NCBI RefSeq assembly: GCF_900105475.1
Contig: NZ_LT629777.1
Span: forward strand, 6,014,001-6,078,000
Direction of reading: 5' to 3'
DNA length: 64,000 nt
Source of the DNA: Pseudomonas asplenii
GTDB lineage: Bacteria > Pseudomonadota > Gammaproteobacteria > Pseudomonadales > Pseudomonadaceae
Shown here: piece after piece, positions 1 to 64,000 of the stretch
Layout: each line of letters starts with the position of its first letter
Position numbering within the stretch: position 1 is the stretch's first letter
The notes under the pieces: model-generated
Database searches by the model: none
Told to the model about the DNA's origin: nothing
The model's input: the letters and a program-made list of their open reading frames with translations, nothing else
Program-made: the position numbers and the translations under genes

Positions 1-74
1 AACGTCATAAGCGCGGATGCTACCACGGGCTGGGGACCGTCATAGAACCCCGACTGCGGTTAAAAGTTCGACAC

Positions 75-725
75 TTAAGCCATTGCTGTTTGTAACGTCT
101 GCGGGTGGGCGTGATAAAACACATGTTCAAGAATCGGTCCTACAGCAATTTCTCCGATTTCCTCATAGCCTTGGCGCTTGTAAAACTCCAGGTAGCGCGG
201 GTTCCCCGTATCGAGGATCACGCCCTGCGAGTGCTCGTCCTCGGCGCACCAGTTGTGTACTGCCGTCAGCAGCTGCTCACCATAATGCTGGCCCTGGAAC
301 TGCGGGTGAATACCCAGCAGCGGCAATACATGCAGGGCGGCCGAAGGCACACAGGCCAATACCGCCTGCTGGTAGTCCAGGTAGCGCCGGGTGCACTTGA
401 AACCGGTCCCGAGCAGCATACGCATGCGCCACGCCCAACTCTCGGTAATGCCCAGGCGACGTAGCGGCGGCGCGATCAGCGCGATGCCGATCAGGCGATC
501 GTTGACCAACAGGCCAATGGCGGGCAACTCCTGGAAAAAATGCTGCTTGACCAGCTCACGTACGGTGGCCCGCACCCGCTGCTCGTAACCGGCCCGTTCG
601 GACTCGAACAGATAGCCGAAGAGCGGTTCGTGACGATAGGCGTGATAGAGCAGGGAGCGGGCTTCACGTGAGTAGCCGCTGTCGAGCAGGTGAATACTGG
701 CAGTGGTTTCTGGAGTGTCGGGCAT
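75..725 (-). CDS. GNAT family N-acetyltransferase
   Basis: Predicted 216-residue acetyl-CoA-dependent N-acetyltransferase with unknown substrate. The acetyl-CoA-binding region is recognisable around residues 134-151 ([18 protein letters not shown], a degenerate Q/RxxGxG/A loop). It is followed by the typical C-terminal [11 protein letters not shown] strand-turn, where GNAT proteins place a conserved aromatic residue. I chose the ATG at 725 rather than the longer frame to 767 because an AGGGAG ribosome-binding site lies just upstream of it. It is divergent from xthA. The family is well supported; the substrate cannot be read from the sequence. Confidence 0.85.
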
Positions 726-914
726 TTCGATCTCCCTGAACGCTACATGAACATAGCTGGCTGTCATGTACGAGCGCCTGACCCGCCTGACAGTTCAAAT
801 CGACTACCCAGCCAACACCTGTTGGATAACGTTAGCAGTGCATTTGTCCTACTGCCACGCTGGCCCGGATCGGACTTGTCGGCTAGCATCGCTGTTTTGC
901 CAGGACTGCCGCCC

Positions 915-1727
915 ATGAAGATCGTCTCGTTCAACATCAACGGCCTGCGTGCCCGCCCCCATCAGCTGGCGGCGCTGATCGAGAAGCACCAGCCGGACGT
1001 GATCGGCCTGCAGGAAACCAAGGTCTCCGACGAACAGTTTCCCCAGGCAGAAATCGAGGCGCTGGGCTACCACGTCAGCTTCCATGGGCAGAAGGGCCAT
1101 TACGGCGTCGCGCTGCTCTCGCGCCAGGCGCCGCTGAGCCTGCACAAGGGGTTCGAAGGCGATGACGAGCAAGCCCAGAAACGCTTTATCTGGGGCACCT
1201 TCGCCGATGAGAACGGCAACCCGGTGACCATCATGAATGGCTATTTCCCCCAGGGCGAAAGCCGCGACCACCCGACCAAGTTCCCAGCCAAGGCCAAGTT
1301 CTACCAGGACCTGCAACAGTTGCTGGAAAGCCGTTTCAGCAACGACGCGCCACTGGTGGTGATGGGCGACATCAACATCTCCCCCGAGGACAGCGACATC
1401 GGCATCGGTGCCGACAACGCCAAGCGCTGGCTGAAGACCGGCAAGTGCAGCTTCCTGCCGGAAGAGCGCGAGTGGCTGGGCCGCCTGAAGAACTGGGGCC
1501 TGGTGGACAGCTTCCGCCATCTGCATCCCGAGGTGAACGACCGTTTCAGCTGGTTCGACTACCGCAGCCGGGGTTTCGAGGACGAGCCCAAGCGCGGGCT
1601 GCGCATCGACGTGATCATGGCCTCCAACGGGTTGCTGCCACGGGTCAAGGCCGGTGGCGTCGACTATGAATTGCGCGGTATGGAAAAACCTTCCGATCAT
1701 GCGCCGATCTGGCTGGAGTTGAGCTGA
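915..1727 (+). CDS. xthA: Exodeoxyribonuclease III
   Basis: 270-residue Mg-dependent AP endonuclease and 3'-5' exonuclease of base excision repair, belonging to the endonuclease/exonuclease/phosphatase fold. Its length matches E. coli ExoIII. Visible active-site motifs are N7 (SFNINGLRA), E34 (GLQETK), the [13 protein letters not shown] segment carrying the catalytic Asp/Asn, and the C-terminal [10 protein letters not shown] histidine motif. The start is the ATG followed by [10 protein letters not shown]; the upstream in-frame extension to 690 has no family similarity and reads through the divergent promoter region. Recognition is secure. Confidence 0.96.
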
Positions 1728-1764
1728 GTCACGCCGTTCGGGGCGGGTTTGGCCGCGAGGGCTT

Positions 1765-1846
1765 CTTCGCGGGCAAGTCGTCCTACAGGATTGCGTCGCC
1801 CCCCCTGTAGGAGCAGGCGGTGCGGCGATCCGACTTGCCCGCGAAG
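1765..1846. repeat. REP-type inverted repeat pair
   Basis: A perfect 16-bp inverted repeat (cttcgcgggcaagtcg at 1765-1780, complement at 1831-1846) encloses a second inverted pair, tcctacagg/cctgtagga (1781-1789 and 1804-1812). This is the Pseudomonas REP/REPIN signature. It sits in the gap between xthA and the next gene. Confidence 0.85.
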
Positions 1847-1929
1847 AGGCCCGCACAGGCTGCTGTCATCTTTCTGCAACCTAACTGACTCATTCTTGCC
1901 GCACTTTTGTTTCCAGAAGGTGCCGCCTC

Positions 1930-3264
1930 ATGCTGCGTGCGCTCGCCCTGCTGCTTTTCTGCGCCCTGGCCCCCACGGTCCAGGCCGCCCTCCCCACACC
2001 GCCCGACGACGGTCTGGTGCTGCGTATCCAGGGTTCCAACACCATCGGTGCCAGCCTGGGGCCTGCGCTGGTCAAGGGCTGGCTGGTCGAACTGGGCCTG
2101 CACGGCGTGCATGATACCGCCACCGGCAAGGCCAACGAACAGCGGGTTCTGGCCACCACCGAGCAGGGCCGCCGCGTGCGCGTGGACATCGCCGCCCATG
2201 GCTCCAGCACCGGCTTTGCCGCCCTCAAGGCCGGCAGTGCCGACCTCGCCGCCGCTTCCCGACCGATCAAGGACAGCGAACGCCAGGCGCTGGAGTCACT
2301 CGGCGACCTGAAAAGCCCCGAGGCCGAACAGGTGATCGCCATTGATGGCGTGGCGATCATCCTGCATCCGCAAAACCCGCTGACCCGCCTCGATACCCGG
2401 CAACTGGCGAAGATCTTCGCCGGCGAAGTGAAAACCTGGGAAGAACTGGGCGGCATCGGCGGACCGATTCATCTGTATGCCCGCGATGACCAGTCCGGTA
2501 CCTGGGACACCTTCCGTGAGCTGGTCCTGACCCCGCACGGCAAATCCCTGAGCAACGCGGCCAGACGATTCGAGTCCAGCGAACAGTTGTCGGACGCCGT
2601 GAGCCAGGACCCGGCCGGTATCGGCTTCATCGGCCTGCCTTATGTACGCCAGGCCAAGGCCGTGGCGATTGTCGATGGCGACTCGCAAGCGATGTTGCCG
2701 CTCGCCAGCCTGATCGCCACCGAGGACTATCCGCTGTCGCGCCGACTGTTTTTCTACTTGCCGCCGAATGCCGCCAATCCCTGGGCGCACTCGCTGCTGC
2801 AATTCGCCCAGAGCCAAGCCGGCCAGGCGCTTGTCGCGCGCAGCGGATTCATCGCCCAGACGGTCAAGGCGATGCCGGTAGCCGCCAGCGCACAGATGCC
2901 CGCCGACTACCAGGCATTGGCGAAACAGGCCCAGCGCCTGTCGGTGAATTTCCGTTTCGAAGAAGGCAGCGCCAGCCTGGACAACAAGGCCCGCCAGGAT
3001 CTGCAACGGGTACTCGATTACCTGCGCGCCCGCGACAAGTTGAACGAACGGGTCACGCTGGTGGGATTCGGCGATGCCAAGAGCGACCCGGAGCGGGCGC
3101 AACTGCTGTCGAAACTGCGGGCCATGGCCGTGCGTCGGGAACTGCTCAAGGGCGGCGTGGTGTTTCGCGACATTCTAGGCTTGGGCGAGCAGATGCCGGT
3201 GGCGGCCAATACCGCCGATGAAGGCCGGATCAAGAACCGCCGGGTCGAGGTGTGGGTCTACTGA
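1930..3264 (+). CDS. PstS-like substrate-binding / OmpA-domain protein
   Basis: 444-residue exported protein. Residues 1-23 are a clear signal peptide ending in VQAA. Residues of about 30-310 form a PBP-like phosphate-binding fold of the PstS type (QGSNTIGASLGPALVKGWL near the start, DDQSGTWDTFREL and DPAGIGFIGLPYV further on). Residues of about 330-444 are an OmpA/MotB peptidoglycan-binding domain ending in the usual NRRVEVWVY. The fusion suggests a periplasmic solute-binding protein tethered to peptidoglycan; the ligand is inferred only from the PstS resemblance. No permease genes are adjacent, so a classical ABC uptake role is uncertain. Confidence 0.85.
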   Translation: MLRALALLLFCALAPTVQAALPTPPDDGLVLRIQGSNTIGASLGPALVKGWLVELGLHGVHDTATGKANEQRVLATTEQGRRVRVDIAAHGSSTGFAALKAGSADLAAASRPIKDSERQALESLGDLKSPEAEQVIAIDGVAIILHPQNPLTRLDTRQLAKIFAGEVKTWEELGGIGGPIHLYARDDQSGTWDTFRELVLTPHGKSLSNAARRFESSEQLSDAVSQDPAGIGFIGLPYVRQAKAVAIVDGDSQAMLPLASLIATEDYPLSRRLFFYLPPNAANPWAHSLLQFAQSQAGQALVARSGFIAQTVKAMPVAASAQMPADYQALAKQAQRLSVNFRFEEGSASLDNKARQDLQRVLDYLRARDKLNERVTLVGFGDAKSDPERAQLLSKLRAMAVRRELLKGGVVFRDILGLGEQMPVAANTADEGRIKNRRVEVWVY

Positions 3265-3282
3265 GGATTCCGGGGGCCCCCA

Positions 3283-3303
3283 TTCGCGGCGGACCGCCGC
3301 GAA
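3283..3303. terminator. Hairpin between convergent genes
   Basis: A perfect 10-bp stem (ttcgcggcgg / ccgccgcgaa) with a single-base loop lies between two convergent genes. It has no U-tract, so it is terminator-like rather than a canonical intrinsic terminator. Confidence 0.4.
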
Positions 3304-3318
3304 CAGGGTGACGCGCTT

Positions 3319-4548
3319 TCAATGACCGCTGCGCATCATCTCCCGTGGTACGTACTTGCCAATCTCGTACTTGCCAATCGCCGCCCGATGCACCTCATCC
3401 GGCCCATCGGCCAGGCGCAAGGTGCGCTGCATCGCATACATGTACGCCAGCGGGAAGTCGTTGGAGACGCCTGCCCCGCCATGGATCTGGATCGCCCGGT
3501 CAATCACCTTCAAGGCCACGTTCGGCGCCACCACCTTGATCTGGGCAATCTCGCTCTTGGCCACCTTGTTACCCGCAGTGTCCATCATGTACGCCGCCTT
3601 CAGGGTCAGCAGGCGTGCCATGTCGATCTCCATCCGCGAATCGGCGATCTTGTCGATGTTACCGCCCAGTCGTGCCAGCGGCTTGCCGAACGCGGTGCGG
3701 TTGACCGAGCGCTTGCACATCAATTCCAGTGCCCGTTCGGCCATGCCGATCGAACGCATGCAGTGGTGAATCCGCCCAGGCCCCAGGCGCCCCTGGGCGA
3801 TCTCGAAACCACGGCCCTCGCCCAGCAGCACGTTCTCGTACGGCACCCGCACATTCTCGAACAGCACTTCGGCGTGACCGTGCGGCGCATCGTCGTAACC
3901 GAACACCGGCAGTGGCCGGAGGATCTTCACGCCGGGGGTGTCCACCGGCACCAGGATCATCGAATGCTGCTGGTGCCGCGGCGCATCCGGGTTGCTCAGG
4001 CCCATGAAGATGAGAATCTTGCAGCGCGGATCGCAAGCGCCGGAGGTCCACCATTTCTTGCCGTTGATCACCCACTCGTCGCCGTCACGCACCGCGCGGG
4101 CGGCCATGTTGGTGGCATCGGAGGAAGCCACGTCCGGCTCGGTCATGGCGAAGGCCGAGCGGATCTCGCCGCGCAGCAACGGTTCGAGCCAGCGCTGCTT
4201 CTGTTCTTCATTGGCGTAGCGCACCAGCACTTCCATGTTGCCGGTGTCCGGCGCTGAGCAGTTGAACGGCTCCGGGCCCAGCAGCGAGCGGCCCATGATT
4301 TCCGCCAGCGGCGCGTATTCCAGGTTGGTCAGCCCCGCGCCCAGTTCGGACTCCGGCAGGAACAGGTTCCACAAACCTTCGGCGCGGGCCTTGGCCTTGA
4401 GTTCTTCCATGATCGCGGTGGGCTGCCAGCGATCGCCCTCGGCGACCTGACGCTCGAACACCGGTTCGGCCGGATAGACATAGGCGTCCATGAACGCGGT
4501 GACACGCTCGCGCAGTTCCTGGACCTTGGGCGAATAGGCGAAATCCAT
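3319..4548 (-). CDS. Acyl-CoA dehydrogenase
   Basis: 409-residue FAD-dependent acyl-CoA dehydrogenase that would desaturate an acyl-CoA at the alpha-beta position and pass electrons to ETF. The three-domain family layout is visible: an N-terminal helical domain, a middle beta domain ([17 protein letters not shown], then [15 protein letters not shown]), and a C-terminal helical domain with [18 protein letters not shown] and an arginine-rich [13 protein letters not shown]. This is the long-chain/ACAD10-11-like subtype rather than the short-chain one. An AGGAAGG site precedes the ATG. It is divergent from the adjacent LysR gene, a likely regulator. Substrate unknown. Confidence 0.9.
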
Positions 4549-4700
4549 GGGCAGCTACCTTCCTGAACAGATGGTTGGGGACATGGAACCGATGCTAGTC
4601 GCCGCTACGAAAATTTACCAAAGCTATTCTCAGCGTGTATTAACATTCATCACCGATATATGATCAGCTGATCGCACCCTGACAATAAGAGCGCCGCGAA

Positions 4701-5630
4701 ATGAATCTGAGCAAGGTCGACCTCAATCTTTTCATCGTCTTCGACGCCATCTACACCGAAGCCAACCTGACCCGTGCCGGGCAGATCGTCGGCATTACCC
4801 AACCGGCGGTCTCCAATGCCCTGGCCCGCCTGCGGGAAACCTTCAACGACCCGCTGTTCGTGCGCACCGCCCAAGGGATGGTGCCCACGCCGATGGCGCA
4901 GAACATCATCGGCCCGGTACGCAATGCGCTGTCGCTGTTGCGCACCTCGGTCCAGGAAAGCCGCATCTTCAACCCGTTGCAGGCGAACAAGACCTACCGC
5001 ATCAGCATGACCGACCTCACCGAGGCGGTGATCCTGCCGCCGCTGTTCCAGCGCCTGCGTCGCCTGGCACCGACCGTGGCGATCGAGAGTTTCCTCTCCA
5101 AGCGCCGCGAAACCACCAAGGAACTGGCCGCCGGGCGCATCGACTTCGCCGTCGACGCCCCGCTCAACACCGACCCGCAGGTGCGCCACGTGCGCCTGAT
5201 GGAAGACCGCTACGTCTGCGCCATGCGCAAGGGCCACCCGCTGGCGGGCAAGGACAAGCTGAGCCTGGACGATTACCTGGGGCTGACCCACATCCATATC
5301 TCCAGCCGGCGCAACGGCCTGGGCCATGTCGACCTGGCCCTGGGCAAGATGGGCATCCAGCGCAAGATCGCCCTGCGCTCGCAGCATTACCTGATGGCCT
5401 CGCAGGTGCTGCAGCAGACCGACATGGTCATGACCGTACCGGAGCGTTTCGCCCGCCGGCACGAATTGCATTACTTCCACCTGCCGGTCCATGACGTGCC
5501 CCCCGTGGAAACCCACCTCTACTGGCACGAAAGCACCGACCAGGATCCGGCCAACCGCTGGATGCGCGAACAGATCATCGAACTGTGCCAGCAGGTCACC
5601 GCCCACGAGAAGAAACTCGACAAGGCCTGA
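4701..5630 (+). CDS. LysR family transcriptional regulator
   Basis: 309 residues. The N-terminal winged helix (residues of about 1-65) begins MNLSKVDLNLFIVFDAIY and contains the recognition segment GITQPAVSNALARLRETF, then a substrate-binding effector domain to about 300. The N-terminus is of the NodD/LeuO-like type. It is transcribed divergently from the acyl-CoA dehydrogenase with a gap of about 150 bp, so control of that gene is the natural hypothesis. The effector is unknown. Confidence 0.92.
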   Translation: MNLSKVDLNLFIVFDAIYTEANLTRAGQIVGITQPAVSNALARLRETFNDPLFVRTAQGMVPTPMAQNIIGPVRNALSLLRTSVQESRIFNPLQANKTYRISMTDLTEAVILPPLFQRLRRLAPTVAIESFLSKRRETTKELAAGRIDFAVDAPLNTDPQVRHVRLMEDRYVCAMRKGHPLAGKDKLSLDDYLGLTHIHISSRRNGLGHVDLALGKMGIQRKIALRSQHYLMASQVLQQTDMVMTVPERFARRHELHYFHLPVHDVPPVETHLYWHESTDQDPANRWMREQIIELCQQVTAHEKKLDKA

Positions 5631-5743
5631 GCCACTTTAATAAGCGGGCGCCTGTGGTGGGCGGGCTGGCCCGCGCAGGGGAGCGCAGCTCCCTCCTCCC
5701 TCTTGATGACACACCCATTGCCCGCGCTCTGCCGTCCGCCAGC

Positions 5744-5759
5744 TTGACGTATACGTCAA
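5744..5759. promoter_or_regulatory. Palindromic operator, putative LiuR site
   Basis: Perfect 16-bp palindrome TTGACGTATACGTCAA. TTGACG at 5744-5749 can act as a -35 with TAGTTT at 5768-5773 as a -10 (18-bp spacer), so the dyad sits in the promoter as expected for a MerR-family regulator. Its ACGT-N2-ACGT core recurs upstream of liuA (12961-12974). Autoregulation by the adjacent MerR gene is inferred. Confidence 0.65.
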
Positions 5760-5802
5760 CCAGCCTTTAGTTTACCCCTCATGATCCTCCCCGAGCGCCT
5801 TC

Positions 5803-6186
5803 ATGAGCAGCCAGACCTACAGCATCTCCGACCTCGCCCGCGAGCTCGACATCACCACCCGTGCCATCCGCTTCTATGAAGAACAAGGCATGCTGGCCCC
5901 CGAGCGCCGGGGCCTGGAGCGCATCTATTCGGCCCGTGACAAGGTGACCCTGAAACTGATCCTGCGTGGCAAGCGCATCGGCTTCTCCCTCGCCGAGTGC
6001 CGCGAACTGATCGAGTTGTACGACCCCAGCGGCGGCAACCAGAAGCAGCTCAACACCATGCTGGCGAAAATCGCCGAGCGCCGCGCGCAACTGGAACAGC
6101 AACTGCTGGATATCGAACAGATGAAACTGGAACTCGACACCGCCGAGGAGCGTTGCATGCAGGCGCTGGCACAGACCCTCGAATAA
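5803..6186 (+). CDS. liuR: MerR family regulator of leucine/isovalerate catabolism
   Basis: 127 residues. The N-terminal MerR winged helix is YSISDLARELDITTRAIRFYEEQGML with ERIYSARDKVTLKLI following, and the dimerisation coiled coil runs from about residue 80 to the end (IAERRAQLEQQLLDIEQMKLEL). There is no cysteine metal site, which fits a catabolic rather than a metal-sensing MerR. It lies 49 bp before mvaB and is preceded by an ACGT-N2-ACGT palindrome that is repeated before liuA. In P. aeruginosa the liuRABCDE cluster is one block; here it is split. The LiuR assignment rests on context plus family. Confidence 0.85.
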   Translation: MSSQTYSISDLARELDITTRAIRFYEEQGMLAPERRGLERIYSARDKVTLKLILRGKRIGFSLAECRELIELYDPSGGNQKQLNTMLAKIAERRAQLEQQLLDIEQMKLELDTAEERCMQALAQTLE

Positions 6187-6235
6187 TCCGACACTCAAGA
6201 CCGCACCGGCCCCACATTTCACAAGGTACCCGCCC

Positions 6236-7135
6236 ATGTCCCTCCCCCCCCACGTCCGCCTGGTCGAAGTCGGCCCCCGCGACGGCCTGCAGAACGAAGC
6301 CCAGCCCATCAGCGTCGCCGACAAGGTTCGTCTGGTCGACCGCCTGACCGACGCGGGCCTGGACTACATCGAAGTCGGCAGTTTCGTCTCGCCCAAATGG
6401 GTGCCGCAGATGGCCGGCTCGGCCGAGGTCTTCGCCGGTATCCAGCGCAAGCCGGGCGTTACCTATGCCGCCCTGGCCCCCAACCTGCGCGGCTTCGAAG
6501 ATGCCGTGGCCGCCGGGGTCAAGGAAGTGGCGGTATTCGCCGCCGCGTCCGAGGCTTTTTCCCAACGCAACATCAACTGTTCCATCAAGGAAAGCCTCGA
6601 ACGCTTCGCGCCGATCATGGACGCCGCCCGCCAACATGACATAACCGTGCGCGGCTACGTGTCCTGCGTGTTGGGCTGCCCGTACGAAGGTCCAGTGGCC
6701 GCCGAGCAGGTCGCGGTGGTCGCCCGCGAGCTGTATGCAATGGGCTGCTACGAAGTGTCCCTGGGCGACACCATCGGCACCGGCACCGCAGGCGCTACCC
6801 GAAGGATGTTCGAGGTGGTCTCCGCCAGCGTGCCACGGGACAAGCTCGCCGGACATTTCCACGACACCTACGGCCAGGCCATGGCCAATCTCTATGCCAG
6901 CCTGCTCGAAGGTATCCAGGTGTTCGACAGTTCCATCGCCGGCCTCGGCGGCTGCCCCTATGCCAAGGGCGCCAGCGGTAACGTCGCCACCGAAGACGTG
7001 CTCTACCTGCTCAATGGCCTGGGTATCAACACCGGTGTCGACCTTGATCGTCTGCTGCTGGCCGGCCAGGAAATCTGCAGCGTGCTCGGCCGGGCCAGCG
7101 GGTCGCGGGTCGCCCGGGCGCGGCAGGCGGGATGA
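6236..7135 (+). CDS. liuE: Hydroxymethylglutaryl-CoA lyase
   Basis: 299 residues (also called mvaB). It cleaves HMG-CoA to acetoacetate and acetyl-CoA, the last step of leucine degradation. It is a TIM-barrel HMGL/DRE enzyme: VEVGPRDGLQNE near the N-terminus supplies metal ligands, and the C-terminal signature GLGGCPYAKGASGNVATED contains the catalytic-loop cysteine. An AAGG site precedes the ATG. It is cotranscribed with liuR; the remaining liu genes are about 6 kb downstream. Confidence 0.95.
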   Translation: MSLPPHVRLVEVGPRDGLQNEAQPISVADKVRLVDRLTDAGLDYIEVGSFVSPKWVPQMAGSAEVFAGIQRKPGVTYAALAPNLRGFEDAVAAGVKEVAVFAAASEAFSQRNINCSIKESLERFAPIMDAARQHDITVRGYVSCVLGCPYEGPVAAEQVAVVARELYAMGCYEVSLGDTIGTGTAGATRRMFEVVSASVPRDKLAGHFHDTYGQAMANLYASLLEGIQVFDSSIAGLGGCPYAKGASGNVATEDVLYLLNGLGINTGVDLDRLLLAGQEICSVLGRASGSRVARARQAG

Positions 7136-7146
7136 ATGTGTCCTGG

Positions 7147-7177
7147 TGTTACCGACTGGAAACACAAACGAGTAACA
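7147..7177. promoter_or_regulatory. Putative CbrB upstream activator site
   Basis: An inverted repeat, TGTTAC (7147-7152) and GTAACA (7172-7177), is centred about 125 bp upstream of the predicted crcY start, where an enhancer for a sigma-54 activator would lie. CbrB is the known activator of crcY/crcZ in Pseudomonas, and TGTTAC/GTAACA half-sites agree with what I recall of its target. The spacer here is 19 nt. Confidence 0.55.
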
Positions 7178-7260
7178 CGGAAACAGATTCAGCGAATGGG
7201 CCTACGGACGATTGTCCTACAAAAATGTCAAGCCATTGATTTAAAAGGACTTTTAAAAGT

Positions 7261-7276
7261 TGGCACGCCACCTGCT
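7261..7276 (+). promoter_or_regulatory. Sigma-54 (-24/-12) promoter of crcY
   Basis: TGGCACGCCACCTGCT matches the RpoN consensus TGGCACG-N4-TTGCW, with GG at 7262-7263 and GC at 7274-7275 in the required 10-nt spacing. The predicted transcription start is about 7287. Confidence 0.85.
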
Positions 7277-7286
7277 ATATCTCTGG

Positions 7287-7656
7287 CATAACAAGAATAA
7301 AAAGCAGCAAACCCATAAAAATAAGACGTACCGACTCTGACATAACAAGAACAACACGGCAGAGACGCAGCTAACAGATTCTTTTGGAGCAGGTGTGCTT
7401 TCAGGGAGCCTCCGGGTCACCCGCAACCGGGCAGAGAACAATAAAACTACCTCAAGGTAGCCCCGAACTGGTTGGATCACCTGATAAGGCAAGTCAGCGC
7501 TCAAAAAAATATGTTTGCTCTTTGACCCCGGATGGGGGTCGCCAGAACAGCGGTAAAGGGCCACGGTTGACAAAAACAACAACAGACCGCCCCTCAATAA
7601 CAAGAAAAGAGCACACAAAACGCATTCAAGGGGAGCTTCGGCTCCCCTTCGTGTTT
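7287..7656 (+). ncRNA. crcY: CrcY-type Hfq/Crc-sequestering sRNA
   Basis: RNA of about 370 nt, bounded by a sigma-54 promoter and an intrinsic hairpin. It contains repeated A-rich CA motifs: ataacaagaataaaaa near 7289, ataacaagaacaac near 7343, aacaataaaac near 7437, acaaaaacaacaacag near 7570 and aataacaagaaaag near 7598. Such motifs bind Hfq-Crc and relieve catabolite repression in the CrcX/Y/Z family. The position immediately downstream of the HMG-CoA lyase gene is where I recall crcY lying in P. putida. The length also fits the family. Which family member it is (X or Y) is inferred from context. Confidence 0.88.
7628..7649 (+). terminator. Intrinsic terminator of crcY
   Basis: A perfect 9-bp stem (AAGGGGAGC / GCTCCCCTT) closed by a TTCG tetraloop, followed by CGTGTTTC. 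The U-tract is short but the hairpin is very stable. Confidence 0.75.
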
Positions 7657-7947
7657 CTGGGCCATTCACCTCTCCCCCTGCGGTATGTCTGTTCAGCCAT
7701 TGCGCACACCACCTGCACGCCTTGCCGGCTCGCCAGCCAAAGCGACACGCCATCGCCACCGGGGCATAAGTGCTCGGGAAACGCTGGACGGCGTTAGCAC
7801 AAGACGATGACCGCAAGGCCATAACCGGCTATTTTCCAGGTACAGATAACTGATATTAACTCACTGATAAAGCTCAACTTTTTCAACTTTTACCGGCACG
7901 TATTCAGCCTAAGCTGAAGGGCCTGTTCACCGAAAAAGTCGACGTTC
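7657..7947. other. Upstream region of the NEL-protein gene, no gene seen
   Basis: About 290 bp with lower GC towards the 3' end (around 7840-7900). No convincing coding frame was found, and no confident promoter could be assigned. The ribosome-binding site ahead of 7948 is weak. Confidence 0.5.
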
Positions 7948-10900
7948 ATGAGTACCCAGACAGCTGCACCAGCCACCCCGCTTCGCTCCACCCGCAACCA
8001 TCGCCTGCTGCTCAAGCAACTGCCGGCCTGGTTGACACAGGCCTCCCTGGCGCGACGCCAGGCATTCGCCACGCGCCTCAAACAGAGCCAGACGTCCAAG
8101 CGCGCACTGGCGCACCACCTGGAAGGTTTCCAGAGCGTCGAGGACTTTGCCGCGCCGCTGCTGTCCCGGGCCCTGGACCAGCATTATGGCCCCGGCCTGG
8201 ACATTCTCCGCGACCAGCTGCGGCACGTGCACATCCTCGCCGCCGCCACCCTGGGCGAGCCGCGCCGCGAGAACATCATCGTGCAGAGCCTGCTGCAGGC
8301 CGCCCTGCAGAACTTCGAAAGCAGCGAAACCGGCCACTTCGGTTTCGACCGCGGCTCGGCCATCCTTCGCACAAGTACCACTGCGCTGAAAAAACCCATC
8401 ACCCCCGCGAATTTTGCCGCGCTCTGTCGCCAGCTCGACCTGGGTGGCCAGTACCAGCAACACGTCGAACGCTTTCTCCTGCCCAAGGAACGCGGTCGCT
8501 CCAGCCCGCGCTACAACATCGTCTTCGAACAACAGGCTAGGGACGAACTGGCGCTGGAGGCGGAAATCGCCCTGCTCAAGGGCCACCTGGACACCTCGGC
8601 CTACCAGATGCTGCAAAGCCTGGTCGATTCGACGCAAGTCCCGCGCTGGGACCAGCAGCCGGTGAAGTGCTACACCCTGACCCTGCTGGACTTTCCCAAT
8701 GTCGACGGCGGTGCCTGGGGTGCCTTGCTCAAGGGCGTCCTGCTGATCGAACACAGCCTCCCTGCCGCTAACGGCGAGCGACCCTGCGTGGCCTATTTCG
8801 CGGGCGACCCACAACAAGCGGTCAAGCGCTACAGCTCGTTCAACGCCTTGCACCAGGACCTGCGCGAACGCCTGCGGGACAAGACCTACCAGGCGTTTGC
8901 CAGGCGTTATGTCCACCTGCGCACCCAGCCGGCCTTCTTCCAGGCCCTCGAAGACCGCCTGAACCCACTGGACCCGGTCAGCGGGCACCGCAAGCCGGCC
9001 CCGAACGCCAGCCTGAAGCTGGAGAAAAGCCCGCTGGGCGACAACCCCTTCAGCGAGTTCTGTGTGCTGCAGACGGTCAAAAAACTCGACGACGCCCGCG
9101 TCACGGCGGTGTCCACCGACGAGGAGGACAAGAAAACCCGCGCCGCACGGCTGCACTCGCTGCTGAACTGGACCGTCAACCTGCTGTTCCTGGTGCCCGG
9201 TCTTGGCGAAGCCATGCTCGCCGTCGCGGGCGCGCAGTTGCTCGTGCAGCTCTACAACGGCATCGAAGAATGGCGCCATGACGAGAAAATGCAGGCGGTG
9301 CTCGGGTTTATCGGTGTGCTGCTGAACGTCGAGCTGCTGGGGGCGGGAGCCGTGCTGGCGCGGAATGTCGAAGGTGCCTCGTTTGTCGAGGGGCTCAAGC
9401 CGATCAAGTCTCCCCACGGCAAGCCCGCCCTGTGGAAACCCGACCTTGCGCCTTACGAACACCCACTGCCCGACACGGCACAGCTCAAGCGCGATGCCAG
9501 CGGCCTGTTTCACCACCAGGACAACGCCTACCTGGAGTTCAACGGTCGCCATTACCGGCTGCGCCCCGGCTCCAGCAGCAACCGCTACCACCTGCAACAC
9601 CCGAAAAACCCCGACGCCTATGGCCCGCTGGTCTATCACAACGGCAAGGGCGCCTGGCGCCATGAGTTCGAACAGCCCTTGCAGTGGCAACAACCGCAAC
9701 TGTTTTCACGGCTGGGACCGGATGCAGCCAGCCTGGAGCCGGCGGCGGCGAAAAAAATCATGCAACTGAGCGGGATCGACGACGCCGTCCTACGGCGCGT
9801 GCACCTGGACCAGGAGCCGCCCCCGGCCCTGCTCGAAGACAGCGTGACGCGCTTCAAGCTCGATCGGGACCTCAAGCATCTGGTGCAACGCCTGCAAGAC
9901 GGTGGCGCGGCCGACGGTTCCCTGGACGAATTGCATATGGAACTGCAATTGCTGACCACCGAGCCGGTCTGGCCGTCGACCAAGGTGTTGCGCCTGCTCG
10001 ACGAGCATGGCGCGCCGCTGAAGGAATACCCCGCCGGCCAGGCGCAAGCCTTGCGCCGCATCGACGTCCGCTGGCCCGGGCTCAATGCCAACCAGTTGCT
10101 GCGCAAGGTCCTGGAAAATCTCGATGAAAGCGAAATCCGCCGCTTGCTGGGCGAGGACTTCGGCACCGGTCCCATCAGCCTGGACGCCCGCACTGTGGCC
10201 CTGAGGCGCAAACTGGCGACCCAGGCCGTCAGCCGCCGCACGGCGCTGTTCGAATCCCACTACAGCTATCGCATCCAGACCAGCGACCCCGCCGTGGCCG
10301 TGATCCGCCAGGCCTTTCCCGACCTGCCAGGGCCGGTCGCCCAGGAGTTGCTCGCCAACGCCAGCCCGGTCGAACGGCGCATGCTCTACGACGCAGAGCG
10401 AGTCCCGCTGCGACTGGCCGAAGAGGCCCGCTACTACCGCCACACGGCCCGCCTGGCGCGGACCCGCGAAGGGCTCTATCTGGAAGCGACAAACAACCCC
10501 GACACCGACCGACTGGTCCTGAGCCAGATCGGCAAGCTGCCTGGCTGGTCGGATCAGGTCCGCCTGGAAATACGCGAGCCCCACTTCGGCGGCACCTTGC
10601 TCGACAGCCTCGGCGAACAGCAGGCACTGATTCGCAAGGTGCTGGTCAAGACCGGCGACCAGTACGAAGCCCATGACGCCCTGGGCCAGGAACTGCATGG
10701 GGCGGACAATCTGTACAGCAGTGTCTTGCACGCCCTGCCCGATACCGAGCGCAAGGCCCTGGGGTTCCCCAGCCCCCATGAAGCCGCCAGCCTGAAACAG
10801 ACGGTGCTCGAGCAGCCATTGCCGCCGCGCAAGGAGATGGAAAAACTCCTCGGCCTGCCCCCCATCAGGCCCGGCTACACGCCACCGATGCGCCTGGCGA

Positions 10901-12915
10901 CCCGACGCCCCGGCACCTCGATTGCAGGACCCGAATTCAGCACCCGCTCCGGGGCCTTCACCGAGCTTGCCCAACGGATTTACCCCGATCATCCGTGGCG
11001 GTATGTGGAAGAGTTTCTCGAGCTGCGAGGCCTGAACGAGGGGGCGGCGATACAACGCCTGGAGCAATTGGAGAGCGAATACAACACCTTGTGCGCACAA
11101 CTCGATGCCTGGGTCGAAACACCGCAGGCTCGCGGGGTAGACCTGATGAACAAGCGCATGATCGCCAGAGAGATCAGGCAATGCTGGCGCCGGGATCCCT
11201 TCCGATTCGGCGCCGAGCACGGCTACCGACTCGACTTGACGCTTTACGACCGGGCAGCCCGCCTGCCGGTCCTGTCGGCCGATTTCAGCCATGTCACCGA
11301 ACTGTACCTCAACCTGGTCCACCCGGACATCGCCGAGGGGCTGAATACGTTCCTCGAGCGTTTCCCCCAAGTGAACCGCCTGGCTGTCATCGGCGGTGCG
11401 CTGACCGAGATTCCGCTGGCGCTGGGCTCGATGTCCAGACTGAGTTACCTCAACCTGGCCAACAATGCCATCGTCCTGAGCGAAGAGCGGGCCACCCTGC
11501 TGACCGAGCTGACACAGCTGACCCACCTGAATCTGAGCAACAACCCGAACCTGGGTCGTTTGCCGGATTTCAGCGCCATGCCCAACCTGGCCAACATCAA
11601 CCTGCGCAATACCGGGCTCACCGCCTGGCCGACCGGCTATGAGGGGCTGTTGGACCTGGTCCAGCTGGACCTGAGCATGAACCAATTGACCACGATCCCG
11701 GAATCGGTCCTGGATACCAGCACGAGAGGTCAAGAGATCGCCCGGGCCCACTACCTCTTTGGCAATCCCATCGAAGCCGAGTACATGAACGATGTCATGG
11801 AATACCACTCGGAAACCGACATCGATCTGGGACTGGAGATACCGGTCGACTCGGAGTCGGATGCCAGCATGAGCGACGACTCGCCGGCACATAGCCCGCA
11901 GGGCTCGCGCGCCCCCGTTTCACGCGATGAAGGTGCCTGGCTGGAAGGCCTCGATGGCAAGGGACAGGAAGCCTTTCGCGACACCTGGCTGCGCCTGGCC
12001 GGCGAGGAACCGGTCGAGCAGTCCGAAGCGTTTTTCCGGGTCATCGGCGACCTCAGGGAGTCGGCCGACTATGCCGACGATATCGCGCGCCCGAAACTCC
12101 TGGACAAGGTCCGGCGCATGGTCAGCGCCGCGGTCGAGGACACGGCATTGCGCGAGAAACTCTTCGCCAAGGCCAACGCGCCGCAAGCGGACGCCTGCGC
12201 CGACGGCATCACCGTGGCCTTCAGCGACATGGGCTTCGATGTGTTGCTGCATGAGGCCTACACTGAGCCGGACGCCGGGAAGGTCGAGTCGAAACTGCTG
12301 CAACTGGCGAAGGGCAAGTCGCGCCTGGATCGCGTCAACGCCCAGGCCCGGGACGTGATCAATCAACGCCGGGCGGCGGGTCGACGTCCTGATGAAGCCG
12401 AAGTCTACCTGGCCTTTCGCATCGGTCTGGGGGAACGGCTGGAACTGCCCTGGCAAGCCTCGACAATGCATTACGAAAAGATTGCCGGAGTCACCCCGCA
12501 GCAGATCGAGACCGCTTACCAGGCCATTCTCGAACAGGAGCGACAGCCCATGGATGCGGTCCGGCAACTGATCGGCCAGTCGTTCTGGAAAGACTACCTG
12601 GAGATCCAGTATCTGCAGGAACTCAGCGAGAAGGAGGCGCTGCGCGACAGCAAGAGCGACGCCCTGCTGGACCTGCAATCGGCGCAGGAGCGCTGGTTCG
12701 GCAATGGTGCCCTGCCCGAGGAGGAAAAGACCCGGCTGCAGGCCGTCATGAAAACCTCGGCCAGCACCCTGGGCCAGTCCGAGCAGGACGTGTTTGCCCG
12801 GCCCATGACCGACGCCGAATACCAGGCCCTCTACGAAACCATCGCGCGTGAATACAGCGACGAAATGGAACGCCTGACCGCGCAGGCGTTGCAGGAGCAC
12901 ACAAAAACGAGCTGA
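7948..12915 (+). CDS. LRR / NEL-type E3 ubiquitin ligase-like giant protein
   Basis: 1,655 residues. The N-terminal part resembles the dermonecrotic-toxin-like (DUF6543) region of large Pseudomonas proteins. Two hydrophobic stretches lie near residues 404-431 and 450-471. Leucine-rich repeats occupy about 1116-1261 (for example [49 protein letters not shown]). From about residue 1325 to the end is a NEL domain as in IpaH/SspH: it starts [20 protein letters not shown], and C1417 in DACADGI fits the catalytic CxD motif. Inferred role: a novel-type E3 ligase acting in a eukaryotic host or predator. No secretion genes or signal peptide are visible. It lies between crcY and the liuABCD operon. Confidence 0.85.
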
Positions 12916-12960
12916 GCGCGGCGGCGGAAAATGCCCGGTTGACAGTCAGCTACATCAAGC

Positions 12961-12974
12961 TTACGTTAACGTAA
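12961..12974. promoter_or_regulatory. Palindromic operator of liuABCD, putative LiuR site
   Basis: Perfect palindrome TTACGTTAACGTAA, 51 bp upstream of the liuA start. It shares the ACGT-N2-ACGT core with the palindrome ahead of liuR. A TTGACA at 12939-12944 lies just upstream, but the exact -35/-10 pair is uncertain. Confidence 0.65.
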
Positions 12975-13024
12975 AGGTAAATACTGCCTCACCGCCTTGC
13001 TCATTCCATAACAAAAGGTGCCCC

Positions 13025-14188
13025 ATGAGCTATCCGACCCTGAACTTCGACCTCGGCGAAACCCTCGACATGCTCCGCGACCAGGTCCAGGACTTCGTCG
13101 CCCGGGAACTGGCACCCCGTGCCGCGCAGATCGATACGGACAACCTGTTTCCCGCCGACATGTGGCGCAAGTTCGGTGAGATGGGTCTGCTGGGTATTAC
13201 CGTAGCAGAAGAATATGGTGGCACCGGCCTCAGCTACCTGGCCCATGTGGTCGCCATGGAGGAAATCAGCCGAGGCTCGGCCTCGGTCGCCCTCTCCTAC
13301 GGTGCGCATTCCAATCTGTGCGTCAACCAGATCAACCGCAACGGTACGCACGCGCAGAAAACCCGCTACCTGCCCAAACTGATCAGTGGCGAACATATCG
13401 GCGCACTGGCCATGAGCGAACCCAACGCCGGCTCCGACGTGGTCTCGATGAAACTGCGCGCCGACAAGCGCGGCGACCACTATGTGCTCAACGGCAGCAA
13501 GACCTGGATCACCAACGGCCCCGACGCCAACACCTACGTGATCTACGCCAAGACCGACCTGGACAAGGGGGCCCACGGCATCACCGCCTTCATCGTCGAG
13601 CGCGACTGGAAAGGCTTCAGCCGCGGCAACAAGTTCGACAAGCTGGGCATGCGCGGCTCCAACACCTGCGAGCTGTTCTTCGATGACGTCGAAGTGCCGG
13701 AAGAAAATATCCTTGGCAGCCTCAACGGCGGCGTGAAGGTGCTGATGAGCGGCCTGGACTACGAGCGCGTGGTGCTCGCCGGCGGCCCGACCGGCATCAT
13801 GCAGGCCTGCATGGACCTGGTGCTGCCCTACATCCACGACCGCAAGCAGTTCGGCCAGAGCATCGGCGAGTTCCAGCTGATCCAGGGCAAGGTCGCCGAC
13901 ATGTACACCCAGCTCAACGCCAGCCGTGCCTACCTGTATGCCGTGGCCCGCGCCTGCGAACGGGGCGAGACCGCCCGCAAGGATGCCGCCGGGGTGATCC
14001 TCTACACCGCCGAACGCGCCACCCAGATGGCCCTCGAGGCAATCCAGATTCTCGGCGGCAACGGCTACATCAACGAATTCCCTGCCGGACGCCTGCTGCG
14101 CGACGCCAAGCTCTATGAAATCGGCGCCGGCACCAGCGAGATCCGCCGGATGCTGATCGGCCGCGAACTGTTCAACGAAACCCGCTGA
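13025..14188 (+). CDS. liuA: Isovaleryl-CoA dehydrogenase
   Basis: 387-residue flavoenzyme converting isovaleryl-CoA to 3-methylcrotonyl-CoA, with electrons going to ETF. Family signatures are [40 protein letters not shown] and [34 protein letters not shown]. The glutamate in [12 protein letters not shown] is where isovaleryl-CoA dehydrogenases carry their catalytic base, which separates it from other acyl-CoA dehydrogenases. First gene of the liuABCD operon; liuB follows after 11 bp. AAGG ribosome-binding site. Confidence 0.95.
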
Positions 14189-14199
14189 GGGGCGCGCCC

Positions 14200-15807
14200 A
14201 TGGCCATTCTGCACACGCAACTCAATCCGCGCTCTGTCGAATTCGCCGAGAATCACGCGGCGATGCTCGAACAGGTCAGCGCCCTGCGCACGCTGCTCGC
14301 CCAGGTCCGTCAGGGCGGCGGGCCCAAGGCCCAGGAACGGCACACCTCACGCGGCAAGTTGCTGCCCCGCGAGCGCATCAATCGCCTGCTCGACCCCGGC
14401 TCGCCGTTTCTGGAAATCAGCCAACTCGCGGCCCATGAGGTGTATGGCGAAGACGTGCCAGCCGCCGGGGTGATCGCCGGCATCGGCCGGGTCGAAGGCA
14501 TCGAATGCATGATCGTCGCCAACGACGCCACGGTCAAAGGTGGCTCCTACTACCCGCTCACCGTGAAGAAACACCTGCGCGCCCAGACCATCGCCCAGCA
14601 GAACCGCCTGCCATGCATCTACCTGGTGGACTCCGGCGGCGCCAACCTGCCGCGCCAGGACGAAGTGTTCCCGGATCGCGAACACTTCGGACGGATCTTC
14701 TTCAACCAGGCCAACCTGAGCGCCCAGGGCATCCCGCAGATCGCCGTGGTCATGGGTTCCTGCACCGCCGGCGGCGCCTACGTGCCAGCGATGGCCGACG
14801 AAACCATCATGGTCCGCCAGCAGGCGACCATCTTCCTCGCCGGCCCGCCACTGGTGAAAGCCGCCACCGGCGAAGTGGTCAGTGCCGAAGATCTCGGCGG
14901 TGCCGACGTGCACTGCAAGGTCTCCGGCGTCGCCGACCACTATGCCGACAGCGACGAACACGCCCTGGCCCTGGCCCGGCGCAGTGTCGCCAACCTCAAC
15001 TGGCGCAAGCTCGGCGAACTGCAGCAACGCGCGCCGATTGCGCCGAACTACCCCGCCGATGAGCTGTACGGGGTGATCCCGGCAGACGCCAAGCAGCCGT
15101 TCGACGTGCGCGAAGTGATCGCCCGGCTGGTGGATGGCTCGGTACTCGACGAGTTCAAGGCCCTGTTCGGCACCACCCTGGTCTGCGGCTTCGCCCACCT
15201 GCACGGCTACCCGGTAGCGATCCTGGCGAACAACGGCATTCTCTTCGCCGAAGCCGCGCAAAAAGGCGCGCACTTCATCGAACTGGCCTGCCAGCGCGGC
15301 ATCCCGCTGCTGTTCCTGCAGAATATCACCGGCTTCATGGTAGGCCAGAAATACGAGGCTGGCGGCATCGCCAAGCACGGCGCCAAACTGGTCACCGCAG
15401 TGGCCTGTGCCAAGGTGCCGAAATTCACCGTGATCATCGGGGGCAGCTTCGGTGCCGGCAACTATGGCATGTGCGGACGGGCCTACGACCCACGGTTCCT
15501 GTGGATGTGGCCGAATGCACGGATCGGCGTGATGGGCGCCGAACAGGCGGCCGGCGTACTGGTGCAGGTCAAGCGCGAACAGAGCGAGCGCAGCGGCCAG
15601 GCCTTCACGGCGCAGCAGGAAGCCGAGATCAGGCAGCCGATCCTCGACCAGTACGAGCACCAGGGGCATCCGTACTACTCCAGCGCCCGCTTGTGGGACG
15701 ACGGCGTGATCGACCCGGCACAGACCCGCGACATCCTCGGCCTGGCCCTCTCGGCTGCGCTCAATGCGCCGATCGAGCAGAGCCGGTTCGGCGTGTTCCG
15801 CATGTAG
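14200..15807 (+). CDS. liuB: 3-Methylcrotonyl-CoA carboxylase, carboxyltransferase (beta) subunit
   Basis: 535 residues, the normal length for MccB. It transfers carboxyl from biotin to 3-methylcrotonyl-CoA, giving 3-methylglutaconyl-CoA. The crotonase-like carboxyltransferase halves are visible: [19 protein letters not shown] and [17 protein letters not shown] in the N half, and [34 protein letters not shown] and [19 protein letters not shown] in the C half. A GAGGGG site precedes the ATG. Its partner, the biotin-carrying alpha subunit, is encoded by liuD. Confidence 0.95.
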
Positions 15808-15841
15808 GCCTGAATGCCTCCGAGGCTGACACATCCTTGTC

Positions 15842-15907
15842 GGAGCCGGGCTCGCCCGCGAATAGGCCCTGTAGATCGCTAGAAGCTTCGCGGGCAAGCC
15901 CGGCTCC
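15842..15907. repeat. REP inverted pair inside the liu operon
   Basis: Two near-identical arms in opposite orientation, ggagccgggctcgcccgcga at 15842 and its mirror at 15887-15907 (ttcgcgggcaagcccggctc), fill the 146-bp gap between liuB and liuC. An RNA hairpin here could modulate relative expression of the upstream and downstream operon halves. Confidence 0.85.
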
Positions 15908-15953
15908 TAGAATCGAGCAAACGCTGCAACTCTCCCAGCGGAGCGACCCGAAA

Positions 15954-16768
15954 ATGACCGACTTCAACACCCTGGAACTGCACACCGATCCCCGCGGTTT
16001 CGCCACCCTCTGGCTCAGCCGTGAAGCCAGGAACAACGCGTTCAACGCCGAGATGATCCGCGAACTGATCATCGCCCTGGACCAGGTCCAGGCCAACCCC
16101 GCACTGCGTTTCCTGCTGCTGCGTGCCCGTGGCCGGCACTTCAGCGCCGGCGCCGACCTGGCCTGGATGCAGCAATCGGCGGAGCTGGACTACCACACCA
16201 ACCTCGACGATGCCCGCGAACTCGCCGAGCTGATGTACAACCTGGCCCGGCTGAAACTCCCCACCCTCGCCGTGGTACAAGGCGCGGCCTATGGCGGTGC
16301 GCTGGGCCTGATCAGTTGCTGCGACATGGCCATCGGCGCCGAGGATGCCCAGTTCTGCCTGTCGGAAGTGCGCATCGGCCTGGCCCCGGCGGTGATCAGC
16401 CCGTTCGTGGTCCAGGCCATCGGCGAGCGCGCGACCCGCCGCTACGCCCTCACCGCCGAGCGCTTCAGCGGCCTGCGTGCCCGTGAACTCGGGCTATTGG
16501 CCGAATGCTACCCGGCCGCCGAGCTGGACCGGCAGGTCGAGGCCTGGATCGACAACCTCATGCACAACAGTCCGCAAGCGATGCGGGTGAGCAAGGACCT
16601 GCTGCGCGAAGTCGGCAGCGGCGCCCTCACCCCGTCCCTGCGTCGCTACTGCGAAAACGCGATTGCCCGTATCCGGGTCAGCCCCGAAGGCCAGGAAGGC
16701 CTGCGCGCCTTCCTGCAAAAACGCCCGCCCGCCTGGCAAGGCGGATCGACTAACGAGGAGTCCAATCG

Positions 16769-16772
<4 letters not shown>
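15954..16772 (+). CDS. liuC: Methylglutaconyl-CoA hydratase
   Basis: 272-residue crotonase-fold enzyme hydrating 3-methylglutaconyl-CoA to HMG-CoA. Oxyanion-hole motifs are visible (RGRHFSAGADLAWMQQS and VQGAAYGGALGLISCCDMAIG), followed by FCLSEVRIGLAPAVISPFV. The true start is the ATG at 15954 (MTDFNTLELHT) with a nearby GGAG; the long frame upstream runs antisense to nothing and overlaps liuB and the REP pair. The stop overlaps the liuD start (ATGA). Confidence 0.93.
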
Positions 16773-18712
<1,940 letters not shown>

Positions 18713-18721
18713 CGGTTCTGG

Positions 18722-18756
18722 AAGGCCCGCCCCCAACCGGTGGAGGGCCTTTCTTC
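18722..18756 (+). terminator. Intrinsic terminator after liuD
   Basis: Arms AAGGCCC (18722-18728) and GGGCCTT (18745-18751) are followed by TCTTCT, ten bases after the liuD stop. Confidence 0.7.
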
Positions 18757-18762
18757 TAGTCC

Positions 18763-18834
18763 TGTAGGAGCGGGCTTGTCCGCGAAAGGTCCCTTGAGAT
18801 CGCTAAAAGCTTCGCGGGCAAGCCCGCTCCTACA
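18763..18834. repeat. REP-type inverted repeat pair
   Basis: tgtaggagcgggcttgtccg at 18763 and its inverted partner ending at 18834 (gggcaagcccgctcctaca) form a two-REP palindrome between the convergent liuD and repressor genes. Confidence 0.88.
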
Positions 18835-18845
18835 ACAGATGGCGG

Positions 18846-19502
18846 TCAGAACTTCGCAGTTGCCTGCACGACTACTCCGATAATGCTGTAGTCATCGGTG
18901 AACAGGATCTTCGGATACGTCGGATTCAATGGCTTCAGGTAATGCTGGCCGCCCTCTTGCACCCACTGCCGGAAAATCGCCTCCTCGCTGTCACGCAGAC
19001 GGGCAACCACCAGCTTGCCAGGCTCGGCTTCCAGATCCGGATCCACCAGGATCAGCATACCCTCGGGCACGCTGATACCCACCGGCGCGGTCATTGCGTC
19101 CCCCGCCACCTTCAGCCAGAACGCCGCTCCCGAAGCGTAGTGATCGGCCACTTCATAATACGCGCTGACGAGCTCTTCGGCCCCCGGCTCGCAGGTCCGC
19201 ACCACCGCTCGCCAGTCACTGACCGGGTAGCGGAACGCCGACGTGGTGTCGTAAAGCTGACCATCGCGCTCCGCAGGCGCCTGTACCGCCACCGAACGGT
19301 CGCGGATCACCAGCGCGATCTCCAGGTGCCCGAGCCCCAAGGCCAGGAAGACCTTGTTCATGGTTTCCAGATCCGGCTGACGGCGTTTATTGAGCCAATG
19401 GCCAACGCCGCCCTGGGACACCCCAACGCGCTCTCCGAGTTTTTCTTGCGTGAGATCAAGCTCGCGCAGCTTGGCTCTCACCAATGCAATCCATTTATCC
19501 AT
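18846..19502 (-). CDS. XRE/S24 CI-like repressor with degenerate autoprotease
   Basis: 218 residues from MDKWIALVRAKL. The N-terminal HTH spans about residues 10-60 (LTQEKLGERVGVSQGGVGHWLNKRRQPDLET) and the C-terminal LexA/CI-like S24 domain about 110-218 (AFWLKVAGDAMTAPVGISVP, GMLILVDPDLEAEPGKLVVARL, FLKP-like YLKPLNPTYPKI). In lambda CI the nucleophile is in GNSM and the lysine in TFKK. Here the equivalents are GDAM (Ala136) and IFRQ (Arg178), so self-cleavage appears lost. A canonical Ala-Gly cleavage site is also not obvious. It would therefore be an SOS-insensitive repressor. It is divergent from the next gene. Start choice is uncertain because the ribosome-binding site is poor; an alternative start lies at 19544. 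Confidence 0.88.
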   Translation of the reverse strand: MDKWIALVRAKLRELDLTQEKLGERVGVSQGGVGHWLNKRRQPDLETMNKVFLALGLGHLEIALVIRDRSVAVQAPAERDGQLYDTTSAFRYPVSDWRAVVRTCEPGAEELVSAYYEVADHYASGAAFWLKVAGDAMTAPVGISVPEGMLILVDPDLEAEPGKLVVARLRDSEEAIFRQWVQEGGQHYLKPLNPTYPKILFTDDYSIIGVVVQATAKF

Positions 19503-19535
19503 GGACGGCACAATACGGGCTGTACTCAACGGATC

Positions 19536-19585
19536 AATACACAATATGTATTATATCTGACAAGCACTGGAGTACAGTTGGTACT
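19536..19585. promoter_or_regulatory. Two dyads, candidate repressor operators
   Basis: AATACA-N5-TGTATT (19536-19552) and AGTAC-N5-GTACT (19571-19585) are dyads with equal 5-nt spacers. They lie about 34 bp apart between the divergent S24 repressor and DUF6124-like genes. That arrangement fits CI-type operators; binding is inferred. Confidence 0.4.
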
Positions 19586-19630
19586 AATCTTGAGCTGCTG
19601 TTTCGAACTCCCCTCAAAGGCAGGCTCTCC

Positions 19631-19999
19631 ATGACTTCCACCATCAAGAAGACGACCGATATCGACACCAAGCCCTCCTACGATTCGCTCAGGGACGGGC
19701 CCGCGACCCGACGGGCGCTCGACTATTATTTGAAACCAACCGTTTCAGCACCGATTTCCGAGGGCAGCGCGCATCGGGTCTGCGAGGATCGATTGTTCGC
19801 CGTGCACCACGACCTCAGCGCCGAGGAAGCGATGATCCATGCTTCCGACCTGCTGCGCTGTGCCGCCGCGACCGCCTATGAGGCAGCCGACGCCCTGCAG
19901 GGCTCATCACGAGATCTGGCCTTTTCAGTCGTACACATGATCGACATGGCCAAGGCCATGGTCGATCGCGCCATGACGGTGCAGTACCCGGCTCCCTGA
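19631..19999 (+). CDS. DUF6124-like (formerly DUF3077) small protein
   Basis: 122 residues from MTSTIKKTTDIDTKPSYD. It has a disordered polar N-terminus followed by an all-helical region with repeated alanines (EAMIHASDLLRCAAATAYEAAD). It resembles the DUF6124 proteins common in Pseudomonas, whose function is unknown. The upstream in-frame extension to 19484 runs into the divergent promoter and was discarded. Being divergent from the S24 repressor suggests it may be its target. Confidence 0.75.
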   Translation: MTSTIKKTTDIDTKPSYDSLRDGPATRRALDYYLKPTVSAPISEGSAHRVCEDRLFAVHHDLSAEEAMIHASDLLRCAAATAYEAADALQGSSRDLAFSVVHMIDMAKAMVDRAMTVQYPAP

Positions 20000-20109
20000 A
20001 ACGCGCGCGAGCACAACCGGCGATACACAGCCGATGACAAAGCCAATCGAAGTCTGGAGAGAGGAGTGGAAAATAATTTCCAGAAGGGACAGGAAAACGT
20101 TTGACTTGC

Positions 20110-20128
20110 AAATGATAATGATTATTAT
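20110..20128. promoter_or_regulatory. Fur box of prrF
   Basis: The 19-mer aaatgataatgattattat matches the Fur consensus GATAATGATAATCATTATC at most positions. It overlaps the -10 region of a promoter with TTGACT at 20101-20106, so iron-bound Fur would block transcription. Confidence 0.88.
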
Positions 20129-20134
20129 TGCAAG

Positions 20135-20249
20135 CAGCTGGTCGCGAGATCAGTCGATAACCCTGGAGACCTTAGGTCGGACTCCTGGATTATCTCCTCA
20201 TCAGGCTAATCACGGTTTTTGACCCGGCTTTTTGCCGGGTCTTTTTTTT
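20135..20249 (+). ncRNA. prrF: PrrF iron-responsive sRNA
   Basis: RNA of about 115 nt starting near ctggtcgcgagatcagtcg, the conserved 5' hairpin of PrrF. The conserved core attatctcctcatcaggctaa follows at about 20190-20210, which is the region that pairs with mRNAs of iron-containing proteins such as sodB and the succinate dehydrogenase genes. A Fur box covers the promoter and a strong terminator ends it. Expressed under iron starvation. Only one copy is seen in this window; non-aeruginosa pseudomonads usually carry two unlinked copies. Confidence 0.92.
20221..20249 (+). terminator. Intrinsic terminator of prrF
   Basis: Stem GACCCGGC / GCCGGGTC (20221-20228 and 20234-20241) with a TTTTT loop and an eight-T tail: a textbook Rho-independent terminator that also provides the U-rich Hfq-binding end. 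Confidence 0.95.
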
Positions 20250-20544
20250 CACCCGTTCTACGGGCTCTGCTTCAGGCTAATGAAGACTTGGGCGCTGCCA
20301 TCTTGGCGGGCAGTCGCGATGCCATGCATGATAGCAAAGGACCATCGGCCAATGAAAGTCCGCCAGGTCGGGCGATCGATCGTAAACGACCGTAGCACTT
20401 GAGAATCAATATCATAAACACTACCCTGACAAGGCGTCAGGGACGACGCCCCCTCTCCCCACCTCGGCGCCGGAGTGTTTCGGCCAATGGCCGCTTGCCG
20501 TGTACAGTAGCAACCACAAGACATCATATTCAGGTATACAGACT
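20250..20544. other. Intergenic region, no gene supported
   Basis: 295 bp between prrF and the carboxypeptidase gene. An 89-codon minus-strand frame spans it, but it has no recognisable similarity and no ribosome-binding site. It probably contains only the promoter of the next gene. Confidence 0.4.
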
Positions 20545-21696
20545 ATGACCGTGGTTCTGCCCTCTCTCAAAATCAGCAGCGACTTCGACAGCGGCAACAT
20601 CCAGGTACTGGACGCCAGCAACCCTCGGCATCTGCTGCTGGCCATCGAGCCGGACACCCGCAGCCAACACTTCCAGTGGTTTCACTTCAAGGTCGAAGGT
20701 CTGCAACCGGGCCAGTCCTATAGTTTCGAACTGACCAATGCCAGCCAGTCTTCCTATAACAAGGCCTGGACCGACTATCGCGCCGCGGCCTCCCATGACC
20801 ATCATGACTGGTTTCGTACCGACACTCGCTTCGACGGTGAAAGCCTGCACATCCAGTTCCAGGCCGAACAGCCACAAGCCTGGTTCGCCTACTTCGAACC
20901 CTACAGCCGCGAGCGGCATGACTGGCTGATCGAACAGGCCCTGACCCACGCCGGCACCGAATTGCTGGCCACCGGCAAAAGTGCCGAGGGCCGCGACATC
21001 CAGTTGCTGCGCAAGGGTAACGGCGACGCGGGCAAACGCAAGATCTGGCTGATTGCTCAGCAGCATCCCGGCGAGCACATGGCCGAATGGTTCATGGAAG
21101 GGGTGATCGAGCGCCTGAAGAACCGTGACGACGCGCAGTTGAACGCGCTGCTGGCCGTCGCCGACCTTTACCTGGTGCCCAACATGAACCCCGATGGCGC
21201 ATTCCATGGCCACCTGCGCACCAACGCCATGGGCCAGGATCTCAACCGCGCCTGGCAGAACGCCAGCCCGGAAATCAGCCCGGAAGTGTTCTTCGTTCAG
21301 CAGCAGATGGCCGTACATGGCGTGGACCTGTTCCTCGACATCCACGGTGACGAGGAAATCCCCTACGTGTTCACCGCCGGCTGCGAAGGCAATCCTGGCT
21401 ACACAGCCCGCATCGCCGAGCTGGAAGAGCATTTCCGGCGCCACCTCAGCGCCCTGACCCGGGACTTCCAGACCATCCACGGCTACACCCGCGACCTGCC
21501 CGGCGAAGCCAACATGACCCTGGCCTGCAACAGCGTCGGCCAGCAGTACGACTGTCTGTCCCTGACCCTGGAGATGCCCTTCAAGGACAACGACGACGCC
21601 CCGAATGCCCGCACCGGCTGGTCGGGCCAGCGCTCGGCGCAACTGGGCAAGGACGTGCTGACCAGCATCGCCGATATCGTCGGACGTCTGCGCTAA
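20545..21696 (+). CDS. M14 family zinc carboxypeptidase (cytosolic carboxypeptidase-like)
   Basis: 383 residues from MTVVLPSLKIS. The N-terminal beta-sandwich domain (about 1-125) is the one typical of cytosolic carboxypeptidases (FQWFHFKVEGLQPGQSYSFE). The M14 peptidase domain follows: zinc ligands H and E in QQHPGEHMAEW, third zinc histidine in FLDIHGDEEIPYVF, and the catalytic glutamate in LTLEMPFKDN. No signal peptide, so it is expected to be cytoplasmic. The eukaryotic relatives remove glutamates from tubulin; the bacterial substrate is unknown. I discarded the extra 15 codons upstream of the ATG. Confidence 0.9.
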   Translation: MTVVLPSLKISSDFDSGNIQVLDASNPRHLLLAIEPDTRSQHFQWFHFKVEGLQPGQSYSFELTNASQSSYNKAWTDYRAAASHDHHDWFRTDTRFDGESLHIQFQAEQPQAWFAYFEPYSRERHDWLIEQALTHAGTELLATGKSAEGRDIQLLRKGNGDAGKRKIWLIAQQHPGEHMAEWFMEGVIERLKNRDDAQLNALLAVADLYLVPNMNPDGAFHGHLRTNAMGQDLNRAWQNASPEISPEVFFVQQQMAVHGVDLFLDIHGDEEIPYVFTAGCEGNPGYTARIAELEEHFRRHLSALTRDFQTIHGYTRDLPGEANMTLACNSVGQQYDCLSLTLEMPFKDNDDAPNARTGWSGQRSAQLGKDVLTSIADIVGRLR

Positions 21697-21823
21697 GGCT
21701 GGAACTGTTTGCCCCCAGCGTCCCTCGAACGCAGAGACTGCAACCTGTGGAGCCGGTTTACCGGCTCCTGCAGAAATCAGAGCAAGAGCCCAGCATGGCC
21801 CGCCGTACCGACAAGGATTTCGC

Positions 21824-22975
21824 ATGACTGCCCTCACCGCCCACGCCCCCACCCGACCGGGACGGCTGGAACAGATGTCGACCCGCGTCGCCTTTTTCAT
21901 CGCCGGTTTCGGCGTCGCCGCTTGGGCCCCGCTGGTGCCCTACGCCAAGACCCGGATCGGCCTGGATGAAGGCACTCTCGGCCTGCTGCTGTTGTGCCTC
22001 GGCGTCGGCTCGATCATCGCCATGCCGGTGGCCGGCACCCTGGCCGCACGCTTCGGCTGTCGCCGGGTGCTGAGCGTCGGCACCCTGCTGATCTGCGCCG
22101 CCTTGCCACTGCTGGCGATCGTCAGTTCGGTACCGTTGCTGGTGGTCAGTCTGTTCCTGTTCGGTGCAGGGCTCGGCACCGTAGACTCCACCGTCAACCT
22201 GCAGGCAGTGATTGTCGAGCGGGCCAGCGGCAAGACCATGATGTCCGGCTTCCACGGCCTGTTCAGCCTCGGTGGCATCGCCGGCGCGGCCGGGGTCAGC
22301 GCGCTGCTCGGCCTGGGGTTGTCGCCCCTGGGAGCCATCGGCGTGGTGATCGTGCTCCTGCTGCTGGCGTTGCTCAAGGCCGCGCCGCACCTGTTGCCCT
22401 ATGGCAGCGAAAGCACTGGCCCGGCCTTTGCGGTGCCCCATGGGGTGGTGCTGTTCATCGGCCTGCTGTGCTTTATCGTGTTTCTTGCCGAAGGGGCGAT
22501 GCTGGACTGGAGCGCGGTCTTTCTCAGCGCCGAGCGCCAGGTACCGGACGCTTATGCCGGCCTTGGTTATGCAGCCTTCGCGCTGACCATGACCCTCGGC
22601 CGGCTGACCGGCGATGCCATCGTACGGCGCCTGGGGGCCAAGCGGGTGATCGTGGTGGGTGGCATCACCGCCGCCGCCGGACTGGCCCTGGCGACCCTGA
22701 CGCCAGCCTGGGAAGCAACGCTGGTCGGTTATGCCCTGGTCGGTGCCGGTTGCTCGAACATCGTGCCGGTGCTGTACACCGCCGTGGGCAAGCAGAAAGT
22801 CATGCCGGAAAGCATTGCCGTGCCGGCGATCACCACCCTGGGTTATGCGGGAATCCTCGCCGGGCCGGCGGCAATCGGTTTCATTGCCCATGCCAGCAGC
22901 CTGAACCTGGCGTTTCTGCTGATTGCAGTGATGCTGCTGGGCGTGGCGATCAGCGGCAAGATACTGCGGGTTTGA
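21824..22975 (+). CDS. MFS transporter (YbjJ-like)
   Basis: 383 residues with 12 predicted membrane helices. The family A-loop is degenerate (GTLAARFGCRRVLSVG after helix 2) and repeats in the second half (GRLTGDAIVRRLGAKRVIVVGG). Overall it resembles YbjJ-type inner-membrane major facilitators. Substrate unknown. An AAGGAT site lies nine bases before the ATG. Confidence 0.87.
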   Translation: MTALTAHAPTRPGRLEQMSTRVAFFIAGFGVAAWAPLVPYAKTRIGLDEGTLGLLLLCLGVGSIIAMPVAGTLAARFGCRRVLSVGTLLICAALPLLAIVSSVPLLVVSLFLFGAGLGTVDSTVNLQAVIVERASGKTMMSGFHGLFSLGGIAGAAGVSALLGLGLSPLGAIGVVIVLLLLALLKAAPHLLPYGSESTGPAFAVPHGVVLFIGLLCFIVFLAEGAMLDWSAVFLSAERQVPDAYAGLGYAAFALTMTLGRLTGDAIVRRLGAKRVIVVGGITAAAGLALATLTPAWEATLVGYALVGAGCSNIVPVLYTAVGKQKVMPESIAVPAITTLGYAGILAGPAAIGFIAHASSLNLAFLLIAVMLLGVAISGKILRV

Positions 22976-23105
22976 GACACTTCTGGCGAGCATTCGCTCG
23001 TCACGATGAACGCCGTACTTGCCCGCGCTGGGGCGCCCAGCGCCCAAAAAACCGGCCCCCCGGTGTATCAGGCACCACTCGGTTGCCGGGCAGCCCTGTC
23101 GGCAA

Positions 23106-23783
23106 TCACCTGCGCCAGCAGAAGTCCGCAGGATCGAAGCGTTCGCCGGTGTCCATGCGGATATTTCGCAGGCCCAGTGTTTCCAGGTGCGACGCGTACA
23201 AGGGCTGCGCAAAATAGCTGGCCAGCAGCGAGCGACGGTGCCCACCGCTGGTGTTCACGCTCCCCGCATGGATCAGGTCGGCATCGAACACCAGGATGTC
23301 GCCCGCCCTGCCACACAGCTGTACGGAGCGGGACTCGTCATTGAAATCGAACGGCGGCGCAAGCGGATCCGGGCGATGGCTGCCGGGGACGATACGGGTC
23401 GCACCGTTATCGGAGCCGTAGTCGTCGAGATACACCAGGGCGTTGACGGTGTCGCCAGGCCGCAGCGCCGACAGATCCCGGTGCAATACCTGATGACCGC
23501 CACCGGCCAGCGGCTCGCGCCCCTCCACCTGGGACAGGAAGAACCCCTCGCCAATCAACTCGCCGACCGCCGCCAGCACCCGAGGCAGACGGCACACCGT
23601 CTGCACCTTCGGCTCGACGTCCAGCAAGGCATGCCGCCAGCCAATACCCCGCGGTACCGGCCATTGTTCCGAGGGCATGACACTCGCCTCGAACACCGCG
23701 CACAGCTCACCCAACCACTGCGCCGGGATCGCCTGGCGCAGCAGGACATAGCCGTCCCGATGGAGTTGTTCGCGGTCGGTCAT
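23106..23783 (-). CDS. Phytanoyl-CoA dioxygenase (PhyH) family protein
   Basis: 225 residues of the Fe(II)/2-oxoglutarate PhyH fold. It begins REQLHRDGYVLLRQAIPAQWL, the usual N-terminal gate. The metal site H-x-D is in QVLHRDLSALRPGDTV, the jelly-roll core continues LVYLDDYGSDNGATRIVPGSHR, and the distal histidine is in DADLIHAGSVNTSGGHRRSLLASYF, with the arginine that salt-bridges 2-oxoglutarate. Substrate unknown. The gene is followed by an unrelated MFS gene upstream on the same strand; no obvious operon partner explains it. Confidence 0.87.
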   Translation of the reverse strand: MTDREQLHRDGYVLLRQAIPAQWLGELCAVFEASVMPSEQWPVPRGIGWRHALLDVEPKVQTVCRLPRVLAAVGELIGEGFFLSQVEGREPLAGGGHQVLHRDLSALRPGDTVNALVYLDDYGSDNGATRIVPGSHRPDPLAPPFDFNDESRSVQLCGRAGDILVFDADLIHAGSVNTSGGHRRSLLASYFAQPLYASHLETLGLRNIRMDTGERFDPADFCWRR

Positions 23784-23846
23784 GGTTGTGCGCGCTCTGT
23801 CATCCTGATGGTGTTGCCAGCAATGTCCAGAACTGCACGCCGCTCG

Positions 23847-25034
23847 TCAAGCCGCCGCATCCAACTTGCACTCAGCCCCTGCCAGAGCAGCCCTGGCGCG
23901 CCAGGTAAACAGCAGCACCATCACCAACCCCAAGGCCGCCATCGCCGCGCCGGCCAGGGAAATCGCCGGATAACCCAGCCCGGCATTGATCACCGCCCCA
24001 CCCAACGCCGCCCCAATGGCATTACCCAAATTGAACGCGCCGATGTTCACCGCCGAGGCCAGGTTGGGCGCATCCCTGGCCGCCTCCATCACGCGCATCT
24101 GCAGCGGCGGCACCAGGGCAAAACTCGCCACGCCCCAGACCAGGATCGCCACCGCAGTCGGCAGCGGCCAACGTAGCAGTACCGAGAGCGCCAGCAGCAC
24201 CATAATCAGCGCCACCAGCGAGACAATCAGCGTACGATCAATCGAGCGATCCGCCGCCTTGCCGCCCCACATATTGCCCAGCGTCAGGCCAACCCCGAAC
24301 AGCACCAGCATGCCGGTAATGAATGGGGTCGACGCATGGGTCTCACTGCTCAGGATCGGCGCAATGTAGGTGAACACGGTAAACATCGCCCCCGAACCCA
24401 CCACCGTCAGCGCCAACGCCGCGAGCACCGGTCCACGGCCCAGCACCCGAATCTCGGCCAGCACACCGTCGTTCTTCGGCAACGGCAGGTCGGGCAAGGC
24501 GAACCACAGCGCGACCATCGCCACCACACCCAGAGCAGCGATGCCCCAGAACGCAGTACGCCAGCCCATCAACTCGCCGAACCAGGTCGCCAGCGGCACA
24601 CCGCCGATAGTCGCCAACGTGAGCCCCATGAACATCGCCGCCACCGCCCCCGCCCGTTTATCCGGCGCTACCACACTGGCCGCGACGACAGAACCGACGC
24701 CAAAGAACGCCCCATGGTTGAGCGAGGTCACCACCCGGGCGACCAGCAGGCTCTCATAACTGGTGGCCAGCGCCGACATCAGGTTGCCCAGGGCAAAAAT
24801 CGCCATCAGCCCGATCAACAGGTAACGCCGTGGCACCTTGACCGTGGCGAGGGTCATCAGCGGCGCGCCGATCAGCACGCCCAGCGCATAGGCGCTGACC
24901 AGCAGCCCGGCTGCGGGAATCGAAACACCGAGATCAGCAGCGATACTCGGCAACATGCCCATGGGGGCGAACTCGGTGACACCGATGCCAAAGGCACCGA
25001 TGGACAACGCTACAAGGGGTGGATTGATACGCAT
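23847..25034 (-). CDS. MFS transporter (AraJ/DHA1-like)
   Basis: 395 residues, 12 membrane helices, from MRINPPLVALSIGAFGIGVTEF, a start typical of the AraJ/YdhP sugar- or drug-efflux group. MFS motifs are visible: LMTLATVKVPRRYLL after helix 2 and NMWGGKAADRSIDRTL in the second half. I chose the ATG at 25034 because GAGGAG lies directly upstream; the 25 extra codons to 25109 run into the intergenic promoter. It is divergent from the LysR gene at 25129, its likely regulator. Confidence 0.88.
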   Translation of the reverse strand: MRINPPLVALSIGAFGIGVTEFAPMGMLPSIAADLGVSIPAAGLLVSAYALGVLIGAPLMTLATVKVPRRYLLIGLMAIFALGNLMSALATSYESLLVARVVTSLNHGAFFGVGSVVAASVVAPDKRAGAVAAMFMGLTLATIGGVPLATWFGELMGWRTAFWGIAALGVVAMVALWFALPDLPLPKNDGVLAEIRVLGRGPVLAALALTVVGSGAMFTVFTYIAPILSSETHASTPFITGMLVLFGVGLTLGNMWGGKAADRSIDRTLIVSLVALIMVLLALSVLLRWPLPTAVAILVWGVASFALVPPLQMRVMEAARDAPNLASAVNIGAFNLGNAIGAALGGAVINAGLGYPAISLAGAAMAALGLVMVLLFTWRARAALAGAECKLDAAA

Positions 25035-25128
25035 GACTGACTCCTCATCTATGCCGTAAATGCTACAATTCGTAACTTTCCGGCAGTAGCCCGCTTTCGC
25101 GACAATCACCTTTGCTTACGAGGCACAA

Positions 25129-26022
25129 ATGGACTTCAACGGCCGCTCCGGCGAAATGGAGGTGTTCGTCAAGGTGGCGCAGGCAGGCAGCCTGTCAGGT
25201 GCCGCGCGCGCCCTGGGCCTGACGCCTTCGGCAGTCAGCAGAATCATCACCCGCACAGAGCAGCGCATAGGTACCCGCCTGCTGCTGCGCAGCACCCGCG
25301 CCATCACCTTCACCGCCGAGGGTGAAGCCTACCTGCGCGGAGCACGACGCATCCTCGCCGACATGGACGAGGTCGAGGAAGCGATTACCGACCAGGGCGT
25401 GCCGAAGGGTCGGCTGAGGGTCAGCGCGGCACTGGCCCACGGCCGGCTGACCGTGGTGCCACTGATCGCGGCGTTCAGCGCCCGCTACCCGAAGATCATC
25501 GTCGACCTCATGCTCGGCGATGAGGTCGTCGATATCCTCGGCGGCCAGGCGGATGTTGCCTTGCGCTTCGGACACCTGCCGGACAGCCCCTTGAGCGCCC
25601 GCAGCATCGGCGAAACCGGCCAGGTGGTGGTTGCCTCCCCCAAGTACCTGGAGCGCCATGGCACGCCCCTGCAACCGGAAGACCTGCTGCAACACAACTG
25701 CCTGCGCTTCAACTTCCGCCGGGCCGAACCCGACTGGCCGTTTCTGCGGGATGGGCAGCATTTTTCGCTGAAGATCGGCGGTACCATCGAATGCAGCAGC
25801 GGCGAGGCGCTGGCCCAATTGGCGCTACTGGGCGCCGGTATCGCCCGCATCGGAGCGTTCTCGGTGGTCGATGAATTGAAAAGCGGCCGGCTGGTGCCGT
25901 TACTGGAAGCCTACAACCCAGGGGACCGCGAACCGATTCACGTGGTGTTTGCCGGCGGCACGGCGATGACGGCCCGGGTCCGGGTATTCGTGGATTTTCT
26001 GCTGGAGCATCACCAGGTTTGA
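25129..26022 (+). CDS. LysR family transcriptional regulator
   Basis: 297 residues. HTH at about 10-60 (VFVKVAQAGSLSGAARALGLTPSAVSRIITRTEQRIGTRLLLRSTR), of the subgroup with one-binding-site effector domains (CrgA/DsdC-like), and a C-terminal periplasmic-binding fold with LLQHNCLRFNF. Divergent from the MFS transporter with 94 bp between starts, the classic layout of a LysR regulator and its efflux target. Confidence 0.92.
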   Translation: MDFNGRSGEMEVFVKVAQAGSLSGAARALGLTPSAVSRIITRTEQRIGTRLLLRSTRAITFTAEGEAYLRGARRILADMDEVEEAITDQGVPKGRLRVSAALAHGRLTVVPLIAAFSARYPKIIVDLMLGDEVVDILGGQADVALRFGHLPDSPLSARSIGETGQVVVASPKYLERHGTPLQPEDLLQHNCLRFNFRRAEPDWPFLRDGQHFSLKIGGTIECSSGEALAQLALLGAGIARIGAFSVVDELKSGRLVPLLEAYNPGDREPIHVVFAGGTAMTARVRVFVDFLLEHHQV

Positions 26023-26025
26023 CGC

Positions 26026-26955
26026 TCAGCGGCCGAGCAGTTCTTGCGCAATCTCCGCCAACTGCCCGCCTACCCGGCTCTTCAAGGTATCGATGAACCG
26101 GGTGATTTTTGCGTCGAGAAACTGCCGCGAGGAATAAACGGCATACACATTGCGCTCCTGTGTATGGTAAGCCGGCAACACCCGCACCAGCCTGCCCGAC
26201 CGAAGGTCGTCAATCGCCGAGAACCCCGCCAGCAGGCCAATGCCCGCACCTTCGCGTACCGCCACCGTCATGGCGTCCATGTCGTTGACACTGAAGCTCG
26301 GCCCGGCCGGCACGAACGTCGTGTTGCCGGCCGGGCTGCTCAACTGCCATTCATCCCGGGCGTAATCGACGGTGCCCAGCAATAGGCATGAATGATCGCG
26401 GAGATCTTCCGGCGCGGCCGGCGCTCCATGCGCCGCCAGATACTCGGGGGACGCGACCAGCACGCAGTGGCTGACCCCGATCTTCTGACTGATATACGCC
26501 GAATCCGGTAGCGTCCTGGCGATCAGGATCGACACATCCAACTGGTCTTCCAACAGGTTGGGCATGCGCTGGGAAAGCAGCAGATCCACCGAGACCTCGG
26601 GGTAGTCCTGGCGATAGCCGAGCACGGCCTGGGTCACCAAATGACGCGCCAGACCCGGCACGCAATGCACCCGCAGCGTCCCCCTGGGCTCCTGCAGCGC
26701 ACTGCCGGCTTCCGCTTCGGCATGTTCGAGGTCGGCGAGGATCGCCGTGCAGCGCTCATAGAAACGGCGGCCCGCATCAGTCACCGACAGGCGCCGCGTC
26801 GAGCGCTGCAACAGGCGGGTATTGAGCAGGGACTCCAGTGCCGAAACGGCCCGGGACACATTGCCAACCGTCGAGTCGAGGTGGTTCGCCACTGCGGTGA
26901 AGCTGCCCATTTCGACCACCTTCACGTACACCGCCATGTTTGAAAACTTGTCCAT
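26026..26955 (-). CDS. LysR family transcriptional regulator
   Basis: 309 residues from MDKFSNMAVYVKVVEMGSF. HTH residues of about 10-60 include GNVSRAVSALESLLNTRLLQRSTRRLSVTD, and the effector domain ends around 300. The longer frame to 27234 is rejected because it crosses the divergent promoter region of the aldehyde dehydrogenase gene. The 271-bp divergent spacing suggests it regulates the aldehyde dehydrogenase/oxidoreductase pair. Confidence 0.9.
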   Translation of the reverse strand: MDKFSNMAVYVKVVEMGSFTAVANHLDSTVGNVSRAVSALESLLNTRLLQRSTRRLSVTDAGRRFYERCTAILADLEHAEAEAGSALQEPRGTLRVHCVPGLARHLVTQAVLGYRQDYPEVSVDLLLSQRMPNLLEDQLDVSILIARTLPDSAYISQKIGVSHCVLVASPEYLAAHGAPAAPEDLRDHSCLLLGTVDYARDEWQLSSPAGNTTFVPAGPSFSVNDMDAMTVAVREGAGIGLLAGFSAIDDLRSGRLVRVLPAYHTQERNVYAVYSSRQFLDAKITRFIDTLKSRVGGQLAEIAQELLGR

Positions 26956-27226
26956 TGCTACCGTCCACAGGGGCGTGCCCAGCGTTATCGATGAATGCCA
27001 TGCACCAGGCCCGGGCGGCAGGTGACGGCGGTGGGTGGATGAGAGTACCGCATATCGCCCGCCGGATATTTCCTCTACAGACAACAGTCCTTCCCTCCTG
27101 CTCGACTCAATCAACGGGGCGGTCCTCCCTAGACTGGATGGCACGGATCGCCGCAACGGCCTCCTCGACAAGCCGCAACCGGCGACGTTGCCATCAGTTC
27201 TCGACCCCTCAATGAAGGCCCTATCA

Positions 27227-28663
27227 ATGCACACGCCCTATGACTCGCTCTACCTTTTCATCGGTGGTGAATGGATCGGCACCGAAGGCCGCGCGACCGC
27301 CGCGGTCATCAACCCGGCCACCGGACATGAAATCGGCCGGGTACCACTCGCCACCACGGCCGACCTGGATCACGCCCTCGACGTCACCCAACAGGGCTTC
27401 GCCACCTGGCGCCAGACCGTACCCGATCAGCGAGCCAGGGTTCTCAAGCGCGCAGCCGACCTGATCCTCGAACGGGCCGCACACATCGCCGAACAGATGA
27501 CGCTGGAGGAAGGCAAGCCACTCACCGAGGCCATGGATGAAGTCACCCGGGCCGCCGAGTATTTCGAGTGGTTCGCCGAAAGCGCACGCCGTATCGATGG
27601 CCGTGTCGTGCCGGCCAACCGTCCCGGCGTACTGCAACTGGTCAAGCGCCAGGCGATTGGCCCGGTGGCAGCGTTCACGCCTTGGAACTTTCCGGCGATT
27701 ACTCCGGCGCGCAAACTCTCGGCAGCCCTCGCGGCCGGCTGCAGCGTCATCCTCAAGCCTGGCGAGGAAAGCCCTTCCACCGCCTTGGCCCTGGCGCGTG
27801 CCCTCGACGATGCCGGGTTGCCCAAGGGCGTCCTGCAGGTGGTTTTCGGCGTGCCGGATCAGGTGTCCAGCCACCTGATCGCCTCGCCGAGCATCCGCAA
27901 GGTGACCTTCACCGGCTCGGTCCCTATCGGCCGCCTGCTGTCCGCCCGGGCCGCTGAAGGCGTCAAGCCGATCACCCTGGAGCTGGGCGGCCACGGGCCG
28001 GTCCTGGTATTCGATGACGCCGAGGTGAAAAAGGCCGCCGAGGAAGGCGTGGCGAACCGCTTCCGGGGCACTGGCCAGGTGTGCATTTCCTCGACCCGGT
28101 TCCTGGTCCAGCGGGGTGTCTACGACCACTTCGTCGAATGCTTCGTCAGCGCGACCCAAGCCCTGCGCATCGGCAATGGCCTGCACCTCCACACCCAGGT
28201 CGGGCCGCTCGCCAACCCAAGGCAACTGGCCAAGATGCAAGAGTTGGTCGCCGATGCCGTCGCCAAGGGCGCACGGGTTCTCGCCGGTGGCAAGGCGCTG
28301 CCTGGCCCCGGTTTCTTTTTCGAGCCAACGGTGCTGGCCGATGTGCCAATGGATGCCCGGGTGATGCACGAGGAGCCGTTTGGCCCTATCGCACTCCTGA
28401 TGCCGTTCGATCAGTTGGCCGACGGGCTCGCTGAAGCCAATCGTCTGCCCTACGGGCTTTCCGCCTACGCCTTCACTCGCGATGCCCGCACTGCCATCGA
28501 CGTCGCCGACGGGCTGGAGGCCGGAATGATTGGCATCAACCAGTACCGCATCGTCGCCACCGAGCTGCCGTTCGGCGGCCTGAAGGAAAGCGGTCACGGA
28601 TCGGAAGGTGGCATCGAAGGGATCGAACACTACCTCACCCACAAATTCATCAGCCAAGCCTGA
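27227..28663 (+). CDS. NAD(P)-dependent aldehyde dehydrogenase (succinate-semialdehyde dehydrogenase-like)
   Basis: 478 residues, the usual length for GabD-type enzymes. ALDH signatures are AFTPWNFPAITPARKLSAAL, FTGSVPIGRLLSARAAEG, the catalytic-base motif LELGGHGPVLVFDDAEV and the nucleophile cysteine in RGTGQVCISSTRF. It would oxidise an aldehyde to its acid; succinate semialdehyde is the best family guess but GG-H-GP replaces the usual GG-NAP. An ATG at 27212 is an alternative start; 27227 has AAGG upstream. Cotranscribed with the next oxidoreductase, 12 bp away. Confidence 0.9.
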   Translation: MHTPYDSLYLFIGGEWIGTEGRATAAVINPATGHEIGRVPLATTADLDHALDVTQQGFATWRQTVPDQRARVLKRAADLILERAAHIAEQMTLEEGKPLTEAMDEVTRAAEYFEWFAESARRIDGRVVPANRPGVLQLVKRQAIGPVAAFTPWNFPAITPARKLSAALAAGCSVILKPGEESPSTALALARALDDAGLPKGVLQVVFGVPDQVSSHLIASPSIRKVTFTGSVPIGRLLSARAAEGVKPITLELGGHGPVLVFDDAEVKKAAEEGVANRFRGTGQVCISSTRFLVQRGVYDHFVECFVSATQALRIGNGLHLHTQVGPLANPRQLAKMQELVADAVAKGARVLAGGKALPGPGFFFEPTVLADVPMDARVMHEEPFGPIALLMPFDQLADGLAEANRLPYGLSAYAFTRDARTAIDVADGLEAGMIGINQYRIVATELPFGGLKESGHGSEGGIEGIEHYLTHKFISQA

Positions 28664-28675
28664 GGAGAACCCATC

Positions 28676-29695
28676 ATGAAAGCGATCACCTTCGAAACCT
28701 TCGGCGACGCCGATGTACTGGAACTGACCGACGTACCGAGACCTGAAGTGCGTCCTGGCGACCTGCTGGTACGCGTCTACGCGGCAGGCGTCAATCGCGC
28801 CGACCTGACCCACCGCAAAGGTGGCTACGGGCGCCCGAACTTTGGCGACTCGCCGATCATCGGCCTTGAAATTGCTGGGGAAGTCATCGAGACCGGCAGC
28901 GACGTCATCGGCTATGCGGTCGGTGATCGGGTGATGGGGGTCGTGGGCGGCGGCGCCTATGCCGAACTGGCCCGTATCGACTACCGCATGGCGATGCCGA
29001 TTCCAGCGCAACTGGATTATGTGCAGGCCGCCGCCATCCCCGAAGTCTTCGTCACCGCCCATGAAGCGATGATGCACCTGGGCCGACTGAAATCCGGCGA
29101 TTCGGTCCTGATCCATGCCGCCGCCGGTGGTGTCGGCTCTGCTGCGGTGCAGTTGGCCTATGCCACGGGCGCGACCGTCTACGCGACGACCGACGCCAGC
29201 AAGCTGTCGCGCGTCGAGCACCTGGGCGCCGACTTCTCCATCGACTACAAACGTCAGGACTTCGCTGAGTTCATAGCTCGCCAGAGCAATGGCCAGGGTG
29301 TCGATGTGGTCATCGACTTCATCGGCGAACCCTATTTCGCACGCAACGTCGCGTCGCTGGCCAAGGGCGGGCGGCTTATCCAGGTCGGTATCCTGGGCGG
29401 AGGCGGCGACGTGACGTTGAAGTTGGAAGATCTCCTCTACCGGCACCTGCAGATCATCGGCACGGTCATGAAATCGCGCACCCAGCACGAGAAACACGAG
29501 ATGATCCGGCGATTCCGCGAACATTGGCTGGAACGCTTCGAAGGCGCAGAAAGCCTGGAGCCCGTGGTGGACAGCACCTTCGCTCTGTCACGTGCCGCCG
29601 ATGCCCATCGCCGCATGGAGTCCTCCGAAAACGTCGGCAAGATCATCCTGACGATGCAGCCTGAGGACCTGCTTCCCACTCGCAATACCCGGTGA
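28676..29695 (+). CDS. Zinc-free MDR family NAD(P)H:quinone oxidoreductase-like protein
   Basis: 339 residues of the medium-chain dehydrogenase/reductase superfamily. It has an N-terminal GroES-like domain (LLVRVYAAGVNRADLTHRKG and IGLEIAGEVIETGSDV) and a Rossmann domain with the nucleotide loop HAAAGGVGSAAVQLAYATGA, then AKGGRLIQVGILGGGGD. It lacks structural-zinc cysteines, which places it with the quinone oxidoreductase/TP53I3 group. It follows the aldehyde dehydrogenase closely, so both probably act in one catabolic route. GAGGAGA precedes the ATG. Confidence 0.9.
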   Translation: MKAITFETFGDADVLELTDVPRPEVRPGDLLVRVYAAGVNRADLTHRKGGYGRPNFGDSPIIGLEIAGEVIETGSDVIGYAVGDRVMGVVGGGAYAELARIDYRMAMPIPAQLDYVQAAAIPEVFVTAHEAMMHLGRLKSGDSVLIHAAAGGVGSAAVQLAYATGATVYATTDASKLSRVEHLGADFSIDYKRQDFAEFIARQSNGQGVDVVIDFIGEPYFARNVASLAKGGRLIQVGILGGGGDVTLKLEDLLYRHLQIIGTVMKSRTQHEKHEMIRRFREHWLERFEGAESLEPVVDSTFALSRAADAHRRMESSENVGKIILTMQPEDLLPTRNTR

Positions 29696-29722
29696 TTGCC
29701 GCATTCATCCTGTGACGGCCGT

Positions 29723-29752
29723 GGCAAGGCCCCATCCGAATGGGGCCTTGCC
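29723..29752 (+). terminator. Strong hairpin terminator
   Basis: A perfect 13-bp stem (GGCAAGGCCCCAT / ATGGGGCCTTGCC) with a CCGA loop, 27 bp after the oxidoreductase stop. There is no long U-tract. Confidence 0.7.
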
Positions 29753-29815
29753 AGGTGAAGAGCATCGTTATCTACTCCTTCATCCGAATATCGCCACGGA
29801 GCCGGTAGCCCTTCC

Positions 29816-30598
29816 ATGGACATTCAATTTCGCGGTAATGCATTGCCGCACAACCCGTCGGCAGGCACCTGCGACGAGTACAGCATCAGCGCCATTTCCA
29901 GCCTGGACGAGTTGCTCGCGGCCCATCGGACGATCGCCGACCAGCATCCCGGCTTCATCCCCCTGTTCTCCCTCGACGACCTGGCCCAGGCCCGCTACAC
30001 CTCCGGGCATGCGCGCCACAGCATCGACCTGGACGAGGCCACGGACGAGGAGATCGCCAAGCTGCCGCCGGAGTGCTTCGAGAATGGTGACTACCTGGGC
30101 TATCCCACGACGAAGGCCGAGTTTGCCATCTGCCTGCGCAATTTCACCCAACTGATTGCCACGGTCTCGTTCGAAGACGCTTGCGCCCATGGCCTGACGC
30201 TCGATGAAGAGGCCATCCAGGAGTGGATCCGCTATCAGGACGATCCTGTTTCACTGCTCGATCAGCCCCTCTCGGCCCTGCTGGTGCCCGTCGAGCATTC
30301 CGCCCTGGCGCTCGCGGCTTTTCCCAACGGTTATTTCACCTGCGACCTGAGCCCTGCACAGAACCATGCGGTCGCACAGCATTTGGCCCTCGCCCATGGC
30401 TATGAGCTGATCGGGGTGGGTGCGGCCTATCTGGGTTTCTTGCGTGCAGAGCCTGTCGATGCGTCCGTGGCCGATGCGGTGGCAAGAGACTTCTGTGCGC
30501 TCTACAACGTTACTGAAGAGAACCGGCAAGCCCTGGTTTCAGTTTTCAGCCAGGCTATTTCCGGTCGAAGGCATTTGTGGCTGCGCTACGTGGAATGA
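29816..30598 (+). CDS. Hypothetical protein, no family recognised
   Basis: 260 residues, acidic, no signal peptide or membrane segment. I do not recognise it. The composition is that of a globular cytoplasmic protein with helices; a stretch around 175-215 (FPNGYFTCDLSPAQNHAVAQHLALAHGYELIGVGAAYLGF) looks like the core. It has normal Pseudomonas codon bias, so it is likely a real gene. It lies alone between a terminator hairpin and the convergent methyltransferase. Immunity or stress roles are possible but unsupported. Confidence 0.75.
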   Translation: MDIQFRGNALPHNPSAGTCDEYSISAISSLDELLAAHRTIADQHPGFIPLFSLDDLAQARYTSGHARHSIDLDEATDEEIAKLPPECFENGDYLGYPTTKAEFAICLRNFTQLIATVSFEDACAHGLTLDEEAIQEWIRYQDDPVSLLDQPLSALLVPVEHSALALAAFPNGYFTCDLSPAQNHAVAQHLALAHGYELIGVGAAYLGFLRAEPVDASVADAVARDFCALYNVTEENRQALVSVFSQAISGRRHLWLRYVE

Positions 30599-30638
30599 CG
30601 CCCAACGAAAGGCTGTTACGGGTAGCATCAGCCGCATC

Positions 30639-31355
30639 TCACCCGCATTTATGGGTCACCCAGGCCCCCCAGAACAAACTGCTGAAAAAGCGCTGACTCT
30701 CGCCAAAACCGCACTCGCGCAGCAGCGTGTAAACAGCCTCCTCCGAGCTGGGCGGTTCGGCGCCTTGCATGATCCTGGCCTGCTTGGCCTTGACCTCATC
30801 CGGGCTGGCCCCTTGCTGGCGCCAGCGCTCGCCCCAGGTCTTGAGCAGCAAAGGTTGTTCGGCATAGGTGTAGTGATTGCACGCCACGACAAAGGGCGCA
30901 CCCACTTTCAGCCGGGACTGAATGGAACGCAGAAGATGCCGCTTCGCATCGTCACCCGGTACGTGATGCAGGACGCCAATCAACGTCGCCGCATCAAAAG
31001 GCTCGTCGACCGGAAGATCATCAACCGTTCCCAGCAGCAACTGCGTTTTCCCAAGAATCCCGTGGGCCTCCAGATTCGCTGCTGCCGTCTCCAGCATGGC
31101 TGACGAGGGGTCCACTCCGACGAAGGTCCACGCTGGCTCCAGCGTCCCCATGGTGATGACTTCCTGAGCCGTCCCGCCGACGCCGACGACCAGCACTCGC
31201 GCCGCTCGTCCAGTCGAAAGCGTTGCGGCCAATACACACGCGGTCAACTCGTGACAGGCATCGTAGCCCGCCAGGGCCACGCGGCTTTGAATGCCGTATT
31301 CTGCGGCACGTGATACGTCAAACTTCGCCGAAGAGCTGTTAGGTTCCGGTTTCAT
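30639..31355 (-). CDS. Class I SAM-dependent methyltransferase
   Basis: 238 residues from MKPEPNSSSAKFDVSRAAEYG. The SAM-binding motif I is ARVLVVGVGGTAQEV, followed by the acidic residue of motif II in WTFVGVDPSSAMLETAAANL, then FDAATLIGVLHHV as motif IV. The start is supported by GGAGGG seven bases upstream. It resembles small-molecule methyltransferases of the UbiE/COQ5 or tellurite-resistance type; the substrate cannot be assigned. Confidence 0.9.
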   Translation of the reverse strand: MKPEPNSSSAKFDVSRAAEYGIQSRVALAGYDACHELTACVLAATLSTGRAARVLVVGVGGTAQEVITMGTLEPAWTFVGVDPSSAMLETAAANLEAHGILGKTQLLLGTVDDLPVDEPFDAATLIGVLHHVPGDDAKRHLLRSIQSRLKVGAPFVVACNHYTYAEQPLLLKTWGERWRQQGASPDEVKAKQARIMQGAEPPSSEEAVYTLLRECGFGESQRFFSSLFWGAWVTHKCG

Positions 31356-31459
31356 GATGCCCTCCATTCATCTTGAAACCACTCTATGCTGAAGAGGATA
31401 ATTACTGAAATCTATAATTTTTATTCAAATCATTCCCGCGAGGAATAGGAAGTCAGAAT

Positions 31460-31621
31460 ATGAACCGCCGCAAGAAAATCGGCCAGCTGTTGAAAGCCCA
31501 TGCCAAAAAGGCCAGCGCCAAACTGGCCCCCAAGAACAAGCCCAAATACATCAGCAAGGCCGACCGCCTGAAACTGGCTGAGGAAACCAGTCAGGCACAA
31601 ACGCTTTCGCCCGAAAACTGA
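31460..31621 (+). CDS. DUF2986 family small basic protein
   Basis: 53 residues, MNRRKKIGQLLKAHAKKASA at the start and KPKYISKADRLKLAEE in the middle: the DUF2986 signature. It is lysine-rich, cytoplasmic and of unknown function. It is short enough to be missed by gene callers. It ends 18 bp before the convergent bphP stop. Confidence 0.85.
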   Translation: MNRRKKIGQLLKAHAKKASAKLAPKNKPKYISKADRLKLAEETSQAQTLSPEN

Positions 31622-31639
31622 AGCGCGCCAGCTCGGCTA

Positions 31640-33886
31640 TCAGGCGCTTTCCTTGAACACCGGCAAGGTGAACCGGAACTCGGCACCTTGACCCGGCTCG
31701 CTGTTGGCCACGATCTGCCCGCCATGGGCATGGACGATGCCCTGGGTGATGTACAGACCCAGGCCGGTGCCGGTCGGGTTGCCCTCTTTCAACGTCCAGT
31801 AACGGCTGAACACATGCGGCAGGTTTTCCTGGGCAATGCCTTCGCCGCTGTCACGCACGGTGAAGACGGCTTCACTGCCCGATGACTGCGCGCGTACCCC
31901 AACCGTGCCCAGGCGCGGGGTGAACTTGATCGCATTGCTGACCAGGTTCGACAGTACCTGGAACAGCCGTTCGGGATCGGCGTGGATACGCAAGTCGGGC
32001 TCGGCCTCGAAGGAAATGCTGATGGCCTTGTCCAGCGCCAACGGCGCCAGCAGCGATTGCGCCTCTTCGAACATCTGCCCCACATCCAGCTTCTGCGGTT
32101 TGATCGTGTAGCGCCCGGCGTCGATCTTCGAGGTATCGAGCAGGTCCTCCAGCAGCGTATTCATGCGCCCGGCGGCCTGTTGCATGGTGTCGATGGCCGT
32201 GGCGATACGCCGCGAGGTGTGCGAGCCGTCCGAACTGAAGGTCTTCTGCATCATGCCGCAGAGCATCGAGATGACCGTCATCGGATTGCGCAGGTCGTGA
32301 GAGACCACCGCGACCAGATCATCACGGGCGCGCACCGCTTCCTGCTCACGCCGCACTTGTCGGGCCAGGTCGTTTTCCAGCGCCGAACGGCGCAGATCCT
32401 TGGCCGCGAACAGGTCGCCGTGGCTCCACTTGGTCGAGATCCCGGCCATCTCGACCTTCCAGATCTCGAATGAAGTCCGTGGCCGCAGGCGCATGCCCAT
32501 CTCGGAGTTTTCCAGATCCAGTGGCTTGCTCGGATTACCGCTCCAGTTGATGCTGTCCTTGACCTCGGGCCGGAACCACAGCACGCCGTTTTCCACCGGC
32601 TTGGGCAGACTCATGGCGAGCACACCGCTGGCCACCTGCTGATAGGCCGCAGCAGTTGGGTAGACACTGGACAGATGATGGCTGGCGAACACCGGCTCGC
32701 CGGACGCCTGCCACCATTGGTGCAGCGCGCGGATCTCCTGCGGAGCCGGGCAGTTGCCATAACAGTGCAACTGCTTGTCCTCAATGATCGCAATGCCGCC
32801 GGCATTGACCAACGCCATCAGGACCTGTGACTGATTAGCCAAACCGTCAAAGACGTTTTGCGGCGAGTCGATCATCGCCTGGTTGAGCACTGCCAGGGCC
32901 TCGACCTTTTCTTCGCGCTGGCGACTGACCTCCAGCGCTTCCATTGCACTGATCTGCAGGGAGAGCACCTGGCCGATGGTCTGGCAGGCAATGCGCAATT
33001 CATGCGGCACGTGCAAGGGCTGACGGTTGCCACAACTGATCAGGCCCCAGAGCTTGTCGCCCTTGAGCAGGGAAATGCTCATCGACGACAGCACGCCCAT
33101 GTTCTTCATGTACTGGCAGTGGATCGGCGACACACTGCGCAGGGTCGCAAAACTCAAGTCCAGCCGCGTCCCCGTGTCGGGGCGCAGCTTCGGCACCAGC
33201 GGCACCGGCTCGTAATCGGCATTGGGGATGATCCGCAGCCAGTTGGTGCGATACAGCTCGCGCGCCTGCTCGGGAATATCGGACGCCGGGAAAAACAGCC
33301 CGTTGAACAGCTCCATGGATGGCGAAGACGCTTCGGCGATAACCTGGCCGTGGCCCTCCTCCTCGAAACGGTAGATCAGCACCCGGTCGTAACCGGTCAT
33401 CGCCTGCACTTCCTTGACGCAGATGTCGTACAGGACCTGCAGCGATGTCGCCGCTTGCAGCCGCTGCAGCATCCGGCCCAGGTTGGTCTGGTTGCCGGCA
33501 ATGTTCAGCGACTGGAAATTCTCGACGTGGATCTCCAGTTCCAGAATCAGCACGCCCTCATGCCGATGCAACAAGCCTTCGAACGCGGTGCCATTGAGCT
33601 GGAAATACAACGGTGGCGCATCGAAAAACGCCGGCTGCTGCAACGCCTCGCACACGTCCGCCGTGTACTCGTCGCCGAGCAGACTGGACAAGGACTGACC
33701 GATCAATGTCTGCGGCGCGCGGCCGAGCAGGGTTTCGACGTTGGCGCTGACCTGAATGATCTCCAGGGCCGGCTCACTCAGGGTCAACAGCAGGCCATGG
33801 GGCTGGATGGCGCCGGGAAAGCGGATCGGCTCGTTGGCACAGTTGTCCAGCAGCTCTTCGAATACTTTTTTATCTTGCAGGGGCAT
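31640..33886 (-). CDS. bphP: Bacteriophytochrome sensor histidine kinase
   Basis: 748 residues. The PAS-GAF-PHY photosensory core comes first: the biliverdin-attaching cysteine is Cys16 in LDNCANEPIRFPGAIQPHG, the GAF domain has the FPASDIPEQARELY motif, and the PHY tongue is WFRPEVKDSINWSGNPSKPL. The transmitter follows, with the phospho-accepting histidine in VAVVSHDLRNPMTVI and ATPase boxes NLVSNAIKF, VRDSGEGI and GTGLGLYI. It senses red/far-red light using biliverdin made by BphO. The start overlaps the bphO stop by 17 bp, so the two are coupled. No response regulator is adjacent. In-frame sequence upstream of Met1 belongs to bphO read in another frame. Confidence 0.95.
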   Translation of the reverse strand: MPLQDKKVFEELLDNCANEPIRFPGAIQPHGLLLTLSEPALEIIQVSANVETLLGRAPQTLIGQSLSSLLGDEYTADVCEALQQPAFFDAPPLYFQLNGTAFEGLLHRHEGVLILELEIHVENFQSLNIAGNQTNLGRMLQRLQAATSLQVLYDICVKEVQAMTGYDRVLIYRFEEEGHGQVIAEASSPSMELFNGLFFPASDIPEQARELYRTNWLRIIPNADYEPVPLVPKLRPDTGTRLDLSFATLRSVSPIHCQYMKNMGVLSSMSISLLKGDKLWGLISCGNRQPLHVPHELRIACQTIGQVLSLQISAMEALEVSRQREEKVEALAVLNQAMIDSPQNVFDGLANQSQVLMALVNAGGIAIIEDKQLHCYGNCPAPQEIRALHQWWQASGEPVFASHHLSSVYPTAAAYQQVASGVLAMSLPKPVENGVLWFRPEVKDSINWSGNPSKPLDLENSEMGMRLRPRTSFEIWKVEMAGISTKWSHGDLFAAKDLRRSALENDLARQVRREQEAVRARDDLVAVVSHDLRNPMTVISMLCGMMQKTFSSDGSHTSRRIATAIDTMQQAAGRMNTLLEDLLDTSKIDAGRYTIKPQKLDVGQMFEEAQSLLAPLALDKAISISFEAEPDLRIHADPERLFQVLSNLVSNAIKFTPRLGTVGVRAQSSGSEAVFTVRDSGEGIAQENLPHVFSRYWTLKEGNPTGTGLGLYITQGIVHAHGGQIVANSEPGQGAEFRFTLPVFKESA

Positions 33887-34496
33887 GCAGTACCTCGCGA
33901 CTTTCGAGCCAGTGCTCGAAACAGCCGAATGTCGATTGTGCTGCCGTGACGACAGCCTGGCGCTCGACCGTTTCCATCGATCGACTGCCCAGGTATTCAA
34001 TGAAATCGCGCCAGCGCCGCCCGGTGGCGTCGCCATAGACATGCAGAAATCCCGCGCCGCTCTCAGCTTCAATGCCCAGCCGTTTGGCGACCTCCCGGCG
34101 CAGGATCTGCCCGCCGAGCGTGGCCCCTTCGAGTACGTAGAGCACGCCCAGGCAGGCGGCACTAGAGTCGACCACGGGTAATGCCGGGCAGATCGGCAGG
34201 TTGTCGATAGCCTCGACCGACAGCCCCAGGGCGTGCAGATCGCGGCGCAGGGTCTGGACCTTCAGGCGGGGTGCCAGCTCGAAATCGGCAGGAAACACGC
34301 TGCTGTCCTGCAGGGCGCTTTCCAATGGACGATAGAAACCGTAATAGGCCTGCATCAACCGTTGAAAGGCCTTCGCGTCGAGGCTGTCGGAGAAAAAGGG
34401 AAGGCGTTTTTCCAGGGCGATATGACGTTCGGCCGTTCCAGTTCGCAGATCCTGCAGAACCGGGGGTACATGAACTTCGCGGGCCGTTGCTTGCAT
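33870..34496 (-). CDS. bphO: Heme oxygenase (bacteriophytochrome-associated)
   Basis: 208 residues from MQATAREVHVPPVL. It opens heme to biliverdin, the BphP chromophore, releasing CO and iron. The proximal heme-ligand histidine is in LRTGTAERHIALEKRL and the conserved YYGFYRPLE helix follows, with the distal glycine-rich helix YVLEGATLGGQILRREV: the HemO/BphO signature. Start at 34496 with AAGAGCGA upstream; the extra 20 codons are rejected. First gene of a bphO-bphP operon. Confidence 0.93.
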   Translation of the reverse strand: MQATAREVHVPPVLQDLRTGTAERHIALEKRLPFFSDSLDAKAFQRLMQAYYGFYRPLESALQDSSVFPADFELAPRLKVQTLRRDLHALGLSVEAIDNLPICPALPVVDSSAACLGVLYVLEGATLGGQILRREVAKRLGIEAESGAGFLHVYGDATGRRWRDFIEYLGSRSMETVERQAVVTAAQSTFGCFEHWLESREVLHAPAR

Positions 34497-34702
34497 TAAT
34501 GTCGCTCTTGGTGGGGTTGCCTGCTGCCATTTGGGCGTAGCGACGAATGCCGTCAATTTATCACGATAGACAATAACACTGACTCAATCGTTGGTTTTTC
34601 CCGCTCAACGGATTACGGAAATGCTCAAAAGTGGCAGGGAGGGCATGGCCAGCGGCCCCTTCGGAGCCACTTCAGCGAACCAGGCCATGAACGAACGGTG
34701 CA

Positions 34703-36001
34703 TCAGGGGGCTGAGGCTCGTTGTGCAACCGCCCCGCCCTGCTGAGCGTGCTCCGGCGTCAGCACAAGCGGCAGTTCCAGAATAAAGAGCGCGCCCTTGC
34801 CGGGCCCCGCGCTCTGTGCAGTCAGATTGCCGCCCAGTTGCTGCGCGGCGAGAATGCAGCTATGCAGGCCAAAGCCATGGCCGGTGGGACGCGTGGTAAA
34901 ACCGTGTTCGAACACCCGCGCGAGATGATCCGCGCAAATGCCCTCGCCGTTGTCCTCAACCTCGATTCGTACGCGCTGGTCATCAGTGGCCTTCAGGCGC
35001 AGGATGATCCGCAACGACCGCTCCTCGACAGACTCAAGCGCCTGCTTGGCGTTGTTGATCAGATTGATCAGAATCTGCAGCACCTTGTGCTTGTCCAACG
35101 CCATCGTCGGAATATCGTTGAACTCCTTGACCAGCGTTATCTGATGGCGGGCCAGGGAGACGTCGCAGATGCGTACCACATCCTCGATCAACTCCTGAAG
35201 CGAACCCGACTCCAGCATGCTGGAGTTGCCGGCATAGGACTGCTGGGTCGTGACAATGTCCCTGATATGCTCGATGCTCCTGGTCAACTGCGCCAACTCG
35301 TCGATCATCGCCTGCTGCTCGAGCACCAGCGCATCCGCCAGTTTGGCGAGGTAATCCGGCAGCGCGCGCCCTCTCGGATCGTGGTTGATGAAGTCACCAA
35401 GATCGTCGGGGTGCTCCTTCATCAGTTGAACGACCCGGGCCACTCCCTGCCCCTTGAAGGCCCGCACCTTGTCGTACAGTACCTGGGCCGACACATTGAC
35501 GCTATTGAGCACGTTACCCACGTTATGCAGCACGTTGGTGGCGATTTCCGCCATACCCGCCCGGCGCGCGGTAGTGACCAGTTCGGCCTGCGCCTCGCGC
35601 AACTCGTCGTTGACCCTGGCCAGTTGCTGCGGGCTGGGGATCTTCAAGGCAACCGGCACCAGCTTGACCAGCAGGATGGCGGTAATCACCGAAGCGATGG
35701 CGGTGATCACCTTGACCAGTGCCGACAGCCAGTAGTACGGCTTCCATATGGTCACGATCTCCATCACATGGCTGGTCCCGCAGGCCAGAATAAACACGCC
35801 GAAGGCCCCGAACATCCAGTCGAAGGGGATGTCCTTGCGCTTGCGGATGAAGTAGATCAGCGTAAAGGGAATGGTGACATAGCAAAGAGCGATGAGGCCA
35901 TCGGACAGCACATTGATCCAGAGCAGATCCGGGCGCCATAGATAGCAGTGGCCGTGAGGCATGAAGCGGTTATCGGTCAACAGCGCCAGGAAACTGTTCA
36001 T
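34703..36001 (-). CDS. Histidine kinase with ETR1-like ethylene-binding membrane domain
   Basis: 432 residues. The first about 120 residues form three membrane helices that align with the Arabidopsis ethylene receptor ETR1. The ETR1 residues Asp25, Tyr32, Ile35, Pro36, Ile62, Cys65 and His69 correspond with identical spacing to D34, Y41, I44, P45, I71, C74 and H78 (CGTSH for CGATH), and Cys/His are the copper ligands there. A segment KVITAIASVITAILLVKLVP also matches. The cytoplasmic part has a coiled linker, a histidine box (VLHNVGNVLNSVN) and ATPase boxes (LINNAKQALE, VEDNGEGI, TGHGFGLHS). Ligand binding is inferred, not shown. No response regulator adjoins it; bphOP lies next door. Confidence 0.9.
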   Translation of the reverse strand: MNSFLALLTDNRFMPHGHCYLWRPDLLWINVLSDGLIALCYVTIPFTLIYFIRKRKDIPFDWMFGAFGVFILACGTSHVMEIVTIWKPYYWLSALVKVITAIASVITAILLVKLVPVALKIPSPQQLARVNDELREAQAELVTTARRAGMAEIATNVLHNVGNVLNSVNVSAQVLYDKVRAFKGQGVARVVQLMKEHPDDLGDFINHDPRGRALPDYLAKLADALVLEQQAMIDELAQLTRSIEHIRDIVTTQQSYAGNSSMLESGSLQELIEDVVRICDVSLARHQITLVKEFNDIPTMALDKHKVLQILINLINNAKQALESVEERSLRIILRLKATDDQRVRIEVEDNGEGICADHLARVFEHGFTTRPTGHGFGLHSCILAAQQLGGNLTAQSAGPGKGALFILELPLVLTPEHAQQGGAVAQRASAP

Positions 36002-36107
36002 GGCTCACATCCTCGTTGTGCAACTGAAACCGTTGAATGCCGGTGGGGCAAATCCCAGTCTAGCAGGCAGGAATTCGGGCGCTGGCAGCAGTGGCTTTCG
36101 GGTCTTT

Positions 36108-36219
36108 GATCGGTCCCGCGCCCCGCGTGGGAATGCAGCCTGTGACGCTCCGCGTCACACCAAGAGCAGACACCGAGCGTCCTGTGAGGCATTCCCACGC
36201 GGGAGCGTGGGAACGATCC
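36108..36219. repeat. Inverted intergenic repeat with GCGTGGGAATGC core
   Basis: About 112 bp with outer arms gatcggtcccgcg...gcgtgggaatgc (36108-36136) and the inverted gcattcccacgcgggagcgt...gatcc (36189-36219), plus a middle hairpin tgtgacgctccgcgtcaca (36141-36159). A third related copy occurs at 37072. It resembles a short dispersed repeat seen in P. fluorescens genomes. Confidence 0.75.
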
Positions 36220-36240
36220 ATCAACTATGGAATACCACCA

Positions 36241-36666
36241 ATGAGCAGGCTGTATTGTTATGAAGGCGAATGCGGGTTGAGTGCCGATCAACTGTGGTGG
36301 TTGATCGCAATCGAAACCCTGATGGAAGAACTTGAAATCACCGACGTCGCGGCCGCCATCGCCATTGTGAGCGGTGCCAACATCGTGCCGACCCGAGCAA
36401 AGCCCCAAGGTGCCATTCCAAGAACGTCCATTGCCTCCGTCCTGGCCAGGCGCCTTGCACGCAAGCGCCGCCTGCCATTCCGAATGCCGACCCTCACCGG
36501 TTTCTTCCCGCCCAGCCTTCGCATGACGAGTAAGATAGGCAGCATCGCAGGACGGGCCATTCCGGTTTTCGGATGGGCTTACACTACTTACGAATTAGGC
36601 AAGGTCGCAGTGATCAGCGTGAAGAAATACAACGCCGTCGTTGATGGGGCAGACCAGGTGTTTTGA
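36241..36666 (+). CDS. STM2901 family protein
   Basis: 141 residues from MSRLYCYEGECGLSADQLWW. Matches the enterobacterial STM2901 family, with the helical LIAIETLMEELEITDVAAAIAIVSGANIVPTRAKPQGA block and a C-terminal GRAIPVFGWAYTTYELGKVAV hydrophobic segment. Function unknown; such proteins are often found beside DUF1493 proteins, as here (2-bp gap). The 50 codons upstream that extend the frame consist of the repeat element and were discarded. Confidence 0.82.
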   Translation: MSRLYCYEGECGLSADQLWWLIAIETLMEELEITDVAAAIAIVSGANIVPTRAKPQGAIPRTSIASVLARRLARKRRLPFRMPTLTGFFPPSLRMTSKIGSIAGRAIPVFGWAYTTYELGKVAVISVKKYNAVVDGADQVF

Positions 36667-36668
36667 CA

Positions 36669-37028
36669 ATGAAGCCGACTTCAGACCTGCCGGATGACGA
36701 GTCAATGAAGCAGCTTATCCAGTTGTTGGATGAGCATATTGGCCTGCCAAAGCACCTCGTTCTCAACCTGGGCATCTCGGTCAACCATGATCTGCATTGC
36801 GATGGCGACGATGCGGCCGAGCTGCTAGAAGTCTTGCAGAAGCGCTTTCCTATCAGGTTCATCGACTACGATGCCTATCGCTATTTCAGGCCTGAGGGGT
36901 ATGACCTGTTTTTCTGGCGAAGACCCCAGGAACGACGAGGCAAGATCCCCTTGACCCTCGGCATGCTATATCACGCGATCAACCTGCAACGTTGGGACAC
37001 CGCCGAACTGGAAAGTTTGAGACTCTAG
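36669..37028 (+). CDS. DUF1493 family protein
   Basis: 119 residues. It has the DUF1493 pattern: an N-terminal helix (LIQLLDEHIGL), then SVNHDLHCDGDDAAELLEVLQKRF and a C-terminal LTLGMLYHAINLQRW. The family has an acyl-carrier-like fold and unknown function. Probably cotranscribed with the STM2901 gene. The alternative TTG at 36663 is less likely than the ATG at 36669. Confidence 0.8.
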   Translation: MKPTSDLPDDESMKQLIQLLDEHIGLPKHLVLNLGISVNHDLHCDGDDAAELLEVLQKRFPIRFIDYDAYRYFRPEGYDLFFWRRPQERRGKIPLTLGMLYHAINLQRWDTAELESLRL

Positions 37029-37071
37029 CCCCCATTACAGGCAATCCCGGATCAATAAGCAGCTCGTCGTT

Positions 37072-37131
37072 GATCGTTCCTACGCTCCGCGTGGGAATGC
37101 TGCCCGTGGGAGCCGGCTTGCTGGCGATAGC
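37072..37131. repeat. Second copy of the GCGTGGGAATGC repeat joined to a REP-like half
   Basis: gatcgttcctacgctccgcg at 37072 continues tgggaatgctgcc, related to the element at 36108. It is followed directly by gtgggagccggcttgctggc (37106-37125) and gatagcg, a REP-like half site of the ggcttgctggcgatagcg type. Confidence 0.7.
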
Positions 37132-37182
37132 GATCTGGTGCAAGCCACAACTGTGGTGGTCTACTAACCCCGAACACAAGGC

Positions 37183-37638
37183 TTACCGTATCTGGTACAG
37201 CACAGCAGCCCCTGGCTTGGGTTCGAAAGCGGGCACAGTGCGCTGCTCAAGTGGCATACCCTTGGCATCCCAAACCAAGGTATCCGAGGGGTACTCGTCC
37301 TTGCGGGTCATGACGTCGATCTGCCTGATGATCACCTCCGAGCTTGCAGACACTTGCGGGTTCCATTCGAAGACGCCAACTCTGCCGTAGAATACAGCAG
37401 GCGCGTCGACATCGAGGCGCTGGTCGGGACACATGACCAAACCGCGTTCAAGCATCACCCGCAACGCGCCGACAGGCACCGCCTTCACCGTGGGCATGGT
37501 GCTCTCGGCGCTGTGGCCTGGGCAGATATTGGCCGAGCGAGTCACCATATCCTCGACCACTTGACGATCGGATTGGGCCTGCGCCGAAACGGCAACGGCA
37601 GACAGGGCGAGCACTACAAGGTTTGACTTCCAGGACAC
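37183..37638 (-). CDS. Small secreted hypothetical protein
   Basis: 151 residues from a GTG codon (VSWKSNLVVLALSAVAVSAQA), preceded by AGGAGG at six-base spacing, which decides the start. Residues 1-21 are a signal peptide cleaved after AQA. The mature part carries two cysteines (NICPGH and VMCPDQ) likely to form a disulfide, and resembles small periplasmic proteins of unknown function. No domain recognised. Confidence 0.75.
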   Translation of the reverse strand: MSWKSNLVVLALSAVAVSAQAQSDRQVVEDMVTRSANICPGHSAESTMPTVKAVPVGALRVMLERGLVMCPDQRLDVDAPAVFYGRVGVFEWNPQVSASSEVIIRQIDVMTRKDEYPSDTLVWDAKGMPLEQRTVPAFEPKPGAAVLYQIR

Positions 37639-37883
37639 GCGAAACCTCCTATGGAAAAAATACCCCAACGTTGCGGACTACCCCCTGTAAGAACCGTCCG
37701 GTGCCAGGGGGAACATTTGAGACTACCACGACAGTTAGTCTGTTCCACTGGCTGATCGATAGCCCTGGCTCTGACTGCGCAGAGCGCCTTTGCTCCTGAT
37801 AAGAAAGGCGGTTCGGGTTCTGTTAGAGGTGACAGGTAGATATCGACACATAGCGGACCCAGTGGTGCTTCTTTCTTCTTTCG

Positions 37884-38312
37884 TCATGTTTGACTGTGTG
37901 TGCTCGCCTTTCGTGACGTCATGAGCGTCTGGCACATAGCTGCCACTTCTGGCATAGCCGCAGCCAGCGTGGACAACACCTGATACATCTCCTGGGCATC
38001 TGGAAATGGATATACATCCAGGCTCATGGCAAGCCTAAGCTTGCGCGGATCGTGCTGTTCTCTGAGCCACGTCTCTACCTCACGCGTCATTGCCGCGCCG
38101 TTATCGTTTGTTTGCCATGCCAATAAATTGAACAGTTCGACAACCAGCTCTTCGGGCACTGTGCGAGGTATCTCCGCGAACAGGCGATTGGCTAGGTCAA
38201 GCTCGCCAAATACGCTTACCACTTCATTCACCGCGTCAAACGCCTGGGTGTATTCGGCGGCGTTGCGCTCAATATTAATGATGTCGAGCGCTTGTTTTAA
38301 CGATGGGTGCAT
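37884..38312 (-). CDS. Hypothetical protein, mostly helical
   Basis: 142 residues if MHPSLKQALDIINIE is the start; an ATG 12 codons earlier (MINPAATP) is possible. It is acidic and predicted helical, with helix-rich EVVSVFGELDLANRLFAEI and a C-terminal LSTLAAAMPEVAAMCQTLM. It resembles small immunity-type or cargo-binding proteins but no family is recognised. Neighbours are the secreted protein and a MITE-like remnant. Confidence 0.6.
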   Translation of the reverse strand: MHPSLKQALDIINIERNAAEYTQAFDAVNEVVSVFGELDLANRLFAEIPRTVPEELVVELFNLLAWQTNDNGAAMTREVETWLREQHDPRKLRLAMSLDVYPFPDAQEMYQVLSTLAAAMPEVAAMCQTLMTSRKASTHSQT

Positions 38313-38484
38313 CTGGTCATTCCATGGTGTTGCAGCGGGGTTAATCATACGGGTATGCAAATCAGCATTGGACCCCACGCATCGTCGGCGCGCTGAGCCA
38401 CGGTGTGGCAACATCTCACAGCTTAAAAGCGAGTGTTCACAACGAAAAGAAATATCTTTTCACCTATTGCAAACGTCCGCTTTT

Positions 38485-38670
38485 GGCCGATTTTGTTGAA
38501 AAAGTCAGCCATGGTTTGCGCATCAGAAAAGTACACGCCCGAGGTTGAAATCTTTAGTTTTGGCAGAGGTTTCCGGACTGGGATTTCACGTAGCAGCGTG
38601 CAAAAAAGGCGTTTCCACCAGTCAATGGTCAGGCAGTTTGGGCAGACCGACTTTTTCAACAGAATCGGCC
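38485..38670. mobile_element. MITE-like element or IS remnant
   Basis: Terminal inverted repeats of 22 bp, 21 matching: ggccgattttgttgaaaaag... at 38485-38506 and its complement at 38649-38670, separated by 142 bp. No transposase is present. The internal sequence has lower GC than the flanks. Confidence 0.55.
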
Positions 38671-38682
38671 GAAAGCCCTCTC

Positions 38683-39618
38683 TCACGAAAACAACCCCAA
38701 ACTATCATCCGTAGCAATCACCGCCCCCGTCACTGCGGCAGCCGTCACTCCCGCCGCCACCGCAACCGGCACCACCGAATCCCCTCCGGACGACGATGGT
38801 GACGACCCCGAATCCCCCGGTTCTACGGCAGCCCTCGACTCATTCGGCTCGCCAGTCACCTCCCGCCGAAGCGCCTCAACATCGTGCTTCGCCTCCTGGA
38901 CCGTATCAATCACCAAGGTCCGCAGGCTGGTACTGACATCCGTCGCCCAATAAATCAGCAGATCCAGCGGATTATCCCGGCTCACCGGTACCCGATCGTC
39001 CACCGTCGTGCGATTCGGCTCATTGGCATAACGCGACGAGGACGTGTAATCGCGATCCGGGACGTAGGGCCGGTCATCATCCTTGCGAGCCGCCCGCGCC
39101 AGCGAGGCCAGATGCCGAACCTGCTCCTGTACCTGTGGCGGCAACGGCGTGCCCTGCTGCCTGGCCTGCTGCAGCAACGCCAGCAGTTCCCCGGTCGCCT
39201 TGCGCTGGGCCTGCAACTCTTCCCGCTGCGCCGACACCTGGCCGATCTCGTTGTCGCGCTCGCGCAGTCCGGCGTACTGGAGTTGATCGAGGTGGCTGGC
39301 CAACCGGGTCTGCAACAGCGCCAGGGTATGGGCGTAGTCCTTGCTGGCGAACAGCCCGAGGAACTTGCGCTGGCTGTCAAAGCTCTCCTGCACCTGCAAC
39401 GTGACGAAACCCGGCACCTGTGCGCGCAGTTTCGCCAATACCCCGCTGGACAGCTTGGGCAGCAGGTCATAGGTCACCTGGGTCAGGTAGGTCTTGCGCT
39501 GGCGTGCCAGCTTGTCGATGGCGAGTTCGTTGTCCTGGACACGCTGTTCGAGGGTGTCGAGTACATCGGTCAGTTCGACAATGGCATCGTCCAGGTCCGG
39601 GTTGGCGAAATCGTTCAT
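38683..39618 (-). CDS. Coiled-coil protein of unknown function
   Basis: 311 residues from MNDFANPDLDDAIVELTDVL. Long heptad-rich helices cover about 10-50 and 110-165 (QREELQAQRKATGELLALLQQAR). The C-terminus is low complexity (SGSSPSSSGGDSVVPVAVAAG) with an alanine-rich hydrophobic stretch of about 18 residues near 285-303 that could be a membrane anchor. The GGAGA before the ATG at 39618 supports that start. Its start overlaps the stop of the upstream glycosyltransferase (ATGA), so they are an operon. It lies directly after the MITE-like remnant. Confidence 0.8.
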   Translation of the reverse strand: MNDFANPDLDDAIVELTDVLDTLEQRVQDNELAIDKLARQRKTYLTQVTYDLLPKLSSGVLAKLRAQVPGFVTLQVQESFDSQRKFLGLFASKDYAHTLALLQTRLASHLDQLQYAGLRERDNEIGQVSAQREELQAQRKATGELLALLQQARQQGTPLPPQVQEQVRHLASLARAARKDDDRPYVPDRDYTSSSRYANEPNRTTVDDRVPVSRDNPLDLLIYWATDVSTSLRTLVIDTVQEAKHDVEALRREVTGEPNESRAAVEPGDSGSSPSSSGGDSVVPVAVAAGVTAAAVTGAVIATDDSLGLFS

Positions 39619-40556
39619 GCAAGGTTCTCCTGAATCGCCTGGAGGCCGTCTTCGCGACGACTGGCAAAATAGTTGACGAAGTACTGGCGCAGCCCCGGCT
39701 TGTTCATGCCCTCGGCCCACTCCAGCGGCGCACCGGGGACAATCTGCAGGTCGGTCCAGGGGTCGAAGCCGAGGTCGGTGATGTCGTGCATGCGCAGGAA
39801 GTAGCGGCGGTTCACGGCGTCGCCGTGCCACAGGTGGCGAATGCGGCCCGGTACCACGCCGAGGCGGCCTTGCACCCGTTGGTGAAAACGCCGGCCCCAG
39901 GCCTTGAGGTGGTCGATCTGCCGAAGGTCGTGCTTGAGGGCGTTGCGGATGCAGAAGTTGTAGTCGTCGAAGATCGCGTGGGCCATGAAGTGGTCGGCGC
40001 TGCCGGAGACCGCGCACTCGTAGAGCCCCACTTCGTCGAAGATCTCGCGGCGCATCGCCCAGCCGTAGCCGGTGTGGCCATGCAGGTCGTAGCGGCCGGC
40101 GTCGAGGCTGTCGGGCTGGCGCTGCATGACCACGGCAAAGGAATGCGCAATGTCGGCCGTCGCGCCCTCGACGTTGCCGCGCTCCAGGCGCAGGCAGCTG
40201 TCGAAGACCTGCGCCACCGGGTACTCGCGCAGCACGCGCACCAGATCGCTGGCCCAGGACCGGTTGTCGAAGAGGATGTCGCAGTCGAGCCAGGCGACGT
40301 AGCGGCAACTGCCGGGCAGCCAGGAAGCGGCCAGGTTGAGCAGACGCTCCTTCTGCCAGAGCAGCGTACGGGCGCGGACCTGAATGACGTCCAGGCTCGG
40401 CGGCAGTTCGAAGGGCTCGTCGCCGAAAGCGCATTCGACGGTAATGCAGGTCACCCCGGCCTGGCGCATGCCGGCGATGAACAGGTCGTAGTTGTTCCGC
40501 CGGGTGACGTAGCCACAGGGATTGAAGTAGGTGGTGATGACAACGAGTCCATTCAC
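39615..40556 (-). CDS. Glycosyltransferase-like protein (GT-A fold)
   Basis: 313 residues from a GTG codon (VNGLVVITTYFNPCGYV). Features of a GT-A glycosyltransferase are the D91-C-D93 dyad in YVAWLDCDILFDNRSW, which suits a metal/nucleotide-sugar site, and the acceptor-side GYGWAMRREIFDEVGLYE with GSADHFMAHAIFDDY. No signal peptide, so cytoplasmic. Its partner is the overlapping coiled-coil gene. The frame upstream of the GTG to 40664 lacks a convincing start. Substrate unknown; a surface-glycan or protein-glycosylation role is conceivable. Confidence 0.75.
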   Translation of the reverse strand: MNGLVVITTYFNPCGYVTRRNNYDLFIAGMRQAGVTCITVECAFGDEPFELPPSLDVIQVRARTLLWQKERLLNLAASWLPGSCRYVAWLDCDILFDNRSWASDLVRVLREYPVAQVFDSCLRLERGNVEGATADIAHSFAVVMQRQPDSLDAGRYDLHGHTGYGWAMRREIFDEVGLYECAVSGSADHFMAHAIFDDYNFCIRNALKHDLRQIDHLKAWGRRFHQRVQGRLGVVPGRIRHLWHGDAVNRRYFLRMHDITDLGFDPWTDLQIVPGAPLEWAEGMNKPGLRQYFVNYFASRREDGLQAIQENLA

Positions 40557-40845
40557 TGACGGGTTTCCCGTAAAACGTGCGCCGGCGTGGGCGCACACGA
40601 CTGAGTCAGTGGCGAATAGTGCTATGACTTCGGGCTTTCGCCTAGCCCCATGCAGGCACAGCAACCCGCCTCTGGCGCCCTAAGCCCATGCACAGAAAGC
40701 GCCGTACGAAAGCCGCTCTGCATACATTTGGTATTAGGAATGCACATATACTTTTGCTTGCATCGGGGTAGAATGAGAGCCTGAAAATCCGCACCAAAGC
40801 CAGCTAAGGGCTGCTGGGTGGGTAGCATTGAGAGGTAGTGGAAAG

Positions 40846-41265
40846 ATGAGTCGATATGCCAATCTCGATATTTTTTCATCGTTTCTCAGCTTGAAAGAAA
40901 CGAGTAGTCCGCTCGAAGAGGCTAGCAAGATCATCAAGCAACTGGAAAGCGTCGAGGGGCCGCGTGGGATAAAGGCTCTTCACAAAACGTTGCGCGACCA
41001 GAAAATGGCACTTGAACACATTCAAGAGCAGATCGCCGAAATCGAAATGAAAGAATTGAGCTACGGAAGCTATCGTAGCGAGTGTATCCAAAGCGCAAAA
41101 GATGACGCAGTGCGTATAGGCCATGACTTCGAAAAAGCCATAAAAATGATAAATGCTGATACAGCTTACACAGCAGGAAGCGCTGTAGCGCTCGCAAAGG
41201 ACTTCGAGATCAGGGAATTACTGCATGAGCGATCTAAGTGGCATTCCGGACAACGAGGAAAATAG
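40846..41265 (+). CDS. Hypothetical coiled-coil protein
   Basis: 139 residues from MSRYANLDIFSSFLSLKET. Charged and predicted helical (LHKTLRDQKMALEHIQEQIAEIEMKEL), no membrane segment. The coding sequence is visibly less GC-rich than its neighbours, as is the overlapping next gene, hinting at acquisition. Its last 41 bp overlap the DUF2335 gene in another frame, so the two are coupled. Function unknown. Confidence 0.75.
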   Translation: MSRYANLDIFSSFLSLKETSSPLEEASKIIKQLESVEGPRGIKALHKTLRDQKMALEHIQEQIAEIEMKELSYGSYRSECIQSAKDDAVRIGHDFEKAIKMINADTAYTAGSAVALAKDFEIRELLHERSKWHSGQRGK

Positions 41266-41911
41266 TGAAAGCAACCCCTTGAATCTTGAGTCCGAACAGA
41301 CAATAGTTTCAGGTGAGATTAAAGCCGCAGTGCAACACCTGAAAGAATCGGACCCCAGCCTTGGTGATCTGTTGAGTTCAGACAACGGCGAAAAGGTTAT
41401 TGACACCATCTCGACACTAGCAATTTCGATCATAAAAGAACACCACTCCTCTCCATACCCCTCCTCGCGTCAGCTTCGGGAAATCAATCAAGAACTCCCC
41501 GACGGAGCTAATCGATTGTTCACCATGACAGAAAGTGAACAAAAGCATCGTCAAGATATGGAACAAAGTGCACAAAGGCATCGCCAGGATATGGATAGAC
41601 AACTGCTGGAGCTCAAACGCGAAGAGTTCAAGCTGCAATATCAAATATCCGTAACTGAGGAAACGCTCAAAGAGAAATCGCTGAAAGTCTTTGGCTGGCA
41701 GGTGTTTCGCCGCCAGACTTATGCATTGGTACTTTCTCTCTCCGTTTTGGCTATCGGTTTCTGGTTGATGCAGCATGGCGAGCCTGGACTGGCCGTTACG
41801 CTGATTGCAGCGAACTTTGTGGCGATTGCCTTGGCCTTTCTACGAGACAGGAAAAAAGACGCTGGTAAAAACTCATCGACACCAGACTCCAACGAAGAGA
41901 GACAAGAGTAG
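41225..41911 (+). CDS. DUF2335 family membrane protein
   Basis: 228 residues. A disordered acidic N-terminus is followed by the DUF2335 core: SSRQLREINQELPDGANRLF then a repeated HRQDM heptad coil (KHRQDMEQSAQRHRQDMDRQL) and a membrane hairpin at about 155-205 (LVLSLSVLAIGFWLM, AVTLIAANFVAIALAFL), ending in a basic tail. The N-terminal coil would face the cytoplasm. Unknown role; some DUF2335 genes lie in defence or mobile islands. Low GC. Confidence 0.85.
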   Translation: MSDLSGIPDNEENSESNPLNLESEQTIVSGEIKAAVQHLKESDPSLGDLLSSDNGEKVIDTISTLAISIIKEHHSSPYPSSRQLREINQELPDGANRLFTMTESEQKHRQDMEQSAQRHRQDMDRQLLELKREEFKLQYQISVTEETLKEKSLKVFGWQVFRRQTYALVLSLSVLAIGFWLMQHGEPGLAVTLIAANFVAIALAFLRDRKKDAGKNSSTPDSNEERQE

Positions 41912-41982
41912 AAGCACCTCTGCCTGCTCACGAACGAAGTGGTTCGGCACTGCCGGATATGCCCAACCACCTTCGGACTCGA

Positions 41983-43305
41983 CTAGCGCTCAATCCCCAA
42001 CGCCTGCAACCGCCGATACAACGTCCGCTCACTCATACCCAGCTCCTTCGCCAGCTCACTGCGCGACCCCTCGAACACCTCCAGCGCATGGGCCAGTTGC
42101 TCCAGATCCTTGCGCCCCCGACGACGTGAAGGTGCAGCAGCCATGGGAGCCTCGTTACGCAATTCCTCCGGCAGATCCTGCGGACGAATCACCCCGTCAT
42201 CGGTAAACAACCGCGCCCGCTCCAGCACATTGCGCAGCTCACGGATATTGCCCGGCCAGGCGTAGAGGGTCAGCGCCCGCAACGCCTGCGGATCGAGACG
42301 CGGCACAGCGCCCGGCGCCAGGCGCTGCAGCAGGCTGTCGATCAATAGCGGCAGGTCATCGCTGCGCTCACGCAACGCCGGCAAGCGGATCGGAAAGGCG
42401 CTGATGCGGTAGAACAGGTCCTGGCGGAAACTGCCGGCCGCGACCATGTCCTTGAGCGGTTTGTGGGTGGCGCAGACCAGACGGAAGTCCGAGTGCACGG
42501 TGCGCAGGCTGCCCACCGGGCGGAAACTGCCGGACTCGATCAGCCGCAGCAGCTTGACCTGCATCGCCAGCGGCACCTCACCAATCTCGTCGAGAAACAG
42601 CGTGCCGCCGTGGGCCGCTTCGGCCAGGCCGATCTTGCGTTGCAAGGCGCCGGTAAAGGCGCCCTTCTCGTAGCCGAACAGTTCGCTTTCCAGCAGGGTT
42701 TCGGTGAGACCAGTGCAGTCGACCACCACCAACGGTCCACCCGCCCGCGGGCTGCCTTCGTGCAGGGCGCGGGCGAAGAGTTCCTTGCCGGTGCCCGACT
42801 CGCCCTGCAGCAACACCGGAATGGGTGACGGCGCCGCCCGTTGCAGTGCGGTCAGCGCCGCCTTGAAGGCCGCCGAACGGCCCACCAGGCCCTGATGCTG
42901 GGGTTGCGCCGCCGCCACTGCGACGCTGTTCAGGCGTTCGACATAACCCACCACTTCGCCCTCGCGGCCGAGCAAGGGGCGCAGTTCCACGTCGACATGC
43001 TCCGGGCCGCGCGGCGTATGGTGAATGTGCAGCACCCGCTCGGGCAGGCGTGTCTCGAAGGCCTTGCGCATCGGGCAGTGCTCGCCGGCCTGGTCGCAGG
43101 GGACGGCGAACTGGTGGGACACCCGGTAGCACTTGGCGCCGACATGGGGCCGGCCCTCGACGCCGAACTGGCGCTGGTAGGCGGTGTTGGCCGCCACGAT
43201 GTTGTAGTCGGTATCGAGCACAATGGTCGGCTGCACGTCGTGCTCAAGGTAGGACACCAACGCCTGCATGTCCGGCTGGGAGAAATCGGTGGCAATCAGG
43301 TTCAT
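41983..43305 (-). CDS. fisR: Sigma-54-dependent activator FisR-like, sulfane-sulfur sensor
   Basis: 440 residues: a PAS-like sensory domain (about 1-125), an AAA+ domain with Walker [11 protein letters not shown] and the sigma-54-contacting GAFTGA loop, and a C-terminal Fis HTH ([20 protein letters not shown]). The sensory domain carries Cys59, Cys70 and Cys77, the same spacing (11 and 7) as the sulfane-sulfur-sensing cysteines of Cupriavidus FisR. It is transcribed divergently from a persulfide dioxygenase/SQR operon, which is the FisR target in that organism. Sensing and regulation are inferred by this match. Confidence 0.9.
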
Positions 43306-43351
43306 GAAGGCTCCAGGGCGAAGGCCGCAGCTTAATACAGCGCGAAGGCTT

Positions 43352-43399
43352 CTGCCATTTTACTGCCACTGACCGCCATGATAACTGCCATATCTGCCA
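43352..43399. promoter_or_regulatory. Five phased CTGCCA repeats, candidate FisR enhancer
   Basis: CTGCCA-like units start at 43352, 43363, 43373 (as CCGCCA), 43385 and 43394, spaced 11, 10, 12 and 9 bp, about one helical turn each. They are centred about 130 bp upstream of the predicted pdo start, a typical enhancer distance. Binding by FisR is inferred. Confidence 0.5.
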
Positions 43400-43481
43400 G
43401 ACTGAGTTTCATCAGCACAAAATTCCGCCAATCGTGCTGACAAACATCAAGGAACAGTGGGAAAAGCGCGCAGCCGCTGGT

Positions 43482-43497
43482 TGGCATGCTTATTGAA
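43482..43497 (+). promoter_or_regulatory. Putative sigma-54 promoter of the sulfur operon
   Basis: TGGCATGCTTATTGAA has GG and GA separated by 10 nt. The -24 half fits RpoN well but the -12 has GA in place of GC. Predicted start about 43507, leaving a 58-nt leader before the persulfide dioxygenase ATG. Confidence 0.5.
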
Positions 43498-43564
43498 ATC
43501 CTCGACGAACAAGGGATGGCCCCCGCCAGTGTCGGTCGCCGCCCCGCTTTGCCTGGAGTACGCA

Positions 43565-44449
43565 ATGAACATCGGCGACAAGCTGACCGTAGAAGCCTTC
43601 TTCGATCCCAACACCTGGACCATCAGTTACCTGGTGCTGGATCGCGACACCCGCTGCTGTGCCCTGATCGACAGCGTGCTCGACTACGACCCCAAGTCCG
43701 GGCGCACCCGCACCGAGTCGGCCGACCGCCTGCTGACGCGCGTCCGCGAGCTGGATGCGCGAGTGGAGTGGATCCTGGAAACCCACGTGCACGCCGATCA
43801 CTTGTCGGCAGCGGCGTACCTCAAGGAGCAGTTGGGCGCCAAGGTGGCGATCGGCAGCCATATCACCGAGGTGCAACAGGTGTTCGGCGAGCTGTTCAAC
43901 GAGGGCAGCGCGTTCCGCCGCGACGGCAGCCAGTTCGATGTGTTGCTGGCCGACAACGGCGAGTTCACCATCGGTAACCTGCGCGCCACCGCCGTGCACA
44001 CCCCGGGGCATACGCCGGCGTGCATGAGCTACCTGATCCACGACGGCGATGAAACCGTCGCCTTCGTCGGCGACACACTGTTCATGCCCGACTACGGCAC
44101 CGCCCGTTGCGACTTCCCCGGCGCCGATGCGCGCACCCTGTACCGCTCGATCCGCAGCCTGCTGGCGCTGCCGCCGCAGACCCGGTTGTTCATGTGCCAC
44201 GACTACCTGCCAGGCGGCCGCGAGTTGCAGTACATGACCACCGTGGCCGAGCAGCGTGCGCGCAATATCCATGTGCATGAGGGCATCGACGAGGACACCT
44301 TCGTCCGCATGCGCGAGGCTCGCGACGCCACCCTCGACATGCCGGTGCTGATGCTGCCTTCGGTGCAGGTCAACATGCGCAGCGGCCAATTGCCGGAGCC
44401 GGAAGACAACGGCGTGCGCTACCTGAAAATCCCGATGAATGCCCTTTGA
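43565..44449 (+). CDS. pdo: Persulfide dioxygenase (metallo-beta-lactamase fold)
   Basis: 294 residues from MNIGDKLTVEAFFDPNTW. It oxidises glutathione persulfide to sulfite. The metal-binding motif ETHVHADHLSAAAYLK is present, with further histidines in TAVHTPGHTPACMSYL and the downstream FMCHDYLPGG. It is longer than ETHE1 and matches the Blh/PDO2-type. First gene of a five-gene sulfur operon; GGAG before the ATG. The upstream in-frame extension to 43457 runs into the promoter. Confidence 0.93.
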   Translation: MNIGDKLTVEAFFDPNTWTISYLVLDRDTRCCALIDSVLDYDPKSGRTRTESADRLLTRVRELDARVEWILETHVHADHLSAAAYLKEQLGAKVAIGSHITEVQQVFGELFNEGSAFRRDGSQFDVLLADNGEFTIGNLRATAVHTPGHTPACMSYLIHDGDETVAFVGDTLFMPDYGTARCDFPGADARTLYRSIRSLLALPPQTRLFMCHDYLPGGRELQYMTTVAEQRARNIHVHEGIDEDTFVRMREARDATLDMPVLMLPSVQVNMRSGQLPEPEDNGVRYLKIPMNAL

Positions 44450-44465
44450 ACCAGGACCTGTTCCC

Positions 44466-45734
44466 ATGAATTCAAATACTCGCAATGCCCCGATCCAGCA
44501 CCAGGTCGTGATCATCGGCGCCGGTGCCGCCGGTATCGCCACCGCCTCCAGCCTGCTGGCCCGCGCGCCCGGCCTGGACATCGCGCTCATCGACCCGGCC
44601 GATACCCACTACTACCAGCCGGGCTGGACCCTGGTCGGCGCCGGGGTGTTCAGCGCCGAGTCGACCGCCCGCCCGCTGGCCTCACTGATTCCGCGCGGCG
44701 CGCAGTGGATCAAGGCCGAGGTCAGCGCCTTCGAACCGGACACCCATTGCGTGGTGCTGGCCGACCAACGCCGCATCAGCTACCAGCAATTGATCGTCTG
44801 CCCTGGCCTGAAGCTGAACTGGAGTGCCATCGACGGCCTGGAGGCGACCCTTGGACATAATGGCGTGACCTCCAACTATCGCTACGACCTGGCCCCCTAT
44901 ACCTGGAAACTGGTGCAGGAACTCAAGGCAGGCCAGGCGCTGTTCTGCCAGCCGCCGATGCCGATCAAGTGTGCCGGAGCACCGCAGAAGGCGCTGTATC
45001 TGTCCTGCGATCATTGGCGCAGGAACGGTCTGCAGGGCAAGATCCAGGCGAGCTTCCTCAACGCCGGTGCGGTGCTGTTCGGCGTGGCCGACTACGTACC
45101 GGCGCTTATGGAGTACATCGACCGCTACGCCGTGGACCTGCAGTTCGGCCACAACCTGATCGCCGTCGACGGCCCGGCGAAACAGGCGACCTTCGCCCGC
45201 ACCCTGCCTGATGGCAGCCGTGAAACCCTGGTGCGGCCGTTCGACCTGCTGCACGTGGTGCCGCCGCAGATTGCTCCAGACTTCATCCGCAGCAGCCCGC
45301 TGGCCGATGCCGCCGGCTGGGTCGATGTCGATCCCGCCAGCCTGCGCCATCGCCAGTTCGCCAATATCCACGGGCTTGGCGACGTCACCAACACCAGCAA
45401 TGCCAAGACCGCCGCAGCGGCGCGCAAGCAGGCACCGGTGGTGGCGAACAACGTGCTGGTGGCGCTGGGACGACTGTCGCGTCCGGCGGTCTATGACGGT
45501 TATGGTTCCTGCCCGCTGACGGTGGAGCGCGGCAAGATTGTCCTCGCCGAATTCACCTACGGTGGCAAGCTGGCGCCGACCTTCGCCCCATGGCTGCTCG
45601 ACGGTCGCCGGCCGACCCGGCTGGCCTGGTGGCTGAAGGAACGACTGCTGCCGCCGCTGTACTGGCGCGGCATGCTCAAGGGCCATGAGTGGCTGGCCCG
45701 CCCCGCCCTGCAAGCGGACAAGCCGGCGGTATGA
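44466..45734 (+). CDS. sqr: Sulfide:quinone oxidoreductase
   Basis: 422 residues, FAD-dependent. It oxidises sulfide to sulfane sulfur, passing electrons to quinone. The N-terminal dinucleotide fold is VVIIGAGAAGIATASSLL, followed by HYYQPGWTLVGAGVFSA. The catalytic-cysteine motif CAGAPQKALYLSCDHW is typical of SQR. The end is probably membrane-associated (the family is monotopic). Supplies persulfide to PDO. Start chosen at MNSNTRNAP. Confidence 0.93.
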   Translation: MNSNTRNAPIQHQVVIIGAGAAGIATASSLLARAPGLDIALIDPADTHYYQPGWTLVGAGVFSAESTARPLASLIPRGAQWIKAEVSAFEPDTHCVVLADQRRISYQQLIVCPGLKLNWSAIDGLEATLGHNGVTSNYRYDLAPYTWKLVQELKAGQALFCQPPMPIKCAGAPQKALYLSCDHWRRNGLQGKIQASFLNAGAVLFGVADYVPALMEYIDRYAVDLQFGHNLIAVDGPAKQATFARTLPDGSRETLVRPFDLLHVVPPQIAPDFIRSSPLADAAGWVDVDPASLRHRQFANIHGLGDVTNTSNAKTAAAARKQAPVVANNVLVALGRLSRPAVYDGYGSCPLTVERGKIVLAEFTYGGKLAPTFAPWLLDGRRPTRLAWWLKERLLPPLYWRGMLKGHEWLARPALQADKPAV

Positions 45735-46561
45735 ACGACTCTCTCTTGCTGGGCAGCGGGCTCGGCGTACTGATTGGCGTAATCCTCGCCCTGACGGGCG
45801 CCGGGGGTGGCATCCTGGCAGTGCCGCTGCTGGTGTTCGTGCTCGGGCTGTCGATGGTCCAGGCCGCCCCGATCGGCCTGCTGGCGGTGGGTCTGGCGGC
45901 GGCAGTCGGCGCCCTGCTCGGCCTGCGCCAAGGCATCGTACGGTATCGCGCCGCCGGTTTTATCGCCGGCATCGGTATCCTGCTCACGCCGGTAGGCTTG
46001 TGGCTGGCTCATCGGCTGCCGAACGAGCCGCTGGCGCTGGGCTTTGCCTTGTTGATGCTCTACGCCTGCGTGCGGATCTTCAAAAAGGCCCAGCACGAAC
46101 TCAAGCATGGTCAACCAGTGCCCCGTGCAGCCTTCCTGCCTTGCGTGCTGAATCCATCACAGGGTCGCCTGCGCTGGACCCTGCCCTGCGCCCGGGCGCT
46201 GACCGTCACGGGAATGCTCTCGGGGCTGCTGTCCGGATTGCTCGGGGTCGGCGGTGGTTTCGTGATCATTCCGGCGCTGACCCGCTACACCAATCTGGAC
46301 AGCAAGAGCATCGTCGCCACCTCCCTGGCGGTGATTGCCCTGGTGTCCACCGGCAGCGTGGTCACGGCGACCTTGTCCGGGGTGATGCACTGGTCGGTCG
46401 GCGTGCCCTTTGCCGGCGGTGCAGTGGTGGGCCTGGTGCTCGGGCGCCAGCTCGCCGGGCGGCTGGCCGGGCCACGGTTGCAGCAGTTGTTCGCGCTGAC
46501 CGGACTGCTCGCCGCCCTGATGTTGGCACTCAATGCTCTGGGTCTTACAGGCCACACGTGA
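45731..46561 (+). CDS. Sulfite exporter TauE/SafE family protein
   Basis: 276 residues with about eight membrane helices. The family repeat glycine motifs are visible: LIGVILALTGAGGGILAVPLLV near the start and GLLSGLLGVGGGFVIIPALTRY in the second half. It likely exports sulfite made by PDO. Start overlaps the sqr stop (ATGA). Confidence 0.92.
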   Translation: MNDSLLLGSGLGVLIGVILALTGAGGGILAVPLLVFVLGLSMVQAAPIGLLAVGLAAAVGALLGLRQGIVRYRAAGFIAGIGILLTPVGLWLAHRLPNEPLALGFALLMLYACVRIFKKAQHELKHGQPVPRAAFLPCVLNPSQGRLRWTLPCARALTVTGMLSGLLSGLLGVGGGFVIIPALTRYTNLDSKSIVATSLAVIALVSTGSVVTATLSGVMHWSVGVPFAGGAVVGLVLGRQLAGRLAGPRLQQLFALTGLLAALMLALNALGLTGHT

Positions 46562-46574
46562 CCAGGAAACGCAC

Positions 46575-47009
46575 ATGCCTATCGATACACTTCACTTCAC
46601 GCCACTGTCCGCCCTTGGCGGTGGGGTACTGATCGGGCTGGCCGCCAGTCTGTTTGTGCTATTCAACGGCCGGATCGCCGGGGTCAGCGGGTTGCTCGGC
46701 AGCCTGCTGCAAAAAGGCAGCGAAGGGCGCGCGGAAAAGGCCCTGTTCCTGCTCGGTTTGCTGGTGGCCCCTCTGGCCTGGGGACTTTTCCAACTGCCGA
46801 ACGTCGTCGTATTCGAAGGCAATGGCTTCACGCTCGCCTTCGCCGGTCTGCTGGTCGGCATCGGTACACGCTACGGCTCCGGCTGTACCAGCGGGCATGG
46901 CGTATGCGGGATATCACGCCTATCGCCACGGTCCATGGTCGCCACACTGAGCTTCATGCTGGCGGGCTTCCTGACGGTCTGGGTGCTGCGTCACCTGGTG
47001 GGGTACTGA
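46575..47009 (+). CDS. YeeE/YedE family transporter, N-half protein
   Basis: 144 residues with about four helices, ending in the signature [15 protein letters not shown], whose cysteines line the thiosulfate path in TsuA/YeeE. It is half-sized and paired with the next gene. Probably moves thiosulfate or another sulfur species across the inner membrane. Confidence 0.9.
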
Positions 47010-47011
47010 GC

Positions 47012-47458
47012 ATGCGCAAGATAACGGCTTTTATCGCCGGTTTGCTGTTTGGTCTTGGCTTGTTGCTCGCGGGCATGAGCAACCCGGCCAAGGTTCTGGC
47101 CTTTCTGGATATCCTCGGCCACTGGGACCCATCCCTGGCGCTGGTGATGATCGGCGCTATCGGCAGCGCCTGGCTACCCTTTCAGTGGGCGATGAAACAG
47201 CAACGATCACTGCTGGACGCGCCCATGCAATTACCCACCACACGCCACCTGGATCGACGTCTGATCGGAGGGAACCTACTGTTCGGCGTGGGCTGGGGCA
47301 TTGCCGGAATCTGTCCAGGCCCAGCGCTGGTACTGCTGCCCGGTGGACATTGGCAGAGTGTGATCTTCGTCGTAGCGATGTTGTCGGGCATGCTGCTGTT
47401 TGCCCGGCTGCAAGCTCGTCAGCAACGGGCAGGCAGCGTTACCGGCTCACGGGGCTGA
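47012..47458 (+). CDS. YeeE/YedE (DUF6691) family transporter, second half
   Basis: 148 residues from MRKITAFIAGLLFGLGLLLAGM, with four helices and the GWGIAGICPGPALVLL cysteine motif. Together with the preceding gene it would make a full YeeE-type channel. Last gene of the operon; its end overlaps the convergent MFS gene by 12 bp. Confidence 0.9.
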   Translation: MRKITAFIAGLLFGLGLLLAGMSNPAKVLAFLDILGHWDPSLALVMIGAIGSAWLPFQWAMKQQRSLLDAPMQLPTTRHLDRRLIGGNLLFGVGWGIAGICPGPALVLLPGGHWQSVIFVVAMLSGMLLFARLQARQQRAGSVTGSRG

Positions 47459-48580
47459 AGGTGGCCGCAACCCAGTCAGCAGCAACGCGATCGCCCCGCA
47501 TCCCAACAGGCTGGCGCCCAGGCTCTGACTCCAGGCCACCAGCATCAGCCCGGCGCCGATCATCAGGTAATACATCAGGCCAAACAGCGCCCCTGCGGTC
47601 CCCAGCCGATCGCCATAGGACGCCAGCGCGGCGCCGAGGATATTCGGAATCGCCAGGCCGAAACCCAGCACCGCCGCCAGCATCGGCAGCACGAACAGCG
47701 CACTATCCTGCAACACCCACACTGCGACGCCAGCCCCCAGCACCAACCAGGAGGCCAGCGTTACCAAGCGTCCACCACTCCAGCCACGCTGCAACAGCTG
47801 CCGGTTCGACCAGGCCCCCAGCCCCGAGCCCAAGGCCAGTACCACGCCACTGTAACCGAACAGTTCGCCGTCGAGCCCCAGGCGCTGGAACATGAACGGT
47901 GCCAGGCTGTAGTAGCTGAACAGCGCGATATTGAAGGCCGCCACCCAGAGTGCCGAACGCCAGATGGCCAGGTCCCCGAGCAGGCACAGCAGCGTCTCGA
48001 ACAGCGCTGGCGTGGTCACATTGGCCGGGCGGGTTTCCGGCAACGCCAAGGCCGAGAGGCCGAGCAGCAACAAGGCCAGGCCCAGCAGACCGAACAACAC
48101 CCCGCGATAACCGCCGCTATCCACCAGCCCCGCACCGGCCAACAGGCCGATGGCCGGGCTGGCCGCCAGGGCCATGCCGACCACGGAAAAGACCTGGGCC
48201 AGTTGCGTGCCGTGGAAACGATCACGCAGCAGGGTCTGGATTACCACCGAACAGGCCGCCGCACCGAAGGCCGCCAAGGCCTGGGATAGCAGCAATACCT
48301 CGAAGCGACGGGCAGCCAAGGCCAGGCCGGTCGCCAGCAGATAGACCACCAGACCCGCCAGCATCGATGGACGTCGGCCAAGCCAATCGCAGCTGCGTCC
48401 CCACACCACCACCCCAAAGGCAAAGGCAAGAAAATAGACCGACAGGATCTGCGAGGCCACCGTCGCACTGACCGCCATCACCCGACCGATATCGGCCAGG
48501 GCCGGGCTGAACATGCTCTGGGCGATCTGCGGAAACATCAACAGGGCGATCGCCAGAGACAACAGGCCTTTAGATTTCAT
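47447..48580 (-). CDS. MFS transporter (Bcr/CflA- or DHA1-like)
   Basis: 377 residues with 12 helices, from MKSKGLLSLAIALLMFPQI. MFS motif A is FAFGVVVWGRSCDWLGRRPSML and motif C-like glycines follow (SVVGMALAASPAIGLLAG). AGGAG lies nine bases upstream. It is divergent from the AraC regulator. Probably an efflux pump, substrate unknown. Confidence 0.87.
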   Translation of the reverse strand: MKSKGLLSLAIALLMFPQIAQSMFSPALADIGRVMAVSATVASQILSVYFLAFAFGVVVWGRSCDWLGRRPSMLAGLVVYLLATGLALAARRFEVLLLSQALAAFGAAACSVVIQTLLRDRFHGTQLAQVFSVVGMALAASPAIGLLAGAGLVDSGGYRGVLFGLLGLALLLLGLSALALPETRPANVTTPALFETLLCLLGDLAIWRSALWVAAFNIALFSYYSLAPFMFQRLGLDGELFGYSGVVLALGSGLGAWSNRQLLQRGWSGGRLVTLASWLVLGAGVAVWVLQDSALFVLPMLAAVLGFGLAIPNILGAALASYGDRLGTAGALFGLMYYLMIGAGLMLVAWSQSLGASLLGCGAIALLLTGLRPPSAP

Positions 48581-48679
48581 CACAGCACACTCCTTGAACT
48601 CACAGACGGTGATTCTAGGGAGGCAGGTTTGGCGTACTATTCAAGCTCTGACAAAAAACTGCTGAAATCGGACAACTCC

Positions 48680-49453
48680 ATGGCGAGAATCGATCCCCTG
48701 GCGTGCTTCAACCCGGACCGTTTCACCGCGCCGGTCATCGGTATCGCCGCACAACTGGGCGACCATGACTCGGGTCTGCATTGCCATCGGCGCGGGCAAC
48801 TGCTGTTCACCCGCCAAGGCTGCTCGCGTATTACCCTGGCCCACCAACTGTGCCTGCTACCGCCCTCTCGCGCGGCGTGGATACCGCCCGGGGTGGAACA
48901 CCGCGCACAGATGCAGCAGATCGTCGACTATCGTTCGCTGTACCTGGCGCCCGAACTGCTCGACGGGTTACCGCAGCAGGTGATGATCATCGAGGTCAGC
49001 CCGCTGTTGCGCGCCGTGCTGGAGCCCATGACCCTGGCTACCTTCGATACCGACTGGAGCCAGGGTAAACCGGCGCATTTACTGGGGCTGTGCCTGGCGG
49101 AAATCCGCGAGGCGCCGCGCCAGCCGATGCTGCTGCCATTGCCGCGGGACAAGCGCCTGGCGCCGCTGCTGGCCTCACTGGAGCAATTGCCACCGGAGTT
49201 GCAGGCGCTGACCACGCGTATAGGTGCCAGCAGCCGGACCATCGGCCGGATCTTCCTGCGGGAAACCGGCATGGGCTATCAGCAGTGGCGCCAGCAATGG
49301 CGGCTGATGCGCGCCATAGAACTGCTGGCCACCGGTCGCAATATCGCCTACACGGCCTTCGAGCTGGGCTTTGCCAGCGACAGCGGCTTTATCGGTTTCT
49401 TCCGACAGATGACCGGCACCACCCCCGGGGCCTATCTACAGGCATCCAGGTAA
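48680..49453 (+). CDS. AraC family transcriptional regulator
   Basis: 257 residues from MARIDPLACFNPDRF. An N-terminal cupin-like sensory half (HCHRRGQLLFTRQG, WIPPGVEHRAQM) and two C-terminal HTHs, the second including RNIAYTAFELGFASDSGFIGFFRQMTGTTPGAYL. The 17 codons before Met1 are rejected. Divergent from the MFS gene and probably controls it. Its 3' end overlaps the convergent oxygenase gene by 22 bp. Confidence 0.9.
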   Translation: MARIDPLACFNPDRFTAPVIGIAAQLGDHDSGLHCHRRGQLLFTRQGCSRITLAHQLCLLPPSRAAWIPPGVEHRAQMQQIVDYRSLYLAPELLDGLPQQVMIIEVSPLLRAVLEPMTLATFDTDWSQGKPAHLLGLCLAEIREAPRQPMLLPLPRDKRLAPLLASLEQLPPELQALTTRIGASSRTIGRIFLRETGMGYQQWRQQWRLMRAIELLATGRNIAYTAFELGFASDSGFIGFFRQMTGTTPGAYLQASR

Positions 49454-50319
49454 TTGCAACCCAACACCTCGTGCAGACGCCGACCGTCGCTCAGCCGACG
49501 GAAGAACCCCGGTGAACGCCAAGGCGCCCGACCATCGACATTCGGTGCGCCGCGTCCGGCCAGGACATCATCGATCCACACCGTGCGGGTCTCGAACGAG
49601 ATCCGCGTCAGTTCGGTGTGGTTGGGCACGCCGGCATGGGCGTGGGCACCGGAGAAGGCCAGCAGGCTGCCGGGGTCGATCACCACCGGCACCGCGACCT
49701 CACCGTCGATGGACTCCAGCAGATGGGGAATCGCCTGGTCGGCATCCACCGAGTTGCGGCCGTCGCGGTGCGAGCGCTGCAGCACATGGCTCAGGTCGAA
49801 GTCGGCACTGCTGTTGGCCAATGCTCGCTCCCAGAGCTGGGGGTAAAGGGCGAAGGTCCGCCCGGCGCTGATCGGGTAGATCGGCGCCCACCAATTGGTC
49901 TGGGCGTAGAGGTTCGAACCCCAGGTGTCGCGGTGGAAGGCAATGGTCGCCGTGGCCCTGTCCCGTGGCGCACTGTCACCCGGCGGATGAGGCGGCTGGA
50001 AGCGCAGGTGCAGGCGATCGCAGGCGATGCCACTGGCGTCCAGGCCGAGGCTGTCGAGCACCTGCGACCAACTGCGCTGGATGCCCTCGTGCCGGTGGAA
50101 CAGCGTCTGCAGACGGGTAAAGCATTGCGCCTGCTGGACGTGATCCAGGTGCCGATGGATCCGGGTCGGTTCGAAGGGATACAGCGCTTCTTCCAGCAGG
50201 CCACGGGCCGTTTCGATCAACTGCACCATGGCTGGCAACGTCAGGGCAAACACTTCCCCGGCGTAGATCCGCGAGTGAAACGCTGCCGGCAGGGCCGGTG
50301 GCTGCAACTGACTGTACAT
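49432..50319 (-). CDS. 2-Oxoglutarate/Fe(II) oxygenase-like protein
   Basis: 295 residues from MYSQLQPPALPAAFHSR, with GGGGAGC upstream. A facial-triad pattern is present: H-x-D in IAFHRDTWGSNLYAQTNWW and a distal histidine plus a likely 2-oxoglutarate-binding arginine in AHAHAGVPNHTELTRISFETRTVW. This suggests a non-heme iron dioxygenase of the jelly-roll fold, but no named family is confirmed. Substrate unknown. Confidence 0.65.
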   Translation of the reverse strand: MYSQLQPPALPAAFHSRIYAGEVFALTLPAMVQLIETARGLLEEALYPFEPTRIHRHLDHVQQAQCFTRLQTLFHRHEGIQRSWSQVLDSLGLDASGIACDRLHLRFQPPHPPGDSAPRDRATATIAFHRDTWGSNLYAQTNWWAPIYPISAGRTFALYPQLWERALANSSADFDLSHVLQRSHRDGRNSVDADQAIPHLLESIDGEVAVPVVIDPGSLLAFSGAHAHAGVPNHTELTRISFETRTVWIDDVLAGRGAPNVDGRAPWRSPGFFRRLSDGRRLHEVLGCNYLDACR

Positions 50320-50422
50320 CCGCGGGCGCTCCCCATCAGGCTGGCACAAGTACCGGCACTCTAGAACAGACGCACGCGATGGAAACAGGCTCAGTGGCGG
50401 GGAAAATCCACCGTACAGCCGA

Positions 50423-50863
50423 TCACGCCTGGGGCATCTTGCGAAACCCCACGGCCAGGCGGTTCCAACTGTTGATGGTGTTGATCGCCAGGGTCAGGTT
50501 GACCTGTTCCGCCGGACTGAATTCGGCGTTGAGCCGTTCGTAGTCCTCGTCCGGGGCGTGGCTTTCGGCAATCCGGGTGAGCGCCTCGGTCCAGGCCAGG
50601 GCTGCGCGTTCGCGGGCACTGAAAAAGGGCGCTTCGCGCCAGGCCGACAGAGTGTAGAGGCGTCGCTCGGTTTCCCCGGCCTTGCGCGCATCGGCACTGT
50701 GCATGTCCAGGCAGAAGGCGCAGCCGTTGATCTGCGAGGTACGCATCTTCACCAGTTCGAGCAGGGATTTTTCCAGCGGCAGTTTGTTCACCGCGCCCTC
50801 CAGCGCCATCATGGCTTTCATGGCATCCGGGGAAGCGGTGTAGAAATCGATACGAGGTTGCAT
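50423..50863 (-). CDS. Carboxymuconolactone decarboxylase / AhpD-like protein
   Basis: 146 residues, all-helical. It contains the redox motif CAFCLDMH (CxxC..H) of AhpD-type peroxidase partners, in KMRTSQINGCAFCLDMHSADARKAG. Probably a thiol-dependent hydroperoxide reductase. It is divergent from the MocR regulator at 51039, a probable controller. Confidence 0.92.
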   Translation of the reverse strand: MQPRIDFYTASPDAMKAMMALEGAVNKLPLEKSLLELVKMRTSQINGCAFCLDMHSADARKAGETERRLYTLSAWREAPFFSARERAALAWTEALTRIAESHAPDEDYERLNAEFSPAEQVNLTLAINTINSWNRLAVGFRKMPQA

Positions 50864-51038
50864 GGCAATGCTCCTGACAGGGGGTGAGTGGCGCTACAGT
50901 AAGCCCGGCGGGGCACGGGCCAAATAGCCAATTGCGGGCAAGATCAGGTAGCCAATCGCGCCCCTGCTGCCAGCCGCGCGGCCGGCAGGCTAAACTGCCC
51001 ACCGGCATGTCCCGCCTCTCCCGCCAACGAGCCCTCCC

Positions 51039-52475
51039 ATGGAACTGCACATCACCCTCGAGGGTCGTCGCGACCTGGCCCGGCAGATCACCGAGCAACT
51101 GCGCCACGCCATCACCAGCGGCCAGTTGGCCGAGGGGACCCAATTGCCGCCCACCCGGCTGCTCGCCGAACAATTGGGCGTGTCGCGCAAGACCGTGGCC
51201 GATGCCTACGCCCAATTGGCCTGCGACAACCTGCTGATCGGTCGGGTCGGGGCCGGGACCTTCGTCAACGGCTATGTGCCCCAAACCCGCGCTCCGGCCC
51301 AGAGCGAAGCACTGGCGGGCGCGGCGGTGGTGCGGCAATGGCGCGAAGCCTCGATCCCCTTGCACCATCCGCTCGGTACCCTGCGCTACGACTACCTCGG
51401 CGGGGCCACCAGCAAGCACCTGTTCCCCCATGAAGCATGGCGCCGCTGCGTGCTCTTCGCCCTGCGCCAGACCGCCCAGGCCCACGGTCTGTACAGCCAG
51501 CCGGAAGGTGTCGGGATGCTGCGCGAGGCGATTGCCCGGCATATCGGTTTCGCCCGTGGCGTGCGTTGCAGCGCCGCCGACCTGCTGGTGACCAATGGCG
51601 CACAGCAGGCCCTGGACCTGGTCGCCCGGGTACTGGTGGAGCCCGGCTGCACCGTCGCCGTCGAAGACCCCGGCTACCCGCCGGCGCGGCTGTTGTTTGC
51701 CGCCCAGGGCGCGCGCGTGGTCGGCGTGCCGGTTGACGAACAAGGTATCCGGGTCGAGCTGATTCCCGAGGGCACGCGGCTGATCTACGTGACCCCGGCG
51801 CACCAGTTCCCCCTCGGTATGCCGATGAGCCTGGAGCGCCGCCGGGCCCTCCTGGAACGGGCCCGGGAACTGGGCGCGATCATCATCGAGGACGACTACG
51901 ACTGTGAGTTCCGCTACGAAGGGCGCCCCACCGACTGCCTGCAGAGCCTCGACCGGCATGGCCTGGTGGCCTATGTCGGGACCTTTTCCAAGACTCTTCT
52001 GCCGGAGCTGCGCCTGGGTTACCTGGTGGCGCCGCCGGGGCTGCTCAAGGCGATGGTCTCGGCCAAGCAACTGACCGACTGGCACACCGCGACCCTCACC
52101 CAGTGGGCGCTCGCCAAGTTCATCGGCGACGGTTACCTGGTCAAGCACATCCGCCGCTGCCACCAGGCCTACGCCAGCCGCCGCGAGCACCTGATCGAAC
52201 GGCTCGACGGCGACCTGTCGCCTTGGTTCGAGCGCATCCACTCCACCGCCGGCTACCACCTGGCGATCCTCGATCGTGGCACGGTGGATATCCCGCAGTT
52301 AGTCGAATTGGCGAAAACCTTCGAGGTCGGGTTGTACCCGCTGGCGCCCTTCTACTACACCGCGCCAGCGCGTACCGGCCTGCTGATGGGTTATGGCTCG
52401 ATTGAAACCCTGGATATCCAGCCGTCGCTGGATCGGATTCGCGAGTTGCTGCTCCAGCTGTGCCCTGAAAACTGA
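51039..52475 (+). CDS. MocR/PdxR family GntR-type regulator
   Basis: 478 residues: an N-terminal GntR winged helix (about 10-75, RQITEQLRHAITSGQLAEGTQLPPTR and LGVSRKTVADAYAQL) fused to a fold-type I aminotransferase domain. PLP-binding pieces are visible: GAQQALDLVARVL, EDDYDCEFRYEG and the lysine in VGTFSKTLLPELRLGYLV. Such proteins sense PLP or amino compounds. It is divergent from the AhpD-like gene. Confidence 0.93.
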   Translation: MELHITLEGRRDLARQITEQLRHAITSGQLAEGTQLPPTRLLAEQLGVSRKTVADAYAQLACDNLLIGRVGAGTFVNGYVPQTRAPAQSEALAGAAVVRQWREASIPLHHPLGTLRYDYLGGATSKHLFPHEAWRRCVLFALRQTAQAHGLYSQPEGVGMLREAIARHIGFARGVRCSAADLLVTNGAQQALDLVARVLVEPGCTVAVEDPGYPPARLLFAAQGARVVGVPVDEQGIRVELIPEGTRLIYVTPAHQFPLGMPMSLERRRALLERARELGAIIIEDDYDCEFRYEGRPTDCLQSLDRHGLVAYVGTFSKTLLPELRLGYLVAPPGLLKAMVSAKQLTDWHTATLTQWALAKFIGDGYLVKHIRRCHQAYASRREHLIERLDGDLSPWFERIHSTAGYHLAILDRGTVDIPQLVELAKTFEVGLYPLAPFYYTAPARTGLLMGYGSIETLDIQPSLDRIRELLLQLCPEN

Positions 52476-52481
52476 CAGCGG

Positions 52482-53228
52482 CTATACGGACGGGGGGCCG
52501 GCTTCAGCCGGAGCAATAATTTGTTGAATAACCTCGCTCAGCCGATCCCGGAAGTCATTGAAGCTGTCCATGTCGATCCGGTGAGGGTCAACTTCACCAT
52601 TACGTATTGCATCATTGAGATCGGCGGCTGACGAATAACCATTGCGCACTCGCTCAAGCTGACGTTTGAGTGAATCGGGAGAGTCGTCGTTACCCGATGC
52701 CTGTTCCAGCACAGCACAATGTTGATAGATCGGTTGTCGAAATGCACACAGCAACCAAGCTTCGGACTTGGGCCTGGGCAACATCGGAACCCCCAGCGGT
52801 AGACCACCCGCAGCAAACCCCTTGATCATCGATTGCCATTTTTCCCGCCACTCTCCTCGGCCTGAAGACTGCGTTCCATCGGCATCTCTAAACAATACAG
52901 GAACAACCACATCATTACGCTCATGAGCCAATGCAACAGCCTTGAGGGCGAGACGCCGGGCATTTTCGTGATAGTAACCAGTCTCCTTGGGTTTACGCTT
53001 TCCTGGTGCCGAGAACTGCCGCCCTTGATGCTTGGGCTCCACGGTAATCAGTGCGGATTTATGGACGAATTGCACGGCGTGATAATCGATCAATGAGTAC
53101 CCCATCAATCTGTCGATCAGCAGATCCAAAATCAGGCACATCGGCCCTGGGATAAACTCAAAGCCCTCTTCACCGGGAGACTGGCGACCTATGTCTGACG
53201 GCCCCTCTCCACTGACCAAAAGCAACAT
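52482..53228 (-). CDS. TOPRIM/DUF4276-like putative nuclease
   Basis: 248 residues from MLLLVSGEGPSDIGRQ. The N-terminal Glu8-Gly9 (VSGEGPSD) and D115-A-D117 (VLFRDADGT) fit the E...DxD metal site of a TOPRIM fold, and the later PKSEAWLLCAF fits DUF4276. The ATG at 53228 has GAGG upstream; the TTG-started extension overlaps the ATPase end. The gene follows the AAA ATPase by 5 bp and is inferred to be its nuclease partner. Family assignment is by motif only. Confidence 0.7.
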   Translation of the reverse strand: MLLLVSGEGPSDIGRQSPGEEGFEFIPGPMCLILDLLIDRLMGYSLIDYHAVQFVHKSALITVEPKHQGRQFSAPGKRKPKETGYYHENARRLALKAVALAHERNDVVVPVLFRDADGTQSSGRGEWREKWQSMIKGFAAGGLPLGVPMLPRPKSEAWLLCAFRQPIYQHCAVLEQASGNDDSPDSLKRQLERVRNGYSSAADLNDAIRNGEVDPHRIDMDSFNDFRDRLSEVIQQIIAPAEAGPPSV

Positions 53229-53233
53229 CCGTA

Positions 53234-54445
53234 TTACCTCGCGACCCAACGCTCGATTTCCTGAGGCAGGCGCACCAGGTCGGTATCAACAAACACTTCT
53301 CCAGGTCCCATCACAGTGAGCTTTTCGGCAACGGAGGGGATGGAAAAGAACGGGATCGTCCGCGTTCTGCCGTCGTCAGTCTTATAGATAAGCTGAACAC
53401 CCTCAAGGGCAATATCATCCTCCAGATAATTGAGAATCATCGGACTATGGGTCGTCACCATCACCTGCCGATCGAGGCTCACCAGATAGTCCAGCAGAAA
53501 CTCGATCAACTCTGGATTTATACCGTTTTCCACTTCGTCAAAAAGCATGAATCCGTGACGGGACAAGGTTTCTGCCAATATCGCCATCAAACGCAGCATG
53601 CCGTCATTCATGTGCCGGGCTTGGGTACTGAATGTTCCTGTAGTGTAGGTCTCCTGTATAGCCAAGGACTTCCAGCCGGAGTTCAGGGACTTGAGTTCAA
53701 TTGACTGAAGTGCCGGATAGTTATTCTTAAGCATCGCTAGCAAGGAGCCCAACTCGCGTGGAGCTAACTGATGGATAAACGCGGAAAGTTTCTCTCCGGC
53801 AAAACCCAGGTCGCCATCACTTCCTCGGGCCTGTTTGCGCAAATACTGGGGAGACAGAGCATCCAGGGAGGTGATGCTGGAAATGAACTTTTTGAGTCTT
53901 AGGATTACCGGTGGCAAGCGGGACTCTTTCAGAACGGAAAGAACCGAACCTTGGTAGTCGAAGTCCATCGGTCCCGCCAGCCCCCTGAGGATTCCCCTTT
54001 TTTTTTCATAAGTAGCAAGACGTCCATCACCCACCCAAAGCGTGGTTTCGTCAATTTCCCATGATTCTTCGGTACAGCGCAGAAAGGTCCGATTGAAGCT
54101 TGCCTTCCACACAGCACGTTGACCATCGACATCGAAAACGGCTTCGAATTTTATGTTGCTACTCTTGCTTAACTTGGATTTCAGATCGATCGGTTTCCAA
54201 TCGCGCTTTTTCAACCATCCTGAAAAATCCCCCTTGATTTGTTGAGAGAGGAAATCCAATGCCTGCAGGATCGTCGACTTTCCTGCACCGTTCAGACCGA
54301 TCAAACAAGTGAAATTCGCCAACTGCATTTCAAAGCCGACGAGGGACTTGAAATTATCTATCTTGAACTCACAGAGGCGTATGCCCTCTTCCGCTGGCTG
54401 CCCGATACTGGATCGCTCACCAGCGTTTTCGCGCTTACCCGTCAT
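53234..54445 (-). CDS. AAA15/21-type ATPase (OLD/RecF-like)
   Basis: 403 residues. The domain opens CEFKIDNFKSLVGFEMQL, as in OLD/RecF-like ATPases, with Walker A at residues 50-58 (GLNGAGKST), an ABC-like signature around MNDGMLRLMAIL, Walker B with catalytic Glu in GFMLFDEVENGINPELIEF and the switch histidine VMVTTHSPMILNYL. It is not fused to a TOPRIM domain; that role is provided by the next gene. Such ATPase/nuclease pairs are common in anti-phage systems (Gabija, PARIS, OLD). Start supported by AAGGAACC. Confidence 0.88.
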   Translation of the reverse strand: MTGKRENAGERSSIGQPAEEGIRLCEFKIDNFKSLVGFEMQLANFTCLIGLNGAGKSTILQALDFLSQQIKGDFSGWLKKRDWKPIDLKSKLSKSSNIKFEAVFDVDGQRAVWKASFNRTFLRCTEESWEIDETTLWVGDGRLATYEKKRGILRGLAGPMDFDYQGSVLSVLKESRLPPVILRLKKFISSITSLDALSPQYLRKQARGSDGDLGFAGEKLSAFIHQLAPRELGSLLAMLKNNYPALQSIELKSLNSGWKSLAIQETYTTGTFSTQARHMNDGMLRLMAILAETLSRHGFMLFDEVENGINPELIEFLLDYLVSLDRQVMVTTHSPMILNYLEDDIALEGVQLIYKTDDGRTRTIPFFSIPSVAEKLTVMGPGEVFVDTDLVRLPQEIERWVAR

Positions 54446-54699
54446 GATGGTTCCTTGATCTGATATTGCAGCAAAAAGGAAACCAATATAGGTCAGCCTG
54501 GCTGACCACTCAAGTTATGGGGCTTTCGCCCCGCCCCACTCCTAGCAATCGTCGACAGGGGGAATGATCGGCCAATGTCGCAAACCGCGAACTGGACAGC
54601 GAACCAAGCGTGTTGCTGACGCACATTACAAGGACCTGGTGAGCGACCGCCGCGCTACGGTTTATGAGCGCAAGCGATCCCCGTGATCCACACCGTTCC

Positions 54700-56163
54700 C
54701 TACACACCCCGACTGCGCAACCAATGCATGAACCCGCGCTTGACCACCGGTTTGGACACGTCGAGGGTAAAGTTCTGCGCCGCATGCAGACGGTGATCCA
54801 GCAGGCTCTTCATCGCTTCGCCGATATCATGCCGGGCATCCAGGCACGGTTTGAGGTATTCCTTCTCGACCCGATACAGCAGGCAATCGGTCTTGGCCGT
54901 GAAGTCTGCCGGCACACCCTGCTCGCTGAGGATCCCGGCTTCACCGATCACCTCCCCCGGCCCCATCCGCGCTGCTTCGCTCGGCTTGTCGCCCCGAAAC
55001 AACGTGACCGACACCACGCCCGACTCGATGATGAACAGATGATCGCTGACCTCGCCGCGCGGCAGGATCATGCTGCCAGCACGAAACAGCTGCGGGACCA
55101 TGTTCTGACTGAAGGTTTCCTTTTCCTCGGAACGCAGCGTCGAAAAGATCGGTGAGCTTTCCAGCAATGCCCGCGGACGGGAAATCGTTGCCGCCAGATT
55201 GCTCTCCGCCGTCGACAGCAGGCTCACGCCAGACGCCTGCAGGTGCCGGAACGCCAGATCGTAGAGTTGGTTGCTCACCTCGCGCTTGAGACCCATCGAC
55301 ACCACAAAACCGCTGATTTCGTATTCCACCCCGGCCGCGCTGGAGCTTTTCAGCGCGACGCTCGGCGCCGGCTTGGTCAACAACGAGCGGCAGCCCAGCA
55401 CCGCCCGCTCCAGCGCTTCGACCACCACATTAGGCCGTACATGCGGGCTGACCTCCAGGCTGATGGCCAGGCCGTGGACATCGCTGGGCCGGCTGAAGTT
55501 GATGATCCGGGCTTTCGCCGCCAGCGAATTGGGTACCACCGCCAGACTGCCCTGGGAGGTCTGCAGGCGCGTGGCACGCCAGTCGATATCGACCACGCGG
55601 CCTTCGGTACCGTCGATGGAGATCCAGTCATCGACCTGGTACGGCTTGGTGGTATTGAGCACGATGCCGGAAAACACGTCGCTGAGGGTGCTCTGCAACG
55701 CCAGACCGACGATGATCGCAAACGCTCCGGAGGTTGCCAGCACGCCCTTGACCGGCAGGTCGAGCACATAGGCCGCCGCGGCGATGATCGCGATGAGGAA
55801 AATGATCGCCCCCAGCACGTCCTGCAGCAGCCGCCCGGCATGGCCGACCCGCTGCATCATCACCGTGCCGACCAGTACTGTCAGGGTCCGGGCGCCGAAC
55901 AGCCACCAGCCGATCTGCAAGCCGGTGGCCGCCAGATGCCGGGGGATATCCTCGGGCCAGGGGGCGATCTGCATCGGGTTCATGCCCTCGTTGAACAGCA
56001 CCAGGCTGTACAACAAAAACACCGTCGGGCGTACCACCAGCTTCCAGTTGTTGCTGCGCGAACCGAGCAGGCGCCACAGCAGCAGATCGATCACCAACAA
56101 GAACAACGCACACAACAGCGGGTGCTCGGACAGAAAGGGGTACAAGGTGAACAGGTCAGGCAT
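54700..56163 (-). CDS. MscS-family channel with cyclic-nucleotide-binding domain
   Basis: 487 residues from MPDLFTLYPFLSEH. Four to five N-terminal helices precede the MscS pore and beta domain (SGAFAIIVGLALQSTLSDVFSGIVLNTTKPYQVDDWISI, VPNSLAAKARIINFSR). The C-terminal part from about 345 is a CNB domain (IIESGVVSVTLFRG, GPGEVIGEAGILSEQG). The combination suggests a mechanosensitive or ligand-gated ion channel regulated by cyclic nucleotides. GGAGCC lies upstream of the ATG. Confidence 0.9.
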   Translation of the reverse strand: MPDLFTLYPFLSEHPLLCALFLLVIDLLLWRLLGSRSNNWKLVVRPTVFLLYSLVLFNEGMNPMQIAPWPEDIPRHLAATGLQIGWWLFGARTLTVLVGTVMMQRVGHAGRLLQDVLGAIIFLIAIIAAAAYVLDLPVKGVLATSGAFAIIVGLALQSTLSDVFSGIVLNTTKPYQVDDWISIDGTEGRVVDIDWRATRLQTSQGSLAVVPNSLAAKARIINFSRPSDVHGLAISLEVSPHVRPNVVVEALERAVLGCRSLLTKPAPSVALKSSSAAGVEYEISGFVVSMGLKREVSNQLYDLAFRHLQASGVSLLSTAESNLAATISRPRALLESSPIFSTLRSEEKETFSQNMVPQLFRAGSMILPRGEVSDHLFIIESGVVSVTLFRGDKPSEAARMGPGEVIGEAGILSEQGVPADFTAKTDCLLYRVEKEYLKPCLDARHDIGEAMKSLLDHRLHAAQNFTLDVSKPVVKRGFMHWLRSRGV

Positions 56164-56240
56164 CGCATGGCTCCACAAACAGCTGGACAGCTGCAGGTGC
56201 CAAGGATAGCCCGCTTTCACCCGCGGCTTACAGTCCGCCG

Positions 56241-57107
56241 TCAGTCGCTCATCTGGCCGAAACGTCCACTGTGGAAATCGACGAAGGCCTGGTGGATCTC
56301 CGCCTCGGTGTTCATCACGAACGGACCGTGGCCGACGATCGGCTCGTCGATGGGCTCGCCACTGAGCAACAGCAGCATGGCGTCGGCATCTGCCTCCAGG
56401 TGCAGACGTTCACCGGCCTGCTCGAACACCACCAACTGCCCGGTACTCGCCACGGCCTCGCCATTGAGCCGTACGCTGCCGCGCAGCATCACCAGCACCG
56501 TGTTATGGCCGGCGTGCAGGGCCAGGTTCAGCGCCTTGCCACCCTTGAGGCGAATATCCCAGACATCGATCGGGGTGAACGTCCGCGCCGGGCCACGTTG
56601 ACCGGCGAACTCACCGGCGATCAGGCGCAGGCTGCCGGCGTCATCCTCAAGGGCGATGTTCGGGATATCACGGTCGAGGATGCCCTGGTAACCAGCCGGT
56701 GCCGACTTGTCACGCGCGGGCAGGTTGACCCAGAGCTGGACCATTTCCAGCTTGCCGCCCCGCCGGGCAAAGGCCTCGGAATGGAACTCCTCGTGGATGA
56801 TCCCCGCCGCTGCGGTCATCCATTGCACGTCACCCGGACCGATCACGCCACCGGCGCCGGTGGAGTCGCGATGCTCGACTTCGCCGTCATAGACGATGGT
56901 CACGGTTTCGAAACCGCGATGGGGGTGTTGGCCGACACCGCGACGCTCGGTGGTCGCAGTGAAGTCGGCGGGGCCTGCGTGATCGAGCATCAGGAACGGA
57001 CTGATCTGCTGACCCAGGCCGTCGTAGGAAAACAGCGTGCGAACCGGGAAACCGTCACCGACCCAATGGCCACGGGGACTGGTGTAGATACCGAGAATCT
57101 TTTTCAT
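56241..57107 (-). CDS. Pirin family protein
   Basis: 288 residues, two cupin domains. Metal-binding histidines lie in GVGQHPHRGFETVTIVYDGEVEHRD and further on in MTAAAGIIHEEFHSE. Some bacterial pirins have quercetinase activity; the function here is not determined. It is separated from the channel gene by 77 bp and may be cotranscribed. Confidence 0.92.
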   Translation of the reverse strand: MKKILGIYTSPRGHWVGDGFPVRTLFSYDGLGQQISPFLMLDHAGPADFTATTERRGVGQHPHRGFETVTIVYDGEVEHRDSTGAGGVIGPGDVQWMTAAAGIIHEEFHSEAFARRGGKLEMVQLWVNLPARDKSAPAGYQGILDRDIPNIALEDDAGSLRLIAGEFAGQRGPARTFTPIDVWDIRLKGGKALNLALHAGHNTVLVMLRGSVRLNGEAVASTGQLVVFEQAGERLHLEADADAMLLLLSGEPIDEPIVGHGPFVMNTEAEIHQAFVDFHSGRFGQMSD

Positions 57108-57369
57108 GGAGCCTCCATCAAGTCATGGGGCATAGCTTAGGTTCGTCGCGTTTATAGCGGTAGTCAGGAAAAACCAGCCTGATCGTTCCACATATGGAAC
57201 GGCCAGCTCAGTCGCGCTGATCGTCCGGCCCGATCCAGATCCGGAATCGAATACTTACAAACCCATAAAATTATCGTTTTGCAGTAATTAATTGCTGCAA
57301 TATAGTCATTAAACGCCCTCACTTGCGGCGCATACCCTTGAAATCACCGACCTTGCCAAAGGACGTGTC

Positions 57370-57921
57370 ATGACTCCCGATCGCCTGTCCCAACACAGCC
57401 GCTGCCTGGCTCACGCCACCCTGCTGCTGATTCTTGCCATGCTGCTGGTCAATATCGCCTGCTGGTTCTACCCCAGCCTGGTCAGCGATTACGACATCGG
57501 GTTCAACCTGGGCTTGCTGGCCACCCGCTACAACACCAGCGTGGCGGATATGCCCGCCTGGCAGGTAGCCGGCTGCATTGTGCTGTCGAGCCTGCCGTTG
57601 CTGGTGCTCGCCTGGGGGCTGCTGGCTCTGCGCCGGCTATTCCAGGCCTATGCCCGGGGCGACTACTTCTCAGCGAACACCGCCGGGTATCTGGGCAGGG
57701 TCGGCAAGAGTGTTGCCCTCTGGGTAGTGACCAGCGTGCTGCTGGAGCCGGCCCTGAGTGTGTGGATGACCTTTCTATTGCCCGCCGGGCAGCGCATGCT
57801 CAGCCTGGGCTTCAGTTCGGCGCAACTGGTCGCGTTGTTCCTGGCCGCCTCGATCATGCTGATCGCGAAGATTCTCTACACGGCCTGCTCGCTGGCCCGT
57901 GAAAACCAGCAGTTTGTCTAG
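57370..57921 (+). CDS. DUF2975 family membrane protein
   Basis: 183 residues with four hydrophobic segments (ATLLLILAMLLVNIACWFY; VAGCIVLSSLPLLVLAWGLL; VALWVVTSVLLEPALSVWM; QLVALFLAASIMLIAKILY). DUF2975 proteins are almost always paired with a small Xre regulator, as here (9-bp gap). Function unknown. Confidence 0.88.
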   Translation: MTPDRLSQHSRCLAHATLLLILAMLLVNIACWFYPSLVSDYDIGFNLGLLATRYNTSVADMPAWQVAGCIVLSSLPLLVLAWGLLALRRLFQAYARGDYFSANTAGYLGRVGKSVALWVVTSVLLEPALSVWMTFLLPAGQRMLSLGFSSAQLVALFLAASIMLIAKILYTACSLARENQQFV

Positions 57922-57930
57922 GACAGCGCC

Positions 57931-58152
57931 ATGCCGATCGAAATCAGACTCGATGTCATGCTCGCCCGGCGCAAGGTCAAATCCAAGGACCTCGCGGCGG
58001 CCATCGGCATCACCGAACAGAACCTGTCGTTGCTCAAGCAAGGCAAGGTGAAGGGGTTTCGCCTGTCGACCCTGGAAGCGATCTGCGCCTACCTCGACTG
58101 CCAGCCGGGCGACCTGCTCAGCTATACCGACACCGGGCCGACCGAGGGCTGA
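57931..58152 (+). CDS. Small Xre/YozG-like transcriptional regulator
   Basis: 73 residues containing a single HTH (KSKDLAAAIGITEQNLSLLKQGKVKGFRLSTLEAICAYLDCQPGDLL). It is the standard partner of DUF2975 proteins and overlaps no other gene. Likely regulates its own operon. Confidence 0.92.
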   Translation: MPIEIRLDVMLARRKVKSKDLAAAIGITEQNLSLLKQGKVKGFRLSTLEAICAYLDCQPGDLLSYTDTGPTEG

Positions 58153-58160
58153 AGAGAGCC

Positions 58161-58787
58161 TCAGATCAATTGATTGCGCTTGGCGAACTCTGCCAGCGCG
58201 ACCACCGACTTGAGGTTCAACTTGTCGATCAGCCGGGTCTTGTAGGTGCTCACGGTCTTGTCGCTGAGCAGCATCAGTTCGCTGATTTCCTTGTTCTTCA
58301 TGCCCCGGGCAATGTAGCGCAGGATGCTCAACTCGCGATTGCTGAGATTCTCGATCTGCCGCGACTCGGACTCGTTGACGTGGTTGGCCACCCGTCCATG
58401 ATCCTCGAGTCTGGGGAAAAAGCTCTTGTTGAGCATCACCGCTCGCACCGCCAGTTGCAGTTCATCGAGTTCGGCGGTCTTGGACACATAGCCCAGGGCA
58501 CCGGCACGCATGCACCGCTCGGAATAGAACGCCGGCGATTGCTCGGTCAGTACCACGATCCGGCTGGACAGCCCCTGCGCGGTGATACGGGTGATCACCT
58601 CCAGGCCATCCAGCCGGGGAATGTTCAGGTCCATCACGATCAGTTGCGGCTCCAGCTCGCGCGCGCGCTGCACCGCGTCGACGCCGTTATCGGCCTCGGC
58701 CACCACTTCGTAATCGAGTTTCTCCAGCAATATCTTGATGGCCAGGCGAACGAACGGATGGTCATCCACAATCAGTGCTGTACGCAT
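58161..58787 (-). CDS. NarL/LuxR-family response regulator
   Basis: 208 residues. Receiver domain about 1-120 with D8/D9 and the phospho-accepting Asp53 (VMDLNIPRLDG), and a C-terminal LuxR-type HTH (LSNRELSILRYIARGMKNKEISELMLLSDKTVSTYKTRLIDKL). No histidine kinase is adjacent, so it is an orphan regulator in this window. Confidence 0.93.
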   Translation of the reverse strand: MRTALIVDDHPFVRLAIKILLEKLDYEVVAEADNGVDAVQRARELEPQLIVMDLNIPRLDGLEVITRITAQGLSSRIVVLTEQSPAFYSERCMRAGALGYVSKTAELDELQLAVRAVMLNKSFFPRLEDHGRVANHVNESESRQIENLSNRELSILRYIARGMKNKEISELMLLSDKTVSTYKTRLIDKLNLKSVVALAEFAKRNQLI

Positions 58788-59023
58788 CGCAAATCCTTGA
58801 GAAGTACGCCAGCCACTGCTTGAGACGGGAACGTGCTTGCATCGATCGAAAGAGAAAGGAATCCAACGAACTCAAGTGTAGGAAAGTTCTCGGATACTTG
58901 CCTGGGCACAGCCCCCTTGCGACCTCGAGGGGCGACCGGACGGATCGCGCACTTTAGCGGCAGGGTCCGCTCAGATATGTAGGAATAATCCCAAGACTGG
59001 CGTGCCGCAACGGAAGACTTCGT

Positions 59024-59740
59024 TCAATCGGTGGTACTCGGGCTCCAGAACGCCTGCAGCACCCTGCTGGACGTCGACAGACGCGCCACCAGCGCATCCA
59101 GCTCGTCACCATCGATCGAGGTGACGGCCAGGGTTGCCTCGATTTCCACTTCCTCATCATCGAACGGCCGCACCTCGACATCACTGGCCGGGTAGTTGCT
59201 GCGCTCCAGCTCCTTTTCCAGCAGGGACAGCACGATCTTCTGCTCGGTACGCCGGGCCGTCAGATAGAGAATATAGGTGACTTCCGCCGAAACCACGTCC
59301 AGCGGCTGGCGGTTGATATAGTTGACGATCGGTCGCAGCAGGGTGTTGGCCGCCAGGACGAACAACGTACCGAGCAGCGCCTCGAGGATCAGGTCGGCAC
59401 CGGCACAGGCACCCACAGCCGCCGAGGCCCAGAGCGTGGCGGCGGTGTTCAGGCCGCGAACGTTGCCCTCTTCACGCATGATCACGCCGGCGCCGAGAAA
59501 GCCGATGCCGGACACCACGTAGGCAACCACCCGCACCGCGCCCTCGGCACCGCCAAGACGGTTGGCCATATCGACAAAGATCGCCGCCCCGACCGCCACC
59601 AGCACGTTGGTGCGCAGGCCGGCGGTGCGCTGGCGATACTGACGCTCGAAGCCGATCAACCCACCGAGGATGAACGCTGCACCGAGGCTGACCAGGGTAT
59701 CGGTCAGCGAGTCGAGGTTGATGTTGTCCAGAGCCTTCAT
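59024..59740 (-). CDS. MgtC/SapB family protein
   Basis: 238 residues. The membrane domain at 1-150 has the conserved [30 protein letters not shown] and [38 protein letters not shown] motifs. The C-terminal about 80 residues form an ACT-like domain as in Salmonella MgtC. Linked to adaptation to low Mg2+, and it lies beside the Mg2+ P-type ATPase gene on the same strand. Confidence 0.92.
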
Positions 59741-59850
59741 CCGTTCACTCCCTTTTCGATGATGGGGTCCAGGGGGCTATCGGGCTGTGGCAGTCACTCC
59801 CCAAAACCCCATGGCACAAATGGCTCACTCACCACAACACGGCACCCACC

Positions 59851-62616
59851 TCACTGCCAGCCGAATCGACGGCAGTAGAAGCCCTTCACCGCCTGCGTCA
59901 GCGCCATGTACGCCAGCAGGATCACCGGCAGGAACACGAAGTACAGCGACGGCAACGCCTGCAACTTGAAGTAATGCGCCAGCGGGCCCATCGGCAGGAA
60001 GATCCCCACCACCATGATGACCAACGTCATGATCATCAGCGGCGTCGCCGCGCGGCTTTGCAGGAACGGAATCTTCGGCGTGCGGATCATGTGCACGATC
60101 AGCGTCTGGGTCAGCAGGCCGACCACGAACCAGCCCGACTGGAACAACGTCTGGTGATCCGGGGTGTTGGCATCAAAGACATACCACATCAAGGCGAACG
60201 TGGTGATGTCAAAGATCGAACTGATCGGCCCGAAGAAGAACATGAAGCGCCCGACATCCGCCGGCTGCCAGCGCTGCGGCTTGCGCAGCAGGTCCTCGTC
60301 GACGTTATCGAACGGGATGGCGATCTGCGAGATGTCGTACAGCAGGTTCTGCACCAGCAGGTGCATCGGCAGCATCGGCAGGAACGGAATGAAGGCGCTG
60401 GCCACCAGCACCGAGAACACGTTGCCGAAGTTCGAGCTGGCGGTCATCTTGATGTACTTGAGCATGTTGGCGAAGGTGCGACGCCCTTCGAGCACGCCCT
60501 CCTCCAGCACCATCAGGCTCTTTTCCAGCAGGATGATGTCGGCCGCTTCCTTGGCGATGTCCACCGCGCTGTCCACCGAAATGCCGATATCGGCGGTACG
60601 CAGGGCCGGTGCGTCATTGATGCCGTCCCCCATGAAACCGACCACATGGCCGTTGGCCTTGAGCAGGCGAACGATACGTTCCTTGTGCGACGGCGTCAGT
60701 TTGGCAAACACGTTGGTGGTCTCGATCGCCTTGGCCAACTGCTTGTCGCTCATGCGCTCGATGTCGTTGCCCATCAACAGGCCCTGCTGCTCCAGACCGA
60801 CCTCGCGACAGATCTTGGCGGTCACCAGCTCGTTGTCGCCGGTCAGCACTTTCACCGCGACGCCGTGTTCAGCCAGCGCACGCAGGGCCGGAGCGGTGCT
60901 TTCCTTGGGCGGGTCGAGGAAGGCCACGTAGCCGATCAGGGTCAGATCCTGTTCGTCGGCCAGGCTGTAGACATCCTCACCGGCTTCCATGGAGCGCGCC
61001 GCGACCGCCACCACCCGCAACCCCTCTTCGTTGAACGTCGCAGTGACCTGGCGAATCCGCGCCAACAGTTCGTCGGTCAGCGGTTCCTCGGCCTCGCCGT
61101 GACGCACCCGGGTGCACACCGACAAGACTTCCTCTACCGCGCCCTTGCAGATCAGCAGGTGTGGATGGTCCTGCTCGACCACCACCACCGACATACGCCG
61201 ACGATTGAAGTCGAACGGGATCTCGTCAACCTTCTGAAACGCGGTACCGACCTGCAACTCACGGTGCACCTCGACATGTTCGAGCACCGCGACGTCCAGC
61301 AGGTTTTTCAGGCCGGTCTGGTAATAGCTGTTGAGGTAGGCCATTTCCAGCACATCCTCGGACTCCTCGCCCCAGACATCGACATGCCGCGCCAGGAAAA
61401 TCCTGTCCTGGGTCAGGGTACCGGTCTTGTCGGTGCACAGCACATCCATCGCGCCGAAGTTCTGGATCGCATCCAGGCGCTTGACGATGACCTTCTTGCG
61501 CGACAGGAACACCGCGCCCTTGGCCAGCGTCGAGGTGACGATCATCGGCAGCATTTCCGGCGTCAGGCCGACGGCGATCGACAGCGCGAACAGCAGCGCC
61601 TCCATCCAGTCGCCCTTGGTGAAGCCGTTGATGAACAGTACCAGTGGCGCCATGACGAACATGAAGCGGATCAGCAGCCAGCTGACTTTGTTCACCCCGT
61701 GCTGGAACGAGGTCGGCGCGCGGTCGGTGGCGCTGACCCGCTGGGCCAGGGCGCCGAAATAGGTGTTGTTGCCGGTGGTCAGCACCACTGCGGTGGCCGC
61801 CCCGGAGACCACGTTGGTGCCCATGAACAGGATGTTGTCCAGATCCAGCGGGTTATTGGCGCTGGGGTCGATCTGACGGACGAATTTCTCCACCGGCATG
61901 GACTCGCCGGTCATCGCCGCCTGGCTGACGAACAGGTCCTTGGCGGTCAGCACCCGGCAGTCGGCGGGAATCATGTCGCCGGCCGAGAGCACGATCAGGT
62001 CGCCCGGCACCAACTGGCGGATCGGCAACTCGATACGCTGGGCACCCTGAACCTGAGCCGAGGCTGCATGGAACTTGCCGAACACCGGGGTGGTGTGTGC
62101 GGCGAAATCCCGGCGCATGACCGTCGCGGTGTTGCTGACCATGGCCTTGAGCGCATCGGCGGCCTTGTTCGACTTGGCTTCCTGCCAGAAACGCAGCAGG
62201 GTCGAGAGCACCACCATGGAGAAGATCACCGTGGCGGCCTTGAGGTCATCGGTCAGCCAGGAAATCAGCGCCAGCAGGGTCAACAGCAGGTTGAAAGGAT
62301 TCTTGTAGCAGTGCCACAAGTGTACCCACCACTTCAGCGGCTGCTCATGCTCGACCTCGTTGAGCCCGAACTTTTCCCGCAACTGTTGGGCCTGGGCTTC
62401 GCTCAAGCCGTCGGCATGGGCGCCAAGGCGCTCCAGCAAGCCCAGGGGGTGATCGTTGGCGGCCGACACCAGGGTCTGCGCCAGGGTGGGCGGAACCTCG
62501 CGGCTGACCGTGGCGTTGGTCAGGCTTTCAAGCAAGGCCAGACGGCGAAAGTGCCGGGCGAAATGCCGGGTCCGCAGGAAACCGGCAAAGAATTCCTTCA
62601 ACAGGGTGAGGTTCAT
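59851..62616 (-). CDS. mgtA: Magnesium-translocating P-type ATPase
   Basis: 921 residues from MNLTLLKEFFAGFLRTRHF, with GGGAG upstream. Type III P-type ATPase with phosphorylated Asp396 in CTDKTGTLTQDR, TGES loop (AAMTGESMPVEKFV), hinge GDGINDAPALRTADIGISVD, and about ten membrane helices, several near the C-terminus. It imports Mg2+. The frame continuing to 62811 upstream is non-homologous. Same strand as the mgtC-like gene, 110 bp away. Confidence 0.95.
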   Translation of the reverse strand: MNLTLLKEFFAGFLRTRHFARHFRRLALLESLTNATVSREVPPTLAQTLVSAANDHPLGLLERLGAHADGLSEAQAQQLREKFGLNEVEHEQPLKWWVHLWHCYKNPFNLLLTLLALISWLTDDLKAATVIFSMVVLSTLLRFWQEAKSNKAADALKAMVSNTATVMRRDFAAHTTPVFGKFHAASAQVQGAQRIELPIRQLVPGDLIVLSAGDMIPADCRVLTAKDLFVSQAAMTGESMPVEKFVRQIDPSANNPLDLDNILFMGTNVVSGAATAVVLTTGNNTYFGALAQRVSATDRAPTSFQHGVNKVSWLLIRFMFVMAPLVLFINGFTKGDWMEALLFALSIAVGLTPEMLPMIVTSTLAKGAVFLSRKKVIVKRLDAIQNFGAMDVLCTDKTGTLTQDRIFLARHVDVWGEESEDVLEMAYLNSYYQTGLKNLLDVAVLEHVEVHRELQVGTAFQKVDEIPFDFNRRRMSVVVVEQDHPHLLICKGAVEEVLSVCTRVRHGEAEEPLTDELLARIRQVTATFNEEGLRVVAVAARSMEAGEDVYSLADEQDLTLIGYVAFLDPPKESTAPALRALAEHGVAVKVLTGDNELVTAKICREVGLEQQGLLMGNDIERMSDKQLAKAIETTNVFAKLTPSHKERIVRLLKANGHVVGFMGDGINDAPALRTADIGISVDSAVDIAKEAADIILLEKSLMVLEEGVLEGRRTFANMLKYIKMTASSNFGNVFSVLVASAFIPFLPMLPMHLLVQNLLYDISQIAIPFDNVDEDLLRKPQRWQPADVGRFMFFFGPISSIFDITTFALMWYVFDANTPDHQTLFQSGWFVVGLLTQTLIVHMIRTPKIPFLQSRAATPLMIMTLVIMVVGIFLPMGPLAHYFKLQALPSLYFVFLPVILLAYMALTQAVKGFYCRRFGWQ

Positions 62617-62807
62617 GGGGCTGACTCCCGCTCCACCGACCCGGCTCCTGCAACGGCAGAAAGACGGTCGACATTGATCGTGCGAGCAGAATCCACATGC
62701 GCGATACCGCCAGCGCGTGCCAGGCCCAATCGGACAGTCACGGTTGGCCGCCAGGCAAAAATGCCAGGCGCGTCGATAGCGTCGCGACAGGCCAGGGGCC
62801 ACATCAC
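62613..62807 (-). CDS. Possible upstream ORF overlapping mgtA
   Basis: 64 codons starting MMWPLACRDAIDAPG. Its stop overlaps the mgtA start in an ATGA, the usual sign of translational coupling. Mg2+ transporter genes in enterobacteria are controlled by proline-rich leader ORFs (mgtL, corL). This one has few prolines and no conserved pattern that I can see, so it may be chance. Confidence 0.3.
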   Translation of the reverse strand: MMWPLACRDAIDAPGIFAWRPTVTVRLGLARAGGIAHVDSARTINVDRLSAVAGAGSVERESAP

Positions 62808-63091
62808 ACACTGTTCAGTGTCGGGAAAAGGGACTTCGCAAGACAGCCGCCAGGGGCTGTGATCGGAATGCCGCTTCTCGCTTTCGGGCGAGACAACGGC
62901 AGGTGGAGGCTGCGCGTTATCTTGCCGAGAATATGCCGGTCATCGGAACCGGCCGACTACTGTCACTCGAACAAGTACCCACATGGGCCTCCGCAATGGA
63001 TGAAAACGCGCGAAGCTTACACTTCGACATTTACAGCGTAAACGGTAACCAGGCGTTTCGCAGGGCTACCGAAAGGTTCTTCAGGCAGGGT
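62808..63091. other. mgtA upstream region, no gene supported
   Basis: About 280 bp between the possible mgtA leader ORF and the sigma factor gene. No convincing coding frame was seen. A fecR-type anti-sigma gene, expected downstream of a FecI gene, is absent here. Confidence 0.5.
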
Positions 63092-63592
63092 TCAGGTTGG
63101 GGAGGACGAACAGCCTTCGCAGTCCCACTGACGCATACGGGAACGGCAGTGTTTCATCGCATTGACGATATGTTTTTCCACCAGGCTGCGGGAGATATTC
63201 AGGCGTTCGGCGATTTCCGGATGCGACAGCCCCTCCAGCTTTCGCAACATGAAACTGTCTCGACACAAAGGCGGCAGCTCAGTCAGGGCACGCTGCAGCA
63301 TGTGCAGGCGCAGGTCGTGGTCCAGTTCGGTTTGCGGCGAAGGACTGAAAAACCGTTCATCGGTATCGAGCACTTCCAGCGACTCGTTCTGGCGCACGGC
63401 ATTGCGCCGATGGTCATCGATCACCAGGTTCATCGCCGTGCGATAGAGAAAGGCCCGCGGCTGTTCGATCGGTGTGTCATGGGAGCGTTCCAGCACCCGC
63501 ACATAGGCATCATGTACCACATCCTCGACAATCTCGCGGTTACCCAGTCTCGCATTGAGGAAACACACCAGTTCGCGGTAGTAGTTTTCCAA
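63092..63592 (-). CDS. ECF sigma factor, FecI/FpvI-like
   Basis: 166 residues if the TTG at 63592 is the start; AGGAG lies five bases upstream, so I chose it over the GTG at 63610. Sigma2 region about 5-70 (LGNREIVEDVVHDAYVRVLERS) and sigma4 about 110-160 (LPPLCRDSFMLRKLEGLSHPEIAERLNISRSLVEKHI). It resembles iron-starvation sigma factors such as FpvI. No fecR/fpvR anti-sigma gene is adjacent. A Fur box sits upstream. It is divergent from the pvdR-like gene. Confidence 0.88.
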   Translation of the reverse strand: MENYYRELVCFLNARLGNREIVEDVVHDAYVRVLERSHDTPIEQPRAFLYRTAMNLVIDDHRRNAVRQNESLEVLDTDERFFSPSPQTELDHDLRLHMLQRALTELPPLCRDSFMLRKLEGLSHPEIAERLNISRSLVEKHIVNAMKHCRSRMRQWDCEGCSSSPT

Positions 63593-63673
63593 TGTGACTC
63601 CTGTTCGCACGCGGGGCGGGGGCCGGTCCTTGCGTCATCGACGATTTCGATGATGGCAGTTTGAGAACGTGTA

Positions 63674-63692
63674 ATTTATAGTAATTCTCATA
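63674..63692. promoter_or_regulatory. Fur box upstream of the FecI-like gene
   Basis: On the minus strand the 19-mer tatgagaattactataaat fits the Fur consensus, 82-100 bp upstream of the sigma gene start. Iron-dependent repression is inferred. Confidence 0.7.
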
Positions 63693-63756
63693 TAGATTTA
63701 AAGTGTTACCGAAGAAAAGACTGCAATGTCTGGAAAAACAGCATCGGACAAAGGCT

Positions 63757-63780
63757 TAAATTCGCCACAGGGCTCCTCGT
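63757..63780 (+). promoter_or_regulatory. PvdS-type iron-starvation box
   Basis: TAAAT (63757-63761) then 16 nt then CGT (63778-63780) matches the PvdS promoter rule TAAAT-N16-CGT. It lies 89 bp upstream of the pvdR-like ATG. Confidence 0.65.
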
Positions 63781-63868
63781 CTAACTGAAAGCTCCCGTGC
63801 TCCTGCCAGCGACCGATATCACACTGTCGCGTGGCCACGGTTCGATCTTCCATCGGCTGGAACCCTGC

Positions 63869-64000
63869 ATGAAACGTCCTCGACGCACCCGACGCGCCCT
63901 GCTTGTCTCACTCTGCCTGATCCCTGTCGTCGCCTTCGCCACCTGGCAGATCCTGCCACCCGGGCGCGACAGCTTCCCCACCGTCACGGTCAGCCGCGGT
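63869..64000 (+). CDS. pvdR: PvdR-like periplasmic adaptor (cut off by the window end)
   Basis: Only the first 44 codons are present: MKRPRRTRRALLVSLCLIPV, a basic N-terminus and hydrophobic anchor, then ILPPGRDSFPTVTVSRG. This is the start of a MacA-type membrane-fusion protein. The PvdS box upstream and the neighbouring FecI-like gene make PvdR of the PvdRT-OpmQ pyoverdine exporter the best call. Incomplete at the 3' end. Confidence 0.7.
   Translation, partial: MKRPRRTRRALLVSLCLIPVVAFATWQILPPGRDSFPTVTVSRG

Follow-up and report, generated by a model that had tools for sequence, protein, structure and literature searches.

A gene of the plant-associated bacterium Pseudomonas asplenii encodes a histidine kinase whose N-terminal domain is an ethylene-binding domain (EBD) of the plant type. 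All residues on which ethylene binding by ETR1 is known to depend are present in the domain, and because this set is complete, in a pseudomonad, perception of ethylene appears to be the best reading of the protein's function. Our preferred explanation, which we regard as fairly probable, is that the protein would act as a membrane ethylene sensor kinase in which the EBD is mounted on a kinase module of the HNVGN/DAHL family and signals to receivers of the DDTxSIH type and to c-di-GMP. The features described below (Table 1) lie in a window of 64,000 nucleotides, the whole stretch of DNA that was analysed. The nearest database protein to the kinase was P0001 (99%), which is named Pseudomonas asplenii.

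Table 1. Features of the EBD kinase gene and its neighbours, with positions in the window
Feature	Position	Strand	Basis and remarks
EBD histidine kinase gene	34703..36001	-	ATG start, 432 aa, no interruption; Pfam ETR1_N and HATPase_c
Ethylene-binding domain (EBD), residues 26-121	35639..35926	-	Pfam ETR1_N
PHGHCYLW motif, residues 15-22, immediately ahead of helix 1	35936..35959	-	Conserved in bacterial EBDs
Presumed dimerisation/phosphoacceptor helix, residues 125-168, with HNVGN H-box	35498..35629	-	Sequence motif
HATPase_c catalytic domain, residues 303-412	34766..35095	-	Pfam, E 1.7e-17
bphO heme oxygenase ORF	33870..34556	-	Pfam Heme_oxygenase, E 5.4e-18; neighbour, not conserved with the kinase
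bphP bacteriophytochrome	31640..33874	-	PAS_2, GAF, PHY, HisKA, HATPase_c; listed ORF extends to 34162; neighbour here, adjacency to the kinase not conserved

The open reading frame matched the Pfam ETR1_N model with an E value of 4.3e-38 and 129.9 bits against a cut-off of 27, and a phmmer search of kinase residues 1-125 against a small custom set recovered plant ethylene receptors at E values of 2e-16 to 1e-15. The resemblance is far beyond chance. A sequence-only reading made earlier had judged it to be well beyond chance and had named a profile search as a check; this search placed the domain in ETR1_N and not in an unrelated family. The seven ETR1-equivalent residues that the same reading had assigned to D34, Y41, I44, P45, I71, C74, and H78 were found exactly there, and a MAFFT alignment with the plant receptors P0122, P0192, and P0213 revealed identical residues in all seven columns in all three. 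K97 aligned with the corresponding lysine of these receptors, and all eight residues lie within the EBD interval. In AzoEtr1 of Azospirillum brasilense, likewise a proteobacterial EBD histidine kinase, D35, C75, H79, and K98 are described as the counterparts of ETR1 D25, C65, H69, and K91 (PMC11819568), and D34, C74, H78, and K97 of the present protein display identical spacing. A structure model of low confidence (mean pLDDT 55) predicted EBD helices at residues 24-54, 61-84, and 91-118, and a comparison of the EBD sequence with solved structures returned 0 matches at E <= 10.

Ahead of the first helix, P, H16, G, C19, and W22 of the PHGHCYLW motif were almost invariant across the bacterial EBDs examined. 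H16, C19, and W22 were all retained in 20/20 Pseudomonas proteins, and in the other proteobacterial EBDs they were present in 25/28, 26/28, and 26/28 sequences, respectively. C19 aligned with a cysteine of the plant ethylene receptors, which keep the cysteine alone of the PHGxCxxW pattern. Could this motif serve in copper delivery, or might it form a disulfide-linked dimer?

The EBD family was identified in 20/298 Pseudomonas genomes, this one included, with one match per genome, which supplies the count in Pseudomonas that the earlier reading had proposed. It was also detected in 29/398 Pseudomonadota genomes, 28 of them above the cut-off, and was absent from 14/14 control genomes; the 29th non-Pseudomonas locus (L128), below the family cut-off and with no phmmer match, entered no count. 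Seven duplicate loci were removed. All eight residues (the seven and the lysine) were kept in 20/20 Pseudomonas sequences, although the copies diverge to 60% identity, and in 17/28 aligned EBD sequences from other Pseudomonadota, a count that includes L126 and L127, which were excluded from the EBD tree. This conservation bears on an alternative that we consider unlikely, namely, that the domain is a membrane sensor whose copper site serves a ligand other than ethylene, such as copper, CO, another alkene, or a redox state. The choice of ligand is not readable from sequence alone, and the genome holds no ACC deaminase above the curated cut-off (232.6 vs 392 bits), so this ethylene-related gene lends no support to ethylene; below-cut-off matches to the same model also occurred in 6/14 control genomes. 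However, the seven residues required for ethylene binding in ETR1 are preserved in 20/20 Pseudomonas copies, and ethylene binding has been shown for AzoEtr1, in which these seven are all retained (PMC11819568).

The remainder of the protein points to a kinase type that is already at home in pseudomonads. HATPase_c was recognised; HisKA gave no Pfam match at E <= 1, and the expected position is occupied by an HNVGN H-box, of which H159 is the presumed phosphorylated histidine, while the N, G1, and G2 boxes are readable as NLINNAKQAL, DNGEGI, and GHGFGLH. Residues 125-420 were 53.7% identical to each of two kinases with a DAHL domain (PF19443) in the same genome, at 2.823 and 5.837 Mb, and the H-box LHNVGNVLNS is common to all three. 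Pseudomonas DAHL-domain HNVGN kinases of this kind (e.g., L130:7934-9745) have the same H-box and likewise give no HisKA match; their sensor is the DAHL domain, whereas the EBD kinase carries ETR1_N in that place. The HNVGN H-box was present in 20/20 Pseudomonas EBD proteins vs 0/28 other proteobacterial EBD proteins, the latter count being over the available sequence, since many of these 28 loci span only 3.3 kb and the protein is cut. Five other proteobacterial EBD proteins that were scanned exhibited four ordinary HisKA domains and one HWE kinase domain. The H-box distribution, together with the 53.7% identity, suggests that the EBD sits on a resident pseudomonad kinase type. Most histidine kinases have E or D after the H-box histidine; HNVGN has N, and for this reason the EBD kinase might act mainly as a phosphatase.

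Trees of the two parts suggest how the fusion could have arisen. The Pseudomonas EBDs formed one clade (SH-aLRT 99, in an EBD tree that carried a long-branch warning), which fits a single acquisition, and the EBD probably reached Pseudomonas once. In the kinase tree, which was built without L039 (the G124 copy), 17/19 EBD rows formed one clade with a support of 99, and the rows from G070 and G079 grouped with two non-EBD kinases (support 92). This split allows for one or two fusions, and the EBD was thus probably joined to a resident DAHL-type kinase once or twice.

A dedicated response regulator encoded locally was rejected as the partner of the kinase. The 10 neighbouring ORFs that were scanned included no receiver, and the nearest of 108 receiver matches in this genome lies about 22 kb away. 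The relatives of the kinase module offered another candidate. At 2.82-2.83 Mb in the same genome, the gene of a DAHL kinase has a receiver-kinase gene after it and two receiver-GGDEF-EAL genes before it, and the three receivers of this cluster are of one divergent type that starts with (I/V)DDTxSIH. A cytochrome-c-peroxidase-like gene (by eye) lies in between, and the cluster is adjoined at about 2.82 Mb by a gene for a 630-aa MAC/perforin-domain protein (L130:4356-6245, E 1e-21). The second receiver-GGDEF-EAL protein (L130:10745-12613) lacks the GGDEF signature that was searched for, and its cyclase may be inactive. Across 18 neighbourhoods, comprising all non-EBD HNVGN kinase matches at E <= 1e-90 (16 from other genomes and 2 from this one), a DAHL kinase stood beside a DDTxSIH receiver-kinase in 10; the other 8 were devoid of a receiver-kinase, one of them with a 60-residue partial match.

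The most direct association was found in genome G149, where the EBD kinase gene (L023:9187-10431) and a receiver-PAS-GGDEF-EAL gene on the other strand (L023:10418-12661, stops included in both) converge with a 14-bp tail-to-tail overlap, stop codons counted. The G149 receiver is 63-71% identical to the three receivers of the cluster described above. In that genome, the DAHL kinase matched nothing but the EBD kinase at E <= 1e-60 (65/71 candidates scored), and the receiver-PAS-GGDEF-EAL gene was the only full-length match among the matches listed, whereas the other 19 carriers hold full-length DAHL kinases besides the EBD kinase. Among the 19 carriers other than the present genome, G149 was the only one in which the stretch retrieved around the EBD kinase contained a DDTxSIH receiver. 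With the best 3 candidates per genome scored, an orthologue of the receiver-PAS-GGDEF-EAL protein was detected in 69/298 genomes, that is, in 20/20 EBD carriers vs 49/278 others (Fisher p 2e-14). A first control of 20 non-carriers, in which 54 candidates were scored, had yielded the orthologue in 6/20, and these were the same 6 positives. Since 16/20 carriers share one site, they are not independent and represent three or four lineages; given the 49/278 background, co-occurrence in all of these would arise by chance with a probability of about 0.005 or 0.001. In the present genome, the orthologue lies at about 2.83 Mb, about 3.2 Mb from the EBD kinase, and the GGDEF and EAL signatures and the receiver Asp are present in both this protein and that of G149.

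The tail-to-tail arrangement in G149, where no further member of the family was found, is the ground for our proposal of a path from ethylene to c-di-GMP. By analogy with the known members of the family, C74 and H78 would hold Cu(I), with D34 positioning it, and the metal would bind ethylene in the membrane; the third helix, with K97, would relay the change to the dimerisation helix. The later steps are modelled on the linkage in the relative: ethylene would alter the phosphorylation of H159, the phosphoryl group would pass to DDTxSIH receivers, chiefly that of the receiver-PAS-GGDEF-EAL protein, and c-di-GMP would be reset, with consequences for attachment or motility. We tentatively propose, while leaning slightly toward doubt, that a DAHL-type kinase resident in pseudomonads exchanged its sensor for a plant-type EBD and thereby became a direct ethylene-to-c-di-GMP switch acting via the receiver-PAS-GGDEF-EAL enzyme, of which the G149 pair would be the minimal two-gene version.

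The kinase gene does stand beside bphO-bphP in this genome, as the sequence-only reading had stated; both genes follow it in the same orientation, with 146 nt between the kinase gene and the bphO ORF. The reading had suggested perception of a plant hormone next to a light sensor, which implied a link between the two. The hormone part is supported by the seven residues, but the light part was not, since bphOP was adjacent in just 1/20 carriers (1/12 of those having both genes). In the 12-19 kb around the other 19 EBD kinase copies, neither bphO nor bphP was found, and in the other 11 double carriers the EBD kinase and the phytochrome were separated by no less than 600 kb or did not share a contig, as judged from bphO in G112. 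Phytochrome matches occurred in 12/20 carriers vs 188/298 genomes overall, with 8/20 carriers having none, and the comparison of carriers with non-carriers revealed no co-occurrence (Fisher p 0.81). Conversely, none of the six best-matching bphOP loci had an EBD kinase within 19 kb. A light link was accordingly rejected as a general rule, and the kinase and phytochrome do not form a stable unit resembling SynEtr1. The position of the kinase beside bphOP is probably due to chance and at most characterises this lineage. For the same reasons, we find it improbable that the ethylene sensor kinase is co-transcribed with bphO-bphP here and shares a response regulator with the phytochrome, thereby integrating light and ethylene. 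The common strand and the 146-nt gap, in which no promoter- or terminator-like site was found between the kinase and bphO, would suit such an arrangement, as would the precedent of SynEtr1, described in PMC11819568 as a receptor for both light and ethylene in one protein. Nevertheless, the terminator scan was of limited power (2 sites in the region vs 4.7 in shuffles), the closest receiver match that could supply the shared regulator is about 22 kb off, and the rarity of adjacency and the lack of co-occurrence weigh against it.

The other copies occupy other genomic settings. Sixteen of the 20 Pseudomonas copies share one site between yifB and glnK (names assigned by motifs and reading by eye); these are loci L024-L039, with the kinase between the two genes in 16/16 of one clade and amtB following in 15/16. 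The interval could be an integration hot spot, and a link between the kinase of this clade and nitrogen control is possible. Because a small opposite-strand gene separates the kinase from glnK in locus L036, no operon with glnK is claimed. Extra genes lie between in some of these loci, by eye including a GMC-oxidoreductase-like gene. Three of the 20 copies are located near gyrB-recF-dnaN (ORFs read by eye). An EBD-like N-terminus joined to a different kinase was also noticed, by eye, in a protein of an Acidobacteriaceae MAG (L052:9890-11500). That the EBD kinase gene is a recently acquired or decaying relic with no current role here seems very unlikely to us: the patchy occurrence (20/298 genomes), a G+C content of the EBD part (0.567) below that of both the kinase part (0.612) and the whole window (0.622), and an in-frame stop in 1/20 copies (that of G124, L020 / L039) would be in keeping with it, but the present ORF is open with readable N, G1, and G2 boxes, and the eight residues persist in all 20 copies down to 60% identity.

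Bacterial ethylene receptors are already known, and the EBD kinase is not a new kind of protein. In treating an EBD in a pseudomonad as a novelty, the sequence-only reading overstated the case; proteobacterial receptors have been published, and direct ethylene binding has been shown for AzoEtr1 of A. brasilense (PMC11819568). As described there, AzoEtr1 has 525 aa and a PAS domain, and its gene is closely followed by one for a 135-aa receiver; unlike it, by this published description, the kinase here has no PAS match, carries an HNVGN H-box, and has no receiver gene nearby. SynEtr1 of Synechocystis is likewise a bacterial EBD histidine kinase and signals by phosphorelay, and according to the published descriptions (PMC11819568, PMC10452086) the protein itself includes a phytochrome-like light domain, whereas here the phytochrome is encoded separately and, in the other carriers possessing one, away from the EBD kinase gene. 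The plant ETR1-type receptors P0122, P0192, and P0213 share with the present protein an EBD in which the seven residues and also the lysine occur; P0192, the one scanned, adds GAF, HisKA, and receiver domains, and overall identity is about 27%. What is new is the architecture, namely, an EBD mounted on a kinase of the HNVGN type, for which c-di-GMP is a possible output. The Pseudomonas EBD kinase was undescribed in the literature that we found on ethylene receptors, Pseudomonas, c-di-GMP, and DAHL, although Carlew 2019 and Lacey and Binder 2016 may list it.

Ethylene is a main stress and defence hormone of plants, and the carriers named in the databases include P. brassicacearum, P. kilonensis, P. 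thivervalensis, P. corrugata, P. ogarae, and P. citri, some of which we take to be tractable rhizosphere bacteria. The EBD kinase may sense this plant gas and connect it to c-di-GMP, a messenger that controls biofilms. In A. brasilense, ethylene lowers both biofilm and c-di-GMP by a route that the AzoEtr1 authors call unknown (PMC11819568); for an effect of this kind, the two genes of G149 suggest a specific route that is open to test. If rhizosphere pseudomonads sense ethylene, their colonisation could follow plant stress directly.
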